From assembly GCF_900638685.1 (NCBI RefSeq), contig NZ_LR134533.1, positions 248,001 through 312,000 on the forward strand: a stretch of 64,000 nt of DNA, given 5' to 3'. Numbering within the stretch: the first letter of the stretch is position 1; each line of letters starts with the position of its first letter. Shown here piece after piece: positions 1 through 64,000 of this stretch. The notes below the pieces were generated by a model, which saw only the letters and a program-made list of their open reading frames with translations, did no database searches and was not told where the DNA came from. A program made the position numbers and the translations under genes. Source of the DNA: Neisseria weaveri (GTDB lineage Bacteria; Pseudomonadota; Gammaproteobacteria; Burkholderiales; Neisseriaceae).

Positions 1-985
1 TTTTGATGACCTTACCACTGGCCACATACTCTACTTCTGGAATCTTAATATCGTTTTTAAAGAGATGCAGCGGTGTTTCACCCAATTGCTCATACCACAC
101 TCCTCCGCCTACTTTTGACAAAGAAGTGAGCATATCTCTTTGAATAAACTCGACAATGCCTTGCATATCCATTCTATCGGCATCACCACCTGCCTTAATA
201 GCCTTAGACAAAGCTTTAGGCAATGAACGCAATCTTAAATGATCACTACGGATTGAATAAATAAGCAAATCTTGTGCATTTGTAATTAAGCTGTTGATTT
301 CACCTTCCGAAGATGGTGGCCGGAAATCGATTTCTATTGAACAAATTCCTTTGATAATCGGAAAGATTTTCTTAGCATCGACTCTTGCCAAATCTTCTAC
401 ACAACGCACCCCTGCAATAGCAAGTAAATACGCAATATCCGTCGTCATACCGGAAACACGCCACAGATCAGCCTGCTTCACCCATGATTCCACCAACTGA
501 ACATCAATCTTTAATTTCGCAGCAATACTATTTCGACCTGCCTGCGTTCTTCCACGCGACAACAATGCAGCTACATCGTAAATATATAATTCGCGCAGCC
601 GGGCTTGTAATACTTTACTTATCCCTTTTATAGGGATGAGCGATGATTTAGGCGTAGTCTGTTTATCATATTCTTTTATCAGGTTATCTATTGTTTTTTC
701 TAAGTCTTTTATCAAATCTTTAAACAAAGGAGCACCTGTAGATAAACGAGCAAGATCAGCTGGCGTTCCTTTTTTCAGTTCTTCAAAATATGCAACAATT
801 AAATTTAGCTCTTTACGGGTAAGTTTTTGTGCCGGATCTTTTACTTTTTTATCCAATACCCTTGGCTTTAAATCAGACTCAGTAAGTATATTCTTTTCTT
901 TTTCCCGCCAACTATCTATTTTTTGATGCAAATTAACCAATTGCGAGTTATCCAATGTAGTTTTTTGATCCGCCTGCTGATTCAT
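1..985 (-). CDS. DUF4332 domain protein, 3' end beyond the window
   Basis: The reading frame is open from an ATG at 985 to the window edge, so the C-terminus is missing. A GGAG ribosome binding site lies about 7 nt before the ATG. The visible ~328 residues begin MNQQADQKTTLDNS, are charged and helical to about residue 110, then show a helix-hairpin-helix-like block: GISKVLQARLRELYI, then KIDVQLVESWVKQADLWR, then DIAYLLAIAGVRCVEDLARV. This pattern is typical of DUF4332, a family resembling the DNA-binding HhH repeats of polymerases and ligases. The actual role is unknown. The gene is AT-richer than the pan genes downstream, contains no perfect DUS that I saw, and is divergent from a small XRE regulator, which suggests an accessory locus. 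Confidence 0.75.
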   Translation of the reverse strand, partial: MNQQADQKTTLDNSQLVNLHQKIDSWREKEKNILTESDLKPRVLDKKVKDPAQKLTRKELNLIVAYFEELKKGTPADLARLSTGAPLFKDLIKDLEKTIDNLIKEYDKQTTPKSSLIPIKGISKVLQARLRELYIYDVAALLSRGRTQAGRNSIAAKLKIDVQLVESWVKQADLWRVSGMTTDIAYLLAIAGVRCVEDLARVDAKKIFPIIKGICSIEIDFRPPSSEGEINSLITNAQDLLIYSIRSDHLRLRSLPKALSKAIKAGGDADRMDMQGIVEFIQRDMLTSLSKVGGGVWYEQLGETPLHLFKNDIKIPEVEYVASGKVIK

Positions 986-1746
986 TTTATGCTCCAATTC
1001 TTTATGACATATATAGAAGATAACGGTCTCAAGACAACAATAAGCACACCAAGCTTTTATAAAAAAGCCAAACAACGGTTACTCAATCACACCCCGGCAA
1101 AGATTGTTACTGTTTTAAAGCAATCTGTGTTAAGGCCAAATAAATCAAATAATCGAGAAAATTCTTAATTTAGATTAAATATATAGAGACAATAAATCGG
1201 TTTACTTTCCACACATTTTGTCAAGTAGACGCCACCATTACAGCATCACCCCTTTTTTGTGAAACCCGTTTATTTTAGAGTGAGTAGAGAATTTTAATGT
1301 TTGGTTATTAGATTTTATGTATTTCTACATCATCCAACCAAGCTAATTTTTAATTTTTCAAATCAAAGTTAATAAAACAATAGAAAAACAGAATAAATAA
1401 TCATTTTTCAATCAATAATTTAATTTTTACTTAAAATACTATTATCTCTGTTTGTTTTAAATTATCCATTTAAAATAAAGTTGTCAATTAATTTAATTGA
1501 TAATTTTTTGTCATTAATCAATTATTTTCTGCAACTTTAATTATATTTACAATTTCAACAGACAAAATCAGATAGGATTTTATTGGTGACTATATCAATA
1601 AAATACTTAATTTTCGGCCATGTCATCCATAGTTACATTATCGATTTGCTACGAATCTGATGAACGATAAACTTTTCCTAACTTTACACTTTGAAATTTC
1701 AAAAATGTGAAGTAAAATCCGTTAAAGCAAATACAAAAGAACTACT
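986..1746. other. AT-rich intergenic region, no gene seen
   Basis: This 760-bp stretch separates the divergent DUF4332 gene and XRE regulator. It is very AT-rich with many short A/T runs. I find no convincing open frame on either strand; the longest, at the left end, only overlaps the start of the DUF4332 gene. It contains an 8-bp stem with a 10-nt loop (TTTTATTG 1578-1585 / CAATAAAA 1596-1603) and a strong dyad at 1681-1713, annotated separately. It probably holds both promoters. Confidence 0.6.
1681..1713. promoter_or_regulatory. Dyad operator candidate upstream of the XRE gene
   Basis: A perfect 14-bp palindrome, TTTGAAATTTCAAA (1690-1703), is flanked by near-complementary arms ACTTTACAC (1681-1689) and AATGTGAAGT (1704-1713). 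Together they make a dyad of about 33 bp ending 33 bp before the ATG of the XRE regulator. The position suits an autoregulatory operator. That it binds this regulator is inference. Confidence 0.45.
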
Positions 1747-2022
1747 ATGTCGAACAAACTCACTGCTCCCACAGAACTTCCCGATGAAAATGATCTGCGT
1801 GCCGTACTTGCCTACAACATGCGCCTATTCCGCGTTAACAAAGGCTGGTCGCAGGAAGAGTTGGCACGCCAATGCGGGCTGGATAGAACCTATGTTTCCG
1901 CTGTTGAGCGCAAACGTTGGAATATTGCTTTATCCAACATTGAAAAAATGGCCGTAGCATTAGGCATTCCGCCTTATGAGTTGCTGCTGCCGCCTCAAGC
2001 ACGACTGGATTTGATGAAATAA
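1747..2022 (+). CDS. XRE-family helix-turn-helix regulator (91 aa)
   Basis: A single-domain DNA-binding protein. After a 20-residue N-terminal tail, residues ~24-80 form a Cro/C1-type five-helix domain: NMRLFRVNKGWSQEELARQC, then GLDRTYVSAVERKRWN, then LSNIEKMAVALGIPPYELL. It resembles small controller proteins of restriction-modification systems and other accessory regulators, but no restriction or methylase gene is visible beside it. The ribosome binding site is weak (AAAGAA). It is divergent from the DUF4332 gene across a long AT-rich spacer with a strong dyad, so autoregulation or control of that neighbour is plausible. An upstream TTG/ATG in another frame is a shadow. Confidence 0.85.
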   Translation: MSNKLTAPTELPDENDLRAVLAYNMRLFRVNKGWSQEELARQCGLDRTYVSAVERKRWNIALSNIEKMAVALGIPPYELLLPPQARLDLMK

Positions 2023-2268
2023 CGATAAAGTTTGTTGTATCGGGCTGTAACTACAATGGCAAAAAGCACCATAACAATGCATTACAACCCCGTTTTCATG
2101 ACACACGAAGAAAGGTGATAATGCTGCTGTGTTATATATCTTTTTAATCTGGATTATTGTTTTAAACGTCATGATATATTTTTGGCTGCTTTTAAAACCC
2201 AATGCATCATTAGGCTCGATACGGCAGCACAACCGCCCTCAAATAAAATAAGCAGCTTAAAAAACAAC

Positions 2269-2294
2269 AGGCCGTCTGAAAATTCAGACGGCCT
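2269..2294. terminator. DUS inverted-pair terminator after panC
   Basis: AGGCCGTCTGAA and its complement are separated by two A residues, giving a 12-bp stem about 20 bp beyond the panC stop (minus strand). DUS pairs commonly act as Rho-independent terminators in Neisseria. Confidence 0.8.
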
Positions 2295-2316
2295 CATCTT
2301 TATAGTATCGGTTCAA

Positions 2317-3153
2317 TCAATTCAAACTGATTTCCAAATTATCAATCAAACGTGTCGTGCCTAAACGTGCAGCTGCCAAAACAACCAATTCTTTGTCGCC
2401 GGCACGAGCTACTTCCAAGCTGCCCGCATGTCGGATTTCAACATAATCGACTACCCACCCATTGTCTTCCAAATGCTTGCGGGCTTGGTTTTCCAGCTCT
2501 GCATAAGCGACACTGCCTGCTTTTACAGCTTGTGCAACCGCCTGAAGCTCTCTGTATAGACGCGGAGCTTCCGCCCGTTCAGCTTGATTCAGATATTGGT
2601 TTCTACTCGATAAAGCCAATCCATCATCGGCACGCCCGGTATCTACCGGTACAATTTCGATATCAAAATTCAAATCTTCGACAAACCCTTTGATAATCGC
2701 CAATTGCTGATAATCTTTCTTGCCGAAACAAGCCGTATCCGGTTTGACGATATTAAACAGCTTGCTGACCACCGTAGCCACACCGCGGAAATGCCCCGGA
2801 CGGAATTTTCCGCACAATTCGTTTTGCAGATGTGGCGGCTCTACGTTAAAACGCTGCTCTACATTCGGATACAGTTCTTTTTCATCGGGCGCAAATACAA
2901 CCGACACCCCCTCACCGGCCAATTTATCGGCATCTTGTTGCAATGTGCGCGGATATTTATCGAAGTCCTCGCCTTGTCCGAATTGCAAGCGGTTAACAAA
3001 AATGCTCACCACCACATGATCCGCACGTTTTTTCGCCTCACGCACCAAAGCCAGATGACCTTCGTGCAGATTGCCCATAGTCGGCACAAAAGCCACGGTT
3101 CCTGCCGTTTTCCGCCATTGGCGCAATGCCTCAACGGTATGAATAATTTGCAT
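2317..3153 (-). CDS. panC: Pantothenate synthetase
   Basis: PanC condenses pantoate with beta-alanine using ATP, the last step of pantothenate (vitamin B5, CoA precursor) synthesis; it is cytosolic. At 278 aa it is normal length. The nucleotidyltransferase signature [11 protein letters not shown] is at residues ~24-34, and the pantoate/ATP regions [13 protein letters not shown] and [10 protein letters not shown] follow. The substrate loop usually written FVNPTQF reads FVNRLQF here, which I recall as a neisserial variant. A GGAAGA ribosome binding site precedes the ATG. It lies downstream of panB on the same strand, separated by a DUS hairpin. Confidence 0.97.
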
Positions 3154-3176
3154 AGTTCTTCCAAACCTTTAAAAAT

Positions 3177-3213
3177 TTCAGACGGCCTCTCTGCTCCAAG
3201 CAGGCCGTCTGAA
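3177..3213. terminator. DUS hairpin between panB and panC
   Basis: A complementary DUS at 3177-3188 and a direct DUS at 3202-3213 make a 12-bp stem with a 13-nt loop between the panB stop and the panC start. It may attenuate read-through from panB into panC. Confidence 0.65.
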
Positions 3214-3240
3214 TATATTATTAACTGTTTAACAACCGTA

Positions 3241-4032
3241 TTATGCACCAAATGTATGTTCGGGTGCAGGGAAAGTTTTGGTTTTCACCGCATCTACATA
3301 CGCTTTCACCGCAGCTTGGATGCTGGTTTGCCCTTCCATAAAGTTTTTAACAAACTTGGCGGTTTTGCCCGGGAAAATACCCAACATATCGTGCATAACC
3401 AAAACCTGCCCGTCGCAATCGACTCCAGCACCAATACCGATGGTAGGGCAAGAGACTGTTTCGGTAACCTGTTTGCCCAATTCGGCAGGTACGCATTCCA
3501 TCAAAACAATAGCTGCACCGGCTTGGTCGTGGGCCTTTGCATCACTCAATAAAGCTTGTGCTTTATCGCCTTTGCCCTGCACTTTATAACCGCCGAAAGC
3601 GTGTACCGATTGCGGCGTCAATCCGATATGCGCGCAAACGGGAATACCGCGCAACTGTAAAAACTCGGTAGTTTCGGCCATCCACACGCCACCTTCGAGC
3701 TTCACCATATGCGCACCGGCAGCCATCAATTCCGCTGCTGCGGCAAAAGCCTGCTCTTTGCTTTGCTGATAAGCACCGAACGGCAAATCAGTGACAATCA
3801 TGGCGTTTCTTGCACCGCGGGCAACAGCCGAAGTGTGGTAGCACATATCCTGCAGCGTTACCGGCAAGGTTGAAGATTGTCCCTGAACAACCATACCGAG
3901 CGAATCGCCTACCAATAAAACATCCACGCCTGCATCGTCCATCAATGCGGCAAAGCTGGATTCATAACAGGTCAGCATGGCGATTTTATCGCCGGCCGCT
4001 TTCATTTTTTGTAAGGTGTTAACCGTGATCAT
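3241..4032 (-). CDS. panB: 3-methyl-2-oxobutanoate hydroxymethyltransferase
   Basis: PanB makes ketopantoate from 2-oxoisovalerate and methylene-tetrahydrofolate, the first committed step to pantothenate. At 263 aa it has the family's usual length as a TIM-barrel enzyme. Visible family blocks include [17 protein letters not shown], the metal/substrate loop [13 protein letters not shown] (~residues 40-52), VKLEGG (~114), [10 protein letters not shown] and PTIGIGAG. It precedes panC on the same strand, so the two pathway genes probably share transcription. The ribosome binding site is weak. Confidence 0.97.
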
Positions 4033-4268
4033 ATTGTTTTAAAGCTTTCTGATTTGGGCTTTCGCCAAGATGGGCGGAATATGGCTGCATATGCAGAGAT
4101 TTCAAGTTTGATATCTATCTTGCTCACGCTCCGGGCTGCACAAGCCGGTGAAATTTACCGAACCTGCAAGCTAAACAATTGCATAAACGGCTGAATTTTA
4201 AACCGCTCTACCACAGGCCGTCTGAAAAAACAGCAGGATTTTACGCAACTTTATGGTTTATGCAAAAA

Positions 4269-4913
4269 TCATTCGCTCAGATTCAAATAATGGCGGCTGC
4301 CCTGCATATTGTCCATCGCCTGGAGCAACATGGAAAAATGCTCGTCGTTTTGGGCAAAATCCATATCGTCCGCATTGGCAATCAATAGCGGCGCATTTTG
4401 ATAAAGATGGAAGAATCGGCGGTATTCGTCTTGAATTACGCTCAAATAACCGCTCGGGAACAGGTTGTATTTGCTGTCCGGCCGCTTTTGCAGGCGTTTT
4501 TGCGCAACTTCGTCGGAAGTTTGCAAATAAATTACCAAATCAGGCAAAGGGTATTCGGGCATGATTTTCCGTTTTACTTCCCAAAAAAGCGTCTGCTCGT
4601 TGCCGTTTTCATTGGCTTTCAATAATGTAGGAACAAAAATCTGATCTTTTTCCAACAAGAAATCGGAAACGATATAGCCGCTTTTGTCTTCTTCTTCCAA
4701 AATCCGTTCAACCGCTTCGGCACGACGCATCAGAAAATACAGTTCGGTTGCCAAACCGTGATTGGCCGCATTCAGGTAAAACTGTTCTAGAAACGGATTG
4801 TGTTCGGGGTTTTCCGACAACAGCAAAGCACCGAAATGCTCTGCCAAGCGTTTGCTCAAGGCGGATTTTCCGCTGCCTATCGAGCCTTCCACCACGATAT
4901 AACGGTATTTCAT
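4269..4913 (-). CDS. Deoxynucleoside kinase family protein (dGK/dAK-like)
   Basis: This is a P-loop kinase of the deoxyadenosine/deoxyguanosine kinase family, which phosphorylates salvaged deoxynucleosides with ATP. The Walker A motif GSIGSGKS is at residues 10-17. An ERxxxxE-like region (EAVERILEEEDK) and the LID-type arginines in QKRLQKRPD (~150) follow. The exact nucleoside preference cannot be read from sequence. Its ATG overlaps the folK stop by 4 nt (ATGA), so it is translationally coupled to folK. The 4033-4268 spacer towards panB holds one single DUS and no gene that I could see. Confidence 0.88.
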   Translation of the reverse strand: MKYRYIVVEGSIGSGKSALSKRLAEHFGALLLSENPEHNPFLEQFYLNAANHGLATELYFLMRRAEAVERILEEEDKSGYIVSDFLLEKDQIFVPTLLKANENGNEQTLFWEVKRKIMPEYPLPDLVIYLQTSDEVAQKRLQKRPDSKYNLFPSGYLSVIQDEYRRFFHLYQNAPLLIANADDMDFAQNDEHFSMLLQAMDNMQGSRHYLNLSE

Positions 4914-5440
4914 TGGTTTTCCTTTGTACCGGCCTCTATTTCTCCTGCTTTCAACAAACGGATGCCTTCGTTACCCAACCCTGCTGCCAATACGGTCGCT
5001 ACGCCCCGTTGCGGCAATTCAAAATCCGGCGCGATTTCCGCTAAAGGCAACATCACGAAACTGCGCTCGTGCGCACGCGGATGCGGCAGGGTCAAATGCG
5101 GATCATCGCTGCATATGCCTTCATAAGCAACAATATCCAAGTCCAATGTGCGCGGAGCATTTCGGAAGCTTCGCTCACGGCCGAACTGTGCTTCAATTGT
5201 ATTCAATTCTGCCAATAAGGTTTTCGGCGACAGAGAAGTCGAAACCATACAAACGGCATTAACGAAATCAGGCTGGTCGGCATAGCCCACCGGTTCGCTT
5301 AAATACAGGGAAGATGCTTTTTCCACCTTGATTTCCGGATGCAAATTTATCGCGTCCAATGCGGACAATACCTGCTTTGCAGGGTTCTCCAAATTGCTTC
5401 CCAAGGCAATCACCGCTATCCGGCCCGGCTTGTTCATCAT
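4910..5440 (-). CDS. folK: 2-amino-4-hydroxy-6-hydroxymethyldihydropteridine diphosphokinase
   Basis: FolK (HPPK) transfers pyrophosphate from ATP to hydroxymethyl-dihydropterin in folate synthesis. The family pattern is clear: IALGSNLENP near the start, SSLYLSEPVGYADQPDFVNAVCMV (start ~45), and the signature RTLDLDIVAYEG with LPHPRAHERSFVMLPLAEIAPD. Three tandem possible starts exist, GTG ATG ATG. I chose the first ATG at 5440 because the GGA of the ribosome binding site is about 6 nt upstream. The 3' end overlaps the kinase start by 4 nt. Confidence 0.95.
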   Translation of the reverse strand: MMNKPGRIAVIALGSNLENPAKQVLSALDAINLHPEIKVEKASSLYLSEPVGYADQPDFVNAVCMVSTSLSPKTLLAELNTIEAQFGRERSFRNAPRTLDLDIVAYEGICSDDPHLTLPHPRAHERSFVMLPLAEIAPDFELPQRGVATVLAAGLGNEGIRLLKAGEIEAGTKENQ

Positions 5441-5454
5441 CACATTTCCTGTGT

Positions 5455-5826
5455 TTAAATCGGCTTATACAAAGCCATATAGGCAATAATCGCAATACAG
5501 GCTGTGGCAGCCGCATAACCGGAAACCGCTTTAACCGAACGGGCCTGCGCTTTCAATGCCAGCGCACCTAAAAAGATATAAGCAATCAGTAATACAATCT
5601 TCATACCTAGCCAATTGGCATTTCCGAAGGGCATAAAGCCGGTAATTTTCATCAGCCACAATCCGGTAAACAGCAGCATCGTATCGTTCAAATGAGGCAA
5701 AACTTTCAAAATACCCGGCAAAGGCTTATCCGGACGGGCAGCTTTCAGCCAAAACCGCAGATTAAACAAAACAACGGTTACCACCACAAAAAAAACATGA
5801 CTGTGCTTAACCATTAAATATTGCAT
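5455..5826 (-). CDS. SirB2-family inner-membrane protein
   Basis: A 123-aa hydrophobic protein with about four predicted membrane segments (residues ~8-24, 47-62, 73-92 and 101-119). The pattern MVKHSHVFFVVVTVVLFNLRFWL, then LKVLPHLNDTMLLFTGLWL, then WLGMKIVLLIAYIFLGALAL matches the SirB2 family, named for a Salmonella invasion-gene locus. Biochemical function is unknown. It sits just upstream of folK on the same strand (14 bp after its stop to the folK ATG) and may be co-transcribed. Confidence 0.8.
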   Translation of the reverse strand: MQYLMVKHSHVFFVVVTVVLFNLRFWLKAARPDKPLPGILKVLPHLNDTMLLFTGLWLMKITGFMPFGNANWLGMKIVLLIAYIFLGALALKAQARSVKAVSGYAAATACIAIIAYMALYKPI

Positions 5827-5883
5827 GATATTCCATTCAATCGGTAATTTTTCAGACGGCCTCTATTTTACCCCAAACATTCA

Positions 5884-6450
5884 TCACATATGCAGCTTTT
5901 CAACCGCTAAAATGTAAGGCGGCCGGTTTTTCTGATTGATAAAACCGTATTTGAGTACGGCATATTCACGTTGTGGCAGAGCCACCGCCCAAGTCTCCAC
6001 TGCGGCCGCTTCTTCCCTACCCGCTTCGTGGCCTGGATAAAGCACGGCAACCAGCAATCCGCCTGACTTCAGCATGGCAACAGCTGAATCCAAAGCCGCT
6101 ATACTGGTTTGTGCCTGCGTGGTGCAGCTTTTATCGCTGCCGGGCAGCCAGCCGAAATTGAATACGGCGGCGGCAAGCGGCTGATCGACATACTCGGCGG
6201 CATGTTGGTGGCCGTCCAAAATTAAAGCCACCTGCCGTTCCATGCCTTCATTTTTCAGACGGCCTAATGTTGCCTGCAATGCCTGCTCTTGAACATCGAA
6301 AGCCCAAACTTTTCCTTCGATACCGACCAACTTCGCCAACAACAGCGTGTCGTGACCGTTGCCTGCCGTACCGTCCATAACCGCATCTCCAACGGATACC
6401 GTGTCGGACAACAACCGATGAGCAAAACGTAAAACCGGAGTCAGATACAT
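5884..6450 (-). CDS. YtqB/MnmM-like SAM-dependent methyltransferase
   Basis: A 188-aa Rossmann-type methyltransferase. The SAM-binding motif DGTAGNGHDTLLLAKLVG is at ~27-44 and AFDVQEQALQATLGRL supplies the acidic ribose contact. FNFGWLPGSDK (~97-107) is the diagnostic block of the YtqB family, whose Bacillus member MnmM methylates the wobble uridine side chain of tRNA. The tRNA role here is inferred from family only. A DUS sits immediately upstream of the ATG, leaving a poor ribosome binding site (AAAAG). Confidence 0.8.
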   Translation of the reverse strand: MYLTPVLRFAHRLLSDTVSVGDAVMDGTAGNGHDTLLLAKLVGIEGKVWAFDVQEQALQATLGRLKNEGMERQVALILDGHQHAAEYVDQPLAAAVFNFGWLPGSDKSCTTQAQTSIAALDSAVAMLKSGGLLVAVLYPGHEAGREEAAAVETWAVALPQREYAVLKYGFINQKNRPPYILAVEKLHM

Positions 6451-6468
6451 CTTTTAGGCCGTCTGAAA

Positions 6469-7026
6469 TTACCAATATTGTACAAACTCGGCCAAATCGG
6501 TGTTTTTTTCACCGGAAGCAGGTTCCGCCGCCGTGCCGACCATGAGCAGCCCGATAATTTTGTCTTTGTCCCGGCAACCCAATGCCTCACGCAACAGTGG
6601 GCTGTTGCTCCACATACCGGTAATCCAAACATTGTCGAAACCTTGCGCGCTAGCGGCCAACTGCAGACCGTAAGCGGCACAGCCTGCACTGATCATCTGT
6701 TCCCACTCCGGTTTCGGGCGGGCCACTTCGGTATTGGGACGGAACATTACCGCAATCACCATGGGTGCCATATTGCCGACTTTTTCTGCTTTTTGCAGAA
6801 TTTCATCGCCGAAATTCAACTGAACAACCGTATCCTTCAACAACTGGCGGAAACGCTGCAAACCCTCTTCGCTTTGGATAACGGCAAAACGAAACGGACG
6901 CATATTGCCGTGATCAGGCACCTGCGTTGCCGACTGCAACATCATTTCCAGCTGTTCTGCATTCGGTGCGGGCGCGGCAAGCTGCTTGTTCGAGCGGCGG
7001 GTAGTCAATAATTGCAAGGCATCCAT
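6469..7026 (-). CDS. YdjA-like nitroreductase family protein
   Basis: A flavin-dependent NAD(P)H oxidoreductase of about 185 aa, related to E. coli YdjA. Landmarks are MDALQLLTTRRSNKQLAAPAP, PDHGNMRPFRFAVI (FMN site), SAGCAAYGLQLAASAQGF and GCRDKDKIIGLLMVGT. The physiological substrate is unknown. The open frame extends 25 codons further, but that extension translates a DUS (RPSEN), and GAGGAG lies 10 nt before the ATG at 7026. I therefore used MDALQLL, which also matches YdjA's start. Confidence 0.88.
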   Translation of the reverse strand: MDALQLLTTRRSNKQLAAPAPNAEQLEMMLQSATQVPDHGNMRPFRFAVIQSEEGLQRFRQLLKDTVVQLNFGDEILQKAEKVGNMAPMVIAVMFRPNTEVARPKPEWEQMISAGCAAYGLQLAASAQGFDNVWITGMWSNSPLLREALGCRDKDKIIGLLMVGTAAEPASGEKNTDLAEFVQYW

Positions 7027-7140
7027 TTCTGTTTTACTCCTCATCGTTTGGTTTTGTCTGGCCGCCGAATTTTCAGACGGCCTCTGTTCCGACAATTTCA
7101 CACGCTGCCCGTTCCCATTACGGCGGCAGGCATTCCGGCA

Positions 7141-7482
7141 TTATTCCGTTTCGGATTCGGGATCCAATACTTTCACCGCCATCCGCATCCAGCCCCAAGC
7201 CAAGTGGTATTGGTCGCCGATGGCGTCATACAAAGCATCTTCGCTCATTACGCTGTATTCGCCTTCGGTTTTCAACGACACGGGCAAACCTTCTTCCAGC
7301 GCTTCGTAAAGCGGCAGATACTCCTTGTCATAAAAAGCGCGTATCGCCTGCATGACTTCCATACTCCGCCGCCAATCCTGCTGCGCTTCCGTCAGTTTGG
7401 GCTGCAAAGCCAGCCATTCCCGGTAGAGCGATTGGACTTCGGCTATTCTGGCCTGCGCCTGTTCCGTACTGATTTTACTCAT
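7141..7482 (-). CDS. DUF4298 family protein
   Basis: A 113-aa acidic, mostly helical protein. It has an N-terminal coiled-coil-like stretch and the conserved core KTEGEYSVMSEDALYDAIGDQYHLAWGWM (residues ~70-99). This ordering matches DUF4298, small bacterial proteins of unknown function. It sits between era and the YdjA-like gene on the same strand. No catalytic motif is visible. Confidence 0.65.
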   Translation of the reverse strand: MSKISTEQAQARIAEVQSLYREWLALQPKLTEAQQDWRRSMEVMQAIRAFYDKEYLPLYEALEEGLPVSLKTEGEYSVMSEDALYDAIGDQYHLAWGWMRMAVKVLDPESETE

Positions 7483-7518
7483 CGCCGCTTACCCTTTCCC
7501 TCATTTTTTCAGACGGCC

Positions 7519-8442
7519 TCACAGACCCAATTCGTTTAAGAAACGGATATCGTCCGCCCAACCGGATTTCACTTTGACCCAAACTTTCAAAAACACTTTG
7601 CAGTCAAACAGTTTTTCCATGTCCAAGCGCGCTTCAGTGGAAATTTTCTTCAGCTTTTCCCCACCTTTACCGATGACAATCGGCTTTTGGTTTTCTTTAT
7701 CCACCAAAACCGCGATATAGATGTGAAACATGCCGTTTTCTTCTTTAAACTGCTCTACTTCGACATTCATTGCATAAGGCAGCTCCTCGCCCAAATAGCG
7801 GAACAGTTTTTCGCGCACGATTTCCATCGCAAGAAAACGGCTGGATTTGTCGGTAACCATATCTTCCGGATACAGCGGAATTCCCTCCGGCAGATAAGGT
7901 TTCAAGGTTTCCAGCAAGTTGGCAATACGCAGCCCGTGCTTGGCGCTGACCACTTCGTGTCCGGCAAACTCGAATTCCTGCTTCACGCTGTCGATAAACG
8001 CCTGCAGAGCCAATTTGTCTTTGGCTTTTTCTTTATCGATTTTATTCACCACCAGCAATACGGGCGTGCGCTTGGGCAACTGCTTGATCACCGTTCTGTC
8101 TGCTTCGGTAAAACGCATGGCTTCCAATACAAACACCACTACATCCACACCGCTCATCGCTTCGGTTACATTCAGGTTCAGACGGTCATTCAAAGCATTA
8201 CGGTGATCAGTTTGAAAACCCGGCGTATCCACAAAAACAAATTGCGCCGTATCGTCGGTATAAATACCGGTAACCTTATGGCGCGTGGTTTGGGCTTTTT
8301 TACTGGTAATGCTGATTTTTTGGCCGATTAAATGATTCATTAAGGTCGATTTGCCGACATTCGGCCGGCCTACAATCGCCACAAAACCGCAACGGTAGCC
8401 TTCCGCAGCCGGCTGTTGTGCCAAAAAGGTTTCAATATCCAT
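7519..8442 (-). CDS. era: GTPase Era
   Basis: Era is an essential GTPase that binds 16S rRNA and helps mature the 30S subunit. G1 is GRPNVGKST (~residues 26-34 from this start), G3 is DTPGF, G4 is NKID, and G5 is SAKHG. The C-terminal KH domain carries VVGKGGEKLKKI-type residues (here IVIGKGGEKLKKIS). I chose ATG 8442 (MDIETFL): the in-frame extension upstream is a translated DUS (ERPSEYF), and GAAAGA lies 9 nt upstream of 8442. It follows rnc, as in E. coli. Confidence 0.96.
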   Translation of the reverse strand: MDIETFLAQQPAAEGYRCGFVAIVGRPNVGKSTLMNHLIGQKISITSKKAQTTRHKVTGIYTDDTAQFVFVDTPGFQTDHRNALNDRLNLNVTEAMSGVDVVVFVLEAMRFTEADRTVIKQLPKRTPVLLVVNKIDKEKAKDKLALQAFIDSVKQEFEFAGHEVVSAKHGLRIANLLETLKPYLPEGIPLYPEDMVTDKSSRFLAMEIVREKLFRYLGEELPYAMNVEVEQFKEENGMFHIYIAVLVDKENQKPIVIGKGGEKLKKISTEARLDMEKLFDCKVFLKVWVKVKSGWADDIRFLNELGL

Positions 8443-8520
8443 ACGTATCATTCTTTCAAAATATTCAGACGGCCTTTCTTTACCGGTTGTTTGCCTGTCA
8501 CCCAAAGGCCGTCTGAAAAA

Positions 8521-9240
8521 TTATCTTTTCGCTTTGCGCTGCGGATAATGTTTTTCCACCCAAACAATCGCTTCTTTGGCTGCTTCCTGCTCCGCACTCT
8601 TTCTGCTACCGCCGGTTGCACGGCAAATAAAACCCAACTCGCCCAAGTCGCAGGAAACGGTAAATTTCACGTCTTGAGCATCCGTGGTTTGTTCTTCAAT
8701 ACGGTATTTGGGCAGATCAAAACGCCTCGCCTGCAAGGCCTCCTGCAACAGCGTTTTGCTGTCCTTACCCTGGTTTTTGAAATCGACGGTTTTCACTCTG
8801 CCTGAAAATAAACGGCGGACAACGCTTTCGGCTTCCGAAAAATCCGCATCCAAGCTGACAGCGGCAAACAAGGCTTCAACAGCATCGGCCAAGATAGAAG
8901 GCCGTCTGAAACCGCCGCTTTTCAACTCGCCCGTTCCGAGAAACAAAGCTTCACCGATGTTCATTTCGATTGCGATGTCGGCCAACACCGCTTCATTGAC
9001 CAGATTGGAACGCAAGCGCGAGAGCTCGCCTTCACTTAATTTAGGAAAAGCGTCAAACAGCATTTTCGCTACTGTATAGTCCAAAACGGCATCGCCGATA
9101 AATTCCAAGCGTTCGTTGTTTTTGGCCGAATAACTGCGGTGCGTCAACGCCTGCACCAGCAGCTCCGTATTTCGGAAAGAATAACCCAGTTTTTTTTGAA
9201 TATGCGCCAGGGCATTTTGTTTGATCAAATCTTGCTTCAT
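8521..9240 (-). CDS. rnc: Ribonuclease III
   Basis: RNase III cleaves double-stranded RNA in rRNA and mRNA processing. The catalytic signature NERLEFIGDAVLDYTVA (start ~38) and the second acidic site LADAVEALFAAV (~106-117) are intact. The C-terminal dsRNA-binding domain ends GGSRKSAEQEAAKEAI. I used the ATG at 9240 (239 aa); a TTG five codons earlier is possible. The gene lies between lepB and era. An in-frame DUS is read as FRRPS at ~8900. Confidence 0.96.
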   Translation of the reverse strand: MKQDLIKQNALAHIQKKLGYSFRNTELLVQALTHRSYSAKNNERLEFIGDAVLDYTVAKMLFDAFPKLSEGELSRLRSNLVNEAVLADIAIEMNIGEALFLGTGELKSGGFRRPSILADAVEALFAAVSLDADFSEAESVVRRLFSGRVKTVDFKNQGKDSKTLLQEALQARRFDLPKYRIEEQTTDAQDVKFTVSCDLGELGFICRATGGSRKSAEQEAAKEAIVWVEKHYPQRKAKR

Positions 9241-9326
9241 CACTGTCTTTCGCAACAGCCTGAATGCTTTTCAATACTGCAGGCCAATATTGAAAAGGCT
9301 TGAGGCTGGAAAACTTTCATATTAAA

Positions 9327-9351
9327 GGCCGTCTGAAATTTTCAGACGGCC
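9327..9351. terminator. DUS inverted pair upstream of rnc
   Basis: GGCCGTCTGAA and its complement with a TTT-like loop form an 11-bp stem in the rnc upstream region. Confidence 0.55.
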
Positions 9352-9537
9352 GGGCTATTGTACCTTATTCGCCTCACTCTATGGAAACAGTATTACCCTT
9401 ATGGCAAGCAGGTTTTATCGGCAATATGCTTTAATTTCCAAAATCAGGCAATCCGGCCATGGTCGGACTTTACCTTCTCCAACACAAAAAGATGAATTTA
9501 CATCAACAGTATTTAATACACGGTTAAAACCGTTAAA

Positions 9538-9565
9538 AAGGCCGTCTGAAATTTCAGACGGCCTT
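9538..9565. terminator. DUS inverted-pair terminator after lepB
   Basis: A perfect stem built from AAGGCCGTCTGAA and its complement lies about 19 bp beyond the lepB stop on the minus strand. Confidence 0.75.
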
Positions 9566-9583
9566 ATCCGGTGTCATTTCTCT

Positions 9584-10567
9584 TTATTGGATTTTCGTGC
9601 CGATTCGGCTGAAATCGCCGAAGTTCATCCAAACAAAGAAAGCCTTGCCGACAATCAACCGGTCGCTGACAAAACCCCAATAGCGCGAATCTTCGCTATT
9701 GTCACGGTTATCGCCCATCATAAAATAATGACCTTCGGGAACGGTACATTTGAATGCGGAGCCGTCTTCCGCATAAGTACAGTTGCCCCTAAACGCAAAA
9801 TCGCTACGCACGCCTTGCGGCAGAAAAGCAGGCTGGTTCGGCATTTTCAACACTTGAAACACTCGGCCGCCGAGCTTTTCCTCAAACGCTTCCGCTTCGA
9901 TATTCACCATACCGTATTGACGGGTATTTTCCTGATAACCGTACATACCGACAGGATGTTCCCCAACCGCCTCGCCGTTGATGCGTAAAACCTTGTCGTT
10001 ATATTCGACCACATCGCCCGGCACACCTACCGCGCGCTTGATGTAATTGATTTTTTCATCTTCAGGATAGTTGAACACCACCACGTCGCCGCGTTCCACC
10101 GTACCGGTCGGAACCAATACATTATTGATTACCGGCGTACGGATACCGTATGAAAACTTGTTGACCAAAATAAAATCGCCAACCACCAAACCCGGACGCA
10201 TCGAGCTGGAAGGAATCTGAAACGGCTCGGCAATAAAAGTACGCACCACAAACACAATCAAAATAATCGGAAAAAATCCGCTCATGTAATCGGTAAAGTG
10301 GTTATCGTCATGACTGCCGTTTTTTTTCAGACGGCCTTTATGGATAAACCAAACAATGCCGGTAAACAAAACAAAAATCAGCAAGACCGCGGTAAAACTC
10401 ATAAATACCGACAGCATTCCGAATACGCCGACCATCATCAGCAGGTAACCCCACTGCAGGCCGCCGTGCCATTCGCCGTTCTCCTCACGCTGCTTGCTGC
10501 TTCGGAAAAACAGCACCAAACCGGCAATAAAAACCGCAACCGCACCCCAAGTTAAGGTGTTTCCCAT
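9584..10567 (-). CDS. lepB: Signal peptidase I
   Basis: LepB removes signal peptides from secreted proteins at the outer face of the inner membrane. Two N-terminal membrane segments (~4-22 and 41-76) precede the catalytic serine block QIPSSSMRPGLVVGDFILVNK. The catalytic lysine block is RGDVVVFNYPEDEKINYIKRAVG, and the family box is GDNRDNSEDSRYWGFV. At 327 aa it is typical. The ATG overlaps the lepA stop by one nucleotide (TAATG), so translation is coupled. A DUS is read in frame as KGRLKK in the cytoplasmic loop. Confidence 0.97.
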   Translation of the reverse strand: MGNTLTWGAVAVFIAGLVLFFRSSKQREENGEWHGGLQWGYLLMMVGVFGMLSVFMSFTAVLLIFVLFTGIVWFIHKGRLKKNGSHDDNHFTDYMSGFFPIILIVFVVRTFIAEPFQIPSSSMRPGLVVGDFILVNKFSYGIRTPVINNVLVPTGTVERGDVVVFNYPEDEKINYIKRAVGVPGDVVEYNDKVLRINGEAVGEHPVGMYGYQENTRQYGMVNIEAEAFEEKLGGRVFQVLKMPNQPAFLPQGVRSDFAFRGNCTYAEDGSAFKCTVPEGHYFMMGDNRDNSEDSRYWGFVSDRLIVGKAFFVWMNFGDFSRIGTKIQ

Positions 10568-12360
10568 TATTTGTCCCCCACCTGCAAAATAGCCAAGAAC
10601 GCGCTCTGCGGAATTTCCACATTGCCGACCTGTTTCATACGGCGTTTACCGGCTTTTTGTTTTTCAAGAAGTTTTTTCTTACGCGTGATATCGCCGCCGT
10701 AACATTTGGCCAATACGTTTTTACGCAGCGCTTTCACGGTTTCGCGGGCGATAATCTGGCTGCCGATCGCCGCTTGCACGGCAATATCGAACATCTGGCG
10801 CGGAATCAGTTCGCGCATTTTCGCCGCCAGTTCGCGACCGCGGAACACGGCATTGGAGCGGTGGACAATCAGGCTCAAGGCATCGACTTTTTCGCCGTTG
10901 ACCATAATATCCAGCTTAATCAGATCGGCAGCTTGAAATTCTTTGAATTCGTAGTCCAACGAAGCATAGCCGCGCGAAGTGGATTTCAGTTTGTCGAAGA
11001 AATCCATCACAACTTCGTTCATGGGCAGATCATAAGTCAGCATCACTTGCCGACCCATGTATTGCATGTTTCTCTGCACACCGCGTTTTTGGTTACACAA
11101 AGTCATCACAGCACCCACATATTCTTGCGGCACCAAAATAGTAGCGGTAATAATCGGCTCGAAAATGGTATCAATCAAACCGACATCCGGCAGTTTGGAC
11201 GGGTTTTCCACTTCGATTTTTTCGCCGTTTTTCAGCAATACTTCATATACCACCGTCGGCGCAGTGGTAATCAAGTCCATATCGAATTCGCGCTCCAAGC
11301 GCTCCTGCACGATTTCCAAATGCAACAGCCCCAAGAAGCCGCAGCGGAAACCGAAACCCAAGGCTTGGGAAACTTCCGGCTCGAATTTCAGCGAAGCGTC
11401 GTTTAATTGCAGTTTTTCCAAAGCATCGCGTAAGGCTTCGTAATCGTGGCTTTCCACCGGATACAAACCGGCAAATACCTGCGATTGAACCTCTTGGAAA
11501 CCGGGCAAAGCTTTTTCGGCGGGATTAGCCGCCAAGGTAATGGTGTCGCCAACTTTGGCAGCATTCAATTCTTTAATACCGGTAATCAGGAAGCCTACTT
11601 CGCCGGCTTTTAATTCTTGTTTTTGCACCGACTTCGGCGTAAACACACCTAGTTGCTCCGCCTGCGTTTCAGCTTTGGTGCTCATAAACAACAGCTTGTC
11701 TTTCAGTTTCAGACGGCCTTCTTTAACACGGATAAGCATCACCACACCAACGTAATTATCAAACCACGAATCGATAATCATAGCTTGCAAGGGCGCATCT
11801 TCATCACCTTCGGGAGCGGGAATTTTGGCTACGATTTCTTCCAACACGTCTTCCACGCCCAAGCCGCTTTTGGCCGAGCAGGTTACCGCGCCGACGGCAT
11901 CGATGCCGATGATGTCTTCAATTTCCTGCGCCACGCGGTCGGGGTCGGCAGCGGGCAAATCGATTTTGTTCAGCACGGGCACCACTTCCACGCCCAAATC
12001 AATCGCGGTATAGCAGTTGGCCACGGTTTGCGCTTCCACGCCTTGCGAAGCGTCCACAACCAAGATCGCGCCTTCGCAAGCAGATAACGAGCGGGAAACT
12101 TCGTAGGAAAAGTCGACGTGCCCCGGGGTGTCGATCAGATTGAGCTGATAGGTTTGCCCGTCGCGCGCTTTGTAGTTCAGGGCGGCGGTTTGCGCTTTGA
12201 TGGTAATGCCGCGCTCTTTTTCGATATCCATCGAATCCAGCACCTGCGTGCTCATTTCGCGCATTTCCAAGCCGCCGCAATATTGGATAAAGCGGTCGGC
12301 CAGTGTGGATTTGCCGTGGTCGATGTGGGCGATAATGGAGAAATTTCTTATATTTTTCAT
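10567..12360 (-). CDS. lepA: Elongation factor 4 (LepA)
   Basis: LepA is a ribosome-associated GTPase linked to translation fidelity and 30S biogenesis. It is full length at 597 aa. The GTP motifs are AHIDHGKST (~11-19), DTPGHVDF (~77-84), and NKIDLP (~131-136). The LepA-specific C-terminal domain ends in [19 protein letters not shown] followed by the family's IPQSAFL. It is first in the lepA-lepB pair. The initiator begins [16 protein letters not shown], as in other family members. Confidence 0.98.
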
Positions 12361-12596
12361 AAAATCAGCAATATTACTTTAAATTAGGGATAGCGGCTGT
12401 TTTCACATGGTCGACAGCCTGCAAAAATCTGAGGCAAATAGGTTGCTATTCTAGCGGAAAAACGCCTTTTCGGCTAACACAGAATCGAAGCAAACCCATA
12501 GAAAACACACTTTATTTCGCTTTCGCCAACCTGTTTGACAGCTGCAATAATATTGCCGAATTCCGATTAAACAGGACAAGCCTGTTTACCACAGGT

Positions 12597-12640
12597 AGGC
12601 CGTCTGAATTTTCAAAAAGTTCTGAAAATTCAGACGGCCT
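12597..12640. terminator. DUS hairpin terminator after the PpiD-like gene
   Basis: AGGCCGTCTGAATTTTC and its near-complement flank a short loop, 19-62 bp beyond the PpiD-like stop. The rest of 12361-12596 is lepA's upstream region and holds no visible gene. Confidence 0.7.
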
Positions 12641-12658
12641 CTTAATCACCGATCAAAA

Positions 12659-14500
12659 TCAGTTTGCGGCATTGTCGCCTTCAGCCAGCTTTTGCGCCCC
12701 TTGTTTCTGCTTGATGTTGCCACGCAGATAATCCAACAAACCGACAAAAACCCGGTTAACCTGATTATTGGTCAATGCCTGCTTAGACGGCGGCAACGCT
12801 TCTTTCACATTTTCAGGTGCTTTAACCGATTGAACTTCAACCAACACCGGCGCCGGCAATCCTTCGAGTAAAACGTAAGCAGGCTTGTCTTTACCCGGCT
12901 TGGCTTTCAATAATTGGTTATACGCTTCAGGCGGTAAAGAAGTACGCGCCTGTTCTGCCGTCATATTGGAAACAGGAGACCACTGAACCTGTACTGTTTT
13001 GCCTGACTGCAAACTTTCCAAAGACTGCTTAGCCTGTGTTTGAGCCAGTTTACTTGCTTCCGCACGCCAATAAGCCATTCTGACATGCTCTTTAACCGCG
13101 TCGAAAGACTCGCTCTTTTCTTCCCGGACTTCTTTGGCCCTCACCACCCAAACCGTATCGTCATTGGCGTTAACCGGCTCCGAATTATGTTTTTTCTTTA
13201 AAACATCATCGCTGAAAATAGCGTTAACCAACTCTGCAGGCATGCCTGAAGATTCTGCTTGCGCCTTAGTCAGCCACTCGTCGGGAGATTCGACTTTCAG
13301 GCCGGTTTGCTTGGCCACTTCCTCTAAACTTTCCGGATAGTTAAACGCAGCATCGGCCAATTTCTCTCTTGCCTGCGCAAATGAGGCCGCTGCCTTTTTC
13401 TGTTTCAATTCAGCTTCCAAGCGGGATTTTTCTTTTTCAAAATCAGGCTCATCCTGAGTATTCAAAACCGTAATGATATGGTAGCCGTATTCGGTTTGAA
13501 CCACTCCGCTGATTTCGCCCTTTTTCAATGAGAACGCGCTGTCTTCAAATTCCTTGCCCAATCCTCCGTCTTTAGGCAGCATACCTAAATTACCGCCGTT
13601 TGGTGCGGAATTTACGTCTTGAGAATGCTTTTTGGCCAGCGCTGCAAAGTTTGAAGGATTAGACTTCACTTCAGCTAACACTTTTTCAGCTTCAGCCTTA
13701 GACTTTTGCCGCTCTTCTTCCGAAGCATCCTTTGCCACCTGAAACAGAATGTGGGCAATCTCTCGCATGGGTTTAGCTGTAGCGGCATACTGATCAAATG
13801 CTTTACGCAATTCTGCATCTTCAATTTTTTCTTTTTCTGCCAATGCTTTCGAATTTAGAGCAACAAATTGCAGTTTGACAGCTTGAGACACCACATAATC
13901 TTTTTTGTGCTCTTCGTAATAAGCCCGTAAATCTTTTTCATCTATTTTCACCTTGTCGGCAAATGTTTCCGGGCTGAATGTTGCTGAACGGATCACACGC
14001 TCGGATTGGGTAAGTGCAACCAATTGCTCAGCCTGGGCATCGCTAACCAATGTCCCGTTACGAACAAGATTCAGCAAATTCTGCAAAGCAAACTGTTCGC
14101 GGATTTCTTCGACAAATTGGTCTTCTGACATATGGCGTTGACTCAAATACCGGTTAAACGCCTCCTGGCTAAACTTTCCGCCTGCATCGTGAAAATCAGG
14201 GTTATCGACAATAATCTGTTTGACCTGCTCTTGAGAAACACTGATTCCCATGTCTTTCGCACCCTGCATCAAATAGGCACGCTCAACCAATTCACGAAAC
14301 ACAGCATCACGGCTCTGCCCCTGCGCATCCTGCATAATATTGTTTACATCGTGTTCGCTCACTTTGCGCTCACCGACTTTTACAATGTAGTCTGCCCCCG
14401 GAGCGGTAACAGAATGGGCGGTAAAACCAACGAATGTGATAGCAATCAATCCCAAAATGATCTTGGCGGGACCACTGTACTTTTCTACGGTTGCAAACAT
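12659..14500 (-). CDS. PpiD-like SurA-N/peptidyl-prolyl isomerase membrane chaperone
   Basis: A periplasmic folding factor anchored in the inner membrane. One N-terminal membrane helix (KIILGLIAITFVGFTAHSV, ~12-30) precedes a SurA-N-like chaperone region. A single parvulin (PpiC) domain follows at ~240-345, with the blocks AHILFQVAKDASEEE, GGNLGMLPKDGGLG and VVQTEYGYHIITVL. A long helical C-terminal part follows. About 613 aa, similar to E. coli PpiD. I used ATG 14500 (MFATVEKYSG) with AAGGGA upstream; the in-frame extension to 14575 lacks support. It lies downstream of the HU gene, separated by a terminator. Confidence 0.88.
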   Translation of the reverse strand: MFATVEKYSGPAKIILGLIAITFVGFTAHSVTAPGADYIVKVGERKVSEHDVNNIMQDAQGQSRDAVFRELVERAYLMQGAKDMGISVSQEQVKQIIVDNPDFHDAGGKFSQEAFNRYLSQRHMSEDQFVEEIREQFALQNLLNLVRNGTLVSDAQAEQLVALTQSERVIRSATFSPETFADKVKIDEKDLRAYYEEHKKDYVVSQAVKLQFVALNSKALAEKEKIEDAELRKAFDQYAATAKPMREIAHILFQVAKDASEEERQKSKAEAEKVLAEVKSNPSNFAALAKKHSQDVNSAPNGGNLGMLPKDGGLGKEFEDSAFSLKKGEISGVVQTEYGYHIITVLNTQDEPDFEKEKSRLEAELKQKKAAASFAQAREKLADAAFNYPESLEEVAKQTGLKVESPDEWLTKAQAESSGMPAELVNAIFSDDVLKKKHNSEPVNANDDTVWVVRAKEVREEKSESFDAVKEHVRMAYWRAEASKLAQTQAKQSLESLQSGKTVQVQWSPVSNMTAEQARTSLPPEAYNQLLKAKPGKDKPAYVLLEGLPAPVLVEVQSVKAPENVKEALPPSKQALTNNQVNRVFVGLLDYLRGNIKQKQGAQKLAEGDNAAN

Positions 14501-14618
14501 AATTCCCTTGATATTTCTATAAAATAAAAGCAAAGCGGATATTGTAGCGCGTTTTACATAAATCCGCATCTGCATACTAAAGTTTCGCAGCTTCTATGAG
14601 CATGAAGCCCAAAAGCAA

Positions 14619-14643
14619 AAAAGCAGACTGAAAGTCTGCTTTT
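14619..14643 (-). terminator. Rho-independent terminator after hup
   Basis: On the minus strand a 9-bp stem AAGCAGACT / AGTCTGCTT with a TTC loop is followed by a T run. It is a conventional terminator without DUS, 23 bp beyond the hup stop. Confidence 0.85.
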
Positions 14644-14665
14644 CATTAATTCGACACGCTACAGA

Positions 14666-14935
14666 TTACAGTGCATCTTTCAATGCTTTACCAGCACGGA
14701 ATTTCGGAGTTTTAGCAGCAGCAATAGTCAAAGGCTCGCCGGTTTTCGGATTGCGACCTTGACGCTCTGCACGTTCGCCAACATAGAAAGTACCGAAACC
14801 AACCAAAGTTACGGTATCGCCTTTTTTCAAAGCATTGGTTACAGCATTCATCATACCGTCCAAAGCTTTAGCGGCAGCAGCTTTAGAAATGTCGGCTTCT
14901 TGAGCAATAGCTTCAATCAATTCAGACTTGTTCAC
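14666..14935 (-). CDS. hupB: DNA-binding protein HU
   Basis: HU is a nucleoid protein that bends DNA as a dimer. At 89 aa it is standard. The beta-arm signature is complete: [26 protein letters not shown], with the intercalating proline in RNPKTG. The N-terminal helices read [27 protein letters not shown]. It is a monocistronic-looking gene with its own terminator. It lies next to lon, an arrangement also common in enterobacteria (lon-hupB). Confidence 0.96.
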
Positions 14936-15123
14936 GATTAAGTCCCTTTCTATCGTTTACAGTAATGAAAGCCACGAAAATCGGGCAATTTAGTAAAAAT
15001 GTACATCTGATGCCTTTATATCAAGGCTAAAATCTTGGTGTCAAGTGAAAAGATACGGAATAACAGGCTTTCCGGCACACCTGCAGCCATCCCGTATCTT
15101 TATACAACACATCAACAGCAATA

Positions 15124-17571
15124 TCAGTGTTTTGTGGCTTTAGCCCTTGACTTCCTGACCGTACCGGATAATGTCTCGGCGGAATCCGCTTCTTGCCACG
15201 GCTCAGGCTGATACTCCAAACCCAATGACAAGACCTCGTCAATCCATTTCACAGGATGGATAGTCAACCCTTCTTTAACATTATCAGGGATTTCTTCCAA
15301 GTCTTTCACGTTGTCGTTAGGTATCAATACATGCTTGATGCCACCTCTCAGCGCCGCTAAAAGTTTCTCTTTCAAGCCCCCAATCGCCAATACTTCTCCG
15401 CGCAGTGTAATCTCACCGGTCATGGCTACGTCTGCACGCACCGGAATTTTCGTAAAAGCGGATACCATCGCCAAAGTCATCGCAATACCTGCACTCGGGC
15501 CGTCTTTAGGTGTTGCACCCTCCGGAACATGGACATGGATATCCCGTTTTTCATAAAAATCAGGAGCCAAACCGACTGCTTGTGCACGAGAACGAACCAC
15601 ACTCCAAGCTGCAGACACAGACTCTTTCATCACATCGCCCAATTGGCCTGTACATTGGATCGTACCTTTACCCTGCAAAGCCACCGCTTCGACAGTGAGC
15701 AATTCACCGCCCACTTCCGTCCAAGCCAAACCGGTAACTTGGCCGATACGGTTTTCATCTTCGGCCACGCCGTAATCAAATCGGCGAACACCCAGATAGT
15801 CATGCAGATTATCAGCATCAACTTTGATAACATGCGTTTTTTTCAGACGGCCTCTTGCAGGTGCAGCAGCTTTTTTATCTTGTTCCAAAGTAATCTTCAT
15901 CACTACTTTGCGACAGATTTTGGCAATTTCACGGTCAAGCGAGCGCACACCGGCTTCTCGGGTGTAGTAGCGGATAATGCCGCGTACCGCACTTTCGTCA
16001 ATCACCAGTTCGCCTTCTTTCACGCCGTTGCGCTTCATTTGCTTGGGTACGAGGTATTGCATGGCAATGTTGATTTTCTCGTCTTCGGTATAACCCGACA
16101 GGCGGATGATCTCCATACGGTCAAGCAGCGCAGGCGGAATGTTCAGGCTGTTGGACGTAGCGATAAACATCACGTCGCTCAAGTCGTAATCGACTTCTGC
16201 GTAATGATCCGAGAACGAATTGTTTTGCTCGGGATCAAGCACTTCCAACAATGCGCTTGCAGGATCGCCACGGAAATCGCTGCCGAGTTTGTCGATTTCA
16301 TCAAGCAGGAACAAGGGGTTTTTCACACCGGCTTTGGCCATATTCTGCAAAATCTTGCCCGGCATAGAACCGATGTAAGTGCGTCTGTGGCCGCGGATTT
16401 CGCTTTCATCGCGCACACCGCCCAAAGCCATGCGCACATATTTGCGGCCTGTTGCTTTGGCGATAGACTCTCCCAGCGAAGTTTTACCTACGCCCGGAGG
16501 GCCTACCAAACACAAAATCGGGCCTTTGATTTTATCCATGCGTTTTTGCACGGCTAAATATTCCAAAATGCGCTCTTTGACTTTTTCCAAGCCGTAGTGA
16601 TCGGCATCCAATACCAAATCGGCTTTTGCCAAGTCTTTGCTGACGCGTGATTTTTTCTTCCACGGCAGTTCAAGCAAGGTGTCGATGTAGTTGCGCACGA
16701 CGGTAGATTCTGCCGACATTGGCGGCATCATTTTCAGCTTTTTCAGTTCGGACAAACATTTTTCTTCAGCCTCTTTGCTCATACCGGCTTCTTTGATTTG
16801 TTTTTCCAAAGCTTCGAGTTCGCCGCGCTCGTCTTCCTCGCCCAATTCTTTTTGAATCGCTTTCACTTGCTCGTTGAGGTAATACTCGCGCTGCGATTTT
16901 TCCATCTGGCGTTTTACACGGCCACGGATACGCTTCTCGACTTGCATGATGTCAAGTTCGGCTTCCAAACGGGCCAACAAGCACTCGATACGTTCGGCAA
17001 TATCGGTAGTTTCCAAAATTTCCTGACGCTGCTCGAGCTTCAATTGCAAATGAGCGGCAACCGTGTCTGCCAACCTGCCGTTCTCGGTAATACCATGAAT
17101 CGTGTTGACCACTTCCGTGGGAATTTTCTTATTCAATTTGGCAAACTGCTCGAATTGCGACAACAAGGTTCTGCGTAACGCTTCCATGTCTGCGCCATCG
17201 AAATCGCCCTCTTGTACAGTCTCGGTATCAGCAACAAACAACTCACCTGTATCTTCAACCGAAACTGCACGTGCGCGACGTATACCCTCAACCAAAACTT
17301 TTACCGTACCGTCAGGCAATTTCAATACCTGCAATACTCGGGCTACCGTACCCATAGTATGCAGGTCTGTAATTTCCGGCTCTTCAATGCCCGCATCTTT
17401 TTGGGCCAACAGGAAAACCAGCTCGTCGTTTTCCATCGCCATATCCAAAGCGGCAATCGATTTGGCACGTCCTACAAACAACGGCAGTACCATATGCGGA
17501 TACACAACCACATCTCTCAAAGGCAGTGTTGCCAATGTGCCGTATTCCTCTAAATGCTTATCTGTTGCCAT
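15124..17571 (-). CDS. lon: ATP-dependent protease Lon
   Basis: Lon is the cytosolic ATP-dependent serine protease for misfolded and regulatory proteins. At 815 aa it has the N-terminal substrate domain ([20 protein letters not shown]), a coiled-coil, and an AAA+ module with Walker [10 protein letters not shown] (~356-364) and Walker B FLLDEIDK. The protease domain has catalytic Ser in [11 protein letters not shown] and Lys in [14 protein letters not shown] is read in frame as RGRLKK (~590) in the linker before the protease domain, apparently a tolerated insertion. The 17572-17742 region upstream should contain its promoter. Confidence 0.98.
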
Positions 17572-17742
17572 AATTTTCTAGTCTCAAAAAGTTTGTATAA
17601 AATTGATTGATTGCAAAATTGGGGGCTCATATGCAGATTTCAAGCCTTGAAAAACAGGTTTGCTGCGTCTATTTTCACACAAACCTTTTTTAATAGCTTG
17701 CTTATTTTGTTTGCGTTAAAATACCCGTCAATAATTTAAGCA

Positions 17743-17765
17743 GCCGTCTGAAATTTTCAGACGGC
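17743..17765. repeat. DUS inverted pair between lon and ybeD
   Basis: GCCGTCTGAA and its complement with a 3-nt loop, 20 bp before the ybeD-like ATG. It lies in the divergent promoter region, so it is more likely an uptake signal or 5'-UTR hairpin than a terminator. Confidence 0.6.
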
Positions 17766-17785
17766 CTCAAATTTAAGGAAACAAT

Positions 17786-18055
17786 ATGTCTGACGACAAA
17801 ACTTCATTAATCGAGTTCCCTTGCGTTTTTCCGCTCAAAGTCATGGGACAACAACATCCTGATTTTTCCCTAGCAGTCTTGGAAACCGTACGTATACATG
17901 CTCCCGATACACACGAAGGCCATATCAGCACCCGTCCGAGCAGCAAAGGCAACTATATCAGCGCAACCGTAAAAGTCAGTGTTAACAACCAAGAACAACT
18001 GGACAACATTTACCGCGCGCTCACCTCCCACGAGCTTGTCAAAGTAGTGCTGTAA
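17786..18055 (+). CDS. YbeD/DUF493 family protein
   Basis: An 89-aa protein of the UPF0250 (YbeD) family, an ACT-like fold of unknown function. Diagnostic pieces are [14 protein letters not shown], then [10 protein letters not shown], then [28 protein letters not shown]. It starts two nucleotides before lipB (18058), exactly as ybeD neighbours lipB in E. coli, so it is in one transcription unit with the lipoate genes. Confidence 0.9.
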
Positions 18056-18057
18056 AC

Positions 18058-18681
18058 ATGAAAACCGTACAACTGGGGCTTACCGACTACCAACCGGTAT
18101 TCGAAGCCATGAAAACCTTCAATGCCGAACGTACCGACACCACCGAAGACGAATTGTGGGTAGTCGAACACCCGCCCGTGTTCACACAAGGCTTGGCAGG
18201 CAAACCCGAGCATCTATTGCTGCACAGCGATATCCCCGTCGTACAAATCGACCGCGGCGGCCAAATCACCTACCACGGCCCCGGCCAGCTGGTTGTTTAC
18301 ACCCTGATCGACTTCAAACGCCGTAAAACCAGCGTGCGCAACATCGTTACCGCGCTCGAAAACAGCATCATCGACACCTTAAACGAATACGGCATCCGCG
18401 CCGCAGCCGACCCGCAACGCCCCGGCGTATATGTCGGCGGGCGTAAAATCGCTTCTTTAGGGCTGCGGATTAAAAACGGCTCGGTATATCACGGTTTGGC
18501 TTTGAACATCGATATGGATTTGTCGCCGTTTCGATATATCAATCCCTGCGGCTATGCCGGTATGGAGATGGTTCAGATGGCCGATTTCATCAACCCTTGC
18601 CCACCGTTTGCCGAGGTGGCCGAAAAACTGACCGCCCATTTGCAGCAAAAATTGGAACCTCCGCCAGCAGAGGCCGTCTGA
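18058..18681 (+). CDS. lipB: Octanoyltransferase LipB
   Basis: LipB transfers octanoate from acyl carrier protein to lipoyl domains. The N-terminal block [17 protein letters not shown], the signature [21 protein letters not shown] (~62-82), the catalytic lysine in [11 protein letters not shown] and the catalytic cysteine in [10 protein letters not shown] are all present. At 207 aa it is normal. The stop codon TGA lies inside a DUS (GCCGTCTGA), so the uptake signal defines the C-terminus (PAEAV). Two steps downstream is lipA, separated by a phosphoesterase gene. Confidence 0.96.
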
Positions 18682-18761
18682 AAACCATTGCCTATATATG
18701 TAACAGTAACAGGCATATCCGGCCTCTTCCCGCCACTGCTCCGAATATTTTTGAACCCGCC

Positions 18762-19547
18762 ATGCGTTTAGCCTTGATTTCCGACATACACGGCAACCTG
18801 CCGGCCTTGGAAGCCGTTGCCACCGACATCCGTCGGCGCGGCTGCGATGTCGTGTCCAATTTGGGTGACAGCCTTTCCGGCCCGTTGTGGCCTAAGGAAA
18901 CAGCACAATTTCTCATGGCCGAAAACTGGCCGACGGTTGCAGGCAACCACGAACGCCAGCTGCTCACCCAGTCTACCGCCAAACAAAGCCTTTCCGACCG
19001 TTTCGCCTCCCTGCAACTGGGGCAGCCTGAATGGGCGTGGCTCGCCGCCCTGCCTGCCATTCTGCCGTTAACCGAAGATATCCTGCTCTGCCACGGTAGC
19101 CCGCACGGCGATAAGGTTTATTTGATGGAATCCATCGTCAACGGCCGGACGGTTTTATCTGCTGAAAAAGAAATCCGCCAACGCTTGGGCGATACCCGTG
19201 CCGCCGTTATAGCTTGCGGCCACACCCACATACCGCGCAGCCTCCATATCGACGATATGTTGCTGATTAACCCCGGCAGCGTCGGCCTGCAAGCCTATGA
19301 GGACGACCAACCTCCCCATGTGGTGGAAAACGGCTCGCCCCACGCGCGCTATGCCGTGATTGAAAAGCGGCAAAACACTTGGACAACCGAACATTTCGCC
19401 ATACCCTACCCCTACGGCGTGGCAGTTGCCAAAGCACAAAAAGAACACCGCACCGATTGGGCTTATGCTTTACAATACGGCCGTACACCGCCGGCGCATA
19501 CCCTGCCGGCCAGCACCCTAACCGTTAACCCGGAATATCAGCCATGA
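18762..19547 (+). CDS. Metallophosphoesterase (YfcE/MJ0936-like)
   Basis: A 261-aa calcineurin-like phosphoesterase. It has all metal-ligand blocks: [11 protein letters not shown] (D-x-H, ~6), [12 protein letters not shown] (GD), AGNHERQ (GNHE), [16 protein letters not shown] (GHTH) and [11 protein letters not shown]. The substrate is unknown. I used ATG 18762 ([11 protein letters not shown]) because the domain begins there; the open frame upstream overlaps lipB. Its stop overlaps the lipA start (ATGA), so it is translationally coupled to lipA, an unusual interruption of the lip pair. Confidence 0.9.
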
Positions 19548-20530
19548 ACAACGAAACCGTCAAATTAAACAACGCTCAAGGCGTGAAGCATAAAGGTGCC
19601 GCCAAAACCGCGCGCATCCCCATCAAAGTCGTACCGCTGGAAGAAAAACTCAAAAAACCCGAATGGATCCGCGCCAAGCTGCCTACCGGTAAAAAGTTTT
19701 TCGAAATCAAAAATATCTTGCGCGACCAAAAAATGCATACCGTTTGCGAAGAAGCCAGCTGCCCCAATATCGGCGAATGTTTCAGCAAAGGTACTGCCAC
19801 CTTTATGATTATGGGTGATATTTGCACCCGCCGTTGCCCGTTTTGCGACGTCGGCCACGGACGCCCCAATCCGCTCGACCCCGAAGAACCCAAGAACCTT
19901 GCGGAGTCGGTAGCCGCCATGAATTTACGTTATGTGGTGATTACTTCGGTTGACCGCGACGACTTGCGCGACGGCGGCGCACAGCATTTTGCCGACTGTA
20001 TCAGCGCCATCCGTGAAAAAAGCCCCAACACCAAAATCGAAATTCTTGTACCGGACTTCCGCGGCCGTTTGGATATCGCTCTGGAGATTCTCTCGCGCAC
20101 GCCGCCCGATGTGATGAACCACAATCTCGAAACCCATCCGCGTTTGTATAAACAGGCGCGCCCCGGTTCCGATTACAAACACTCGCTCGAACTGCTGCGC
20201 CGCTACAAAGAAATGCAGCCCGACATCCCCACCAAATCCGGCATCATGGTCGGCTTGGGCGAAACCGACGAAGAAGTGCGCGAAATCATGCGCGATATGC
20301 GTGAACACAACATCGAAATGATTACCGTCGGCCAATACCTGCAACCTTCAGACGGCCACCTGCCCGTTTTGCGCTATGTAACGCCCGCGCAATTCAAAGA
20401 GTTTGAAAAAGAAGCCTACGAAATGGGCTTTACCAACGCCGCCATCGGCGCCATGGTCCGCTCAAGCTACCATGCCGACGAACAGGCTTCATTGGCATTG
20501 CGCAAAGATGTTACCAACAAACAACCTTAA
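19544..20530 (+). CDS. lipA: Lipoyl synthase
   Basis: LipA is a radical SAM enzyme that inserts two sulfurs into octanoyl-protein. The auxiliary cluster ligands are in [12 protein letters not shown] (~72-83), and the radical SAM cluster is CTRRCPFC (~98-105). The C-terminal RSSYHADEQ supplies the serine ligand. At 328 aa it is normal. The ATG overlaps the phosphoesterase stop. An in-frame DUS is read QPSDGHLP near the C-terminus. Confidence 0.98.
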
Positions 20531-20606
20531 TCACAGTGGTTAATTAAACACACAAATTAAATAAAAAATAATTTTTTATATACTTTTTCTTAATATATGC
20601 CATAAT

Positions 20607-20626
20607 AACTAAGAAAATTCTTAGTT
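20607..20626. promoter_or_regulatory. Perfect dyad just upstream of recA
   Basis: AACTAAGAA (20607-20615) and TTCTTAGTT (20618-20626) form a perfect 9-bp inverted repeat with a 2-nt spacer. It lies between a possible -10 (CATAAT, 20601-20606) and the recA ribosome binding site (GGAAAG). It could be an operator or a 5'-UTR hairpin. It does not resemble the E. coli LexA box. Confidence 0.4.
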
Positions 20627-20644
20627 TAAAAGACGGAAAGCATC

Positions 20645-21691
20645 ATGTCAGACGAAAAAAGCAAAGCATTAGCCGCCGCGCTCGCGCAAATCGAAAAAAA
20701 CTTCGGCAAAGGCTCCATCATGAAGATGGACGGCAGCCATAAAGACGAAAATTTAGAAGTCATCTCCACCGGCTCGCTCGGTTTGGACTTGGCTCTCGGC
20801 GTGGGCGGTTTGCCGCGCGGCCGTATCGTCGAAATCTTCGGCCCCGAATCATCCGGTAAAACCACCCTGTGTTTGGAAGCCATCGCCCAATGCCAGAAAA
20901 ACGGCGGCACCTGCGCCTTTATCGATGCCGAGAACGCATTCGACCCCATCTACGCCCGCAAACTCGGCGTAAAAGTGGAAGAGCTGCTGGTTTCCCAACC
21001 CGACACCGGCGAGCAGGCGCTTGAAATCTGCGACATGCTGGTACGCTCCGGCGGCGTGGATATGGTCGTGGTCGATTCCGTTGCCGCACTCGTGCCCAAA
21101 GCCGAAATCGAAGGCGAAATGGGCGACAGCCACGTCGGCCTGCAAGCCCGCCTGATGAGCCAAGCCTTGCGCAAACTCACCGGCCACATCAAAAAAACCA
21201 ATACCTTAGTCGTATTCATCAACCAAATCCGCATGAAAATCGGCGTGATGTTCGGCAGCCCCGAAACCACCACCGGCGGTAACGCGCTGAAATTCTACGC
21301 CTCCGTGCGCCTCGACATCCGCCGCACCGGTTCCATCAAAAAAGGCGACGACGTTTTGGGTAACGAAACCAAAGTCAAAGTCATCAAAAACAAAGTCGCC
21401 CCGCCCTTCCGTCAAGCCGAATTCGACATCCTTTACGGCGAAGGCATCAGCTGGGAAGGCGAACTGGTCGATTTGGGCGTGAAATACGATATCGTTGAAA
21501 AATCAGGCGCATGGTACAGCTATAACGGAGCTAAAATCGGCCAAGGCAAAGACAACGTGCGCGTATGGCTGAAAGAAAATCCCGAAGTAGCCAACGAAAT
21601 CGACGCCAAAATCCGTGCCAAAGTCGGTGTAAGCGTTCAAATCACCGAAGGCACGCTGGACGATACCGACGGCGAACAGCCTGAAGAATAA
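20645..21691 (+). CDS. recA: Recombinase RecA
   Basis: RecA forms the ATP-dependent strand-exchange filament in recombination, repair and transformation. At 348 aa it is standard. Walker A is GPESSGKTT (~67-75). The core blocks [45 protein letters not shown] and the L2 region [22 protein letters not shown] follow, with an acidic C-terminal tail ([10 protein letters not shown]). Given the density of uptake sequences in this genome, its role in natural transformation is a reasonable inference. GGAAAG precedes the ATG. Confidence 0.99.
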
Positions 21692-21718
21692 GAAGAATAA
21701 TCGGATTTAAACCTTTCA

Positions 21719-21750
21719 AAGGCCGTCTGAAATAATTTTCAGACGGCCTT
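21719..21750. terminator. DUS inverted-pair terminator after recA
   Basis: A 13-bp stem AAGGCCGTCTGAA / TTCAGACGGCCTT with a short A/T loop, 28 bp beyond the recA stop. Confidence 0.8.
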
Positions 21751-21824
21751 CTACATCACAAAATCTCTCCGGAACTGCTATACTTACGCACTCAATCTAT
21801 CACCCGCTTCAGGCCGTCTGAAAC

Positions 21825-23300
21825 ATGATTACCAAACAAGAATACCAAGCCCAAGCCGCCGCAGGTTACAACCGCATTCCGCTGGTTCAAGAGCTGCTGG
21901 CCGACCTCGACACCCCGCTTTCCCTCTACCTCAAACTCGCCAACCAGCCCTACACCTACCTGCTCGAATCCGTGGTCGGCGGCGAACGCTTCGGGCGGTA
22001 TTCCTTCATCGGCCTGCCCTGTCGCACTTATCTGAAAGCATCGGGCAAACACGTCGATGTGTACCAAGACGGCCAAATCATCGAACAATACGAAGGCAAC
22101 CCGCTGCATTTCATCGAAACCTTCCACCAACGGTTCAAAACACCCGAAATCCCCGGCCTGCCCCGCTTCACCGGCGGCTTGGTCGGCTACTTCGGCTACG
22201 AAACCATCTACCATTTCGAGCACTTCGCCCACCGCTTCCAAAACAGCAACAAACCCGACACCATCGGCACGCCCGACATCCTGCTGATGCTCTCGCAAGA
22301 ACTCGCCGTCGTCGATAACCTCAGCGGCAAAATCTACCTCATCGTCTATGCCGACCCCACCGTTTCAGACGGCTACGAACAAGCCCGCGAACGGCTGGAA
22401 GACCTGCGCACCCGCCTGCGCCAAAGCTGCGCCATCCCCCTTTCGCTCGGCAGCCTCAAAACCGAACCGGAACACGAAACCGGCGAAGCACGCTACAAAG
22501 AATACGTGCGCAAAATCCGCGAATACATTCTCGACGGCGACTGCATGCAAGTCGTGCCCAGCCAGCGCATGAAGCAGAAATTTACCGACAACCCGCTCAG
22601 CCTCTACCGCGCCCTGCGCACGCTCAACCCCTCGCCGTATATGTTTTACTACGACTTCGGCGATTTCCACGTCGTCGGCTCGTCTCCCGAAATCCTCGTG
22701 CGCCGCGAACGCGACAATATCATCGTCCGCCCCATCGCCGGCACCCGCCTGCGCGGCAAAACCCCCGCCGAAGATTTGGCCAACGAACAAGATTTGCTGG
22801 GCGACGCCAAAGAAATCGCCGAACATGTGATGCTGATTGATTTAGGCAGAAACGACGTCGGCCGCGTCAGCGAAACCGGCGAAGTCAAAGTAACCGACAA
22901 AATGATCATCGAACGCTATTCGCACGTGATGCACATCGTTTCCAACGTAGAAGGCCGTCTGAAAAACAATATCGACAACATGCAGATACTCGCCGCCACC
23001 TTCCCTGCCGGCACCCTGTCCGGCGCTCCCAAAGTGCGTGCGCTCGAAATCATCGAAGAACTCGAACCCAACAAACGCTGCATCTACGGCGGTGCCGTCG
23101 GCTGCTGGAGCTTCAACAACGACATGGACTTAGCCATCGCCATCCGCACCGCCGTGATTAAAGACCAAACCCTGTATGTGCAAAGCGGCGGCGGCATCGT
23201 GGCCGATTCCGACGAAGAAGCCGAATGGCAGGAAACCCAAAACAAAGCCCGCGCGGTATTGCGGGCGGCACAGATGGTGCAGGAAGGGTTGGATAGATAA
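21825..23300 (+). CDS. trpE: Anthranilate synthase component I
   Basis: TrpE converts chorismate to anthranilate with ammonia from TrpG, the first step of tryptophan synthesis. The N-terminal region carries the feedback-site motif LLES ([19 protein letters not shown], ~44). The chorismate-binding domain has [51 protein letters not shown] and [10 protein letters not shown]. At 491 aa it is typical. It is separated from trpG-trpD by about 35 kb, so the trp genes are dispersed. A DUS ends immediately before the ATG, leaving no good ribosome binding site. Confidence 0.97.
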
Positions 23301-23413
23301 GGCCGTCTGAAAATTTTCGTTTAACTGCTGCAGCAAGGCTGACCGTCATAACCGATTCATACGGATTATTATTTTTAAATAACGCTTTTAAAACAGAATC
23401 TTTGAAATAAAAA

Positions 23414-24559
23414 ATGAAAACTCTACCAATTCTCCCCCCCGCCAACCTCGGTATTCTCGGCGGCGGTCAGCTCGGCCGTATGTTCGCCGTAGCCGCCAAA
23501 ACCATGGGCTACCGAGTTACCGTGCTCGACCCCGATCCCAACGCGCCGGCCGCCGCCTTTGCCGACCGCCATTTGTGCGCCGATTTCGACGACGAGGCCG
23601 CCTTAAACGAGTTGGCCAAATGCGCCGCCGTTACCACCGAATTTGAAAACGTCAACGCCGATGCCATGCGTTTTTTGGCACAACATACTGTGGTTTCGCC
23701 CAGCGGCGACTGCGTGGCCATCGCACAAAACCGCATTCAGGAAAAAGCATGGATTCAAAAAGCCGGCCTGCAAACCGCACCATATCAGGCCGTCTGCAAA
23801 CCTGAAGACATCACCGAAGCCAGCGCTGCCTTTCTGCCCGGCATCCTCAAAACCGCCACATTGGGCTACGACGGCAAAGGCCAAATCCGCGTCAAAACCT
23901 TGAGCGAACTGAAAGCCGCGTTTGCCGAACACGGCGGCGTAGATTGCGTGTTGGAAAAAATGGTGGACTTACGCGGCGAAATTTCCGTGATCGTATGCCG
24001 TCTGAACAGCGACAACGTGCAAACCTTCGACCCCGCCGAAAACATCCACGAAAACGGCATTCTCGCCTACTCCATCGTTCCCGCCCGCTTGAGCGCGGAT
24101 GTCCAACAGCAAGCGCAACAGATGGCGCGCCGCTTGGCAGACGAACTGGATTACGTCGGCGTATTGGCGGTGGAAATGTTTGTAGTCGGCGATACAAACG
24201 AATTGATCGTCAACGAAATCGCCCCGCGCCCGCATAACAGTGGCCACCACACCCTTGATGCCTGCGCCGCCGACCAATTTCAGCAACAAGTACGCATCAT
24301 GTGCGGCCTGCCGCCCGCCGACACCCGTTTATTGTCAAGCTGCTGCATGGCCAATATTCTGGGCGGCATGTGGGGCGAAGGCGGCAGCGAGCCAAATTGG
24401 CTGCCGCTGCAAAACCACCCGCGCGCGCACTTGCATCTATACGGCAAAAAATCTGCCCGCGTCGGCAGAAAAATGGGGCATTTCACCGTACTGGCTGCCG
24501 ATGCCGAGCAGGCATTCGAAGCGGCAACCCGGCTGCACCAAAGTTTACCGGACACATAA
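23414..24559 (+). CDS. purK: N5-carboxyaminoimidazole ribonucleotide synthase
   Basis: PurK carboxylates aminoimidazole ribonucleotide using ATP and bicarbonate in purine synthesis. It is an ATP-grasp enzyme of 381 aa. Features are the dinucleotide-like start LGILGGGQLGRMFAVAA, the ATP-grasp lysine region LKTATLGYDGKGQIRVK (~153-169), VLEKMVDLRGEISVIV, and the metal block VNEIAPRPHNSGHHTLDAC. It seems to be a single transcription unit, bounded downstream by a DUS hairpin. Confidence 0.97.
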   Translation: MKTLPILPPANLGILGGGQLGRMFAVAAKTMGYRVTVLDPDPNAPAAAFADRHLCADFDDEAALNELAKCAAVTTEFENVNADAMRFLAQHTVVSPSGDCVAIAQNRIQEKAWIQKAGLQTAPYQAVCKPEDITEASAAFLPGILKTATLGYDGKGQIRVKTLSELKAAFAEHGGVDCVLEKMVDLRGEISVIVCRLNSDNVQTFDPAENIHENGILAYSIVPARLSADVQQQAQQMARRLADELDYVGVLAVEMFVVGDTNELIVNEIAPRPHNSGHHTLDACAADQFQQQVRIMCGLPPADTRLLSSCCMANILGGMWGEGGSEPNWLPLQNHPRAHLHLYGKKSARVGRKMGHFTVLAADAEQAFEAATRLHQSLPDT

Positions 24560-24586
24560 ACGGCTTTAAATCTGTCCATTCCCCCG

Positions 24587-24625
24587 ATTTTTCAGACGGC
24601 CTCATCAATAGGCCGTCTGAAAAAT
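24587..24625. terminator. DUS hairpin after purK
   Basis: Two perfectly complementary 16-nt arms (24587-24602 and 24610-24625) containing DUS in opposite orientations, with a 7-nt loop, 28 bp beyond purK. Confidence 0.8.
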
Positions 24626-24767
24626 ATTATGCCGGTCAGTCTTATTTCTACTGCGGCGTTTCCTCACCTGATATCAAAAATAAGTTTATTTGCGGCAAAA
24701 GGTTCACAACAAATTGTTTTTGCAGTATCTTTAAATCATTAATATCTTTTTCGAGTGATATGCAACC

Positions 24768-25250
24768 ATGAGCCTGATTACCGTACTCCGTCCCGCTACC
24801 GCCGATGATTGCGAGCATATCTACAATGCACACTGCTATTCGGTGCAATATACCTGTGCACGCAGCTACGACAACCGTATTTTAGAAGCATGGCGCGAGC
24901 TGCTCAGACCGGACAGCTATCTCGAAACCTTGGCTGATCCCAATAAAACCCTATGGATTATCGAATACAAAGGGCATATTCAAGGTTTTTTCCAATTGGA
25001 CTATAAAACCGCCGAATTGGATGCTTTGTATGTCCACCCGTTTGTCCATAATCAAGGCTTGGGCACGGCGCTGCTCCACCGCGCGGAAGAGCTGGCCGCC
25101 GAAGCAGGTTTGTGTTTCTTAAAACTTTATGCCTCGCTGAATTCCATTGCCTTTTACAAACTCAACGGCTACGAATCCTTGGGCGAAGCGATTTTGCCGC
25201 TCAATCCCGAAGTGACCGTCGAATGCCAGTTGATGCGCAAGTATTTATAA
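24768..25250 (+). CDS. GNAT-family acetyltransferase
   Basis: A 160-aa N-acetyltransferase-fold protein. The acetyl-CoA loop is in ALYVHPFVHNQGLGTALLHRAEELA (Q/GxxG/A pattern, ~85-109), followed by LKLYASLNSIAFYKLNGYE, the usual alpha4-beta6 segment. The substrate is not evident. The ATG follows directly on a short AT-rich leader with a poor ribosome binding site. No operon partner is obvious. Confidence 0.85.
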   Translation: MSLITVLRPATADDCEHIYNAHCYSVQYTCARSYDNRILEAWRELLRPDSYLETLADPNKTLWIIEYKGHIQGFFQLDYKTAELDALYVHPFVHNQGLGTALLHRAEELAAEAGLCFLKLYASLNSIAFYKLNGYESLGEAILPLNPEVTVECQLMRKYL

Positions 25251-25321
25251 AACCGGATCGAATGAGGCCGTCTGAAACAACAACTGTTCGGGCGGTCTTT
25301 TAATACCGGCGGTAAACGCCT

Positions 25322-25327
25322 TATAAT
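25322..25327 (+). promoter_or_regulatory. Candidate -10 element for upp
   Basis: A consensus TATAAT lies 36 bp upstream of the upp ATG. No good -35 is seen, so the assignment rests on the -10 and its position. Confidence 0.4.
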
Positions 25328-25363
25328 ATAGGCCGCTATCAAGATGTCACAGAAAGAAAACAG

Positions 25364-25990
25364 ATGAACATTACCATCATCGATCATCCCCTGGTCAAAC
25401 ACAAACTTACCTTAATGCGCGAAGCCGAGTGCAGCACATACAAATTCCGCACCCTCACCACCGAGCTGGCACGACTGATGGCCTACGAAGCAAGCCGTGA
25501 TTTTGCTACCGAAAAATATATTATCGACGGCTGGTGCGGCGAAATCGAAGGTGAACGCATCAAAGGCAAAACGTTGACCGTCGTACCGATTCTGCGCGCC
25601 GGCTTAGGCATGCTGGACGGCGTATTGGATTTGATTCCGACTGCAAAAATCAGCGTTGTCGGCCTGCAGCGCGACGAAGAAACATTAAAACCCGTTTCTT
25701 ATTTCGAAAAATTCGTCGACAGCATGGAAGAACGTCCTGCCCTGATTATCGACCCCATGCTTGCTACCGGCGGCTCAATGGTTGCAACCATCGACCTTTT
25801 GAAAGAAAAAGGCTGCCGCCACATCAAAGCTTTGGTTTTGGTTGCCGCTCCCGAAGGCGTGAAACTGGTTAACGAAGCCCACCCCGACGTAACCATCTAC
25901 ACCGCTGCGCTGGACAGCCACCTCAACGAACACGGCTATATCATTCCCGGCCTCGGCGATGCCGGCGACAAAATTTTCGGCACCCGTTAA
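25364..25990 (+). CDS. upp: Uracil phosphoribosyltransferase
   Basis: Upp salvages uracil to UMP using PRPP. At 208 aa it is standard. Landmarks are the N-terminal [22 protein letters not shown], the GTP/uracil regions [16 protein letters not shown], the PRPP loop [13 protein letters not shown] (~128-140), and the C-terminal [17 protein letters not shown]. It has its own candidate promoter and DUS terminator, so it is probably monocistronic. Confidence 0.98.
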
Positions 25991-25997
25991 CCGAAAT

Positions 25998-26026
25998 AGG
26001 CCGTCTGAAATTTCAGACGGCCTTTT
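25998..26026. terminator. DUS inverted-pair terminator after upp
   Basis: AGGCCGTCTGAA and its complement, followed by TTTT on the plus strand, immediately after the upp stop. Confidence 0.82.
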
Positions 26027-26116
26027 CAAAAGCTTGGATAAAAACCGACCGGTTAAAAAACAAACATTCCCGTTTAGCGGTTTATCCCGACAACCCCGAC
26101 CCCAAAAGGAAATACC

Positions 26117-26434
26117 ATGAACTTTCAAGACAATCTCGCCGCCATGCCCGATATCGGCCACTTGAGCGGCTTGGACGTATGCAGTTCAGACGGCCAAACC
26201 ATCCACCATATTCCCGCCGCGCCCGGCAAATTAGGCTCGCTCAAACTGTATAACGCGCTGGCCCAAGAATTTGACGGCCGACTCGATGCCGCAGCCGCTG
26301 CCAAAGGCATCGATCTGTTTGCCGAACATGTTGCCGATGCCCGAGCCAATCCCGGCAAACATCCGAATATCGATTTACTGTTCCGTGTCCAAAACGAAAA
26401 CATGAATCTGAAGCTGGTTCCAATCCAACACTAA
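26117..26434 (+). CDS. DUF2322 family protein (105 aa)
   Basis: A small soluble protein whose sequence order (MNFQDNLAAMPDIGHLSGLDV, then IPAAPGKLGSLKLYNALA, then GLxLFAEHVADARANPGKHPNIDLL-type ending) I recognise as the DUF2322 family found in Neisseria and relatives. No function or catalytic residue is known to me. AAAGGAAA lies about 6 nt before the ATG. A DUS is read in frame as SSDGQ near residue 20. Confidence 0.75.
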   Translation: MNFQDNLAAMPDIGHLSGLDVCSSDGQTIHHIPAAPGKLGSLKLYNALAQEFDGRLDAAAAAKGIDLFAEHVADARANPGKHPNIDLLFRVQNENMNLKLVPIQH

Positions 26435-26597
26435 TCCGCACACAGCCTACCGCTTTGACGCGCAGGCTTTTCTTTTACATCTTATTGTTATAGTATAACG
26501 TTTATGCAATAAACATAGCGGTACACGCTGCAATACCCATGTATCAAAAAACGCAGCCTCTACCGTTTTTCTACACATCTTCAATCAGGAAGCCATC

Positions 26598-27404
26598 ATG
26601 AACACATTTAAAATGCTGATGTTAACCGGCACACTCATGCTCTCAACCGCCGCCCACGCACACCGCGTTTGGGTCGAAACCGGCCACACCCACGGCGGAG
26701 AAATTCTCAAAGCCGAATTGGGTTACGGCGAATTTCCCGATATGGAACCCATCGCCGCCGACCGTCTCAACATCTTCAAGCCCCTGCAATTGGTTACCGC
26801 CGAAGGTAAACAAGATTTACAGCAAAAAGGCGAACACAACTACCAGTACCAATCCAAGCGCCCCGTCCGCGACGGCAGCTATCTGGTCATTGCCGAATAT
26901 CTGCCGACTTTCTGGTCTAAAAATGCCGCCGGCTGGAAACGGGTGGATATGAAAGCCATGCCCGACGCAACTTATTGCGAACAAACCAGAATGTACGGCA
27001 AAAACATCGTCAACGTCGGCCATGAAAGCGCCGATACCGCCATTATTACCAAGCCCGTCGGCCACAAACTCGAAATCGTTCCGCTCGACAATCCGGCCAA
27101 TATTCATGTCGGCGAGCGCTTCAAAGTCAAAGTTTTGTTCAACGGCGAACCGCTGCCCAATGCTACCCTGACCGCCACATTTGACGGCTTCGACACCAGC
27201 GACCGCAGTAAAACCCACAAAGTAGAAGCCCAAGCCTTCTCCGACAAAACCGGCGCGGACGGCACAGTCGACATCATTCCTCTGCGCCAAGGCTTCTGGA
27301 AAGCCAACGTCGAACATTCGACCGCTTATTCCGATCCTGCCGTCTGTCAAAAACAAGCCAATTACAGCACGCTGACATTCGAAATCGGCCACGCCCACCA
27401 TTAA
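26598..27404 (+). CDS. DUF4198 periplasmic protein
   Basis: A 268-aa exported protein. A signal peptide (MNTFKMLMLTGTLMLSTAAHA, cleavage after AHA ~21) is followed immediately by HRVWVETGHTHGG. The domain resembles DUF4198, a periplasmic Ig-like family often found with nickel or cobalt transport. Features include a histidine-rich start and end (GHAHH), GEPLPNATLTATFDG and the repeat-like HTHGGEI. Metal binding is inferred from the histidine tracts and family. No transporter gene is adjacent. Confidence 0.72.
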   Translation: MNTFKMLMLTGTLMLSTAAHAHRVWVETGHTHGGEILKAELGYGEFPDMEPIAADRLNIFKPLQLVTAEGKQDLQQKGEHNYQYQSKRPVRDGSYLVIAEYLPTFWSKNAAGWKRVDMKAMPDATYCEQTRMYGKNIVNVGHESADTAIITKPVGHKLEIVPLDNPANIHVGERFKVKVLFNGEPLPNATLTATFDGFDTSDRSKTHKVEAQAFSDKTGADGTVDIIPLRQGFWKANVEHSTAYSDPAVCQKQANYSTLTFEIGHAHH

Positions 27405-27416
27405 CCCCGATACAGC

Positions 27417-27451
27417 AAAAAGGCCGTCTGAAAATTTCAGACGGCCTTTTT
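27417..27451. terminator. DUS inverted-pair terminator after the DUF4198 gene
   Basis: AAAAAGGCCGTCTGAAA and its complement form a long perfect stem, ending in a T run, 13 bp after the stop. Confidence 0.82.
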
Positions 27452-27568
27452 CCCATTATCCCCACCCCAACCGCTTCTATTACAATCACACACTGACCCA
27501 ACATACCGGCATAGAAGAAACAAACTTAATTTGCTATATTGAAACCTTTTCCCGATTTCCCAACCGTC

Positions 27569-28402
27569 ATGCTTACCCTGATTTCCCGACAAAAACTGTT
27601 TAACGGCAGCCAGCAGCGCTACCGCCACTTTTCGCAAACCACGCAAACGGAAATGACTTTTTCCGTCTATCTTCCGCCGCAAGCCCTCGCCGGCTACCCC
27701 GTACCCGTTTTATATTGGCTCTCCGGCCTGACCTGCACCGATGAAAACTTCAGCACCAAATCCGGCGCACAACGCTACGCCGCCCAATGGGGCATAGCTT
27801 TGGTCATTCCCGACACTTCGCCGCGCGGCACAAACATTCCCGATTCAAAAGAATACAATCTCGGACAAGGTGCAGGATTCTATCTGAATGCTACCGCCGA
27901 ACCGTGGAATAAGCATTACCATATGTACGACTACATCGTTTCGGAATTGCCGCAGCTTATCGAACAACACTTTCCCGTTACCGACCAGCGCAGTATCGCC
28001 GGACACAGTATGGGCGGACACGGTGCCCTAATCATCGCACTGAGAAATCCCGAACGCTACGCCGCCGTCTCCGCATTCGCCCCCATCGTCAATCCGACCG
28101 AAACCCCACTCGGTCAAGCCGCATTTGCCGCCTATCTGCAAAACGGCAGCGAAGCCGAACAATACGACGCCGCCCTGCTTGTCCGAACTTCTGCCAAAAC
28201 CATACCCGTCTTAATCGATCAAGGCAGCACCGACGAATTTTACCCGGTCGAGCTGCAACCCGAAGCCTTTGTTTCAGCCGCAAGGAGCCGCGGCCTGCCG
28301 GTAAAATTCAATCTGCGTCCCGGCTATGACCACAGCTATTATTTTGTTGCCAGCTTTATCGATAGCCACATCGAATTCCACGCCGACGCCATGGGCTTGT
28401 AA
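27569..28402 (+). CDS. fghA: S-formylglutathione hydrolase
   Basis: An esterase-D type alpha/beta hydrolase of 277 aa that releases formate from S-formylglutathione in formaldehyde detoxification. The nucleophile serine is in GHSMGGHGAL (~146-155). The acid is in IDQGSTDEFY and the histidine in RPGYDHSYYFVASFI. LSGLTCTDENF and SPRGTNIP are typical for the family. The start MLTLISRQKLFNG (27569) parallels E. coli FrmB; an earlier in-frame start adds ten residues without support. No formaldehyde dehydrogenase gene is adjacent. Confidence 0.93.
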   Translation: MLTLISRQKLFNGSQQRYRHFSQTTQTEMTFSVYLPPQALAGYPVPVLYWLSGLTCTDENFSTKSGAQRYAAQWGIALVIPDTSPRGTNIPDSKEYNLGQGAGFYLNATAEPWNKHYHMYDYIVSELPQLIEQHFPVTDQRSIAGHSMGGHGALIIALRNPERYAAVSAFAPIVNPTETPLGQAAFAAYLQNGSEAEQYDAALLVRTSAKTIPVLIDQGSTDEFYPVELQPEAFVSAARSRGLPVKFNLRPGYDHSYYFVASFIDSHIEFHADAMGL

Positions 28403-28547
28403 AGCATATTAAACCGAAACCTTTGCATCGCCATTTGCAGCACATTTCTAAGTTGTAACATGGCCTGACATGTCTGCACCCGCTGCGCTGCCACGCCTTG
28501 ACCTTCATACGTATCAGAGTTTTTTTAAAGATCTCAGCATATAAAAA

Positions 28548-28574
28548 AGGCCGTCTGAACATTTCAGACGGCCT
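28548..28574. terminator. DUS inverted pair between convergent genes
   Basis: A 12-bp stem of AGGCCGTCTGAA and its complement with CAT in the loop. It lies between fghA (plus) and the small membrane-peptide gene (minus), so it can serve both. Confidence 0.72.
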
Positions 28575-28604
28575 CAATATATTCCGCTTCCATTTCCTTC
28601 TCTG

Positions 28605-28781
28605 CTATTGCGCAAACCACATATACCAACCCAAAGCCAGTGCAGACGCCGCCAGCAACACCCAAGCACTTGTGCGCACCACATCATGTATGCCCTGCTT
28701 GCGTTGGCGGCCAAGCAAACGGTTTACGATCAATACGATTAAAGCAACGAAAAAAGCAATGCGTAGAATACGGCCTATCAT
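28605..28781 (-). CDS. Small two-helix membrane protein (58 aa)
   Basis: A frame of 58 codons from an ATG at 28781 to TAG. The product begins MIGRILRIAFFVALIVLIVN, has a short basic loop (RLLGRQRKQGIHDVVR) and a second hydrophobic segment, TSAWVLLAASALALGWYMWF. Two membrane helices with a positively charged connecting loop suggest both termini face the periplasm. Codon usage looks like the neighbours, and the gene is followed by a DUS terminator, which supports it as real. I do not recognise a family. The ribosome binding site is weak. Confidence 0.6.
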   Translation of the reverse strand: MIGRILRIAFFVALIVLIVNRLLGRQRKQGIHDVVRTSAWVLLAASALALGWYMWFAQ

Positions 28782-28858
28782 GGTTCAGCTGTTCCGCCCG
28801 CAAAGTAAAGCAACCCGTAAAACACCGATGCCCGCCGTTACCGGCGGTGTTTTCGGTT

Positions 28859-29395
28859 TTATTTTGCCGCCCAAGCATAAAACGCAGCGGCGAATTTATT
28901 TAAGAAGCCTGCCGTGCGTTCGTCTGCCACTTTGCCGTTATCCAAAGCAGCGGATGCACGGCTGAGAAATACTTCTGGCGCAATCAACACATCCGCGCCC
29001 ATCGCCTGCAAACTTTGGCGGATGTGCAAGGCCGCATTGATGCCGCCGTAACTGCCGGGCGAAGCGGTGGCAACAGCCACTTTTTTGCCTGCCCATACGC
29101 TTTGACCGCTGGGGCGCGAAGCGATGTCGATGAGGTTTTTCAGAGCCGCCGGCATGGTGCGGTTATGTTCGGGGCTGACCATCAGCACGGCATCGGCGGC
29201 TTTCAGCTGCGCACGCACGCGTTCGTAAGCCGGTACGTTCTCGCCGTCGAGGTCTTGGGTATAAAGCGGCAGATCACCGATGTTTACTTCTTCGATTTCC
29301 ACACCTTCGGGCACTTGGGCGGTAATGTGTTCTGCAACTGCGCGGTTGATGGATTTGCGGCTCAAACTGCCGATAACGAGAGCGATTTTAGTCAT
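28859..29395 (-). CDS. NAD(P)H-dependent FMN reductase family protein
   Basis: A 178-aa flavodoxin-like oxidoreductase of the YieF/ChrR type. It begins MTKIALVIGSLSRKSINRAVA (FMN-phosphate loop GSLSRKS at ~9-15). VSPEHNRTMPAALKNLIDIASRP (the family box SPEYNxxxPxxLKNxxD) and KKVAVATASPGSYGG follow. These enzymes reduce quinones, chromate or azo dyes; the substrate is not determined. ATG 29395 was chosen because CAGGAG lies about 6 nt upstream; the open frame extends 16 codons further without support. Confidence 0.9.
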   Translation of the reverse strand: MTKIALVIGSLSRKSINRAVAEHITAQVPEGVEIEEVNIGDLPLYTQDLDGENVPAYERVRAQLKAADAVLMVSPEHNRTMPAALKNLIDIASRPSGQSVWAGKKVAVATASPGSYGGINAALHIRQSLQAMGADVLIAPEVFLSRASAALDNGKVADERTAGFLNKFAAAFYAWAAK

Positions 29396-29547
29396 GAATA
29401 CTCCTGATAAATTGCTGGTTGACGGTTTATCCTGCCCGCACATTTCATCATGCGGAACAGCCGGAAACCTTTACAAAGCCCCTCTGCGCAACGTTTCTGC
29501 TCGGTGCGCTGCAAACGGGGGATGGCAAAGGTCTCAATTAATTGTAG

Positions 29548-30087
29548 TTAAAACGATGATCCCGGCTCTTGCAGAAAGGCGATTTCTTCTTCGGTGCTTT
29601 CCCGACCTAAAACGGCATTGCGGTGCGGGTAGCGGCCGAAACGGTCGATAATCACTTTATGTTTGATTTCAAATTCAAGCGCATGGGGTGTAGTATAGCG
29701 TTCAAACCATGCCAACGCCTGTTCGTGAATTGCACGGCTTTCGCTGTGCATCAGCGGCATCAGCATAAAGTGGCGTTCGGAAGGCTCCATTTCTTCAAAA
29801 CCGGGCTGGCGTACGGCTTCCTGAGCCAATGCCACCGCCATATTGTCTTGTGCGAAAGCAATCGGGCTGTTGCGGAACAGATTGCGCGAAAACTGGTCGA
29901 GCACAATGATTTCGGCCAGCCGTCCGTGCAGAGTTTCCCGCCAGCCGTCCAATTCAGAATACACGGCTTGCTGCCAAATATCGGCAAAGCGGCTGCGGAT
30001 TTGCGCGTCGAATTCATCGTTTCCACTAAACCAATAAGGCCGGTTTTGTTCGTCGAACCAAAAATCGAGCACGGTTTGAGGCTTCAT
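29548..30087 (-). CDS. DUF924 family protein, copy 1
   Basis: A 179-aa helical protein of the DUF924 family (TPR-like fold, function unknown). Conserved parts are VLDFWFDEQNRPYWF, then IIVLDQFSRNLFRNSPIAFAQDN, then HFMLMPLMHSESRA, then FGRYPHRNAVLGRES, ending LQEPGSSF. Three tandem ATGs follow AAGGA; I used the third (MKPQTV), with 6-nt spacing. A close paralogue lies at 49319-49861. Confidence 0.88.
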   Translation of the reverse strand: MKPQTVLDFWFDEQNRPYWFSGNDEFDAQIRSRFADIWQQAVYSELDGWRETLHGRLAEIIVLDQFSRNLFRNSPIAFAQDNMAVALAQEAVRQPGFEEMEPSERHFMLMPLMHSESRAIHEQALAWFERYTTPHALEFEIKHKVIIDRFGRYPHRNAVLGRESTEEEIAFLQEPGSSF

Positions 30088-30234
30088 CATCATTCCTTCT
30101 TTAAAAAACTTTTTGAAAAACAAACACACATTCAAACGGCTGCCGGTGTTACCGGAAACGGTTATAAACCCATTCCAACCTTATTTAAAACAATATATCA
30201 GCGGTAAAACAACATCAAAATGCGATAAATGTTT

Positions 30235-30275
30235 TTTCAGACGGCCTGATACGGTTTAGAATGAAGCCGTCTGAA
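30235..30275. repeat. Spaced inverted DUS pair
   Basis: TTCAGACGGC and GCCGTCTGAA about 20 nt apart, in the divergent region between the DUF924 gene and the small acidic gene. Confidence 0.55.
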
Positions 30276-30314
30276 CACTTACCCACCCAAACGAACCGCA
30301 AGAAAGGAATCCAT

Positions 30315-30509
30315 ATGAAACCTACCCAACAAGACAGCACATTCGACCTCACGCCTGCGGAAGAAATGGAAGCCGAAGAACGCGAACTGATTATCGAAGA
30401 TTCGGTAGATGATTTGGTTACTTATTCCGACCATCCCTTAAGCGACTGTGAAATCGAAAACAAAAGGCTGCATTTGGAAGACATCAAACCCGAGCCTGAA
30501 GACGAATAA
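30315..30509 (+). CDS. Small acidic protein (64 aa), unknown
   Basis: AAAGGA lies 8 nt before the ATG at 30315, a good ribosome binding site, and supports this start over the in-frame one at 30261 that would translate a DUS (MKPSEH). The product is very acidic (EEMEAEERELIIEDSVDD; ends EPEDE) with no signal peptide or membrane segment. I do not recognise a family. Confidence 0.6.
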   Translation: MKPTQQDSTFDLTPAEEMEAEERELIIEDSVDDLVTYSDHPLSDCEIENKRLHLEDIKPEPEDE

Positions 30510-30552
30510 TCCCTTCGCCAAACTCAGGTTCAACGCCTTTTCGTTTCAAACC

Positions 30553-31563
30553 TTATTTTAAAGCCCGGATACCCACGGCATCGCGCACTTGATCAAGCAG
30601 CACGCGCGCCTGTTTCCGGGCTTTTTGTGCGCCTGCCTGCAAAATATCTTCGATTTGCGCGGGGTTGTCGGTTAAGGCGCTGTAGCGTTCGCGCGGTTCG
30701 GCCAATTCGGCGTTGATTTTCGCGGCAAGCATTTTTTTGGCTTCGCCCCATGCCAAGCCTTCGGCCAGCATTTGCGTGAATTCGGCGGTTTCGGCAGGCG
30801 TGGCAAAGGCTTTGTAAATCTCAAACAACGGGCTTTCGTCGGGCTGTTTCGGTTCGCCCGGTTCTTTTAAGTTGGTAATGATTTTATTCACCGATTTTTG
30901 GGTTTTCTTATCGTTTTCCCACAGCGGAATGGTGTTGCCGTAGCTCTTACTCATCTTGCGGCCGTCCAAGCCCACCAGCAATTCTACGTTTTCGTCGATT
31001 TTCACTTCGGGCAGCGTAAACACTTCTTTAAAGCGGTGGTTGAAACGGCCTGCAATATCGCGCGCCATTTCAACGTGTTGGATTTGGTCACGGCCCACCG
31101 GCACTTCTTGCGCGTTAAACATCAAAATGTCGGCGGTCATCAGAATCGGGTAGCTGTACAAACCCATCTCGATTTGGTGGTCTTGGTCTTCCTGCCCTTT
31201 ATCCAGATTTTCCTGCACCGCCGCTTTGTAGGCATGGGCGCGGTTCATCAGGCCTTTGGCGGTGATGCAGGTCAGAATCCAGTTCAATTCCATGATTTCG
31301 GGAATGTCGCTCTGGCGGTAAAACGTGGTTTTTTCGGGGTCTAAACCGCAAGCCAGCCAAGTGGCGGCAACGGCTTGAGTGGATTCGTGAATCATCTCGG
31401 GATCATGGCATTTGATGATGCCGTGGTAATCGGCGAGAAACAGGAAAGATTCGGTATCCGGCGCATGTGAGGCCGCAATCGCAGGGCGGATGGCACCGAC
31501 GTAGTTGCCCAAGTGCGGAATGCCGGTGGTGGTTACTCCGGTTAAAACACGTTTTTTAGTCAT
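30553..31563 (-). CDS. trpS: Tryptophan--tRNA ligase
   Basis: TrpS charges tRNA-Trp. It is a class I synthetase of 336 aa. The HIGH-type motif is [16 protein letters not shown] (~9-24), and the KMSKS loop is [12 protein letters not shown] (~195). The binding-site block [18 protein letters not shown] is present. The start at 31563 (MTKKRVLTG) has AAGAAAG upstream; the frame continues 23 codons further through a DUS reading SDGL. Confidence 0.97.
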
Positions 31564-31689
31564 ATTGATGCTTTCTTGATTAACGAGGCCGTCTGAAATA
31601 ATTATCGGCACAAAGCCTGAATTATACATCAAACCATTTTCACTTTACCGCCCGCTTTTTTCAGACGGCCTTTTCTCTGCACCAACAAC

Positions 31690-31782
31690 TTATCCACAGA
31701 AAAATAAAAACAATAAACATAAAAATCAATAAATTAAAATAAATTTAACTTATAAGATAAATTCAATATTGAATTATCCACA
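31690..31782 (+). promoter_or_regulatory. Two DnaA-box sequences flanking an AT-rich stretch
   Basis: TTATCCACA, the consensus DnaA box, occurs twice in the same orientation (31690-31698 and 31774-31782), 84 bp apart. The sequence between is almost pure A/T. The interval also contains a perfect 16-bp palindrome AATTCAATATTGAATT (31760-31775) that touches the second box. The group lies 54-146 bp before the clpB ATG. DnaA binding and any role in clpB control or replication are inference. Confidence 0.45.
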
Positions 31783-31835
31783 AGCAGCACCATATACCTG
31801 ACATCACAAAATCATTCCAATAAAAAGGAAGCAAT

Positions 31836-34409
31836 ATGAGATTCGATAAATTAACCGCAAAATTCCAACAAGCTCTGGCCGATGCCCAGAGCTTGGCTTT
31901 AGCTGCCGACAACAGTTATCTCGAAGCAGGCCATGTATTGAAAGCCCTGCTCGACGATGCCGAAGGCGGCACCGCAGCCCTGCTTTCACACGCCGGTGTA
32001 AACGTACCCCAAGTAAAACAACAGCTTACCCAAACTTTGAACAGCTTGCCCAAAGTATCCGGCACCGGCGGCGAAATCCTGCCCAGCCGCGAATTGCAGG
32101 CCGTCTTAAACCTGATGGACAAAGCCGCCGTGAAGCGCGGCGATGCCTATATCGCCAGCGAACTGTTCCCGCTTGCCTTGGTACAGCAAAACGACAACAC
32201 CGGCCGCATTCTGAAAAACGCCGGAGCCACCGAACAAAACATCAACGCCGCCATTGACGCGGTACGCGGAGGAGCCGCTGTGGATAACCCTAATGCCGAA
32301 GACCAACGTCAAGCCCTGAAAAAATACACGCTCGATTTAACCCAACGCGCCCGCGAAGGCAAGCTCGATCCGGTTATCGGCCGCGACGACGAAATCCGCC
32401 GCGCCATCCAAGTCTTGCAACGCCGCACCAAAAACAACCCCGTGTTAATCGGCGAACCCGGCGTGGGTAAAACCGCCATTGTGGAAGGCTTGGCGCAACG
32501 CATCGTCGATGGCGAAGTGCCCGATTCGCTGCGCAACAAACGCCTGCTGGTGCTTGATTTGGCCGCATTGATTGCCGGTGCCAAATACCGCGGCGAGTTT
32601 GAAGAACGCCTGAAGGCCGTCTTAAACGATTTGGCTAAAGACGACGGCAACACTTTGATTTTCATTGATGAAATCCACACGCTTGTCGGCGCGGGCAAGG
32701 CAGATGGCGCAATGGATGCAGGCAATATGCTCAAACCCGCTTTGGCACGCGGCGAGTTGCACTGTATCGGTGCCACCACTTTGGACGAATACCGCCAATA
32801 CATTGAAAAAGATGCCGCGCTGGAGCGCCGCTTCCAAAAAGTATTGGTGGGCGAGCCGAGCGTGGAAGACACCATCGCCATTCTGCGCGGCTTGCAGGAG
32901 CGTTACGAAATCCACCACGGCATCGACATCACCGACCCGGCCATCGTTGCCGCCGCAGAGTTGAGCAACCGCTACATTACCGACCGTTTCCTGCCCGATA
33001 AAGCCATTGACTTGATTGACGAAGCCGCCAGCCGCATCAAAATGGAATTGGATTCCAAACCCGAGCAGATGGACAAACTCGACCGCCGCATCATCCAACT
33101 TAAAATGGAAAGAATGCACGTTGAGAAAGAAAGCGACGATGCCAGCAAAAAACGCCTCGATTTAATCGACGAAGAAATCGCCGGACTGCAAAAAGAATAC
33201 GCCGATTTGGACGAAATCTGGAAAGCCGAAAAAGCCGCTTCCGCCGGCACTGCCGACATCAAAAAACAAATCGACGACATCAAAGTCAAAATCGAGCAGG
33301 CCAAACGCCAAGGCGACTTCGCCCGCGCATCCGAGCTGGAATACGGCGAACTGCCCAAACTCAGCCAACAGCTGCAAGCGCTGGAAAACAATCCGCAAGA
33401 GCAGCAGGCCAACAAACTCTTCCGCACCAAAGTGGGCGCGGACGAAGTGGCCGAAATCGTATCGCGCATGACCGGCATTCCGGTGAGCAAAATGATGGAA
33501 GGCGAACGCGACAAGCTCTTGAAAATGGAAGAAGTATTGCACAACCGTGTGGTGGGACAAAACGAGGCCGTGCGCGCCGTATCCAATGCCATCCGCCGCT
33601 CACGCTCCGGCTTGGCCGATCCCAACAAGCCCTACGGCAGCTTCCTTTTCTTAGGCCCGACCGGTGTCGGCAAAACCGAGCTGTGCAAAGCATTGGCGAG
33701 CTTCCTGTTTGACAGCGAAGACCATTTAATCCGCATCGATATGTCGGAATACATGGAAAAACACGCCGTTGCCCGCTTAATCGGCGCACCTCCCGGCTAC
33801 GTCGGCTACGAAGAAGGCGGCTACCTAACCGAACAAGTCCGCCGCAAACCTTACAGCGTGATCCTGCTCGACGAAGTGGAGAAAGCCCACCCCGACGTGT
33901 TCAACATCCTGCTGCAAGTGCTGGACGACGGCCGCTTGACCGACGGTCAAGGCCGCACGGTAGACTTTAAAAACACCGTGATCGTGATGACTTCCAACAT
34001 CGGCAGCCACCACATCCAGCAAATGGGCACATCGGATTACGAGGCCGTGAAAGAAGTGGTCATGGAAGACGTAAAAGAACACTTCCGCCCCGAAATGATT
34101 AACCGTATCGACGAAGTGGTCGTGTTCCACGGCTTGGATCAGGCCAATATCCGCAGCATCGCCAAAATCCAGCTCAAAGGCTTGGAAAAACGCCTTGCCG
34201 CCCAAAACCTGCACCTCAAAGTCGACGATGCCGCACTGGATCTAATCGCCAAAGCAGGCTTCGACCCCGTGTACGGCGCACGTCCGCTCAAACGCGCCAT
34301 CCAAGCGGAAATCGAAAACCCGCTGGCTCTGGCTCTGCTCGAAGGCAAATATCAGCCTGAAAGTGTTATTCATGTGAAAGCGGATGGGGATAAGCTGGCG
34401 TTTGATTGA
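31836..34409 (+). CDS. clpB: ATP-dependent disaggregase ClpB
   Basis: ClpB rescues aggregated proteins with DnaK. At 857 aa it is full length. It has the N-domain ([22 protein letters not shown]), NBD1 Walker [14 protein letters not shown] (~203) and Walker [14 protein letters not shown] coiled-coil middle domain follows at ~405-525. NBD2 has Walker [10 protein letters not shown] (~605), Walker [17 protein letters not shown] and Arg-finger region. AAGGAAGC precedes the ATG. A heat-shock promoter was not recognised by eye. Confidence 0.98.
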
Positions 34410-34421
34410 TTCGTTAATAAC

Positions 34422-34455
34422 AATAGGCCGTCTGAAAATTTTCAGACGGCCTATT
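34422..34455. terminator. DUS inverted pair after clpB, left edge of the NTPase-nuclease locus
   Basis: A perfect 16-17-bp stem AATAGGCCGTCTGAAAA and complement, just after the clpB stop. It bounds the island at 34537-38552 on its left. Confidence 0.82.
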
Positions 34456-34536
34456 ACCTATTATTATGATGATTTCAATGAACTAAGAAATAAACCTTGA
34501 TAAAATTCATTACATTATCTTCATTAAACACAGAAA

Positions 34537-37446
34537 ATGTCTCACGAAAACTTTTACCTACCTCGCAGACTACAAACACCTGTCGGCAAAATTTATCAGC
34601 AATCTGAGCTTCTCGGCCTAAATCATAAGCTGATTATCATATTGGCTGAACCGGGTGCTGGAAAAACATCTTTATTAGACAGCCTAGCCAAGCAATTAAG
34701 TACACAAAAATTTACTGCCAATACTTTTATTTATCAAACTGTTTCTAGTAATACCGATTTAGTGATAGATGCTTTTGATGAATTGGCAAGAATAGATGAT
34801 TCCGGCATTTTCAAAATCATCGGTCAAGTTAAAAGTGCCCAACCGAATAGACTAATCTTATCCAGCCGTTCGGGTGAATGGTATGAAAGCTATACTCAAT
34901 TCTGCAAAGAGATCTTTGGAGAAGAACCATTGGTCGTTTATCTCAATGCTTTTAATGAAAAAGAACAAAAAGCATTATTTGAACATTATTGTCCTACTGA
35001 AAATTTTAGTGTCTTCCAGCGAGAAGCAGAGCGAATTGAACTCACTCCCTTATTGATTAATCCCCTTTTCTTAAGAATTTTCTCCGGTGCATATTTAGAA
35101 AGTGGAAAAACATTTACCAACCGACGTACTGCATTTCAAAAAGCAATAGAAAATCTAGCTAAAGAAAATAACCCATGTATTTCAGCAAGAAACACCCTGC
35201 CATCTGAACAAAAAATAGCACTTGCTGAAGATATCTTCGCTAAATTATTGCTATCAGGTTCGGAAGGTGTAAGCGTTAGTGATCAAGCCACAACCCGATT
35301 TTATCCGCATATCAGCACCCTGCATGACAATCCGCAAATCAAAGAAATTTTAGCGACCCAACTTTTTCATCCGGCAGAGCAAACCGAGCAACATAAGCCC
35401 GCACACAGAATTATTGCAGAATATTGTGCCGCGCAATATTTGGCAAAACGCTTGCAGTCAGCTACTGATCCGCTATCACTCCGCCAATGCTTATCTATTA
35501 TTGCCCCCAATGGCACAACTCGTGACGAATTAAGGGGATTAATAGCTTGGCTTGCCGCCTTAACTGAAAATCAGAACATTCAAGAAACTCTAATTGATTT
35601 AGACCCTTATGCTGTCTTAGCAAACGGAGATCCTTCTTTATTATTACCATCATCTAAAATGAAGCTCTTACACCGATTAAAAGATTTGAATGAGCAAAAT
35701 CCTCTTTTCCGTCGTAGCGACAGATGGAGGAGCTTTAGCGTATTCGGTTTTTTTACTTCGGATACGGTTCTTGAAATTAAAGGATTATTACAAGAAAAAA
35801 ACAGCACCGGACACCTACAAGATTTGCTATTGGAATTATTGGAAGATTCGTTAATTTTGCCGCAATTGACCAACGAGCTTAAATACATTCTGCGTAATGT
35901 AGGAACTGGACGCAGTGAGCGGTATATCCGTAATACAGCAAGCCGCTGTTTATTAAAAGTTACGGATTATGATCACAAAAGCAATTTTAATTTTTTGCTT
36001 GATGAAGCTGGAGAAACATCTCTGCAAATTGCAGCAGAAATGGTAATGACTTTGCCAACCGGTATTTTTGAAAAAACAGATCTTCTACGTCTACTCCGAG
36101 CTTGTGAGAAATTATATTCTGTCAGCTACCTCCAGCCCCGCATTTTTGGCACAAGATTTTTTATTAGAGAGCTTATTCAAAAATTAGATTTGGAAACTGT
36201 CGAATATTTGCTAAATAAGCTTTCTGCCAATTTATCATGCACCTGCAATGTAGAATATAACTGTCAATGCCGTATCGGTATCAGCAAAATTATCGGCAGG
36301 TTATTAGATCGTTATTTTGAATTGGCTACCCAACCCTATTGTCCTGAACAAGTTTGGCAATGGATTGGTAACCTATATTTTCAAAACTGCATCACAAAAG
36401 AAAAAAGTCTTTCTGTGCAAATCTTGCAAGAAGACGATAAGTTAAGGCAAAGCATTTTCAAGCTTTTATTTGAGCATGAAACTGAGTATGAAAAAATAAA
36501 TGAGATCAAATGGAAGAAACTTGAGTGGCATGGACATGCGGGCTTGTTTTTCCAACAACAAGATTATTGGTATATCGTTAATTTAGCTTTTAAAATAGGT
36601 AATACAGGACTATGGGAATTCTTCATCCCTCGATATCATCCATATAATAAAGAAAAACTCCCCAACCCACTACGAAAACATATGCGTGAGCAAGCATTAC
36701 AAAAACCGAAATTATTACGCATATGGGCAAAAGATAACCGAAATGTCAAATCATGTTTTAAAAAATCCGCTTGTAACTTCAAAATCGGTAGAAGACGGAA
36801 AAAATATGATCATAGACAAAAAATGATCCGTGAAAAGAATATCCAATATATACAGGAAAACAGAGAATTAGTAGAAAGTGGTAGACACTGGCGGTGTTTA
36901 CAAAGGTTTTCTTCCTTAACTTTAATGAACCCACAAAAAATCATTGAAGAATTCGGTGACGAAAACCTCGTTAGAAATGCTTTATGCAATTGCCTTGAAT
37001 TTATTGCGCCACATGTCCCCGACTTGGCAGAACTAGCACAGCTTCAATGTAAATCCGAATTTCTTAATGTAGTGCAAGTTTTATATGCTGCTTGTTTAGA
37101 AATATTTAGACGGGACAAAAATCTAAACAGAGTTTCGTTTGAGTTTTTAACTGCGTTAAGAACTCATTTAAATACGCACTACCCTGCAATATTGACAGAA
37201 GAACGAGATGGATTAAAGCAAGAAATTGACCGCTTGATCTTTAAAACGCCGCAGCAAGTAGAAAATTTTTTACGCAACTATATCGAACCCCAATTAACAG
37301 ATAGCAGTTGCCAACATCCGCAAGTAAGCTGGTTAAGGGATGAAAAATACTTCCAACCTTTAGAGAAATCCTATCTTTGGAATGGCTTGTCCGTTTTCCA
37401 AACATATTTGGATACGCGCAAAAAGAACTGTTTGAGCAAGCAATAG
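34537..37446 (+). CDS. NACHT/STAND-like P-loop NTPase, N-terminal part (969 aa)
   Basis: The protein begins MSHENFYLPRRL and quickly reaches an NTPase domain. Walker A is AEPGAGKTS (37-45, Lys43), and Walker B is LVIDAFDEL (75-83, Asp78, Asp81, Glu82). A sensor-like arginine follows in LILSSRSGEW (~107-116). The spacing and the acidic DAFDEL resemble NACHT/STAND NTPases. The remaining ~750 residues are helical and repeat-like, a probable ligand-sensing region, with a CxC...CxC cluster (LSCTCNVEYNCQC) that could bind zinc. It ends TRKKNCLSKQ at a stop just past an A5 tract. Shifted back one base there it continues TRKKELFEQ into the nuclease part. Family membership is motif-based. Confidence 0.7.
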   Translation: MSHENFYLPRRLQTPVGKIYQQSELLGLNHKLIIILAEPGAGKTSLLDSLAKQLSTQKFTANTFIYQTVSSNTDLVIDAFDELARIDDSGIFKIIGQVKSAQPNRLILSSRSGEWYESYTQFCKEIFGEEPLVVYLNAFNEKEQKALFEHYCPTENFSVFQREAERIELTPLLINPLFLRIFSGAYLESGKTFTNRRTAFQKAIENLAKENNPCISARNTLPSEQKIALAEDIFAKLLLSGSEGVSVSDQATTRFYPHISTLHDNPQIKEILATQLFHPAEQTEQHKPAHRIIAEYCAAQYLAKRLQSATDPLSLRQCLSIIAPNGTTRDELRGLIAWLAALTENQNIQETLIDLDPYAVLANGDPSLLLPSSKMKLLHRLKDLNEQNPLFRRSDRWRSFSVFGFFTSDTVLEIKGLLQEKNSTGHLQDLLLELLEDSLILPQLTNELKYILRNVGTGRSERYIRNTASRCLLKVTDYDHKSNFNFLLDEAGETSLQIAAEMVMTLPTGIFEKTDLLRLLRACEKLYSVSYLQPRIFGTRFFIRELIQKLDLETVEYLLNKLSANLSCTCNVEYNCQCRIGISKIIGRLLDRYFELATQPYCPEQVWQWIGNLYFQNCITKEKSLSVQILQEDDKLRQSIFKLLFEHETEYEKINEIKWKKLEWHGHAGLFFQQQDYWYIVNLAFKIGNTGLWEFFIPRYHPYNKEKLPNPLRKHMREQALQKPKLLRIWAKDNRNVKSCFKKSACNFKIGRRRKKYDHRQKMIREKNIQYIQENRELVESGRHWRCLQRFSSLTLMNPQKIIEEFGDENLVRNALCNCLEFIAPHVPDLAELAQLQCKSEFLNVVQVLYAACLEIFRRDKNLNRVSFEFLTALRTHLNTHYPAILTEERDGLKQEIDRLIFKTPQQVENFLRNYIEPQLTDSSCQHPQVSWLRDEKYFQPLEKSYLWNGLSVFQTYLDTRKKNCLSKQ

Positions 37447-38552
37447 AATTTGATACCAATCGAGAACAACTCAAAGATTTGATTACCAATAGATGTCAAA
37501 CATTACTGAACAACTACCCTGAGAAAACAAATGACGAGCAACTGGAAAATAGCCGTAACTTCTGGTTTATCCATGCTTTCTATTTGTTAGAAACAGGATA
37601 TGAACCATATTGGCAATGGCTGGCTCAAGATAAAGATACTATTTTTATCTTAGATGAACATATCGGCAGTTTTGGAGATTATAGAGAGTGGCTAACACTT
37701 TCAGCCGAAAAAATAGAAGCCGTTTTAAACGCTTTTATAGATAAATGGCCTAAAGTAGATTTACCTAATATGTATGGTTCAGATAGCCCCAAGCCGGAAA
37801 AAGCTTACCGCTTCTTGAGCGATTTAATTTGGAAAATCGATAACGACAAATCCTGCAATCCGGTTCCTGTTATTGACCGCTTGCTGAATAATGACAAATA
37901 TGAAGTGTTTCATACAGGTCTGAAAAGCATTCGTTTTACTTATTTACAGAAAACCGCACTACAAAACTTTCAAGCGCCGGAAGCCCTGCAAATAAAAGCC
38001 ATGCTGGAGCAAAATGAAATTATCAGCATTGAACATTTCCGTACAGTATTGTTAGAAGAATTGCAACGCTATCAAGCTGATTTGAACGGACATGATATTA
38101 CCTCCAAAGATATTTTCTACGACGGAGGCCAACGGGTCGATGAAAATAGGGCAACACAAATCATTGCCGATCGTTTGAGACTTCGCCTTGAATCAAGAAG
38201 AGTTACAGTTACCTTGGAACATCAAATGCATGATACCAACCGCTGTGATTTTACCTGTTCTAAAATAGTTAATAATCAAAGGTTGTTATTGGTTACCGAA
38301 GTAAAAGGGCAATGGCATCGTGCACTTTATTCGGCAGCAGAAGAGCAATTATACGAGCGCTACGCCAACCACCCTAATACCCATCAGCAAGGCATTTACT
38401 TGGTTTTATGGTTTGGTGCGCAAGAAGAAGTAGCCGGTAGAACTAAACATGAATTTTCAAATGCAACAGACTTAAAAATCAGTATTGAGCAAAAAATTCC
38501 TGAAAATTTGAAAAAGCAGATTGATGTTTTTGTTTTGGATGTTTCAAGATAA
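37377..38552 (+). CDS. PD-(D/E)XK nuclease-containing C-terminal part (-1 frame)
   Basis: This frame is open from a TTG at 37377, but its first 16 codons overlap the NTPase frame and look unnatural. Real homology-like sequence seems to begin at KELFEQAIEFDTNREQL. No ribosome binding site precedes the TTG, so it is probably not an independent gene. Residues ~250-345 (counted from the TTG) show a nuclease core: E257 in DENRATQIIADRL, D291 in CDFTC, E308-V-K310 in LLLVTEVKGQWH. These are followed by a conserved-looking helix YSAAEEQLYERYA and strand GIYLVLWF. This fits the restriction-endonuclease fold. Either a -1 ribosomal slip or a 1-bp deletion separates it from the NTPase. Confidence 0.65.
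   Translation: MEWLVRFPNIFGYAQKELFEQAIEFDTNREQLKDLITNRCQTLLNNYPEKTNDEQLENSRNFWFIHAFYLLETGYEPYWQWLAQDKDTIFILDEHIGSFGDYREWLTLSAEKIEAVLNAFIDKWPKVDLPNMYGSDSPKPEKAYRFLSDLIWKIDNDKSCNPVPVIDRLLNNDKYEVFHTGLKSIRFTYLQKTALQNFQAPEALQIKAMLEQNEIISIEHFRTVLLEELQRYQADLNGHDITSKDIFYDGGQRVDENRATQIIADRLRLRLESRRVTVTLEHQMHDTNRCDFTCSKIVNNQRLLLVTEVKGQWHRALYSAAEEQLYERYANHPNTHQQGIYLVLWFGAQEEVAGRTKHEFSNATDLKISIEQKIPENLKKQIDVFVLDVSR
37419..37425 (+). other. Frame junction at C AAA AAG
   Basis: In the upstream frame the codons are CGC AAA AAG AAC. Re-reading one base gives CGC AAA AAA GAA CTG, which links YLDTRKK to ELFEQ smoothly. The homopolymer is five A's; six would restore a single open frame. The site is also a partial bacterial -1 slippery sequence. 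Confidence 0.6.
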
Positions 38553-38557
38553 TGATT

Positions 38558-38585
38558 AAGGCCGTCTGAAATTTCAGACGGCCTT
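38558..38585. terminator. DUS inverted pair, right edge of the NTPase-nuclease locus
   Basis: AAGGCCGTCTGAA and complement form a 13-bp stem 6 bp beyond the nuclease stop. It lies between convergent genes and can terminate both. Confidence 0.82.
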
Positions 38586-38591
38586 TACCAA

Positions 38592-39479
38592 TCACTCCTT
38601 AACCTTCTCACTCAAAAAATCAATAAAACTTCTCACCTTCGCACTTAAAAACGCACGATCCACATAAGCGGCATAAAGTTTTGCTGTCAGGAAATGATAA
38701 TCGGGCAGCAGGCGCACTACTCTGCCGGCGGTTAGGTCTTCGCAGGCGCACCATTCGGGTTGGAAGCCGATGCCGGCGCCGGCTCGGATCAAGCTGCCGA
38801 CCATGAGGGTGCTGTCGCTGTGTATGGCTGCGTTGAGTTCGAGCAGGCTGCGTTGGCCGTTGTGTTTGTGTTGGATTTCGAGGCGGCTCATGTCGGTGTA
38901 GGAAGGCAGCACTGCGGGGTGCTGCGCGGCTTCTTCGGGGGTTTGCGGTACGCCGTTGCGCCGTAGATAATCGGGTGAGGCTAAGAGGAAAAACTGAATA
39001 TCGGCCAAGGGTTTGACAATCAGTGAGGGGCCGGGGTCGTTGGAGACGCGTAAGGCGAGGTCAAAACCGTCGGCGATGAGGTCGGTGTGGCGGTTGCTGA
39101 GTACCAAGTTGAGGGATACTTCGGGATAGCGTTGTTTGTATTCGCTGATCCAGCGGCTGACGCGCGGACTGGCAAACCATTGCGGCATGGTGATGCGTAG
39201 GATGCCTTGCGGTTTTTCGGTAACGCCTGCGGCTTTTTGGGCGGCGGTTTCAAGGGTTTCGAGGGCGTGGCAGCATTGGCGGTAGTATTCTTCGCCGGTT
39301 TCGGTGAGGTGGAGGTTGCGGCTGTTGCGGTGTAAGAGTTTGGCTTGTAAGGTATTTTCTAAATGGCTGACGTGTTTGCTGGCCATGGCGTTGGAAATGC
39401 CGAGATGGTCGGCGGCGCGGGTGAAGCTGCCGTTTTCGACCACTTGGCGGAACACTTTGAGGCTGAACAGGGTATCCAT
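38592..39479 (-). CDS. LysR-family transcriptional regulator
   Basis: A 295-aa LysR regulator with an N-terminal winged helix (MDTLFSLKVFRQVVENGSFTRAADHLGISNAMASKHVSHLENTL, opening the domain). A periplasmic-binding-like effector domain follows from ~90. It is close in pattern to the redox or aromatic-responsive LysR proteins. It is divergent from doxX-nitroreductase-ygiD (gap 39480-39595), the typical arrangement for regulation of that cluster. The effector is unknown. Confidence 0.9.
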   Translation of the reverse strand: MDTLFSLKVFRQVVENGSFTRAADHLGISNAMASKHVSHLENTLQAKLLHRNSRNLHLTETGEEYYRQCCHALETLETAAQKAAGVTEKPQGILRITMPQWFASPRVSRWISEYKQRYPEVSLNLVLSNRHTDLIADGFDLALRVSNDPGPSLIVKPLADIQFFLLASPDYLRRNGVPQTPEEAAQHPAVLPSYTDMSRLEIQHKHNGQRSLLELNAAIHSDSTLMVGSLIRAGAGIGFQPEWCACEDLTAGRVVRLLPDYHFLTAKLYAAYVDRAFLSAKVRSFIDFLSEKVKE

Positions 39480-39567
39480 GATTTCTTATTGAGAAATGAT
39501 TGTTAAACAAAAAGAGTATATATCCACAAAAGGGAAATATCTATACTGTGCTCATCTTTCCACTATA

Positions 39568-39599
39568 TGAGTAATCATCATGATGAGTAATCATCATGA
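39568..39599 (+). repeat. 16-bp perfect tandem duplication at the doxX start
   Basis: The unit TGAGTAATCATCATGA occurs twice in immediate tandem (39568-39583, 39584-39599). The second copy contains the doxX ATG at 39596. A decoy ATG is present in the first copy in a different frame. It looks like a recent slippage event that would alter leader spacing and possibly expression. Confidence 0.85.
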
Positions 39600-40006
39600 C
39601 GAATACCCATTCAAATTTGAGCCGTTTCCAACCCATATTATTGTCTGTTTTGCGCATCGTTTCGGCTTATATGTTTATGCTGCACGGCACGGCGAAGCTG
39701 TTTGCGTTGCCGCATATTGAGATGTTCGACGGCTTGCAGCTGATGTCGATTTACGGTTTGGCCGGCATTCTCGAAGTTGTGGGCGGCGTGTTATTGCTGT
39801 TGGGTTTGTTTACCCGTCCGGTGGCGTTCGTGTTGTCCGGCCAGATGGCGGTTGCCTATTTTATGTCGCACGCGGCCAAAGCGCCTTTGTTGCCACTGCT
39901 AAACGGCGGCGAAGCGGCGGCGCTGTTCTGCTTTATTTTCCTGTATATCGCAACGGCGGGCGGCGGCGCTTGGGCTTTGGATAATAAGTTGGGCAAAAAG
40001 CTATAA
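39596..40006 (+). CDS. DoxX family membrane protein
   Basis: A 136-aa protein with four predicted membrane segments (~16-32, 52-70, 74-90, 106-126). The DoxX pattern is clear: LRIVSAYMFMLHGTAKLFALP, then GLAGILEVVGGVLLLLGLFTRPVAF, then FIFLYIATAGGGAWALD. DoxX proteins are often linked to quinone or thiol redox systems; the role here is unknown. No proper ribosome binding site precedes the ATG. The next two genes are oxidoreductases, so it is probably a small redox-related cluster under the divergent LysR. Confidence 0.88.
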   Translation: MTNTHSNLSRFQPILLSVLRIVSAYMFMLHGTAKLFALPHIEMFDGLQLMSIYGLAGILEVVGGVLLLLGLFTRPVAFVLSGQMAVAYFMSHAAKAPLLPLLNGGEAAALFCFIFLYIATAGGGAWALDNKLGKKL

Positions 40007-40055
40007 TGCCGTCTGAAACCGCTCTTTCTTTTCACCATCCTTTAAGGAAACCATC

Positions 40056-40661
40056 ATGACTTACACCGTACTCCAACAAGCCGCGGAAACCCGCCGCTCT
40101 GTTTACGTTTTAAACAAAAACCTGCCTCTGCCTGCTGCCGAAGTCGCCGAGATGGTGAAACATGCCGTGCTGCACACGCCTTCGTCATTCAATTCGCAAT
40201 CTACCCGTGTGGTGGTGCTGTTCGGTGCGGAACACGAAAAGCTGTGGCAATTTGCCGAAGATGCCCTGCGCGCCATCGTGCCTGCCGAGAAATTCGAGCC
40301 AACCCAGCAAAAGCTGGATATGTTTAAAGCCGCGGCCGGTTCGGTGCTGTTTTTTGAAGACCAAAACGTCGTAAAAGGCTTGCAGGAACGCTTCCCCAGC
40401 TATGCCGACAATTTCCCCATCTGGGCGGAACACGCCGATGCCATGCACCAATACGCAGTATGGACCACGCTGGCCGCAGCCGGTATCGGCGCCAACCTGC
40501 AACACTACAATCCGCTGATTGACAACGCCGTTGCCCAAGAATGGTCGGTTCCCGCCAATTGGACATTGCGTGCGCAAATGGTGTTCGGCGGCATTGATGC
40601 GCCTGCGGGTGAGAAAACATTCGAGCCGCTGGAAGGCCGTCTGAAAGTATTCGGCTTGTAA
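40056..40661 (+). CDS. Nitroreductase family protein
   Basis: A 201-aa FMN-dependent oxidoreductase of the NfnB-like "oxidoreductase related to nitroreductase" type (RRSVYVLNKNLPLP, then LHTPSSFNSQSTRVVVLFG, then HQYAVWTTLAAAGIGANLQHYNPLID). The motif SFNSQSTR replaces the more usual N-terminal FMN arginine pattern, as in its fungal Hbn1-like relatives. The substrate is unknown. AAGGAAACC precedes the ATG. A single AT-type DUS lies just after doxX, upstream. Confidence 0.9.
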   Translation: MTYTVLQQAAETRRSVYVLNKNLPLPAAEVAEMVKHAVLHTPSSFNSQSTRVVVLFGAEHEKLWQFAEDALRAIVPAEKFEPTQQKLDMFKAAAGSVLFFEDQNVVKGLQERFPSYADNFPIWAEHADAMHQYAVWTTLAAAGIGANLQHYNPLIDNAVAQEWSVPANWTLRAQMVFGGIDAPAGEKTFEPLEGRLKVFGL

Positions 40662-40764
40662 ACCGTTTGATTGATTATGCCTGTCTGAAACGGGTTAAGG
40701 GTTGGCTGCACAAAAACCTGCGTTATCCGTTTTCAGACAGGCATCGTTACATTTCAATAGTCCT

Positions 40765-41550
40765 ATGAACAAAACCCCCGCCCTATTTCTCGGCCACGGC
40801 AGCCCGATGAACGTTATCGAAGCGGATAATCCGTTTACCCGGGGCTTCAGGCAGGTTGCGGCGCAGTTTCCCAAGCCCCGCGCCATACTGATGATTTCCG
40901 CTCACTGGTACGGCGATGCTTTGCAAGTATCCGGCAGCGCGGCTCCGGCCATGATTTATGATTTTTACGGCTTTCCCGAAGAGCTGAACCAAGTGCAGTA
41001 TCCTGCTTCGGGCAGCCCCGAACTTACCGCCGAAGTGCAGCGTTTGCTCGCGCCCGAACCGGTATCCGTCGATATGCTTCGGGGGTTCGACCACGGCACA
41101 TGGGGTGTACTCAAGCATCTTTATCCCGAAGCCGACATTCCCGTCGTACAACTGAGCCTGAACCGAAATCAACCCGCCGAATGGCATTTCGCACTGGCGC
41201 AAAAGCTCAAGCCATTGCGCGAACAAGGCGTGTTGGTTATCGGCAGCGGCAATATCGTTCACAACCTGCGCACCATCAGCTTTACCCATATCCGCCAAGC
41301 GGGTGCGGCTTACGAATGGGCAGAAACCTTCCGCCGCGACATCAACCAAGCCATTTTGAATCGGGACAACGAAACCTTGATCCACTACTTGCGCTTGGGC
41401 GAGGCTGCCGCTTTATCTGTGCCCACGCCCGAACATTACCTGCCCCTGCTCTACATCATGGCGTTGCGCGATGAAGAAGATGAAGTCAAGCTGTTCAACG
41501 ACGAGATTGTCGGCGGTTCGTTAAGCATGACTTCGGTGTTGATTCGATAA
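40765..41550 (+). CDS. ygiD: 4,5-DOPA dioxygenase extradiol family (YgiD-like)
   Basis: A 261-aa class III extradiol dioxygenase. It starts MNKTPALFLGHGSPMNVIEADN (zinc ligand His in GHGSPMN), followed by SAHWYGDALQVS (His), FDHGTWGVLKHLYPEADIPVVQLS and GSGNIVHNL. In relatives the enzyme cleaves catechol-type rings, but the natural substrate in Neisseria is unknown. The start was set at 40765; the upstream in-frame extension has no support. It is third in the doxX-nitroreductase cluster and probably co-regulated. Confidence 0.9.
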   Translation: MNKTPALFLGHGSPMNVIEADNPFTRGFRQVAAQFPKPRAILMISAHWYGDALQVSGSAAPAMIYDFYGFPEELNQVQYPASGSPELTAEVQRLLAPEPVSVDMLRGFDHGTWGVLKHLYPEADIPVVQLSLNRNQPAEWHFALAQKLKPLREQGVLVIGSGNIVHNLRTISFTHIRQAGAAYEWAETFRRDINQAILNRDNETLIHYLRLGEAAALSVPTPEHYLPLLYIMALRDEEDEVKLFNDEIVGGSLSMTSVLIR

Positions 41551-41612
41551 AGTAATTTGCCTGATGATTTAATCGACAGCTTATATGTTCAGACGGCCTC
41601 CGCTAAAACAAT

Positions 41613-41645
41613 CAGGCTGCACGGAAACCCTTTCCGTGCAGCCTG
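41613..41645. terminator. Non-DUS 15-bp hairpin after ygiD
   Basis: CAGGCTGCACGGAAA and its perfect complement flank a CCC loop. It lies between the convergent ygiD and the lipoprotein gene. No clear T run follows on the plus strand, so termination is likely but not certain. The right arm contains GCAGCCTGAA, which is the core of the Kingella-type uptake dialect. Confidence 0.6.
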
Positions 41646-41663
41646 AACATTAAAGCCGACCGA

Positions 41664-42050
41664 TTAACGGGGGCGGCAAACCGTATCCCACAGTTTTTTA
41701 TTCGTTCGGTATTGGCTGTCAGGATAAGTCAGCACCGCCGTACCGCCTTGCTCATGCCATCTTAAGGTGTTTTCATCGTTCACAAAATAATCGCCTGAAG
41801 CAGAACGGGTGCGGCGGGTAGGAACCATAAAAACATCCTTGCCGTTGCTGAAGCTGACCACGGCATGATCGGCTGATCGGTGGTTGACCGAAACCTTATA
41901 GCCGTTGTCGCAACGGAACTTGCCGATATTGCTTGAAGAACCGCTTGACGCGCCGTTATCCAGCCCGCCGATTTCAACACCCTCAAGGCTTACGCAGGCG
42001 CTTGCCAGCAAAACCAAAGCCATAGGAGCCAACTTTTTGAAAATGCTCAT
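41664..42050 (-). CDS. MliC-like lysozyme-inhibitor lipoprotein candidate
   Basis: A 128-aa exported lipoprotein with signal peptide and lipobox LASAC (Cys at ~19). The mature part is FRCDNGYKVSVNHRS, then AVVSFSNGKDVFMVPTRRTRSASGDYFVND, then TLRWHEQGGTAVLTY and a C-terminal Cys. A Cys at FRCDNG and a final Cys could form a disulfide. The order resembles MliC/PliC C-type lysozyme inhibitors; Neisseria has such surface proteins. The identity is a motif-level guess. It is convergent with ygiD. Confidence 0.6.
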   Translation of the reverse strand: MSIFKKLAPMALVLLASACVSLEGVEIGGLDNGASSGSSSNIGKFRCDNGYKVSVNHRSADHAVVSFSNGKDVFMVPTRRTRSASGDYFVNDENTLRWHEQGGTAVLTYPDSQYRTNKKLWDTVCRPR

Positions 42051-42159
42051 AGAAAATCCTTAAATCAGGTATATTTTAAATATGCTTCACAGCGAAACCA
42101 TTATTAAGAGATGATTTTGTCAGCAACAATCCGCACCACGAAAACAAGGAACACACAAC

Positions 42160-43053
42160 ATGAACCCTCAAAAATTAAGTGCCAAAACCAAAGACGTCGG
42201 CGGCATTCCCGTTGCCCGCCTGATACCGCAGGCAGGCCGCCGCACCATCGGCGCATGGTGTTTTCTCGACCATGCAGGCCCGGCCGAATTTAACGCTTTT
42301 TCAGACGGCCTCCAAATCGGTTTGCATCCGCATACCAACCTGCAAACCTTCACTTGGATGCTTGAAGGCGAATTATGGCACCAAGACAGCTTGGGCCACC
42401 GCCAGCTTATCCGCCCCAAACAAGTCAATTTGATGACGGCCGGCACGGGCGACACACACGGCATTGCCCATACCGAACAAACGCCCGAAGGCGTAAAAAA
42501 TCTGCACGCCGTACAACTGTGGATTGCCTTGCCGATGAATCAAGACATCAAGCCCGATTTCCAACACTACCCCGAGCTGCCCGAATGGGAAGACAACGGC
42601 GTGCGCTACATCCTCACCACCGGCCGCTATCAAGGCCGCACCGCACCCACCGCCCAACACAGCCCCTTGCTCGGCGTGGACATCCAATGCCCGAACGCCG
42701 CAAAACTCGATATTCCGGCAAACCCGTCTTGGGAATACGGCGTATTGGTGATTGCAGGCAAAGTCCGCATCAACGGCGAAACATTCGGCGCGGACGAACT
42801 GGCCTTCATCGCCGCCGGCCAAGCCGAATCGTTTTCTTTGCAAGCCGAAGCGGGCAGCCACTTTATGCTGCTGGGCGGCGAACTGCTGCCGCGTCCCACT
42901 TTGATTTGGTGGAACTTCGTCGCCGACAGCCGCGAAGCCCTACGCCGCGCTATCGAAGATTGGAACAACGGCAGTGCGCGTTTCGGCTCCGAAATAGATC
43001 TAAACGGCACCCGCCTCACTCGCCTCCCTGCCCCTGAAATGCCGGGCAAATAG
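42160..43053 (+). CDS. Pirin family protein
   Basis: A 297-aa bicupin. The metal site is GLHPHTNLQTFTWMLEGELWH (HxHTNLxT...E), the signature of pirins. The N-terminal RTIGAWCFLDHAGP and the second cupin with IAGKVRINGETFGADELAFIAAG follow. Pirins include quercetinases and transcription cofactors; the role here is unknown. A complementary DUS is read in frame as FSDGL. Confidence 0.92.
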   Translation: MNPQKLSAKTKDVGGIPVARLIPQAGRRTIGAWCFLDHAGPAEFNAFSDGLQIGLHPHTNLQTFTWMLEGELWHQDSLGHRQLIRPKQVNLMTAGTGDTHGIAHTEQTPEGVKNLHAVQLWIALPMNQDIKPDFQHYPELPEWEDNGVRYILTTGRYQGRTAPTAQHSPLLGVDIQCPNAAKLDIPANPSWEYGVLVIAGKVRINGETFGADELAFIAAGQAESFSLQAEAGSHFMLLGGELLPRPTLIWWNFVADSREALRRAIEDWNNGSARFGSEIDLNGTRLTRLPAPEMPGK

Positions 43054-43059
43054 CGTATA

Positions 43060-43099
43060 GGCCGTCTGAACTTAGGCCGTCTGAAATTTTCAGACGGCC
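43060..43099. terminator. DUS cluster after the pirin gene, cut by the IS
   Basis: Two direct DUS and one complementary copy within 40 bp form a terminator-like hairpin. The IS5-family element begins immediately after GGCC of the last copy, so the DUS hairpin is the insertion target. Confidence 0.7.
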
Positions 43100-43227
43100 T
43101 GAGACCTTTGCAAAATAGCCCCTATACCCAACAGCCGAAACCCAAACACAGGATTTCGGCTGTTTTCCGTTCTAAATATCCCTTCATTCCCCTCAAATAC
43201 CCGATAATCGGGTATCTGAGCTGCCTT

Positions 43228-44235
43228 TCAGACGGCAACAGGCGCACGTAGCCTGTTGGCTGCTTTCAGCAGGTTCAAACACATCGCCTTCAGATGGCTT
43301 TGCGCACTCACTTTGCTCAGACCAAAATAAGTTGCCCGGGCATGGCGGAATTTACGGTGCAGCGTACCAAAGCTTTGTTCGACCACATAACGGGTTTTCG
43401 ATAAGTGTCGGTTACGTTTGGTTTGCGCTTCCGTCAGCGGCCGGTTGCGGTGGGATTTGCACATGATGCCGTCCCGCAACTGATGTTCTTCCAGATGTTG
43501 CCGGTTTTCCATACTGTCGTAGCCTTTATCGGCATAGACAGTCGTGCCTTTGGCTAGGCCTTCCAACAAAGGCAGCAGGTGTTTGCACTCATGGGCATTG
43601 GCGGCAGTGATGTGCAGTTTCTCAATGTAGCCTTCCGCATCGGTACGGGTATGTTGTTTGTAACCCGGATGGAAGCGGCCGTCTTTCTTTACCCAACGGG
43701 CATCGCTGTCTTTACTCGGTGTGGTTTGGCTGTTGACCCGCCCTTCGTCATCCACTTCTATGGCCTGACACTGTTTGCCGCCGGCCGTCTGAATAATGGT
43801 GGCGTCAACGATGGCGACGGATGCTTTCTCTACTTTTAAACCCTTGTCAGTCAGTTGGCGGTTAATCAGATCCAGTAATTCGGCCAAGGTGTTGTCTTGT
43901 GCCAGCCGGTTGCGGAAACGGCAAAGGGTGCTGTGGTCGGGAATGCAAAAGTCGTCGAAGCGGCAGAAGAGTTGGAAATCGATACGGGTGATGAGGCTGT
44001 GTTCGAGTTCGGGGTCGGAGAGGCTGTGCCATTGGCCGAGCAGGATGGCTTTGAACATGGACAGCAGGGGATAGGCGGGACGGCCGCGGTGGTCTCGAAG
44101 GTAACGGGTTCTTTGATGGTTGAGGTAATGCTCGATCGGTTGCCAATCAATCACCTGCTCCAGCTTCAGTAGAGGAAAGCGGTCGATGTGTTTGGCAATC
44201 ATGGCTTGTGCGGTTTGCTGAAAGAAGGTGCTCAT
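43228..44235 (-). CDS. IS5-family transposase (IS1106-like)
   Basis: A 335-aa DDE transposase. Landmarks are the N-terminal MSTFFQQTAQAMIAKHIDRF, the first Asp in VDATIIQTAGG (~141), the second in TTVYADKGYDS (~240), and the terminal Glu in KTRYVVEQSFGTLHRKF (~293). The open frame continues 47 codons upstream, but that part enters the ISL3 element, so the IS1106-type start at 44235 is used. The gene is full length. Its natural upstream sequence and end repeat are displaced by the ISL3 insertion 54 bp upstream of the ATG. Confidence 0.92.
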   Translation of the reverse strand: MSTFFQQTAQAMIAKHIDRFPLLKLEQVIDWQPIEHYLNHQRTRYLRDHRGRPAYPLLSMFKAILLGQWHSLSDPELEHSLITRIDFQLFCRFDDFCIPDHSTLCRFRNRLAQDNTLAELLDLINRQLTDKGLKVEKASVAIVDATIIQTAGGKQCQAIEVDDEGRVNSQTTPSKDSDARWVKKDGRFHPGYKQHTRTDAEGYIEKLHITAANAHECKHLLPLLEGLAKGTTVYADKGYDSMENRQHLEEHQLRDGIMCKSHRNRPLTEAQTKRNRHLSKTRYVVEQSFGTLHRKFRHARATYFGLSKVSAQSHLKAMCLNLLKAANRLRAPVAV

Positions 44236-44281
44236 GAAAAATCCCCTAAATGTCTTGGGAGGGAATTTAGGGGATTGGGAG

Positions 44282-44289
44282 GAATTTTG
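44282..44289. repeat. Left 8-bp target-site duplication of the ISL3 element
   Basis: GAATTTTG lies directly before the left inverted repeat and is repeated at 47661-47668 directly after the right repeat. Confidence 0.9.
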
Positions 44290-44376
44290 GGGTAAGCGGA
44301 TTAAATGGTTGATCTTACCTTTGCATGAGAGTGAGACAGACCGGCATCTCATCGGATTATCTGGTTGATGCTTCAC

Positions 44377-44784
44377 CTACTGCTGGTGCATGTTTCCTTC
44401 GCTAATTCCAGCAAGAACCCCACACGCCTCAACTTCCCGGTCATCGTTGCAACTCGCTCTCAGTGAAACGAGTTGTTTCTCAAGCGCTTGCAGAGCGGTT
44501 ATCTGCGACCGCACATGAGAGATGTGATCATCGAGCAAGGCGTTGACGGCGGTACAAGGCTGATGAGGGTCATCCTGATAGCTCTGTAGTTCGTGAATCT
44601 CAGCCAGTGACAGGCCTAGGATTCTGCAGCGACGGATGAAGGCCAGCCCCTCACCATGCTTCTCGGTATAGACACGGTAACCGTTGTCCTGCCGATCAGG
44701 CGGCGGCAACAAGCCCTGCTGTTCATAGAAGCGGATCGTCTGTGTTTCGACCCCTACCAACTGCGCCAACTGACCAATGCGCAT
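44377..44784 (-). CDS. MerR-family metal-responsive regulator (CadR/PbrR-like)
   Basis: A 135-aa regulator: MRIGQLAQLVGVETQTIRFYEQQGLLPPPDRQDNGYRVYTE (winged helix, ~1-41), a dimerisation helix, and a C-terminal metal loop with cysteines in QPCTAVN, ASCNDD and EACGVL. The pattern matches cadmium/lead-responsive MerR proteins. It is divergent from the transporter across a promoter with a 19-bp spacer. ATG 44784 is used; an alternative start five codons earlier exists. Confidence 0.88.
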   Translation of the reverse strand: MRIGQLAQLVGVETQTIRFYEQQGLLPPPDRQDNGYRVYTEKHGEGLAFIRRCRILGLSLAEIHELQSYQDDPHQPCTAVNALLDDHISHVRSQITALQALEKQLVSLRASCNDDREVEACGVLAGISEGNMHQQ

Positions 44785-44815
44785 CAGCCTCCTCCCCAAC
44801 GGATTCTTTACTCTA

Positions 44816-44846
44816 TTGACCTTATAGTAGCTTTATAGTTTAAAAT
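44816..44846 (+). promoter_or_regulatory. MerR-type promoter with 19-bp spacer
   Basis: TTGACC (44816-44821) and TAAAAT (44841-44846) are 19 bp apart, the overlong spacing that MerR-family activators correct. The spacer has a CTTATAGTAGCTTTATAG imperfect dyad. It drives the transporter on the plus strand. Confidence 0.72.
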
Positions 44847-44879
44847 GGTACCACAACATTGTTCAAGTGGAGTCGTATC

Positions 44880-45767
44880 ATGAGCAAATCCTGTGGTGGC
44901 GCCTGTGGCGGTGATGCAATGTCCGCAGCGGATACCGATATACAGGCCTCCTCCGAGGCGCTAGGGAAATGGGTCAGTGTTTATGCCGTGCCGAAGATGG
45001 ACTGTCCATCAGAAGAGCGAATGATTCGCCTAGCCCTGAACGGCTTTGAGGAGGTTCGGGCGCTGTCCTTCGACTTGTCGAACCGCCGGCTGAAGGTCGT
45101 GCATGACGGCGAGGTCGAGCCCGTCACCTCGAAACTGAAGACCTTGGGGCTAGGCGCCTCGCTTCAGGAAACCGTCGCTGCAAATCCGGAGACCATCAAG
45201 GCCGCCGAGTTTTCGGCAGCTTCTGCTAAGCAAGAATCCGGGACCCTGCGCTGGTTGCTCGGCATCAATGCACTTCTGTTCGTGGTGGAAATGACTGCCG
45301 GTCTGATCGCCCGGTCCACCGGCCTGATTGGAGAATCCCTGGACAATTTTGCCGATGCGGCGGTGTACGGGCTTGCCCTTTATGCGGTTGGACATAGCGT
45401 GAAAATGCAGGTACGTGCCGCGCATCTTGCTGGTGTACTGCAACTGATCTTGGCTGTGGGCGTGCTCGTAGAGGTGGTGAGACGCTTTGTATTCGGTAGT
45501 GAGCCTGAATCGCTGGTGATGATGGCTATCGCATTCGTCGCATTGATTGCCAATACCAGTTGTCTGCTGCTCATATCCAAACATCGGGAAGGTGGGGCGC
45601 ACATGAAGGCAAGCTGGATATTCTCGGCCAACGACGTGGTGATCAACCTGGGGGTCATCACCGCCGGCGCCCTGGTCGCGTGGACCGGTTCCAATTATCC
45701 GGATCTGATTATCGGCACCATCGCGGGGGCATTGTACTTAACGGTGCCAGACGCATTTTGGCGTTGA
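44880..45767 (+). CDS. CDF-type cation transporter of the IS, altered C-terminus
   Basis: A 295-aa membrane protein. The Cys-rich N-terminus (SKSCGGACGGDAMS) precedes an HMA-like metal-binding part (VPKMDCPSEERMIRLALNGFE). A cation-diffusion-facilitator region of about five helices follows (GINALLFVVEMTAGLIARSTGLIGESLDNFADAAVYG). It probably exports Zn/Cd. At the end the frame reads IAGALYLTVPDAFWR. Reading a sixth G in the G5 tract at 45725-45729 would give IAGGIVLNGARRILALKG, the expected family ending. So a 1-bp loss probably changes the last ~13 residues. Confidence 0.85.
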   Translation: MSKSCGGACGGDAMSAADTDIQASSEALGKWVSVYAVPKMDCPSEERMIRLALNGFEEVRALSFDLSNRRLKVVHDGEVEPVTSKLKTLGLGASLQETVAANPETIKAAEFSAASAKQESGTLRWLLGINALLFVVEMTAGLIARSTGLIGESLDNFADAAVYGLALYAVGHSVKMQVRAAHLAGVLQLILAVGVLVEVVRRFVFGSEPESLVMMAIAFVALIANTSCLLLISKHREGGAHMKASWIFSANDVVINLGVITAGALVAWTGSNYPDLIIGTIAGALYLTVPDAFWR

Positions 45768-45778
45768 AGGGTTAAATA

Positions 45779-46291
45779 ATGCTCATTATTGGCAAAAAGC
45801 TCTCGCCGTATGCCCTATTGTCCATATCGGGCCTGCTGGCAGCGTCTGATCAGGCTGTAAAGTGGCTGGTGCAGCAATCAATGGCCTATGGCGAGTATGT
45901 TTCGGTGACCCCGTTCTTTAACTGGGTGCACCTATGGAACACCGGTGCCGTATTCAGTCTTTTTGCGAATGGTGGAGGCTGGCAGCGCTACTTTTTTATC
46001 GGAATCACGGTAGTGGTCTCGATTTTTCTGATCAAGCTGATCCTTGAAAATCGTCATAAAGGAGAAGCCATCGCTTACAGTCTTATCCTCGGTGGCGCCA
46101 TGGGTAACCTGATTGACCGGGTCTTTCGCGGCTATGTTGTGGATTCCTTTGATTTCTATTGGCGAGACTGGCATTGGCCGGCCTTCAACCTGGCTGATAT
46201 TGCAATTGTCCTCGGTGCCTTACTTTTCGTTTCCAGCAGCTTGTTGGGTAAAAAAGCAAACACCAATGCCGAGTCGGATGGATCTGACTGA
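45779..46291 (+). CDS. lspA: Lipoprotein signal peptidase (on the ISL3 element)
   Basis: A 170-aa signal peptidase II. Four membrane segments and the catalytic aspartates are in GAMGNLIDRVFRGYVVDSFDFY and FNLADIAIVLG; an Asn-rich block, WNTGAVFSL, is also conserved. This is the mobile ISPpu12-type copy. It starts 11 bp after the transporter stop, in one operon with it, and should be under the MerR promoter. Confidence 0.93.
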   Translation: MLIIGKKLSPYALLSISGLLAASDQAVKWLVQQSMAYGEYVSVTPFFNWVHLWNTGAVFSLFANGGGWQRYFFIGITVVVSIFLIKLILENRHKGEAIAYSLILGGAMGNLIDRVFRGYVVDSFDFYWRDWHWPAFNLADIAIVLGALLFVSSSLLGKKANTNAESDGSD

Positions 46292-46312
46292 CACCTACGC
46301 CTATACAACACC

Positions 46313-47602
46313 ATGACCGAACTTCCCGACAACATCCTTCACCTGCCGCAATACCAAGTACTGGGCTGCAAATCAACCGACGACGAAATGCACTTCCAGG
46401 TGGACGTGCCCGATCCCATCGCCTGCGAGGAATGCGGCGTGCAGGGTGAGTTCGTACGGTTCGGCAAGCGTGACGTTCCCTATCGTGATCTGCCCATCCA
46501 CGGCAAACGGGTCACTCTCTGGGTGGTCCGCCGCCGATACACCTGCCGGGCCTGCAAGACAACATTCAGGCCCCAGCTACCGGAGATGGTGGACGGATTC
46601 CGTATGACACTGCGGCTGCATGAGTACGTGGAGAAGGAATCCTTCAACCACCCCTACACCTTTGTGGCGGCACAGACCGGCCTGGACGAGAAGACGGTGC
46701 GCGACATCTTCAACGCCCGCGCCGAGTTCCTGGGGCGCTGGCACCGCTTCGAGACGCCCCGCATCCTGGGCATTGACGAGCTATACCTGAACAAGCGCTA
46801 CCGCTGCATTCTGACCAACATTGAGGAGCGAACCCTGCTCGACCTGCTGGCCACCCGCCGCCAGGACGTGGTGACCAACTACCTGATGAAGCTGAAAGAC
46901 CGGCAGAAGGTCGAGATCGTCAGCATGGACATGTGGAACCCCTACCGGGCAGCGGTCAAGGCTGTGCTGCCCCAGGCCCGTATCGTGGTCGATAAGTTCC
47001 ATGTGGTGCGCATGGTCAACGATGCCCTAGAGAGAGTGCGCAAGGGCCTCAGAAAGGAGCTGAAACCGTCCCAGAGCCGGACTCTCAAGGGAGACCGGAA
47101 AATCCTGCTGAAACGCGCTCACGAAGTCTCAGACCGGGAGCGCCTCATCATGGAGACCTGGACAGGCGCGTTCCCGCAACTGCTGGCCGCCTACGAGCAC
47201 AAGGAGCGCTTCTACGGCATCTGGGACGCCACCACACGGCTCCAGGCAGAAGCCGCCCTGGACGAGTGGATAGCCACCATCCCGAAGGGCCAAAAGGAAG
47301 TCTGGAGCGATCTGGTCAGGGCAGTGGGAAACTGGCGCGAAGAGACCATGACCTACTTCGAGACGGACATGCCCGTCACCAACGCTTACACGGAGTCCAT
47401 CAACCGACTGGCCAAGGACAAGAACCGTGAAGGGCGCGGTTACTCCTTCGAGGTGATGCGGGCACGAATGCTCTACACCACGAAGCACAAGAAGAAGGCA
47501 CCGACTGCGAAGGTCTCTCCTTTCTACAAGAAAACCATCGGTTACGGACTGCCGGACTTCGCAGAGGAACTCAACTACGGAGTCGATCTATCAACCATCT
47601 GA
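46313..47602 (+). CDS. tnpA: ISL3-family transposase
   Basis: A 429-aa transposase. A zinc-finger-like N-terminus (CEECGVQGEFVRFGKRDVPYRDLP, then RRYTCRACKTTFRP) precedes a DDE domain. Its Asp residues are in ILGIDELYL (~160) and VSMDMWNPYRAAVKAVLP, followed by VVDKFHVVRMVND, and the Glu is in TNAYTESINRLAK. It is full length and intact, 34 bp before the right inverted repeat, so the element may be active. Confidence 0.93.
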   Translation: MTELPDNILHLPQYQVLGCKSTDDEMHFQVDVPDPIACEECGVQGEFVRFGKRDVPYRDLPIHGKRVTLWVVRRRYTCRACKTTFRPQLPEMVDGFRMTLRLHEYVEKESFNHPYTFVAAQTGLDEKTVRDIFNARAEFLGRWHRFETPRILGIDELYLNKRYRCILTNIEERTLLDLLATRRQDVVTNYLMKLKDRQKVEIVSMDMWNPYRAAVKAVLPQARIVVDKFHVVRMVNDALERVRKGLRKELKPSQSRTLKGDRKILLKRAHEVSDRERLIMETWTGAFPQLLAAYEHKERFYGIWDATTRLQAEAALDEWIATIPKGQKEVWSDLVRAVGNWREETMTYFETDMPVTNAYTESINRLAKDKNREGRGYSFEVMRARMLYTTKHKKKAPTAKVSPFYKKTIGYGLPDFAEELNYGVDLSTI

Positions 47603-47660
47603 GGGTGGTATCAGATTGATGGGGTGAAGGTGCCCCATCAACCATTAAATCCGTATACCC

Positions 47661-47668
47661 GAATTTTG
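47661..47668. repeat. Right 8-bp target-site duplication of the ISL3 element
   Basis: GAATTTTG, identical to 44282-44289. It also forms part of the IS5-family end sequence. Confidence 0.9.
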
Positions 47669-47707
47669 CAAAGGTCTCAGGCCTGTTTAACAAAACAAGG
47701 AAACATC

Positions 47708-48151
47708 ATGAACGTCTCCATCCGCCCGCTTACTCCAGAAAACGCCGAAGCATGGCAAATACTGTGGCAGGAATATTTGGCTTGCTGTCAAACCGAGTTG
47801 GCCGCCGGCGTTACCGTGCATACATGGCAGCAGATTGTCCGCAGCCGCAACATCAAAGGCTTGGCCGCGTTTGACCGACAAGGGCGGATGTTGGGTTTCG
47901 CCCACATTGTTCTGCACCCCAACACTTGGCACACCACCGATTGCTGCTGTCTCGAAGATTTGTTTGTCGGCAGCACATACCGCCGACTCGGCATCGCCCG
48001 GCTGCTGATCGAAGCAGTTTACCGTCTGGCGGAACAACAAAACTGCAACCGCGTCTATTGGGTAACGGCTCAAGACAATCACGCCGCCCAAGCCCTGTAC
48101 CGGCAAGTAGCGCGTCCGACCGGCATGATCCAATACCGCAAGGATTTTTAA
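47708..48151 (+). CDS. GNAT-family acetyltransferase
   Basis: A 147-aa N-acetyltransferase. CCCLEDLFVGSTYRRLGIARLLIEAVYRLAEQ gives the acetyl-CoA loop (RRLGIA), and VYWVTAQDNHAAQALYRQVARP the last strands. The substrate is unknown. AAGGAAAC lies before the ATG at 47708. The original upstream DNA is displaced by the IS insertion. Confidence 0.87.
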   Translation: MNVSIRPLTPENAEAWQILWQEYLACCQTELAAGVTVHTWQQIVRSRNIKGLAAFDRQGRMLGFAHIVLHPNTWHTTDCCCLEDLFVGSTYRRLGIARLLIEAVYRLAEQQNCNRVYWVTAQDNHAAQALYRQVARPTGMIQYRKDF

Positions 48152-48259
48152 ACAGCACCCGATTTTCAGACTGCCTCAAGCCCCGTTGAGTACCGCCGAC
48201 GGCATAAAAAACCGCCCGCTTGCCGTCATCACCGCACCAGCCATTCGGAGAGAACCGCC

Positions 48260-49192
48260 ATGCCTTCCCACCGACACCACGCCCACCACAACAACCTGCG
48301 CACGCTGGCGGTCAGCTTCGGCCTGATCGGCGGATTTATGTTGGTGGAATTTATCGGCGGTTTATGGTCGAACAGCTTGGCCTTACTCTCCGACGCCGGG
48401 CATATGCTCAGCGACGCCGCTTCGCTGCTGCTGGCCTTACTGGCCGTTGCTTGGGGCAGAAAAAACAGCACCGCACGGCACACATTCGGCTTTAAGCGGC
48501 TGGAAATTCTGGCCGCCCTGTTCAACGGCCTGACCCTGCTCGCCATCGCCGCCTACATCTGCTACGAAGCCGTTTCCCGACTCATGTCGCCCCAGAGCGT
48601 CGCCTCAACCGAAATGCTGGTCATCGCCGCCATCGGCTTGGGCATTAATCTATTTGTTGCTTGGTATATGCACCGCGGCGGCGATATCGAACACAACCTG
48701 AATATGAAAGCGGCCTACCTGCATGTGCTGGGCGACTTACTCGGCTCGCTCGCCGCCATAACCGCCGCCCTGCTGATCATGGCTTTCGGCTGGCTTTGGG
48801 CCGACCCGCTAACCAGCCTGATCGTGGCCGTTTTGATTGTACGCGGCGGCTGGTCTACCGCCCGGCAAGCCTGGCATATCTTGATGGAGGCCAGCCCCGA
48901 AATCGATTTGGAAGCAGTATTGGCGCTGTTGAAATCCGACCACCGCGTCCAATCCGTACACGACGTACATCTCTGGAGCATCGCCAGCGGCATCCATGCC
49001 CTATCCTGCCATTTGGTCGTTGACGGCAGTTTGACTGTCGCGGAAATCACCGATTTGCAGCACGTACTCGAACACAAACTGCACACACTCGGCATCCACC
49101 ACACCAGCATACAAATCGAAAGCACGGCACACGGACACGACGAAAGCATCTTATGCCGCCCCCAAGCCGAAAACCGTCACCATCACCATTAA
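48260..49192 (+). CDS. CDF-family metal exporter (CzcD/ZitB-like)
   Basis: A 310-aa cation-diffusion-facilitator. It has six predicted membrane helices; the metal-site motifs are SDAGHMLSDAASLLLAL (HxxxD, ~47-52) and YLHVLGDLLGSLAA (HxxxD, ~160). The histidine-rich ends (PSHRHHAHHNN; NRHHHH) and the cytoplasmic tail with VHDVHLWSIASGIHALSCHL are typical zinc exporters. It is a chromosomal gene, independent of the IS transporter. The start ATG at 48260 has GAACCGCC upstream, a weak ribosome binding site. Confidence 0.92.
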   Translation: MPSHRHHAHHNNLRTLAVSFGLIGGFMLVEFIGGLWSNSLALLSDAGHMLSDAASLLLALLAVAWGRKNSTARHTFGFKRLEILAALFNGLTLLAIAAYICYEAVSRLMSPQSVASTEMLVIAAIGLGINLFVAWYMHRGGDIEHNLNMKAAYLHVLGDLLGSLAAITAALLIMAFGWLWADPLTSLIVAVLIVRGGWSTARQAWHILMEASPEIDLEAVLALLKSDHRVQSVHDVHLWSIASGIHALSCHLVVDGSLTVAEITDLQHVLEHKLHTLGIHHTSIQIESTAHGHDESILCRPQAENRHHHH

Positions 49193-49256
49193 ACACCCTA
49201 ATTTTCCGATTGCCGCAAACCGTCAAGCCGGGCAATTTGTTTTTTGCAATTTTTAT

Positions 49257-49296
49257 CAGGCCGTCTGAAAATTAAGGCCGTCTGAAAAGACGGCCT
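49257..49296. terminator. Multiple DUS with hairpin after the CDF exporter
   Basis: Two direct DUS (AGGCCGTCTGAAAA and AAGGCCGTCTGAAAA) and a complementary AGACGGCCT fragment form a local hairpin between convergent genes. Confidence 0.6.
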
Positions 49297-49318
49297 GCCG
49301 TTCAACCATTTCAGCGGT

Positions 49319-49861
49319 TTAAAACGATGATCCCGGCTGCTGCAGAAATGCCTGTTCTTCCGTGCTGCTTTCACGCCCCAGCACTTCGTTGCGGTGCGGA
49401 TAACGTCCGAAACGGTCGATGATGACTTTATGCTTGATTTCAAAGTCCAAAGCATAAGGCGTGGTGTATTCGGCAAACAGCTTTTCCGCCTGCGCATGAA
49501 TGGCACGGCTTTCGCTGTGCATCAGCGGCATCAGCATAAAGTGGCGTTCGGACGGTTGCATATCGGCAAAGCCGCTTTGGCGCACGGCTTCCTGAGCCAA
49601 GGCCACCGCCATATTGTCTTGCGCGAAAGCCAGCGGGCTGTTGCGGTGTAAATTGCGTGAAAACTGATCAAGTACGATAATTTCCGCCAAGCAGCCGTGC
49701 AGCGTTTCACGCCAGCCGTCCAGCTCCGAATATACGGCCTGTTGCCAAAGCGGGTAGAAACGGCTGCGGATCTTTGCATCGAATTCATCGCTTTTTTGAA
49801 ACCAATACGGTTGGTTGGCTTCGTCAAACCAAAAATCCAAAACATCTTTCGGACTCATCAT
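49319..49861 (-). CDS. DUF924 family protein, copy 2
   Basis: A 180-aa protein closely similar to the DUF924 gene at 29548-30087: VLDFWFDEANQPYWFQKSDEFDAKIRSRF, then AEIIVLDQFSRNLHRNSPLAFAQDN, then HFMLMPLMHSESRA, ending LQQPGSSF. The two are full-length paralogues, not fragments. AAGGAG is about 6 nt before the first ATG (49861). The function is unknown. Confidence 0.9.
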   Translation of the reverse strand: MMSPKDVLDFWFDEANQPYWFQKSDEFDAKIRSRFYPLWQQAVYSELDGWRETLHGCLAEIIVLDQFSRNLHRNSPLAFAQDNMAVALAQEAVRQSGFADMQPSERHFMLMPLMHSESRAIHAQAEKLFAEYTTPYALDFEIKHKVIIDRFGRYPHRNEVLGRESSTEEQAFLQQPGSSF

Positions 49862-49952
49862 ATTGCTCCTTGTCGAATAAAAGTGTGCTGTTTGCCTGCC
49901 GAATTGCGGCAGGTGCAGGTTAGGCCGTCTGAATCATTTTGGGCTTCCACCA

Positions 49953-50273
49953 TTATGTACTGCTTAATTTCATCACCACCACGCCGGAAATAATCAGCAA
50001 TGCGCCCAACCAACGGCCGAAAGTGGCGGCGTCGTTGAAAAACACCACACCCACCAAAAACGCGCCGGCCGCCCCTATGCCCGTCCAAACGGCATAAGCC
50101 GTGCCCATGGGTATGTTTTTTTGTGCCAAAAACAGGCAGAAACCGCTTGCCGCCATAAACGCAACAGCCAGCAACAGGCCGTGCCAACGGTAACCTTCCT
50201 GCTGTGCAAGCTTCAAGCCCAACGGCCAGCCGATTTCCAACAAGCCTGCCGTAATCAGATATACCCAACTCAT
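49953..50273 (-). CDS. sugE: Small multidrug resistance family exporter (SugE/Gdx-like)
   Basis: A 106-aa four-helix exporter. The active-site glutamate is in LLEIGWPLGLKLAQ (E13), and the conserved blocks AYAVWTGIGAAGAFLVGVVFF and GALLIISGVVVMKL follow. The sequence GWPLGLK and the ending VVMKLSS match the SugE/Gdx subgroup, which exports guanidinium, rather than EmrE-type drug pumps. I saw no guanidine riboswitch upstream. Confidence 0.88.
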   Translation of the reverse strand: MSWVYLITAGLLEIGWPLGLKLAQQEGYRWHGLLLAVAFMAASGFCLFLAQKNIPMGTAYAVWTGIGAAGAFLVGVVFFNDAATFGRWLGALLIISGVVVMKLSST

Positions 50274-50465
50274 TCATTATCCTTATTTTTACAATTTTTA
50301 CGTTATCAGCCGCGCAGCTGTCTGCCGCTCGATATCGGTGCCGGACATTTCTCAAACACCGCAGCGCACACAATACAGGCCGTCTGAAAATTCAGACGGC
50401 CTGATTTTGCGGTCTTTCAAATCAAACGGGCGGCACGGTTGAAACGCCAAACCGGCCGAAACACG

Positions 50466-51542
50466 TCAATCGCCCATATTGGCCAACAGCTCGGCCTGAT
50501 GTTCGGCAATCAAGGCGCCGGTCAGCTCGTCCAAATCGCCGTCCATAATGAAATCAAGCTTGTGCAGGGTTAAATTGATGCGGTGGTCGGTAACGCGGCC
50601 TTGCGGATAGTTGTATGTGCGGATACGTTCACTGCGGTCGCCGCTGCCGATGAGGCTTTTACGTTCAGCCGCTTCTTTGGCTTGAGCTTCGCGTTTTTGC
50701 GCATCATTCAAACGCGCGGCCAATACTTTCATGGCTTGCGCTTTGTTGCTGTGCTGTGAGCGCCCGTCTTGGCATTCCACCACCATGCCGGTCGGCAGGT
50801 GGGTAATGCGCACGGCAGAATCCGTTTTGTTGATGTGCTGGCCGCCGGCACCGGATGCGCGGAAGGTATCGATGCGCAAATCGGCAGGATTGAGCTGGAT
50901 TTCTTCCAATTCGTCGGCTTCGGGCATCACGGCTACGGTACAGGCCGAAGTGTGGATGCGCCCTTGGCTTTCTGTGGCGGGAACGCGTTGTACGCGGTGG
51001 CCGCCCGATTCAAACTTCAGCTGGCTGTATGCACCCAAGCCGACGATACGCGCAATCACTTCTTTATAGCCGCCCAAATCGCTTTCGTTGGCGGATACGA
51101 TTTCGACCTGCCAGCGGTTGCGTTCGGCAAAGCGGCTGTACATCCTCAATAAGTCGCCGGCAAACAGCGCGGCTTCATCACCGCCGGTGCCTGCGCGGAC
51201 TTCAATGAAGATGTTTTTATCGTCGTCGGCATCTTTGGGCAACAGCAGTTTCTGCAATTCACCGTCCAACATTTCGATTTTTTCGTTGGCCGCTTCGATT
51301 TCTTCCGCCGCAAAATCTTTCATTTCGGGATCGGCAAGCATTTCCTGCGCTTCCGCCAAATCGTTTTGCGCCTGGCGGTATTTTTGGAAGGTCTCTACAA
51401 CGGGCGTGATTTCCGAGTGTTCCCGCGTTAATTTGCGGTAATTGTCCATATCGTCGGTTGCTTCGGGAGAACCCAGCAAATGGGTCACTTCTTCCAATCG
51501 GTCGGCCAACTGCTGTAATTTTTCTAAAATAGACGGTTTCAT
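50466..51542 (-). CDS. prfA: Peptide chain release factor 1
   Basis: RF1 terminates translation at UAA and UAG. At 358 aa it has a helical N-domain, the stop-codon tripeptide PAT in [16 protein letters not shown] (~187-189), and the catalytic GGQ in [18 protein letters not shown] (~232-234). The ending is typical. AAGAATGA lies before the ATG. It precedes ybaB/dnaX on the same strand but is separated by a terminator. Confidence 0.98.
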
Positions 51543-51562
51543 TCATTCTTCCAGTGAATTAA

Positions 51563-51590
51563 GGCCATCTGAAAATTCAGACGGCCTATC
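51563..51590. repeat. Imperfect DUS pair upstream of prfA
   Basis: AAGGCCATCTGAA carries one substitution against the DUS core, while the facing copy TTCAGACGGCCT is perfect. The pair marks the 5' end of prfA. Confidence 0.6.
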
Positions 51591-51683
51591 CCAATAGCCC
51601 GTTATTTTACAGTTATCAAAAAACGGACTCAACAAAATTTTTCAGCCGCCGCCGGCACTGCGCACCGGCCAAACGCCGTAAAA

Positions 51684-51717
51684 CAAGCCGTATCCCGACA
51701 GTGCGGCATACGGCTTG
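51684..51717 (-). terminator. Rho-independent terminator of the dnaX-ybaB unit
   Basis: A perfect 10-bp stem CAAGCCGTAT / ATACGGCTTG with a 14-nt loop, followed by TTTT on the minus strand, about 100 bp beyond ybaB. Confidence 0.8.
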
Positions 51718-51815
51718 ATATGTTGCATGCAAAGCATTCTGCCAACGCCGCAAAGCTTGTTCAATGCGGCCCGGCGGTTTGCATACAAGCAAATTCCGAC
51801 TCGAAGGTCTTGGTT

Positions 51816-52151
51816 TTAACGGAAAAAGTCGCCCATTCCGGCAGGCAGGCCTTGGGTGAACGCGCCCATGGTTTTGTTGGTGGTTTCTTCGGCTTTATTG
51901 CCTGCGTCGTTGATGGCGGCCAGCACCAAATCTTCGAGCATTTCTTTGTCGTCGGCCGCTTCTTTGATCAAATCTTCGCTGATGTCGATTTTGCGGACAA
52001 CATGGTTGCAGGTCATGGTTACTTTAACCAAGCCGTTGCCTGCTTCGCCGTTCACTTCGGTTTCAGCCAGCTTGGCTTGTGCTTTTTTCATGTTTTCCTG
52101 CATTTGTTGAGCCTGCTTCATCAGGCCGCCTAATCCGGCTTTTCCGAACAT
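51816..52151 (-). CDS. Nucleoid-associated protein YbaB/EbfC
   Basis: A 111-aa DNA-binding protein. [28 protein letters not shown] is the family N-terminus and [23 protein letters not shown] the core. It is downstream of dnaX, as in many bacteria, where the two are co-transcribed. The start at 52151 was chosen because CAGGAG lies about 8 nt upstream; an in-frame extension of 19 codons has no support. Confidence 0.93.
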
Positions 52152-52230
52152 GGTTTTACTCCTGGTTAAAAAGGGTTTGATGATACCTATTGAATAGTAA
52201 ATCGGCAATATAAACGATTGATTTTCCGAT

Positions 52231-52275
52231 AAGGCCGTCTGAAAAACAGGCTTGCTTTTTTTCAGACGGCTTTTC
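52231..52275. repeat. DUS pair between dnaX and ybaB
   Basis: GCCGTCTGAAAAA and TTTTTTCAGACGGC separated by ~9 nt give a stem between dnaX and ybaB; it may only partly terminate, since ybaB is usually co-transcribed. Confidence 0.55.
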
Positions 52276-52281
52276 TACGCA

Positions 52282-54588
52282 TTAAGAGTCCGACTGTTCA
52301 AACAGCTCCAGCGTGTCGGGCAGCCATTCGGCTTCGAAAAGCTCGAGAATCTGCCGTGCGGCGGGGTCGGCTTCAAGCAGTTGCTGTGCTTTTTGGCGGC
52401 CTTCGAGTTGCAGGCGTTTGCGGCGCATGGTCGGGGTTTCCCAGCCTGCGTCGTTGCGCCACGCTTCGGTTTGCAGCTTTAAGGTCAGGCCGTATGCGTC
52501 GGCGAGGGTGTTTTGGATTTTATCCAAACGCTCTTTGGTAGTGGTGGCGCGGGCTTCGTCGGTGAGGGCGAGCATCATCAGGCCGGTTTCGGGCTGATAG
52601 CTTGTCCAAACGGCGTGTTGCGCCAGCATTTGTGCCGCGCCGAGTTTGGGGGCGAGGCGTTTGACGATGGCCGCCCAGTTTTCGGGGGCGAACTCGGGCA
52701 GCGGGGCGAAACCTGTCTGCTCTTCGGCCTCGGCCTGATCATCGTCTTCGCTATCCGCTGCGTTTTCAGACGGCATCGGCGGCTCGTATGTTTGATATTC
52801 GGGGTAGTCGTATTCTTCGGGGAAATACAGCGGCGCGTCCGTATCAAACGGGGCTTCGGCATATTCGGGCGGATAATCCGATGCCGTCTGAAAGGCGGTT
52901 TCGGCGGTTTCAGACGGCATGCTTTGCGGACTTTGAACTTCGCTTAACGGAGAGGCCGTCTGAATGTCTGCCGTGCTTGCTGGTGGGGTTGCCGCTGCGG
53001 TCTGAAGGCTTTCCATACTTTCAGACGGCATGGTGGCAGCTTCGGGTTGGCCGGTTTGAAGCATTTCAGGTGCGGCTTGTTTTTGCACGGCAACTTGCTC
53101 ACCTGCGGTTTCAGACGGCCTTGCTATCGGTGTTGAGGCCGTCTGAAAATGCTCTGCTGCCACGGCGGGCGTTTCCTGCGTGTGATTCTGCAAAGATGCT
53201 TCTGCCGCCTGAACCGCTGTTTGCGTCTCAACTTTTTCAGACGGCCTTATGGGTTCGGAGGCCGTCTCAAAACCGTCCGCTGCCGCAGCGGGCGTTTCCG
53301 GTACATCTTCCCACGGCGGTGTATCTTCTGCCTGTGCAACAGCCTGTTCAGACGGCCTTGCTGCGGTTTCGGAGGCCGTCTGAACAGGTTTCGGTTCGGC
53401 CGGCGGCTCAGGCAGAACCAGCGGCTTTTTTGCGGCAGGCTCCGCCGCTTCGGGGTTGTGCAGTTGCGTGCCTTCTATCACGCCGTCGGGGTCGTGCGCT
53501 TTGGCGGCAATCGGGGCGAACGCGAGCATACGCAACAGCGTCATCACGAAACCGGCGTATTCGTCGGGCGCGAGGCTCAGGTCTTGTTTGCCGTGGATGG
53601 CGCATTGGTAGTAGAGCTGGATTTGTTCGCCGCTTAAATATTGCGATAAGCGCAGCAGGGTTTCGTGTTCGGGGTCGTCGGCAATGGCGGCGGGAACGGT
53701 TTTGGCAAGCGCCAGCCGTTGCAGCAGCATGGCCAACTCGCTCAAGGCGTTGTCGAAACCGATGGCGCGAGCGGCCATTTCCTGAGCTTTGCGCAGCAGT
53801 TCTTCGCCGTCTTGGTTCACGATGCCTTGCAGCAGTTCGTAAAGATAGCGTTTGTCGACCGCGCCGATCATCTGGCGGACATCATACTCGGTAACGCTGC
53901 CCGAACCCATCGCAATCGCTTGGTCGAGCAGGCTCAAGGCATCGCGCATCGAACCCATGGCAGCGCGTCCGAGCAGTTGCAGCGCGGGCGGCTCGAACGG
54001 AATCTGCTCTACCGTCAGCACATGCGCCAAGTGGTCGGCCACTTGCTGCGTGGTCATGTTGCGCAGTACGAATTGCAGACAGCGGCTCAATACGGTGATC
54101 GGCACTTTGTGCGGGTCGGTAGTGGCGAGAATGAATTTCACATGCTCGGGCGGTTCTTCCAGCGTTTTCAGCATGGCATTGAACGCGCTTTTGGAAAGCA
54201 TGTGCACTTCGTCGATGATATAGACTTTGTATTTGCCGGCGGTGGGCGCGTATTGGGCGTTTTCGAGCACTTCGCGGATGTTGTCGATGCCGGTATTGGA
54301 AGCCGCGTCGATTTCGAGCAGGTCAACGTAACGCCCCGCGTCGATCTGGGTGCAGCTTTGGCACACGCCGCAAGGCTCGCCGTGGTTGGCGTTTTCGCAG
54401 TTGAGGCTTTTCGCCAAAATGCGGGCGATGGTGGTTTTGCCCACCCCGCGCGTGCCGGTAAGCAGATAGGCATGGTGCAGGCGGCCTTCGTCGAGCGCGT
54501 TGCGCAATGCTTTGACAACATGCTCCTGTCCGACCAAATCGGCAAAGGTTTTAGGCCGCCACTTACGGGCGAGAACTTGATAAGCCAT
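52282..54588 (-). CDS. dnaX: DNA polymerase III subunits tau/gamma
   Basis: The clamp-loader ATPase, 768 aa for tau. The N-terminus MAYQVLARKWRPKTFADLVGQEHV leads into Walker A GTRGVGKTTIA (~44-54). The zinc ligands are in CENANHGEPCGVCQSC, Walker B is YIIDEVHMLS and the sensor 1 region is ILATTDPHKVP. The domain III helices end near residue 370. A heptamer A AAA AAG at 53431-53425 (codons 387-388) gives a -1 product of 393 aa, the predicted gamma. The tau-only linker (~395-610) is rich in in-frame DUS (RPSE, MPSE, QTAS). The C-terminal tau domain ends near LFEQSDS. Confidence 0.97.
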   Translation of the reverse strand: MAYQVLARKWRPKTFADLVGQEHVVKALRNALDEGRLHHAYLLTGTRGVGKTTIARILAKSLNCENANHGEPCGVCQSCTQIDAGRYVDLLEIDAASNTGIDNIREVLENAQYAPTAGKYKVYIIDEVHMLSKSAFNAMLKTLEEPPEHVKFILATTDPHKVPITVLSRCLQFVLRNMTTQQVADHLAHVLTVEQIPFEPPALQLLGRAAMGSMRDALSLLDQAIAMGSGSVTEYDVRQMIGAVDKRYLYELLQGIVNQDGEELLRKAQEMAARAIGFDNALSELAMLLQRLALAKTVPAAIADDPEHETLLRLSQYLSGEQIQLYYQCAIHGKQDLSLAPDEYAGFVMTLLRMLAFAPIAAKAHDPDGVIEGTQLHNPEAAEPAAKKPLVLPEPPAEPKPVQTASETAARPSEQAVAQAEDTPPWEDVPETPAAAADGFETASEPIRPSEKVETQTAVQAAEASLQNHTQETPAVAAEHFQTASTPIARPSETAGEQVAVQKQAAPEMLQTGQPEAATMPSESMESLQTAAATPPASTADIQTASPLSEVQSPQSMPSETAETAFQTASDYPPEYAEAPFDTDAPLYFPEEYDYPEYQTYEPPMPSENAADSEDDDQAEAEEQTGFAPLPEFAPENWAAIVKRLAPKLGAAQMLAQHAVWTSYQPETGLMMLALTDEARATTTKERLDKIQNTLADAYGLTLKLQTEAWRNDAGWETPTMRRKRLQLEGRQKAQQLLEADPAARQILELFEAEWLPDTLELFEQSDS
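52760..53388 (-). repeat. DUS-rich coding linker of tau
   Basis: Within about 630 bp I count around ten perfect DUS cores in both orientations (for example near 52767, 52882, 52908, 52956, 53019, 53110, 53136, 53237, 53349 and 53375) plus several degenerate copies such as GCCGTCTCAA and GCGGTCTGAA. They are read as PSE/RPSE or QTA/FQTAS in the protein. Confidence 0.85.
53343..53388 (-). repeat. 16-bp DUS hairpin 36 nt after the dnaX slip site
   Basis: CCTGTTCAGACGGCCT (53343-53358) and its complement (53373-53388) form a perfect 16-bp stem with a 14-nt loop. It begins 36 nt downstream of the slippery heptamer, beyond the usual 5-8 nt of a stimulatory stem, but inside the -1 product's 3' side. 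Confidence 0.6.
53408..53443 (-). promoter_or_regulatory. Programmed -1 frameshift signal in dnaX
   Basis: On the coding strand GGAG (53443-53440) is 8 nt before the heptamer A AAA AAG (53431-53425) in the correct phase GCA AAA AAG. A -1 slip reads AAGSA then TGA (53410-53408). The heptamer and an upstream ribosome-binding-like element are the two sequence signals known from E. coli dnaX. Confidence 0.75.
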
Positions 54589-54738
54589 AGATTCTCTTTT
54601 GTTTGAATTCGGTAAAGGAAGGCTGGTATGCGGCCGCGCGGCAGGTAAGGATGCACGCGCTGTTTTTATAATCGGGCCGCCGGTTTCATGCCTTGAAGAT
54701 TCGGTATTCTAACATTTTTTACCTGCCGCCAAACACAT

Positions 54739-54774
54739 GAAAACCGCCGCCGTTATCGCACGGGCAGCGGTTTT
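54739..54774 (-). terminator. Terminator after the lytic transglycosylase gene
   Basis: On the minus strand AAAACCGCTGCC and GGCGGCGGTTTT (one G-T pair) flank an 11-12-nt loop and end in T's, 28 bp past the stop. Confidence 0.65.
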
Positions 54775-54801
54775 CTTATGCACGGCGGCAATATCGGGCC
54801 G

Positions 54802-55875
54802 TTATAAACGGTAGTTGCCGCCCACACCGTTGGCAATATCGCGAACAGCGGTTACATACATGCGGCTGTGGTTGTATTGCCATACGGCATAGAAGTTATT
54901 CAGGCCGATATAGTATTCATACACGCCCGGCGCGGTTTCGAGGCGGTAGAGTACGGCTTTTTCGTTGTCGTCCACCACATCCTGCGGCATCACGCCCAAG
55001 CGTTTGAGTTCGCCCACGGTGCGGGTGAGCGCGGTTTTTTCGTCGATGATGTTTTGCAGCTCTTGCGTGATGGTAAGCGTAACCGGCACCACCATTTTGC
55101 CGTTGGTCTGCCAGCCGTGCGCTTTCATGTAGTTCGCCACCGAAGCTGCCACGTCGCCGACGTTGTTCCAAATATCGCGCAAGCCGTCGCCGTCGTAATC
55201 GACTGCATATTTGCGGAAGCTCGAAGGCATAAACTGCGGCATGCCCATCGCGCCGGCGTAGCTGCCTTTAAAACCGAATACGTCGCGCTTCTCTTCTTTC
55301 GCCATCAGCAGAAATTCGTTTAATTCTTTTTGGAAAAATTCGGCGCGGCGCGGATAGTCGAACGCCAGTGTGCTCAGAGAATCCGCCAAGCGGAAGCTGC
55401 CCATATTGTTGCCGTAGTTGGTTTCGATGCCGATGATGGCCACGATCAGTTCGGCCGGTACGCCGTAGCTGCGCGCTACGGCATCGATGGTGGTTTTGTG
55501 TTGCGCGTAGAAACGCTTGCCGTTATTGATTTTTGAGGCGCCGGAATTGCCGGTGCGGAATTCATACCACGGGCGGGATGTGCCGGGGCGGTTCATGATG
55601 TTGATGATATTGCCTTTATATACCACGCCGCCAAAGAAATTTTCCAGCTCTCTTTGCGAAAAACGGCCGCTCTTGGCTTGATATTGAATAAAATTCTGCA
55701 CATTACCGTTGCCGTTGAAACCGGTTAACGCAACAGAATCCGCCGCTTGATTAAATACAGGCTGCTTGGACAACGGAGGCACCGCAACCGGCTTGCCTCC
55801 CGTGACCTTACCGGACTGGCTGCTGCAAGCCACCAATATCAAAGCCGTTGTTAATACAGCTGCAATTTTTTTCAT
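54802..55875 (-). CDS. mltB: Lytic murein transglycosylase B family lipoprotein
   Basis: A 357-aa outer-membrane lipoprotein that cuts peptidoglycan glycan strands to 1,6-anhydro products. The signal peptide ends in lipobox LVAC (Cys ~17). The catalytic Glu is in VAIIGIETNYGNNMG (Glu ~150), with the family block YAGAMGMPQFMPSSFRKYAVDYDGDG. It is the SLT3/MltB domain. Confidence 0.94.
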   Translation of the reverse strand: MKKIAAVLTTALILVACSSQSGKVTGGKPVAVPPLSKQPVFNQAADSVALTGFNGNGNVQNFIQYQAKSGRFSQRELENFFGGVVYKGNIINIMNRPGTSRPWYEFRTGNSGASKINNGKRFYAQHKTTIDAVARSYGVPAELIVAIIGIETNYGNNMGSFRLADSLSTLAFDYPRRAEFFQKELNEFLLMAKEEKRDVFGFKGSYAGAMGMPQFMPSSFRKYAVDYDGDGLRDIWNNVGDVAASVANYMKAHGWQTNGKMVVPVTLTITQELQNIIDEKTALTRTVGELKRLGVMPQDVVDDNEKAVLYRLETAPGVYEYYIGLNNFYAVWQYNHSRMYVTAVRDIANGVGGNYRL

Positions 55876-56077
55876 GAGCGATCCGTTCGAAAAAATAAAA
55901 TATGTTGCCAGAGTGTATCAAAAATGCCGACGGCGTTAAAGAGCGCGCCTGCCCCGCCGTTCTTATCGGTTAAACAACGGCTTGCCAAAGATTGCCGTTA
56001 TTCCGACTTTTATACTTGAATTCTTCTTTGCCACCCTTATTATCTGAAAAGACGGAATATTTTCGGAATAGACATAC

Positions 56078-56836
56078 ATGAAACCCCGCCCCATTACGGT
56101 TACCACTTACAATATGCACAAAGGTATGTCGGCACTAAACCGCAAAGTCCGCATCCGCACCATGACCAAAGCGTTGCAAGATTTAAAATCGGATGTTTTA
56201 TTTTTGCAGGAAGTCCAAGGAGAAAACCTGCAACGCCGCACCAAGCTGTCCGCATTCCCCGAAAAACCGCACCACGACTTAATCGGCGGTTATCTGGAAT
56301 ACAACAGCAGCTACGGCAAAAATGCCGTGTATCCGGAAAAACACCACGGCAATGCCATCTTAAGCCATCTGCCTATCGAAACCCACCACAACCTGAATAT
56401 TACCGTCAACAAGTTGGAACAACGCGGCCTACTGCATTGCGAGGTTCAACCCGAAGGCTGGGATATGCCTTTAGTATGTTTGTGCACCCACCTTAATTTA
56501 TTGGAATCCGACAGGGCCAAGCAGTACAGCACCATTTTCGAATATGTCAGCCAACATATCGACCCGCTCAGCCCGTTGGTTATTGCCGGAGATTTTAACG
56601 ACTGGCGTCAAAAATCACAGCTGTCGCTGGGGCGCGCTTTAAACCTTGAAGAAGTATTCATCAGCAACGGTCAACTTCCCAAGACTTTCCCCGCCCGTAT
56701 GCCTATACTCAGCCTAGACAGAATTTACACGCGCAATCTCGACGTGTTAAATACGCAAGTTCACAACAGCGAACGCTGGAAAAACCTTTCCGACCACCTG
56801 CCTTTAAGCGCCAAAATTCTGCCCCGCCTTCCTTGA
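56078..56836 (+). CDS. Endonuclease/exonuclease/phosphatase family protein
   Basis: A 252-aa metal-dependent EEP hydrolase. Motifs are TTYNMHKGM (Asn8-type), LFLQEVQGE (Glu), THLNLLESDRAKQ, IAGDFNDWR (Asp/Asn), SLDRIYTRN and LSDHLPLSAKI (His). The substrate could be a nucleic acid or a phospholipid. No signal peptide is seen. It is immediately upstream of trpG-trpD but separated by DUS. Confidence 0.88.
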   Translation: MKPRPITVTTYNMHKGMSALNRKVRIRTMTKALQDLKSDVLFLQEVQGENLQRRTKLSAFPEKPHHDLIGGYLEYNSSYGKNAVYPEKHHGNAILSHLPIETHHNLNITVNKLEQRGLLHCEVQPEGWDMPLVCLCTHLNLLESDRAKQYSTIFEYVSQHIDPLSPLVIAGDFNDWRQKSQLSLGRALNLEEVFISNGQLPKTFPARMPILSLDRIYTRNLDVLNTQVHNSERWKNLSDHLPLSAKILPRLP

Positions 56837-56881
56837 AACAAACCGTTATTCATATCTAAAGTACTTAATGTTCTAAAACAG

Positions 56882-56909
56882 CAGGCCGTCCGTACTTTCA
56901 GACGGCCTC
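56882..56909. repeat. Degenerate DUS pair
   Basis: AGGCCGTCCGT carries changes from the consensus; the facing TTTCAGACGGCCT is perfect. It lies between the EEP gene and trpG. Confidence 0.5.
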
Positions 56910-56979
56910 AATAACTGTTATATTCAATCCCCCTATGCGGTTGCCCGTCCAACCGAGAATACAAGACCAAGGTTACAAC

Positions 56980-57564
56980 ATGCTTCTGATGATCGACAAT
57001 TACGACAGCTTCACCTACAACATCGTGCAGTATTTTGCCGAACTGGGCCAGGAAGTGGTTGTCAGACGAAACGACGACATTACGCTTCAGGAAATCGAAG
57101 CTTTAAACCCAAATTATCTGGTTATCGGCCCCGGTCCCTGCTCGCCCAAAGAAGCCGGAATTTCCATTGCCGCCATGACCCATTTTGCAGGCAAACTGCC
57201 GATTATGGGCATCTGTCTCGGCCACCAAACCATAGGCGAAGCATTCGGCGGCAACATTATCCGCGCCCAAACCTTAATGCACGGCAAAGTGTCGCCGGTC
57301 AGCCATCACGGCACGGGAATGTTTAAAAACCTGCCCAACCCGGTTACCTGCACCCGCTACCACAGCTTGGTTATCGAACGTTCCAGCCTGCCGGAATGCC
57401 TGGAAATCACCGCATGGACGGAAGATGGAGAAATTATGGGCGTGCGCCATAAAACCTACCCCATCGAAGGCGTTCAATTCCACCCCGAAGCCCTGCTGAC
57501 CGAGCACGGCCACGATATGCTGGATAACTTCCTCAAAGAATTTTCAGCATTCCAACCTTCCTAA
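56980..57564 (+). CDS. trpG: Anthranilate synthase component II (glutamine amidotransferase)
   Basis: TrpG supplies ammonia to TrpE and may also serve the p-aminobenzoate enzyme. It is 194 aa. The class I amidotransferase triad is in [15 protein letters not shown] (Cys), and [11 protein letters not shown] (His, Glu). [19 protein letters not shown] is the family's N-terminus. AAGG is 8 nt before the ATG at 56980. It is followed by trpD, with trpE elsewhere. Confidence 0.95.
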
Positions 57565-57576
57565 ACACACTCGAGA

Positions 57577-57613
57577 GGCCGTCTGAAAATACCCGGAATT
57601 TTCAGACGGCCTC
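57577..57613. repeat. Spaced DUS pair between trpG and trpD
   Basis: GAGGCCGTCTGAAAAT and its complement ATTTTCAGACGGCCTC, separated by ~7 nt, 25 bp before trpD. Confidence 0.7.
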
Positions 57614-57638
57614 TTCATAAAATAAAGGCTCTTTTTCA

Positions 57639-58682
57639 ATGATTACGCCCCAACAAGCACTATTAAGACTGATCGACAACAACGAACTGTTTTATGACGA
57701 AATGACCGACCTGATGCGTCAAATCATGCGCGGCGAAGTTGCACCCGAATTAATTGCCGCCATCCTGACCGGCTTGCGCATCAAAGTCGAAAGCGTTTCA
57801 GAAATTGCCGCCGCAGCCGCCGTCATGCGCGAATTTGCCGTCAAAGTCCCCGTTGCCGACACCCGCAACCTGGTCGATATCGTCGGCACCGGCGGCGACA
57901 ACGCACATACTTTCAATATCTCCAGCACAGCCATGTTTGTTGCCGCCGCAGCCGGTGCCAAAATCGCCAAACACGGCGGGCGTTCCGTCTCTTCTTCGAG
58001 CGGTTCCGCAGACATCATCGAACAAATGGGCGCGTCGCTTACCTTATCGCCCGAACAAGTCGGCACCTGCATCGACCAAGTCGGTATCGGCTTTATGTTT
58101 GCCCCCAACCACCACAGCAGCATGCGCTATGTCGCTCCGGTCAGACGCGCACTCGGCTTCCGCTCCATTTTCAATATTCTCGGCCCGATGACCAATCCTG
58201 CTTCCGCGCCCAACCAAGTGCTCGGCGTCTTCCATATCGACTTGTGCGGCATTCTCTCGCGCGTTTTACAGCAGCTCGGCTCCAAACACGTTTTGGTCGT
58301 ACACGGTAGCGACGGCCTCGATGAAATTACCGTTACCGGCAGCAGCCGCATTGCCGAGCTGAAAGACGGACGCATTACCGAATACGACATCCACCCCGAA
58401 AATTTCGGCTTGCCTGTTTACAAAGACCTCTCAGGCATCAAAGCGGCCAATACGCAAGAATCGCTCACCATCATGAACCAAGTATTAAACGGCCAACACG
58501 GTCCTGCCAGAGATATTGTCGTACTCAATGCGGCTGCCACTATTTATGCCGGCGGAAAAGCCGACTCGTTGGCAGACGGCATTGCCGCCGCACAAGAAGC
58601 ATTGGATTCAGGCAAAGCCAAAGCCAAACAGGCCGAATTTATCCGCTTAAGCACGCAACTGGCAGAAAGTCAGGCTCAATAG
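57639..58682 (+). CDS. trpD: Anthranilate phosphoribosyltransferase
   Basis: TrpD adds phosphoribose to anthranilate. It is 347 aa. The PRPP-binding loop is [21 protein letters not shown] ([15 protein letters not shown], ~83), with [45 protein letters not shown] and [12 protein letters not shown] all in place. It is downstream of trpG; trpE is ~35 kb away. Confidence 0.97.
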
Positions 58683-58836
58683 CAAACACGACATCCTTTA
58701 TCTGCTTGCAGTAAAAAACCGTTTATCAACCGAAATCGCAACCAAATAAAACACCATTCCGGTTTCTGTCAATGAATAAACGGCGAATAATCGGCAAACA
58801 GATTCAATTCAAGAAAATAAACGGTTTCAATCGATT

Positions 58837-58864
58837 AAGGCCGTCTGAAAAATTCAGACGGCCT
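58837..58864. terminator. DUS inverted-pair terminator after trpD
   Basis: AAGGCCGTCTGAA and its complement with an AA-containing loop, 155 bp past the trpD stop. No gene is visible in 58683-58978. Confidence 0.65.
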
Positions 58865-58892
58865 CAAATCATCAAAATAATAAAACATAAAT

Positions 58893-58927
58893 AAAAACGG
58901 CATACCTTAAAAGATATACCGTTTTTT
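58893..58927 (-). terminator. Terminator of the bacterioferritin genes
   Basis: AAAACGGCATA and TATACCGTTTT (one mismatch/G-U) with flanking T runs on both strands, 52-86 bp past bfrB. Confidence 0.7.
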
Positions 58928-58978
58928 TCCGGAACAGTCAGCTAAGAGAACTGCTTATATTTTGGCAGTGGTTTGTGT

Positions 58979-59452
58979 TTAGTCCTCTTGCGCCCCGGTT
59001 TGCAGATAATTTGCCAAACCGAGCGTGGCAACCAGTTCCTGTTGGTTACCCAGCCAGTCCATGTGTTCTTCGTTGGTGTCTTTCTGTTTTTCCAACAAAG
59101 CACGGCTGACATAATCCTGCTGCGCTTCGCAAACGGCAATGGCTGCAATCAACGCATCATGTTTTTCCTGCTCTTTGTTTAAGTCGCATTTGATGATTTC
59201 TTCAACATTTTCACCAATCAGCAACTTACCCAGCTCTTGAAGGTTAGGCAGGCCTTCCAACAACAAGATGCGTTCGATCAAGTCGTCGGCAGCTTTCATT
59301 TCCACAATAGACTGCTTGTAAAAATGATGACCCAACTCTTCAAAGCCCCAGTTTTTCAAAATGCGGGCATGCAGAAAATATTGGTTGATGGTCACCAACA
59401 GCAAGCCCAGATTTTTATTTAATTCGCGCAATACCAAACGGTCGCCTTGCAT
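58979..59452 (-). CDS. bfrB: Bacterioferritin subunit B (heme-type)
   Basis: A 157-aa bacterioferritin. With E. coli Bfr numbering it keeps the heme ligand Met52 (SIVEMKAAD) but lacks several ferroxidase ligands: residue 18 is Leu (NLGLLLVTINQ), 54 is Ala, and 127 is Asn (TNEEHMDW). So it should bind heme but have little ferroxidase activity on its own. The ATG at 59452 fits the family start and gives better spacing from GGAG than 59455. It lies just after bfrA, in one unit. Confidence 0.93.
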   Translation of the reverse strand: MQGDRLVLRELNKNLGLLLVTINQYFLHARILKNWGFEELGHHFYKQSIVEMKAADDLIERILLLEGLPNLQELGKLLIGENVEEIIKCDLNKEQEKHDALIAAIAVCEAQQDYVSRALLEKQKDTNEEHMDWLGNQQELVATLGLANYLQTGAQED

Positions 59453-59483
59453 CATTTATCTCCTACAATTTGACGGATTCAAA

Positions 59484-59948
59484 TTACAGCTGGCTTTGCA
59501 GATAATTTTGGATACCCACCAACTCGATCAGACGCAATTGCTGTTCCAACCAATGAGCGTGGTCTTCTTCGGTATCTTTCAACTGTGCAACCAACAAATC
59601 ACGGGTTACGTAATCCTGTTTTTCTTCGCACAGCTTGATACCTTTTTTCAAAGCTTCGCGAACTTCATATTCGGTATTCAAATCCGCTTTCAACATAGAA
59701 ACCACATCGCTGCCCACATTAATGGCAGCAGGAACCATGTTCGGCGTACCGCCCAACATCAAAATACGGCGGATAAATCCCTCGGCGTGCAGCGTTTCGT
59801 CCTCAGCTTCATGACCGATGCGTTCAAACAACTTATTGTAGCCCCACTCGGAATACATACGTGAATGAATAAAATACTGATCGCGCGCAGCTAATTCACC
59901 TGCCAACAATTCGTTCATATAATCAACAACTGCTTTATCACCTTGCAT
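59484..59948 (-). CDS. bfrA: Bacterioferritin subunit A (ferroxidase-type)
   Basis: A 154-aa bacterioferritin. It keeps Glu18 ([10 protein letters not shown]), Glu51 and His54 (EDETLHAEG), and Glu127/His130 (DTEEDHAHW), so the dinuclear iron centre is intact. Position 52 is Thr, so it cannot supply the axial Met for heme. It complements bfrB; heteropolymers of the two are known in gonococci. It is promoter-proximal, with AAGGAAA before the ATG. Confidence 0.94.
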
Positions 59949-60409
59949 GATTTTTTCCTTTTTATGCTATTTCGACAGAACCCCGTCCTGCCCTAATTGA
60001 TTGATGAAGCTATTTTATGAAATTCCCTTATCCATTTCAAACTTTCCATTTAAAATACAAATAATTATCAAAAAGAACAACTATCACAAAAATCCATAAA
60101 AAAATTCAAGTATATGTTTTTTATAAAAAATTAATGCATTTAAAACTAATAACCTGTATCAACAATAAAATTAATTTACAAAAATTAACCTTGTAAGGTT
60201 GTCTTTTTTATTTAAAACATCTCCAAACCACATCAATGATGTCTTAAAAACTGTCTAATCTTTTGCTTTTAAATAATAATTCAAATCATTTATTTTTTAA
60301 CCAACCGCCTAAACTGCCGCAATATCCGATAGAGAAAATTGCCGTGGCACCTTAAAAAATCATGTTATAATACACGGTTATTTTTTAGTGATAAGACGTA
60401 AATCAACCC
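59949..60409. other. AT-rich divergent promoter region between bfrA and typA
   Basis: About 460 bp with no gene seen on either strand; very AT-rich. A 14-bp near-palindrome AACCTTGTAAGGTT (60187-60200) is followed by a T-rich run. The typA promoter is at its right end. The bfrA promoter should be at its left. I could not identify a convincing Fur box. Confidence 0.55.
60363..60371 (+). promoter_or_regulatory. Extended -10 promoter of typA
   Basis: TGTTATAAT is a TGn extended -10 with consensus TATAAT (60366-60371), 38 bp before the ATG. No good -35 is visible, as expected for an extended -10 promoter. Confidence 0.6.
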
Positions 60410-62221
60410 ATGAAACAAATCAGAAATATCGCCATCATCGCACACGTCGACCACGGCAAAACCACGCTGGTAGACCAGCTTCTGCGCCAATCCGGCACCT
60501 TCCGCGCCAACCAGCAGGTTGACGAACGCGTGATGGACAGCAACGACATCGAAAAAGAACGCGGCATTACCATTCTTGCCAAAAATACCGCCATCGAATA
60601 TGAAGGCTACCACATCAACATCGTCGATACACCCGGACACGCCGACTTCGGCGGCGAAGTGGAACGCGTATTGGGCATGGTCGATTGCGTGGTTTTGCTG
60701 GTGGACGCTCAAGAAGGCCCGATGCCGCAAACCCGTTTCGTTACCAAAAAAGCCTTGGCATTAGGCTTGCGCCCGATTGTGGTCATCAACAAAATCGACA
60801 AACCGAGCGCGCGCCCGAGCTGGGTGATTGACCAAACCTTCGAGCTGTTCGACAGCCTCGGCGCCACCGACGAGCAGTTGGATTTCCCCATCGTTTACGC
60901 TTCGGGCTTGAGCGGTTTTGCCAAGCTGGAAGAAGACGACGAAAGCCAAGACATGCGCCCGTTGTTCGACACCATCCTCAAACACACCCCGCCCCCCAGC
61001 GGCAGCGCAGATGAAACCCTGCAACTGCAAATTTCCCAACTCGACTACGACAACTACACCGGCCGCTTGGGCATCGGCCGCATCTTGAACGGCCGCATCA
61101 AACCCGGCCAAGTGGTTGCCGTAATGAACCACGAAAAACAAGTCGCACAAGGCCGCATCAACCAACTTTTAGGCTTCAAAGGCTTGGAACGCGTGCCGTT
61201 GGAAGAGGCGGAAGCCGGCGACATTGTGATTATTTCCGGTATTGAAGACATCGGCATCGGCGTCACCATCACCGACAAAGACAATCCTAAAGGTCTGCCC
61301 ATGTTGAGCGTGGACGAGCCGACCTTAACCATGGACTTCATGGTCAACACCTCTCCGCTGGCCGGCACCGAAGGCAAATTCGTTACCTCGCGCCAAATCC
61401 GCGACCGTCTGCAAAAAGAATTGCTGACCAACGTCGCCCTGCGCGTGGAAGACACCGAAGATGCCGACATCTTCCGCGTATCCGGCCGCGGCGAACTGCA
61501 CTTAACCATTCTGTTGGAAAACATGCGCCGCGAAGGCTACGAATTGGCCGTCGGCAAACCGCGCGTGGTTTACCGTGAAATCGACGGCCAAAAATGCGAG
61601 CCGTATGAAAACCTCACCGTTGACGTGCCCGACGACAACCAAGGCGCGGTAATGGAAGAGCTTGGCCGCCGCCGCGGTGAACTCACCAATATGGAAAGCG
61701 ACGGCAACGGCCGCACCCGCTTGGAATACCATATCCCCGCCCGCGGCCTGATCGGTTTCCAAGGCGAGTTTATGACCTTAACCCGCGGTGTCGGCTTGAT
61801 GAGCCACGTTTTCGATGATTACGCACCGGTGAAACCCGATATGCCCGGCCGCCACAACGGCGTGTTGATTTCCCAAGAGCAAGGCGAAGCGGTGGCTTAC
61901 GCATTGTGGAACTTGGAAGACCGCGGCCGCATGTTCGTATCGCCCGGCGAAAAACTCTACGAAGGCATGATTATCGGCATCCACAGCCGCGACAACGATT
62001 TGGTGGTTAACCCCTTAAAAGGTAAAAAACTCACCAACGTGCGCGCCAGCGGCACCGACGAAGCCGTGCGCCTGACTACTCCGATCAAGCTGACTTTGGA
62101 AAGCGCAGTTGAGTTTATCGACGACGACGAACTGGTGGAAATCACACCGCAATCCATCCGCTTGCGCAAGCGTTACCTGCAAGAGCACGAGCGCCGCAAG
62201 CACTTCAAAAAATTAGACTGA
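60410..62221 (+). CDS. typA: Ribosome-associated GTPase TypA/BipA
   Basis: A 603-aa translational GTPase involved in ribosome assembly and stress adaptation. GTP motifs are AHVDHGKTT (~11-19), [14 protein letters not shown] (~74) and NKIDKP (~128). The BipA-specific C-terminal region is [18 protein letters not shown] and [14 protein letters not shown]. Full length. Confidence 0.98.
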
Positions 62222-62241
62222 TTCATTGATGTCTAACCCAA

Positions 62242-62271
62242 AGAGGCCGTCTGAATTTTCAGACGGCCTCT
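62242..62271. terminator. DUS inverted-pair terminator after typA
   Basis: AGAGGCCGTCTGAA and its perfect complement with a 2-nt loop, ending TCTTG on the plus strand. Confidence 0.82.
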
Positions 62272-62345
62272 TGACATACCCTTACCCTTGATAATTCACC
62301 TGATTCCCCCTATATTGTTGCAACACACTTTTTTCAGGAAAAGAA

Positions 62346-62912
62346 ATGAAACATACCGTTATTCTGACCGTTTTATCCGCGCTTGCCCTGAGCGCTTGTA
62401 AAGACGACACCCAAGCCAAATTGGATGCGCAGCAAAAACAAATCGAAGCCTTGCAGCAGCAGTTGGCTCAACAAAATGCCAACCCGGCCGAACAAGACAA
62501 TACCGTTTACCAACTGGCAGCCGATGCAGTTAAAGACACCATTCCTGCCGAATTCCAAAACGGCAACAACGGCGAGCCCGTTACCGGCACAGACGGCCAG
62601 CAATATATTTATGACGAATCTACCGGCAGCTGGCTGCTGCAAAGCCTGATCGGTGCTGCCGCAGGTGCCTTCATCGGCAGCGCTTTGGCCAACAAATTCC
62701 AAAAAGCCAACCCCAACAGCCCGGCAGTACAACGTGCGCAAGCGAATTACTACCAATCCGCCAAACCGCAACAACGTACCACCCAGCAACTGAACACCAA
62801 GTCCGTACCGGCACAGAAAGGGGCGGCGTCTCCGCAATACCGCCAAACCAATCAAGCACAGCCTAACCACAAACGACCGGTAAAACGCGGCGGTTTCGGC
62901 CGCAGAAGATAA
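62346..62912 (+). CDS. Putative lipoprotein with glycine-zipper region
   Basis: A 188-aa exported protein of unknown function. The signal peptide ends in lipobox LSAC (Cys ~18). A glutamine-rich helix follows (KLDAQQKQIEALQQQLAQQ, ~26-44, likely coiled coil). A glycine-rich membrane-like segment, LIGAAAGAFIGSALANKF (~103-120), resembles a glycine zipper. The C-terminus is basic and low complexity (NHKRPVKRGGFGRRR). It stands alone between typA and trxB. AGGAAAAG precedes the ATG. Confidence 0.8.
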   Translation: MKHTVILTVLSALALSACKDDTQAKLDAQQKQIEALQQQLAQQNANPAEQDNTVYQLAADAVKDTIPAEFQNGNNGEPVTGTDGQQYIYDESTGSWLLQSLIGAAAGAFIGSALANKFQKANPNSPAVQRAQANYYQSAKPQQRTTQQLNTKSVPAQKGAASPQYRQTNQAQPNHKRPVKRGGFGRRR

Positions 62913-62916
62913 TGCT

Positions 62917-62952
62917 TAGCCGTCTGAAAACGCTGATTTTTCAGACGGCCTC
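62917..62952. repeat. Spaced DUS pair between the lipoprotein gene and trxB
   Basis: GCCGTCTGAAAA and TTTTTCAGACGGCC with an 8-nt loop. Its position after the stop suits a terminator. Confidence 0.65.
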
Positions 62953-63037
62953 ACAATAACGGCGTATATCTTATTTATAAAATTATAAAAATTTATAAAA
63001 TTATAAAAAGGTTGTGATTTATATCCATGCCGTCTGA

Positions 63038-64000
<963 letters not shown>

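Follow-up and report, generated by a model that had tools for sequence, protein, structure and literature searches.

Does the AT-rich span between two DUS palindromes in Neisseria weaveri encode a new kind of antiphage protein? It had been proposed, from its letters, as an undescribed defence protein in which a NACHT/STAND-like NTPase carries a PD-(D/E)XK nuclease at its C terminus. We analysed the span within its window, the whole 64,000-nucleotide stretch of contig NZ_LR134533.1, in which its composition stands out as claimed (GC 37.3% in the gene versus 50.8% in the rest of the window).

A split member of the EruA family

The ORF calls show two overlapping ORFs, A and B, that share 70 bases in different frames, at which the original prediction merely hinted by speaking of a joined protein (Table 1). 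Both matched the NCBIfam model NF058535.1, "NACHT domain-containing antiphage protein EruA" (ORF A, E = 6.1e-264, 879.4 bits; ORF B, E = 1.9e-120, 404 bits), and together they cover nearly the whole length of this 1318-position profile, in order. Because matches of this strength fall on one family profile in the correct order, chance is excluded; judged by sequence, the two ORFs are the halves of a single gene separated by a frameshift, and the span belongs to a defence family, EruA, that NCBIfam already names. The claim of an undescribed family is thereby ruled out. Scored piece by piece because the gene is broken, neither half reaches the 1000-bit cut-off; three intact relatives reach 1252–1471 bits against the same cut-off over almost their entire length. 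No Pfam model passed its gathering cut-off over the span (nSTAND3, PF20720, 26.6 versus 27.2 bits; NACHT, PF05729, 26.0 versus 26.7), and a search confined to PADLOC and Pfam misses the family. A literature search, with subscription papers and preprints mostly beyond its coverage, found, among the matches listed, no paper on EruA or HyoA as an antiphage protein; as the source paper of the name was not found, the EruA phenotype rests on the NCBIfam wording. The one bacterial protein called EruA in the literature searched is an E. coli regulator, and "HyoA" led to a mouse lung study.

Table 1. Features of the eruA locus and its flanks, in window coordinates.
Feature	Position	Strand	Remarks
Presumed clpB, left flank	31836..34409	+	ORF list
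Left DUS palindrome, AG dialect	34422..34455	.	Terminator-like, 3′ of the clpB stop
ORF A	34537..37446	+	969 aa; predicted NACHT/STAND NTPase at N terminus, then helical region; EruA profile 12–944; ~25 final residues off the family frame
Strand and Walker A (P-loop), Lys43	34627..34671	+	Conserved in alignment
Walker B strand and DAFDEL	34759..34785	+	D78, D81 and E82 invariant in 60/60 rows
CxC...CxC cluster, C568 C570 C576 C578	36238..36270	+	Invariant in 60/60 rows
Frame change, ORF A to ORF B	37360..37446	+	Homology switches from frame A to frame B near 37360–37385 (alignment read by eye)
ORF B	37377..38552	+	391 aa; end of helical region, then predicted C-terminal PD-(D/E)XK-type nuclease; EruA profile 937–1318
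Nuclease core E256, E281, D291, E308-V-K310, Q324, Y329 of ORF B	38142..38552	+	All but V309 invariant in 68/68 rows
Right DUS palindrome	38553..38590	.	Sequence scan
Presumed LysR-type regulator, right flank	38592..39479	-	ORF list

A predicted NTPase at one end and a nuclease-like core at the other

The proposed Walker pair was borne out: Lys43 and, within DAFDEL (residues 78–83 of ORF A), D78, D81 and E82, together with R111, are invariant in all 60 rows of alignment A3, which comprises the window sequence and 59 relatives hand-picked to thin near duplicates. The CxC pair was likewise confirmed, at residues 568 and 576, and its four cysteines may form a metal site; a further CxC is found at residue 817. 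The predicted structure of ORF A (pLDDT 89.1), compared with the PDB by Foldseek, gave 19 matches at E ≤ 0.001, 13 of them titled NLRC4, NOD2, NLRP7, NAIP5, SAMD9 or Avs4, with low TM-scores (0.14–0.33 by query length) and two of the 19 plainly unrelated. The modelled fold resembles NLR/STAND proteins, and with its invariant residues and these fold matches ORF A shows the N-terminal NACHT/STAND P-loop NTPase feature of EruA. Sequence searches of PDB chains returned nothing up to E = 1 with ORF A alone and, as the best hit with alignment A3, the P-loop of AAA proteins (E 0.01). Against viral folds, ORF A had a single match at E ≤ 0.001, to a siphovirus protein that is annotated as NLR-like.

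For the nuclease, D291 and E308-V-K310 of ORF B were correctly picked, but "E257" was misnumbered: the conserved acid is E256, and residue 257 is N. E281 is an additional invariant acid that had not been listed. The E-E-D-ExK-Q core is kept in all 68 aligned B sequences (alignment A2, the window and 67 relatives, hand-picked to thin near duplicates). In the predicted structure of ORF B (pLDDT 88.0) the end is modelled as helix-strand-strand-strand-helix-strand, an order that looks PD-(D/E)XK-like; its second strand bears D291 and its third E308/K310. The fold search of ORF B yielded nothing at E ≤ 0.001; its top rows were acetyl-CoA carboxylase and similar proteins, and nucleases (Can2, MUS81, PaqCI, BamHI, MspJI, FokI) appeared weakly at E 0.08–0.2. 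The best PDB-chain hits with alignment A2 (E 0.086) were unrelated proteins. ORF B thus carries the C-terminal conserved region with a nuclease-like core, a feature drawn from the relatives and absent from the NCBIfam title, and the C-terminal effector position is a family trait. Together, the family match, conservation and predicted folds, and more weakly the neighbours of relatives, support the proposed architecture, a NACHT/STAND NTPase followed at the C terminus by a PD-(D/E)XK-type nuclease, and its place in a defence family.

Probable decay of the gene and its alternatives

We consider it likely that the locus holds one horizontally acquired eruA broken by a frameshift, whose intact relatives act as a STAND switch with a C-terminal nuclease, and that the copy here is inactive. 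The NTPase and the greater part of the helical middle would be encoded by its 5′ piece, the last helices and the nuclease by its 3′ piece. In intact relatives, the N-terminal NACHT module would hold a nucleotide and the long helical middle may sense an infection signal; nucleotide exchange would then drive oligomerisation, assembling the C-terminal PD-(D/E)XK domains, which would cut a substrate, presumably DNA, and so stop phage growth or kill the infected cell, if the outcome is abortive. Phage sensing with DNA cleavage, as originally predicted, is thus what we infer for EruA.

Scanning genome contigs with ORF B as sole query gave no relative, and scanning with alignment A1 gave 188. A Salmonella relative's gene had no match in E. 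coli at megablast sensitivity. Among the 85 that bear the tail (L027–L111, of which L058 and L111 are identical), 70 are one full-length frame; nine of the other 15 have breaks flanked by homology on both sides, at scattered positions, so breakage appears to recur with no single programmed spot. The window gene lacks the single intact reading frame of EruA, lying in two ORFs of different frames; given this split, against 70 intact frames among 85 relatives, a working defence protein here is doubtful, and with its nuclease severed from the switch the Neisseria weaveri copy is probably inactive, unless the apparent frameshift reflects an error in sequencing.

Such a sequencing or assembly error, with the strain carrying an intact, working eruA, is the strongest competitor, and we regard it as rather unlikely. 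All family-invariant residues are retained in both ORFs, as would be expected of an error or of a very recent break, and the ORF list shows no second break in the span besides the junction. There is also a precedent in Vibrio campbellii ATCC BAA-1116, whose plasmid has the A part whole in record NC_009777.1 and in two pieces in NC_022271.1. However, long single-base runs are the commonest place for frameshift sequencing errors, and there is none at the break (the longest in 37341–37450, five A at 37420, lies past it); the family moreover shows breaks often (9 of 85 loci), though some of these may themselves be errors.

It is much less probable that ORFs A and B still cooperate, either with switch and nuclease translated separately or by way of ribosomal frameshifting. 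Their overlap and the conserved residues kept in both would suit this, but most tail-bearing relatives are single-frame, the breaks in the others do not fall at the A/B junction, and the only start codons for frame B between 37344 and 37600 are TTG. Programmed frameshifting is disfavoured by the scatter of those breaks, and phase variation was rejected, no simple repeat being visible by eye in the sequence around the junction.

A housekeeping NTPase-nuclease, for example in transformation or repair, is scarcely credible: the adjoining genes in the window, read from sequence, look core and none next to eruA was recognised as a defence gene, but eruA occurs in only one of 46 genomes of the genus, its GC content is low, the family is named antiphage, and relatives adjoin defence-type genes and in some cases lie on plasmids. 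A Salmonella relative's gene had no match in E. coli at megablast sensitivity.

The neighbours of relatives lend weaker support: defence-type genes do adjoin the relatives, but many neighbours are ordinary metabolic genes. The 143 adjacent ORFs used (of 148, five second neighbours being dropped) matched 239 PADLOC models at 1e-10 and 142 control ORFs matched 39, a comparison that counts models rather than proteins and is inflated by overlapping models. Among the 25 models listed for each set, the neighbours included AbiE, SduA, type I S, DruM, HmaA and Avs2, and the controls were mainly DpdF and SspB. The neighbour set leaves out L031, L043, L066, L074 and all viral loci, and L090 had no passing ORF; ORFs above 900 aa were dropped from both sets, and the controls were non-random: 11 genomes with matches in the family search supplied 20 stretches, placed at round-number positions.

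The clpB site and known systems

The gene sits in a cassette site between two DUS palindromes, which were found as predicted, beside flanking ORFs that we take, from their sequences, to be clpB and a LysR-type regulator. As also predicted, the locus has no perfect DUS (0 perfect 10-base DUS in 34451–38560 versus 88 in the window); a longer DUS-free stretch, 43794–49259, exists in the same window. Compared across species, one genome per species, one sister genome (G045) holds different cargo between the two palindromes, another (G002) has one palindrome, no cargo and a mostly missing LysR gene, and three other near relatives carry restriction-modification genes at the same site (one by clustering only); both flanks are common to only two of six near relatives. 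Among the matches listed in a literature search, no paper recognisably treated clpB as a site of cassettes.

The site is of more interest than the gene, which is an unremarkable broken copy within a known family. We tentatively suggest that in this Neisseria clade the clpB 3′ end and the DUS palindromes could form an integrase-free defence hotspot, where uptake and homologous recombination would swap whole cassettes (EruA, type ISP/IIG and type III restriction-modification), the palindromes serving as uptake signal, terminator and boundary, and EruA being an NLR-like switch reversed, with its nuclease at the tail. If so, commensal Neisseria would store defence genes in slots bounded by uptake repeats rather than in integrase-borne islands, and natural transformation would be linked to phage-defence turnover. 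What the gene contributes is a broken Neisseria representative of a defence family that already has a name, and a further instance of such genes decaying.

Among known systems, EruA (NF058535.1) agrees with the window gene in near-entire length, domain order and invariant residues, and differs in that the copy here is frameshift-split, with each piece below the cut-off. HyoA (NF058534.1) matches ORF A over a portion of its NACHT and helical region (E = 2.7e-23), but ORF A scores 81.6 bits against a membership cut-off of 1200 and ORF B has no match. Two research papers describe STAND proteins with the effector at the N terminus and the sensor at the C terminus (PMC12169576; PMC12724215). Foldseek pairs ORF A with Avs4 (8dgf; E 1.7e-6, probability 1.00), but, unlike in Avs (AVAST) and classical STAND proteins, no effector precedes the NTPase and the window gene's nuclease is C-terminal: the P-loop starts about 36 residues from the start of the window protein, and close relatives align from the P-loop region, some start codons (L004, L008) being uncertain. 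The clade 6 proteins bNACHT25 and bNACHT32, in which NACHT is combined with a PD-(D/E)XK DNase that phage protection requires (PMC12169576), likewise join the two domains, a likeness by description, not sequence, but their nuclease is N-terminal and that of EruA C-terminal. In Neisseria minimal mobile elements, whole-gene cassettes vary between conserved genes, with homologous recombination credited (PMC3082526); at the clpB site, too, the cassette differs while the conserved genes on either side are the same, with the difference that variation here is between species, one genome each, rather than between strains.

A split gene of the EruA family

Downstream of clpB the window carries two overlapping ORFs in different frames, ORF A and ORF B, and both match the NCBIfam family NF058535.1 (NACHT domain-containing antiphage protein EruA), ORF A over profile positions 12–944 (E = 6.1e-264) and ORF B over 937–1318 (E = 1.9e-120). 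These matches bear out the original prediction of a defence-family gene at this locus. Judged by its sequence, the gene is a member of this named family, and the copy in the window is broken, or misread. Inspection by eye of the sequence and alignment placed the switch of homology from the frame of A to that of B near 37360–37385, and no second break was seen in the homology of the two ORFs. Pfam yielded sub-threshold matches only for ORF A, with nSTAND3 and NACHT as the best, and no match for ORF B; PADLOC yielded weak matches of ORF A, all to the P-loop region.

The GC content of eruA is 37.3%, and its third-position GC is 32–34% compared with 66% for clpB. The 12-base DNA uptake sequence (DUS) occurs in the window 71 times in its AG form and 7 times in its AT form, a predominance that fits commensal species. 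These repeats suggest that the genome is a Neisseria. The longest DUS-free stretch of the window encodes what we take, by sequence, to be two cation-efflux-like proteins, an lspA-like protein and an ISL3-like transposase, and on this gene content is perhaps a metal-resistance insertion. The first 2,000 nt of the window are AT-rich (GC 35.4%).

Features of the window and content of the slot after clpB in the near genomes
Feature	Position	Strand	Content	Basis
ORF A	34537–37446	+	969 aa	ORF call
ORF B	37377–38552	+	391 aa	ORF call
Variable cassette site (position in the window; also at loci L195–L200)	34422–38590
Longest DUS-free stretch	43794–49259
Window start	1–2000	−	open-ended ORF, at least 358 aa
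Slot, window			EruA
Slot, G045			small protein, no family match
Slot, G002			nothing
Slot, G028			alpha/beta hydrolase
Slot, G041			type ISP/IIG restriction-modification enzyme	family search
Slot, G026			type ISP/IIG restriction-modification enzyme	clustering with G041 enzyme only
Slot, G006			type III Res + Mod

Relatives, broken copies and neighbours

A search with an alignment of seven sequences (A1) returned 188 relatives from genome contigs, of which 80 were kept, and 8 from viral contigs. Their titles include Desulfoluna, Desulfocapsa and a Streptomyces, and by class presumably span Gamma-, Alpha- and Betaproteobacteria and cyanobacteria, among others. ORF B matched 21 plasmid records, 15 of them typed as conjugative, and one phage record. 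Within the phylum, the family profile had a match in 67 of 398 genomes, in many cases a short one at the P-loop, and in 9 a match exceeded the cut-off; among 14 control genomes, 2 gave a match and none exceeded it.

A single full-length frame was found in 70 of the 85 EruA loci examined (L027–L111; 84 distinct, since L058 and L111 are the same). Nine of the 15 non-intact loci (L027, L044, L063, L081, L087, L094, L095, L103 and L106) are interrupted at one point or another, with family homology resuming beyond the break, and the break positions are scattered; three (L078, L084 and L097) lack the front inside the contig, and three (L088, L090 and L107) lie at or near a contig end. In Desulfoluna limicola (L044 8223–9905), about 1.7 kb without family homology interrupts an eruA gene at reference residue 915. 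For the plasmid of Vibrio campbellii ATCC BAA-1116 (L003 6167–10200), one public record annotates EruA in two pieces, and another (NC_009777.1) has the A part in one piece.

Mechanical calling at 75 of the 80 genome loci gave 143 adjacent ORFs. At 1e-10 these hit 239 PADLOC models, compared with 39 for 142 control ORFs (20 stretches, 11 genomes), a contrast that is an indication and not a count of systems, because 25 models per set were listed without protein assignment. Pfam matches, for the neighbour set only, included integrases, HipA, anti-restriction ArdC and transposases, and also ordinary metabolic genes, pyruvate kinase and SmpB among them.

A variable cassette site after clpB

Among the 46 genomes of the genus compared, eruA is present in one. 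Seven near genomes, counting that of the window, have clpB ends of 93% identity or more, and in this set the 3′ end of clpB marks a variable cassette site. In the sister genome G045 the flanks are about 96% identical to the window and homology ends at both DUS palindromes, between which lies a different cargo of 0.73 kb; in G002 the right flank directly follows a single palindrome, with no cargo and with the LysR gene mostly missing too. The left palindrome is present in six of the seven (G006 lacks it) and the right palindrome stands at the cargo end in three (window, G045 and G028). Among the six near relatives, the right flank of the window recurs only in G045 and G002; in G028, G041, G026 and G006 other genes come after the cargo. 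A defence-type gene occupies the slot in four of the seven, G026 by clustering only, and these are of three kinds (EruA, type ISP/IIG and type III restriction-modification). The type ISP/IIG enzyme is itself split into two ORFs in G041 (L196 122–5528), and G026 likewise shows two ORFs.

The site comparison covered 40 genomes, 34 of them more distant; the four ORFs scanned from those 34 encode a primase, an ABC transporter, a SurA/rotamase protein and a 'site-specific recombinase' family protein, and the PADLOC matches among them were of the primase, to DnaG-like DRT models, and of the ABC protein, to mad3, with no others. The cassette site merits attention in its own right.

Predicted architecture and comparison with STAND proteins

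Alignment of 60 A pieces (window and 59 relatives, 34–49% identical to it) showed K43, D78, D81, E82, R111 and cysteines 568, 570, 576 and 578 to be invariant, as are E256, E281, D291, E308, K310, Q324 and Y329 in 68 B pieces (window and 67 relatives, 22–51% identical). The residue numbering of the original prediction was right apart from E257, which is E256, and its reading of an NTPase with a C-terminal nuclease was good.

The AlphaFold model of ORF A (pLDDT 89.1, pTM 0.66) has an alpha/beta NTPase and, after it, nearly all helices, of which the one at 724–774 spans about 50 residues. Foldseek matched it to 19 PDB entries at E ≤ 0.001, with low TM-scores (0.14–0.33 by query length): 13 are titled NLRC4, NOD2, NLRP7, NAIP5, SAMD9 or Avs4, four are oocyte cytoplasmic lattices, which contain NLRP proteins, and two are unrelated. 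The ORF B model (pLDDT 88.0, pTM 0.62) has helices, then a helix (256–274), strands (277–283, 289–298 and 301–311), a helix (320–329) and a strand (339–345), an order that we take to be that of a PD-(D/E)XK nuclease. Because its fold search gave no match at E ≤ 0.001, with acetyl-CoA carboxylase and similar proteins in the top rows and nucleases lower (Can2, MUS81, PaqCI, BamHI, MspJI and FokI; E 0.08–0.2), the nuclease call draws less on that search than on the motif, the invariance and the strand order.

NACHT and PD-(D/E)XK proteins are among the new systems that DefensePredictor reports (PMC13092281), in the main text of which the names 'Eru' and 'Hyo' do not occur. About 36 residues precede the P-loop in the window EruA, and the C-terminal domain is the sole enzyme-like domain besides the NTPase, so that EruA would likely be a switch with its sensor in the middle and its nuclease at the tail. 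For the bNACHT and Avs STAND proteins, PMC12169576 and PMC12724215 describe sensing, nucleotide binding, oligomerization and effector activation in turn, with the effector N-terminal and the sensor C-terminal, whereas in EruA the predicted nuclease is C-terminal.
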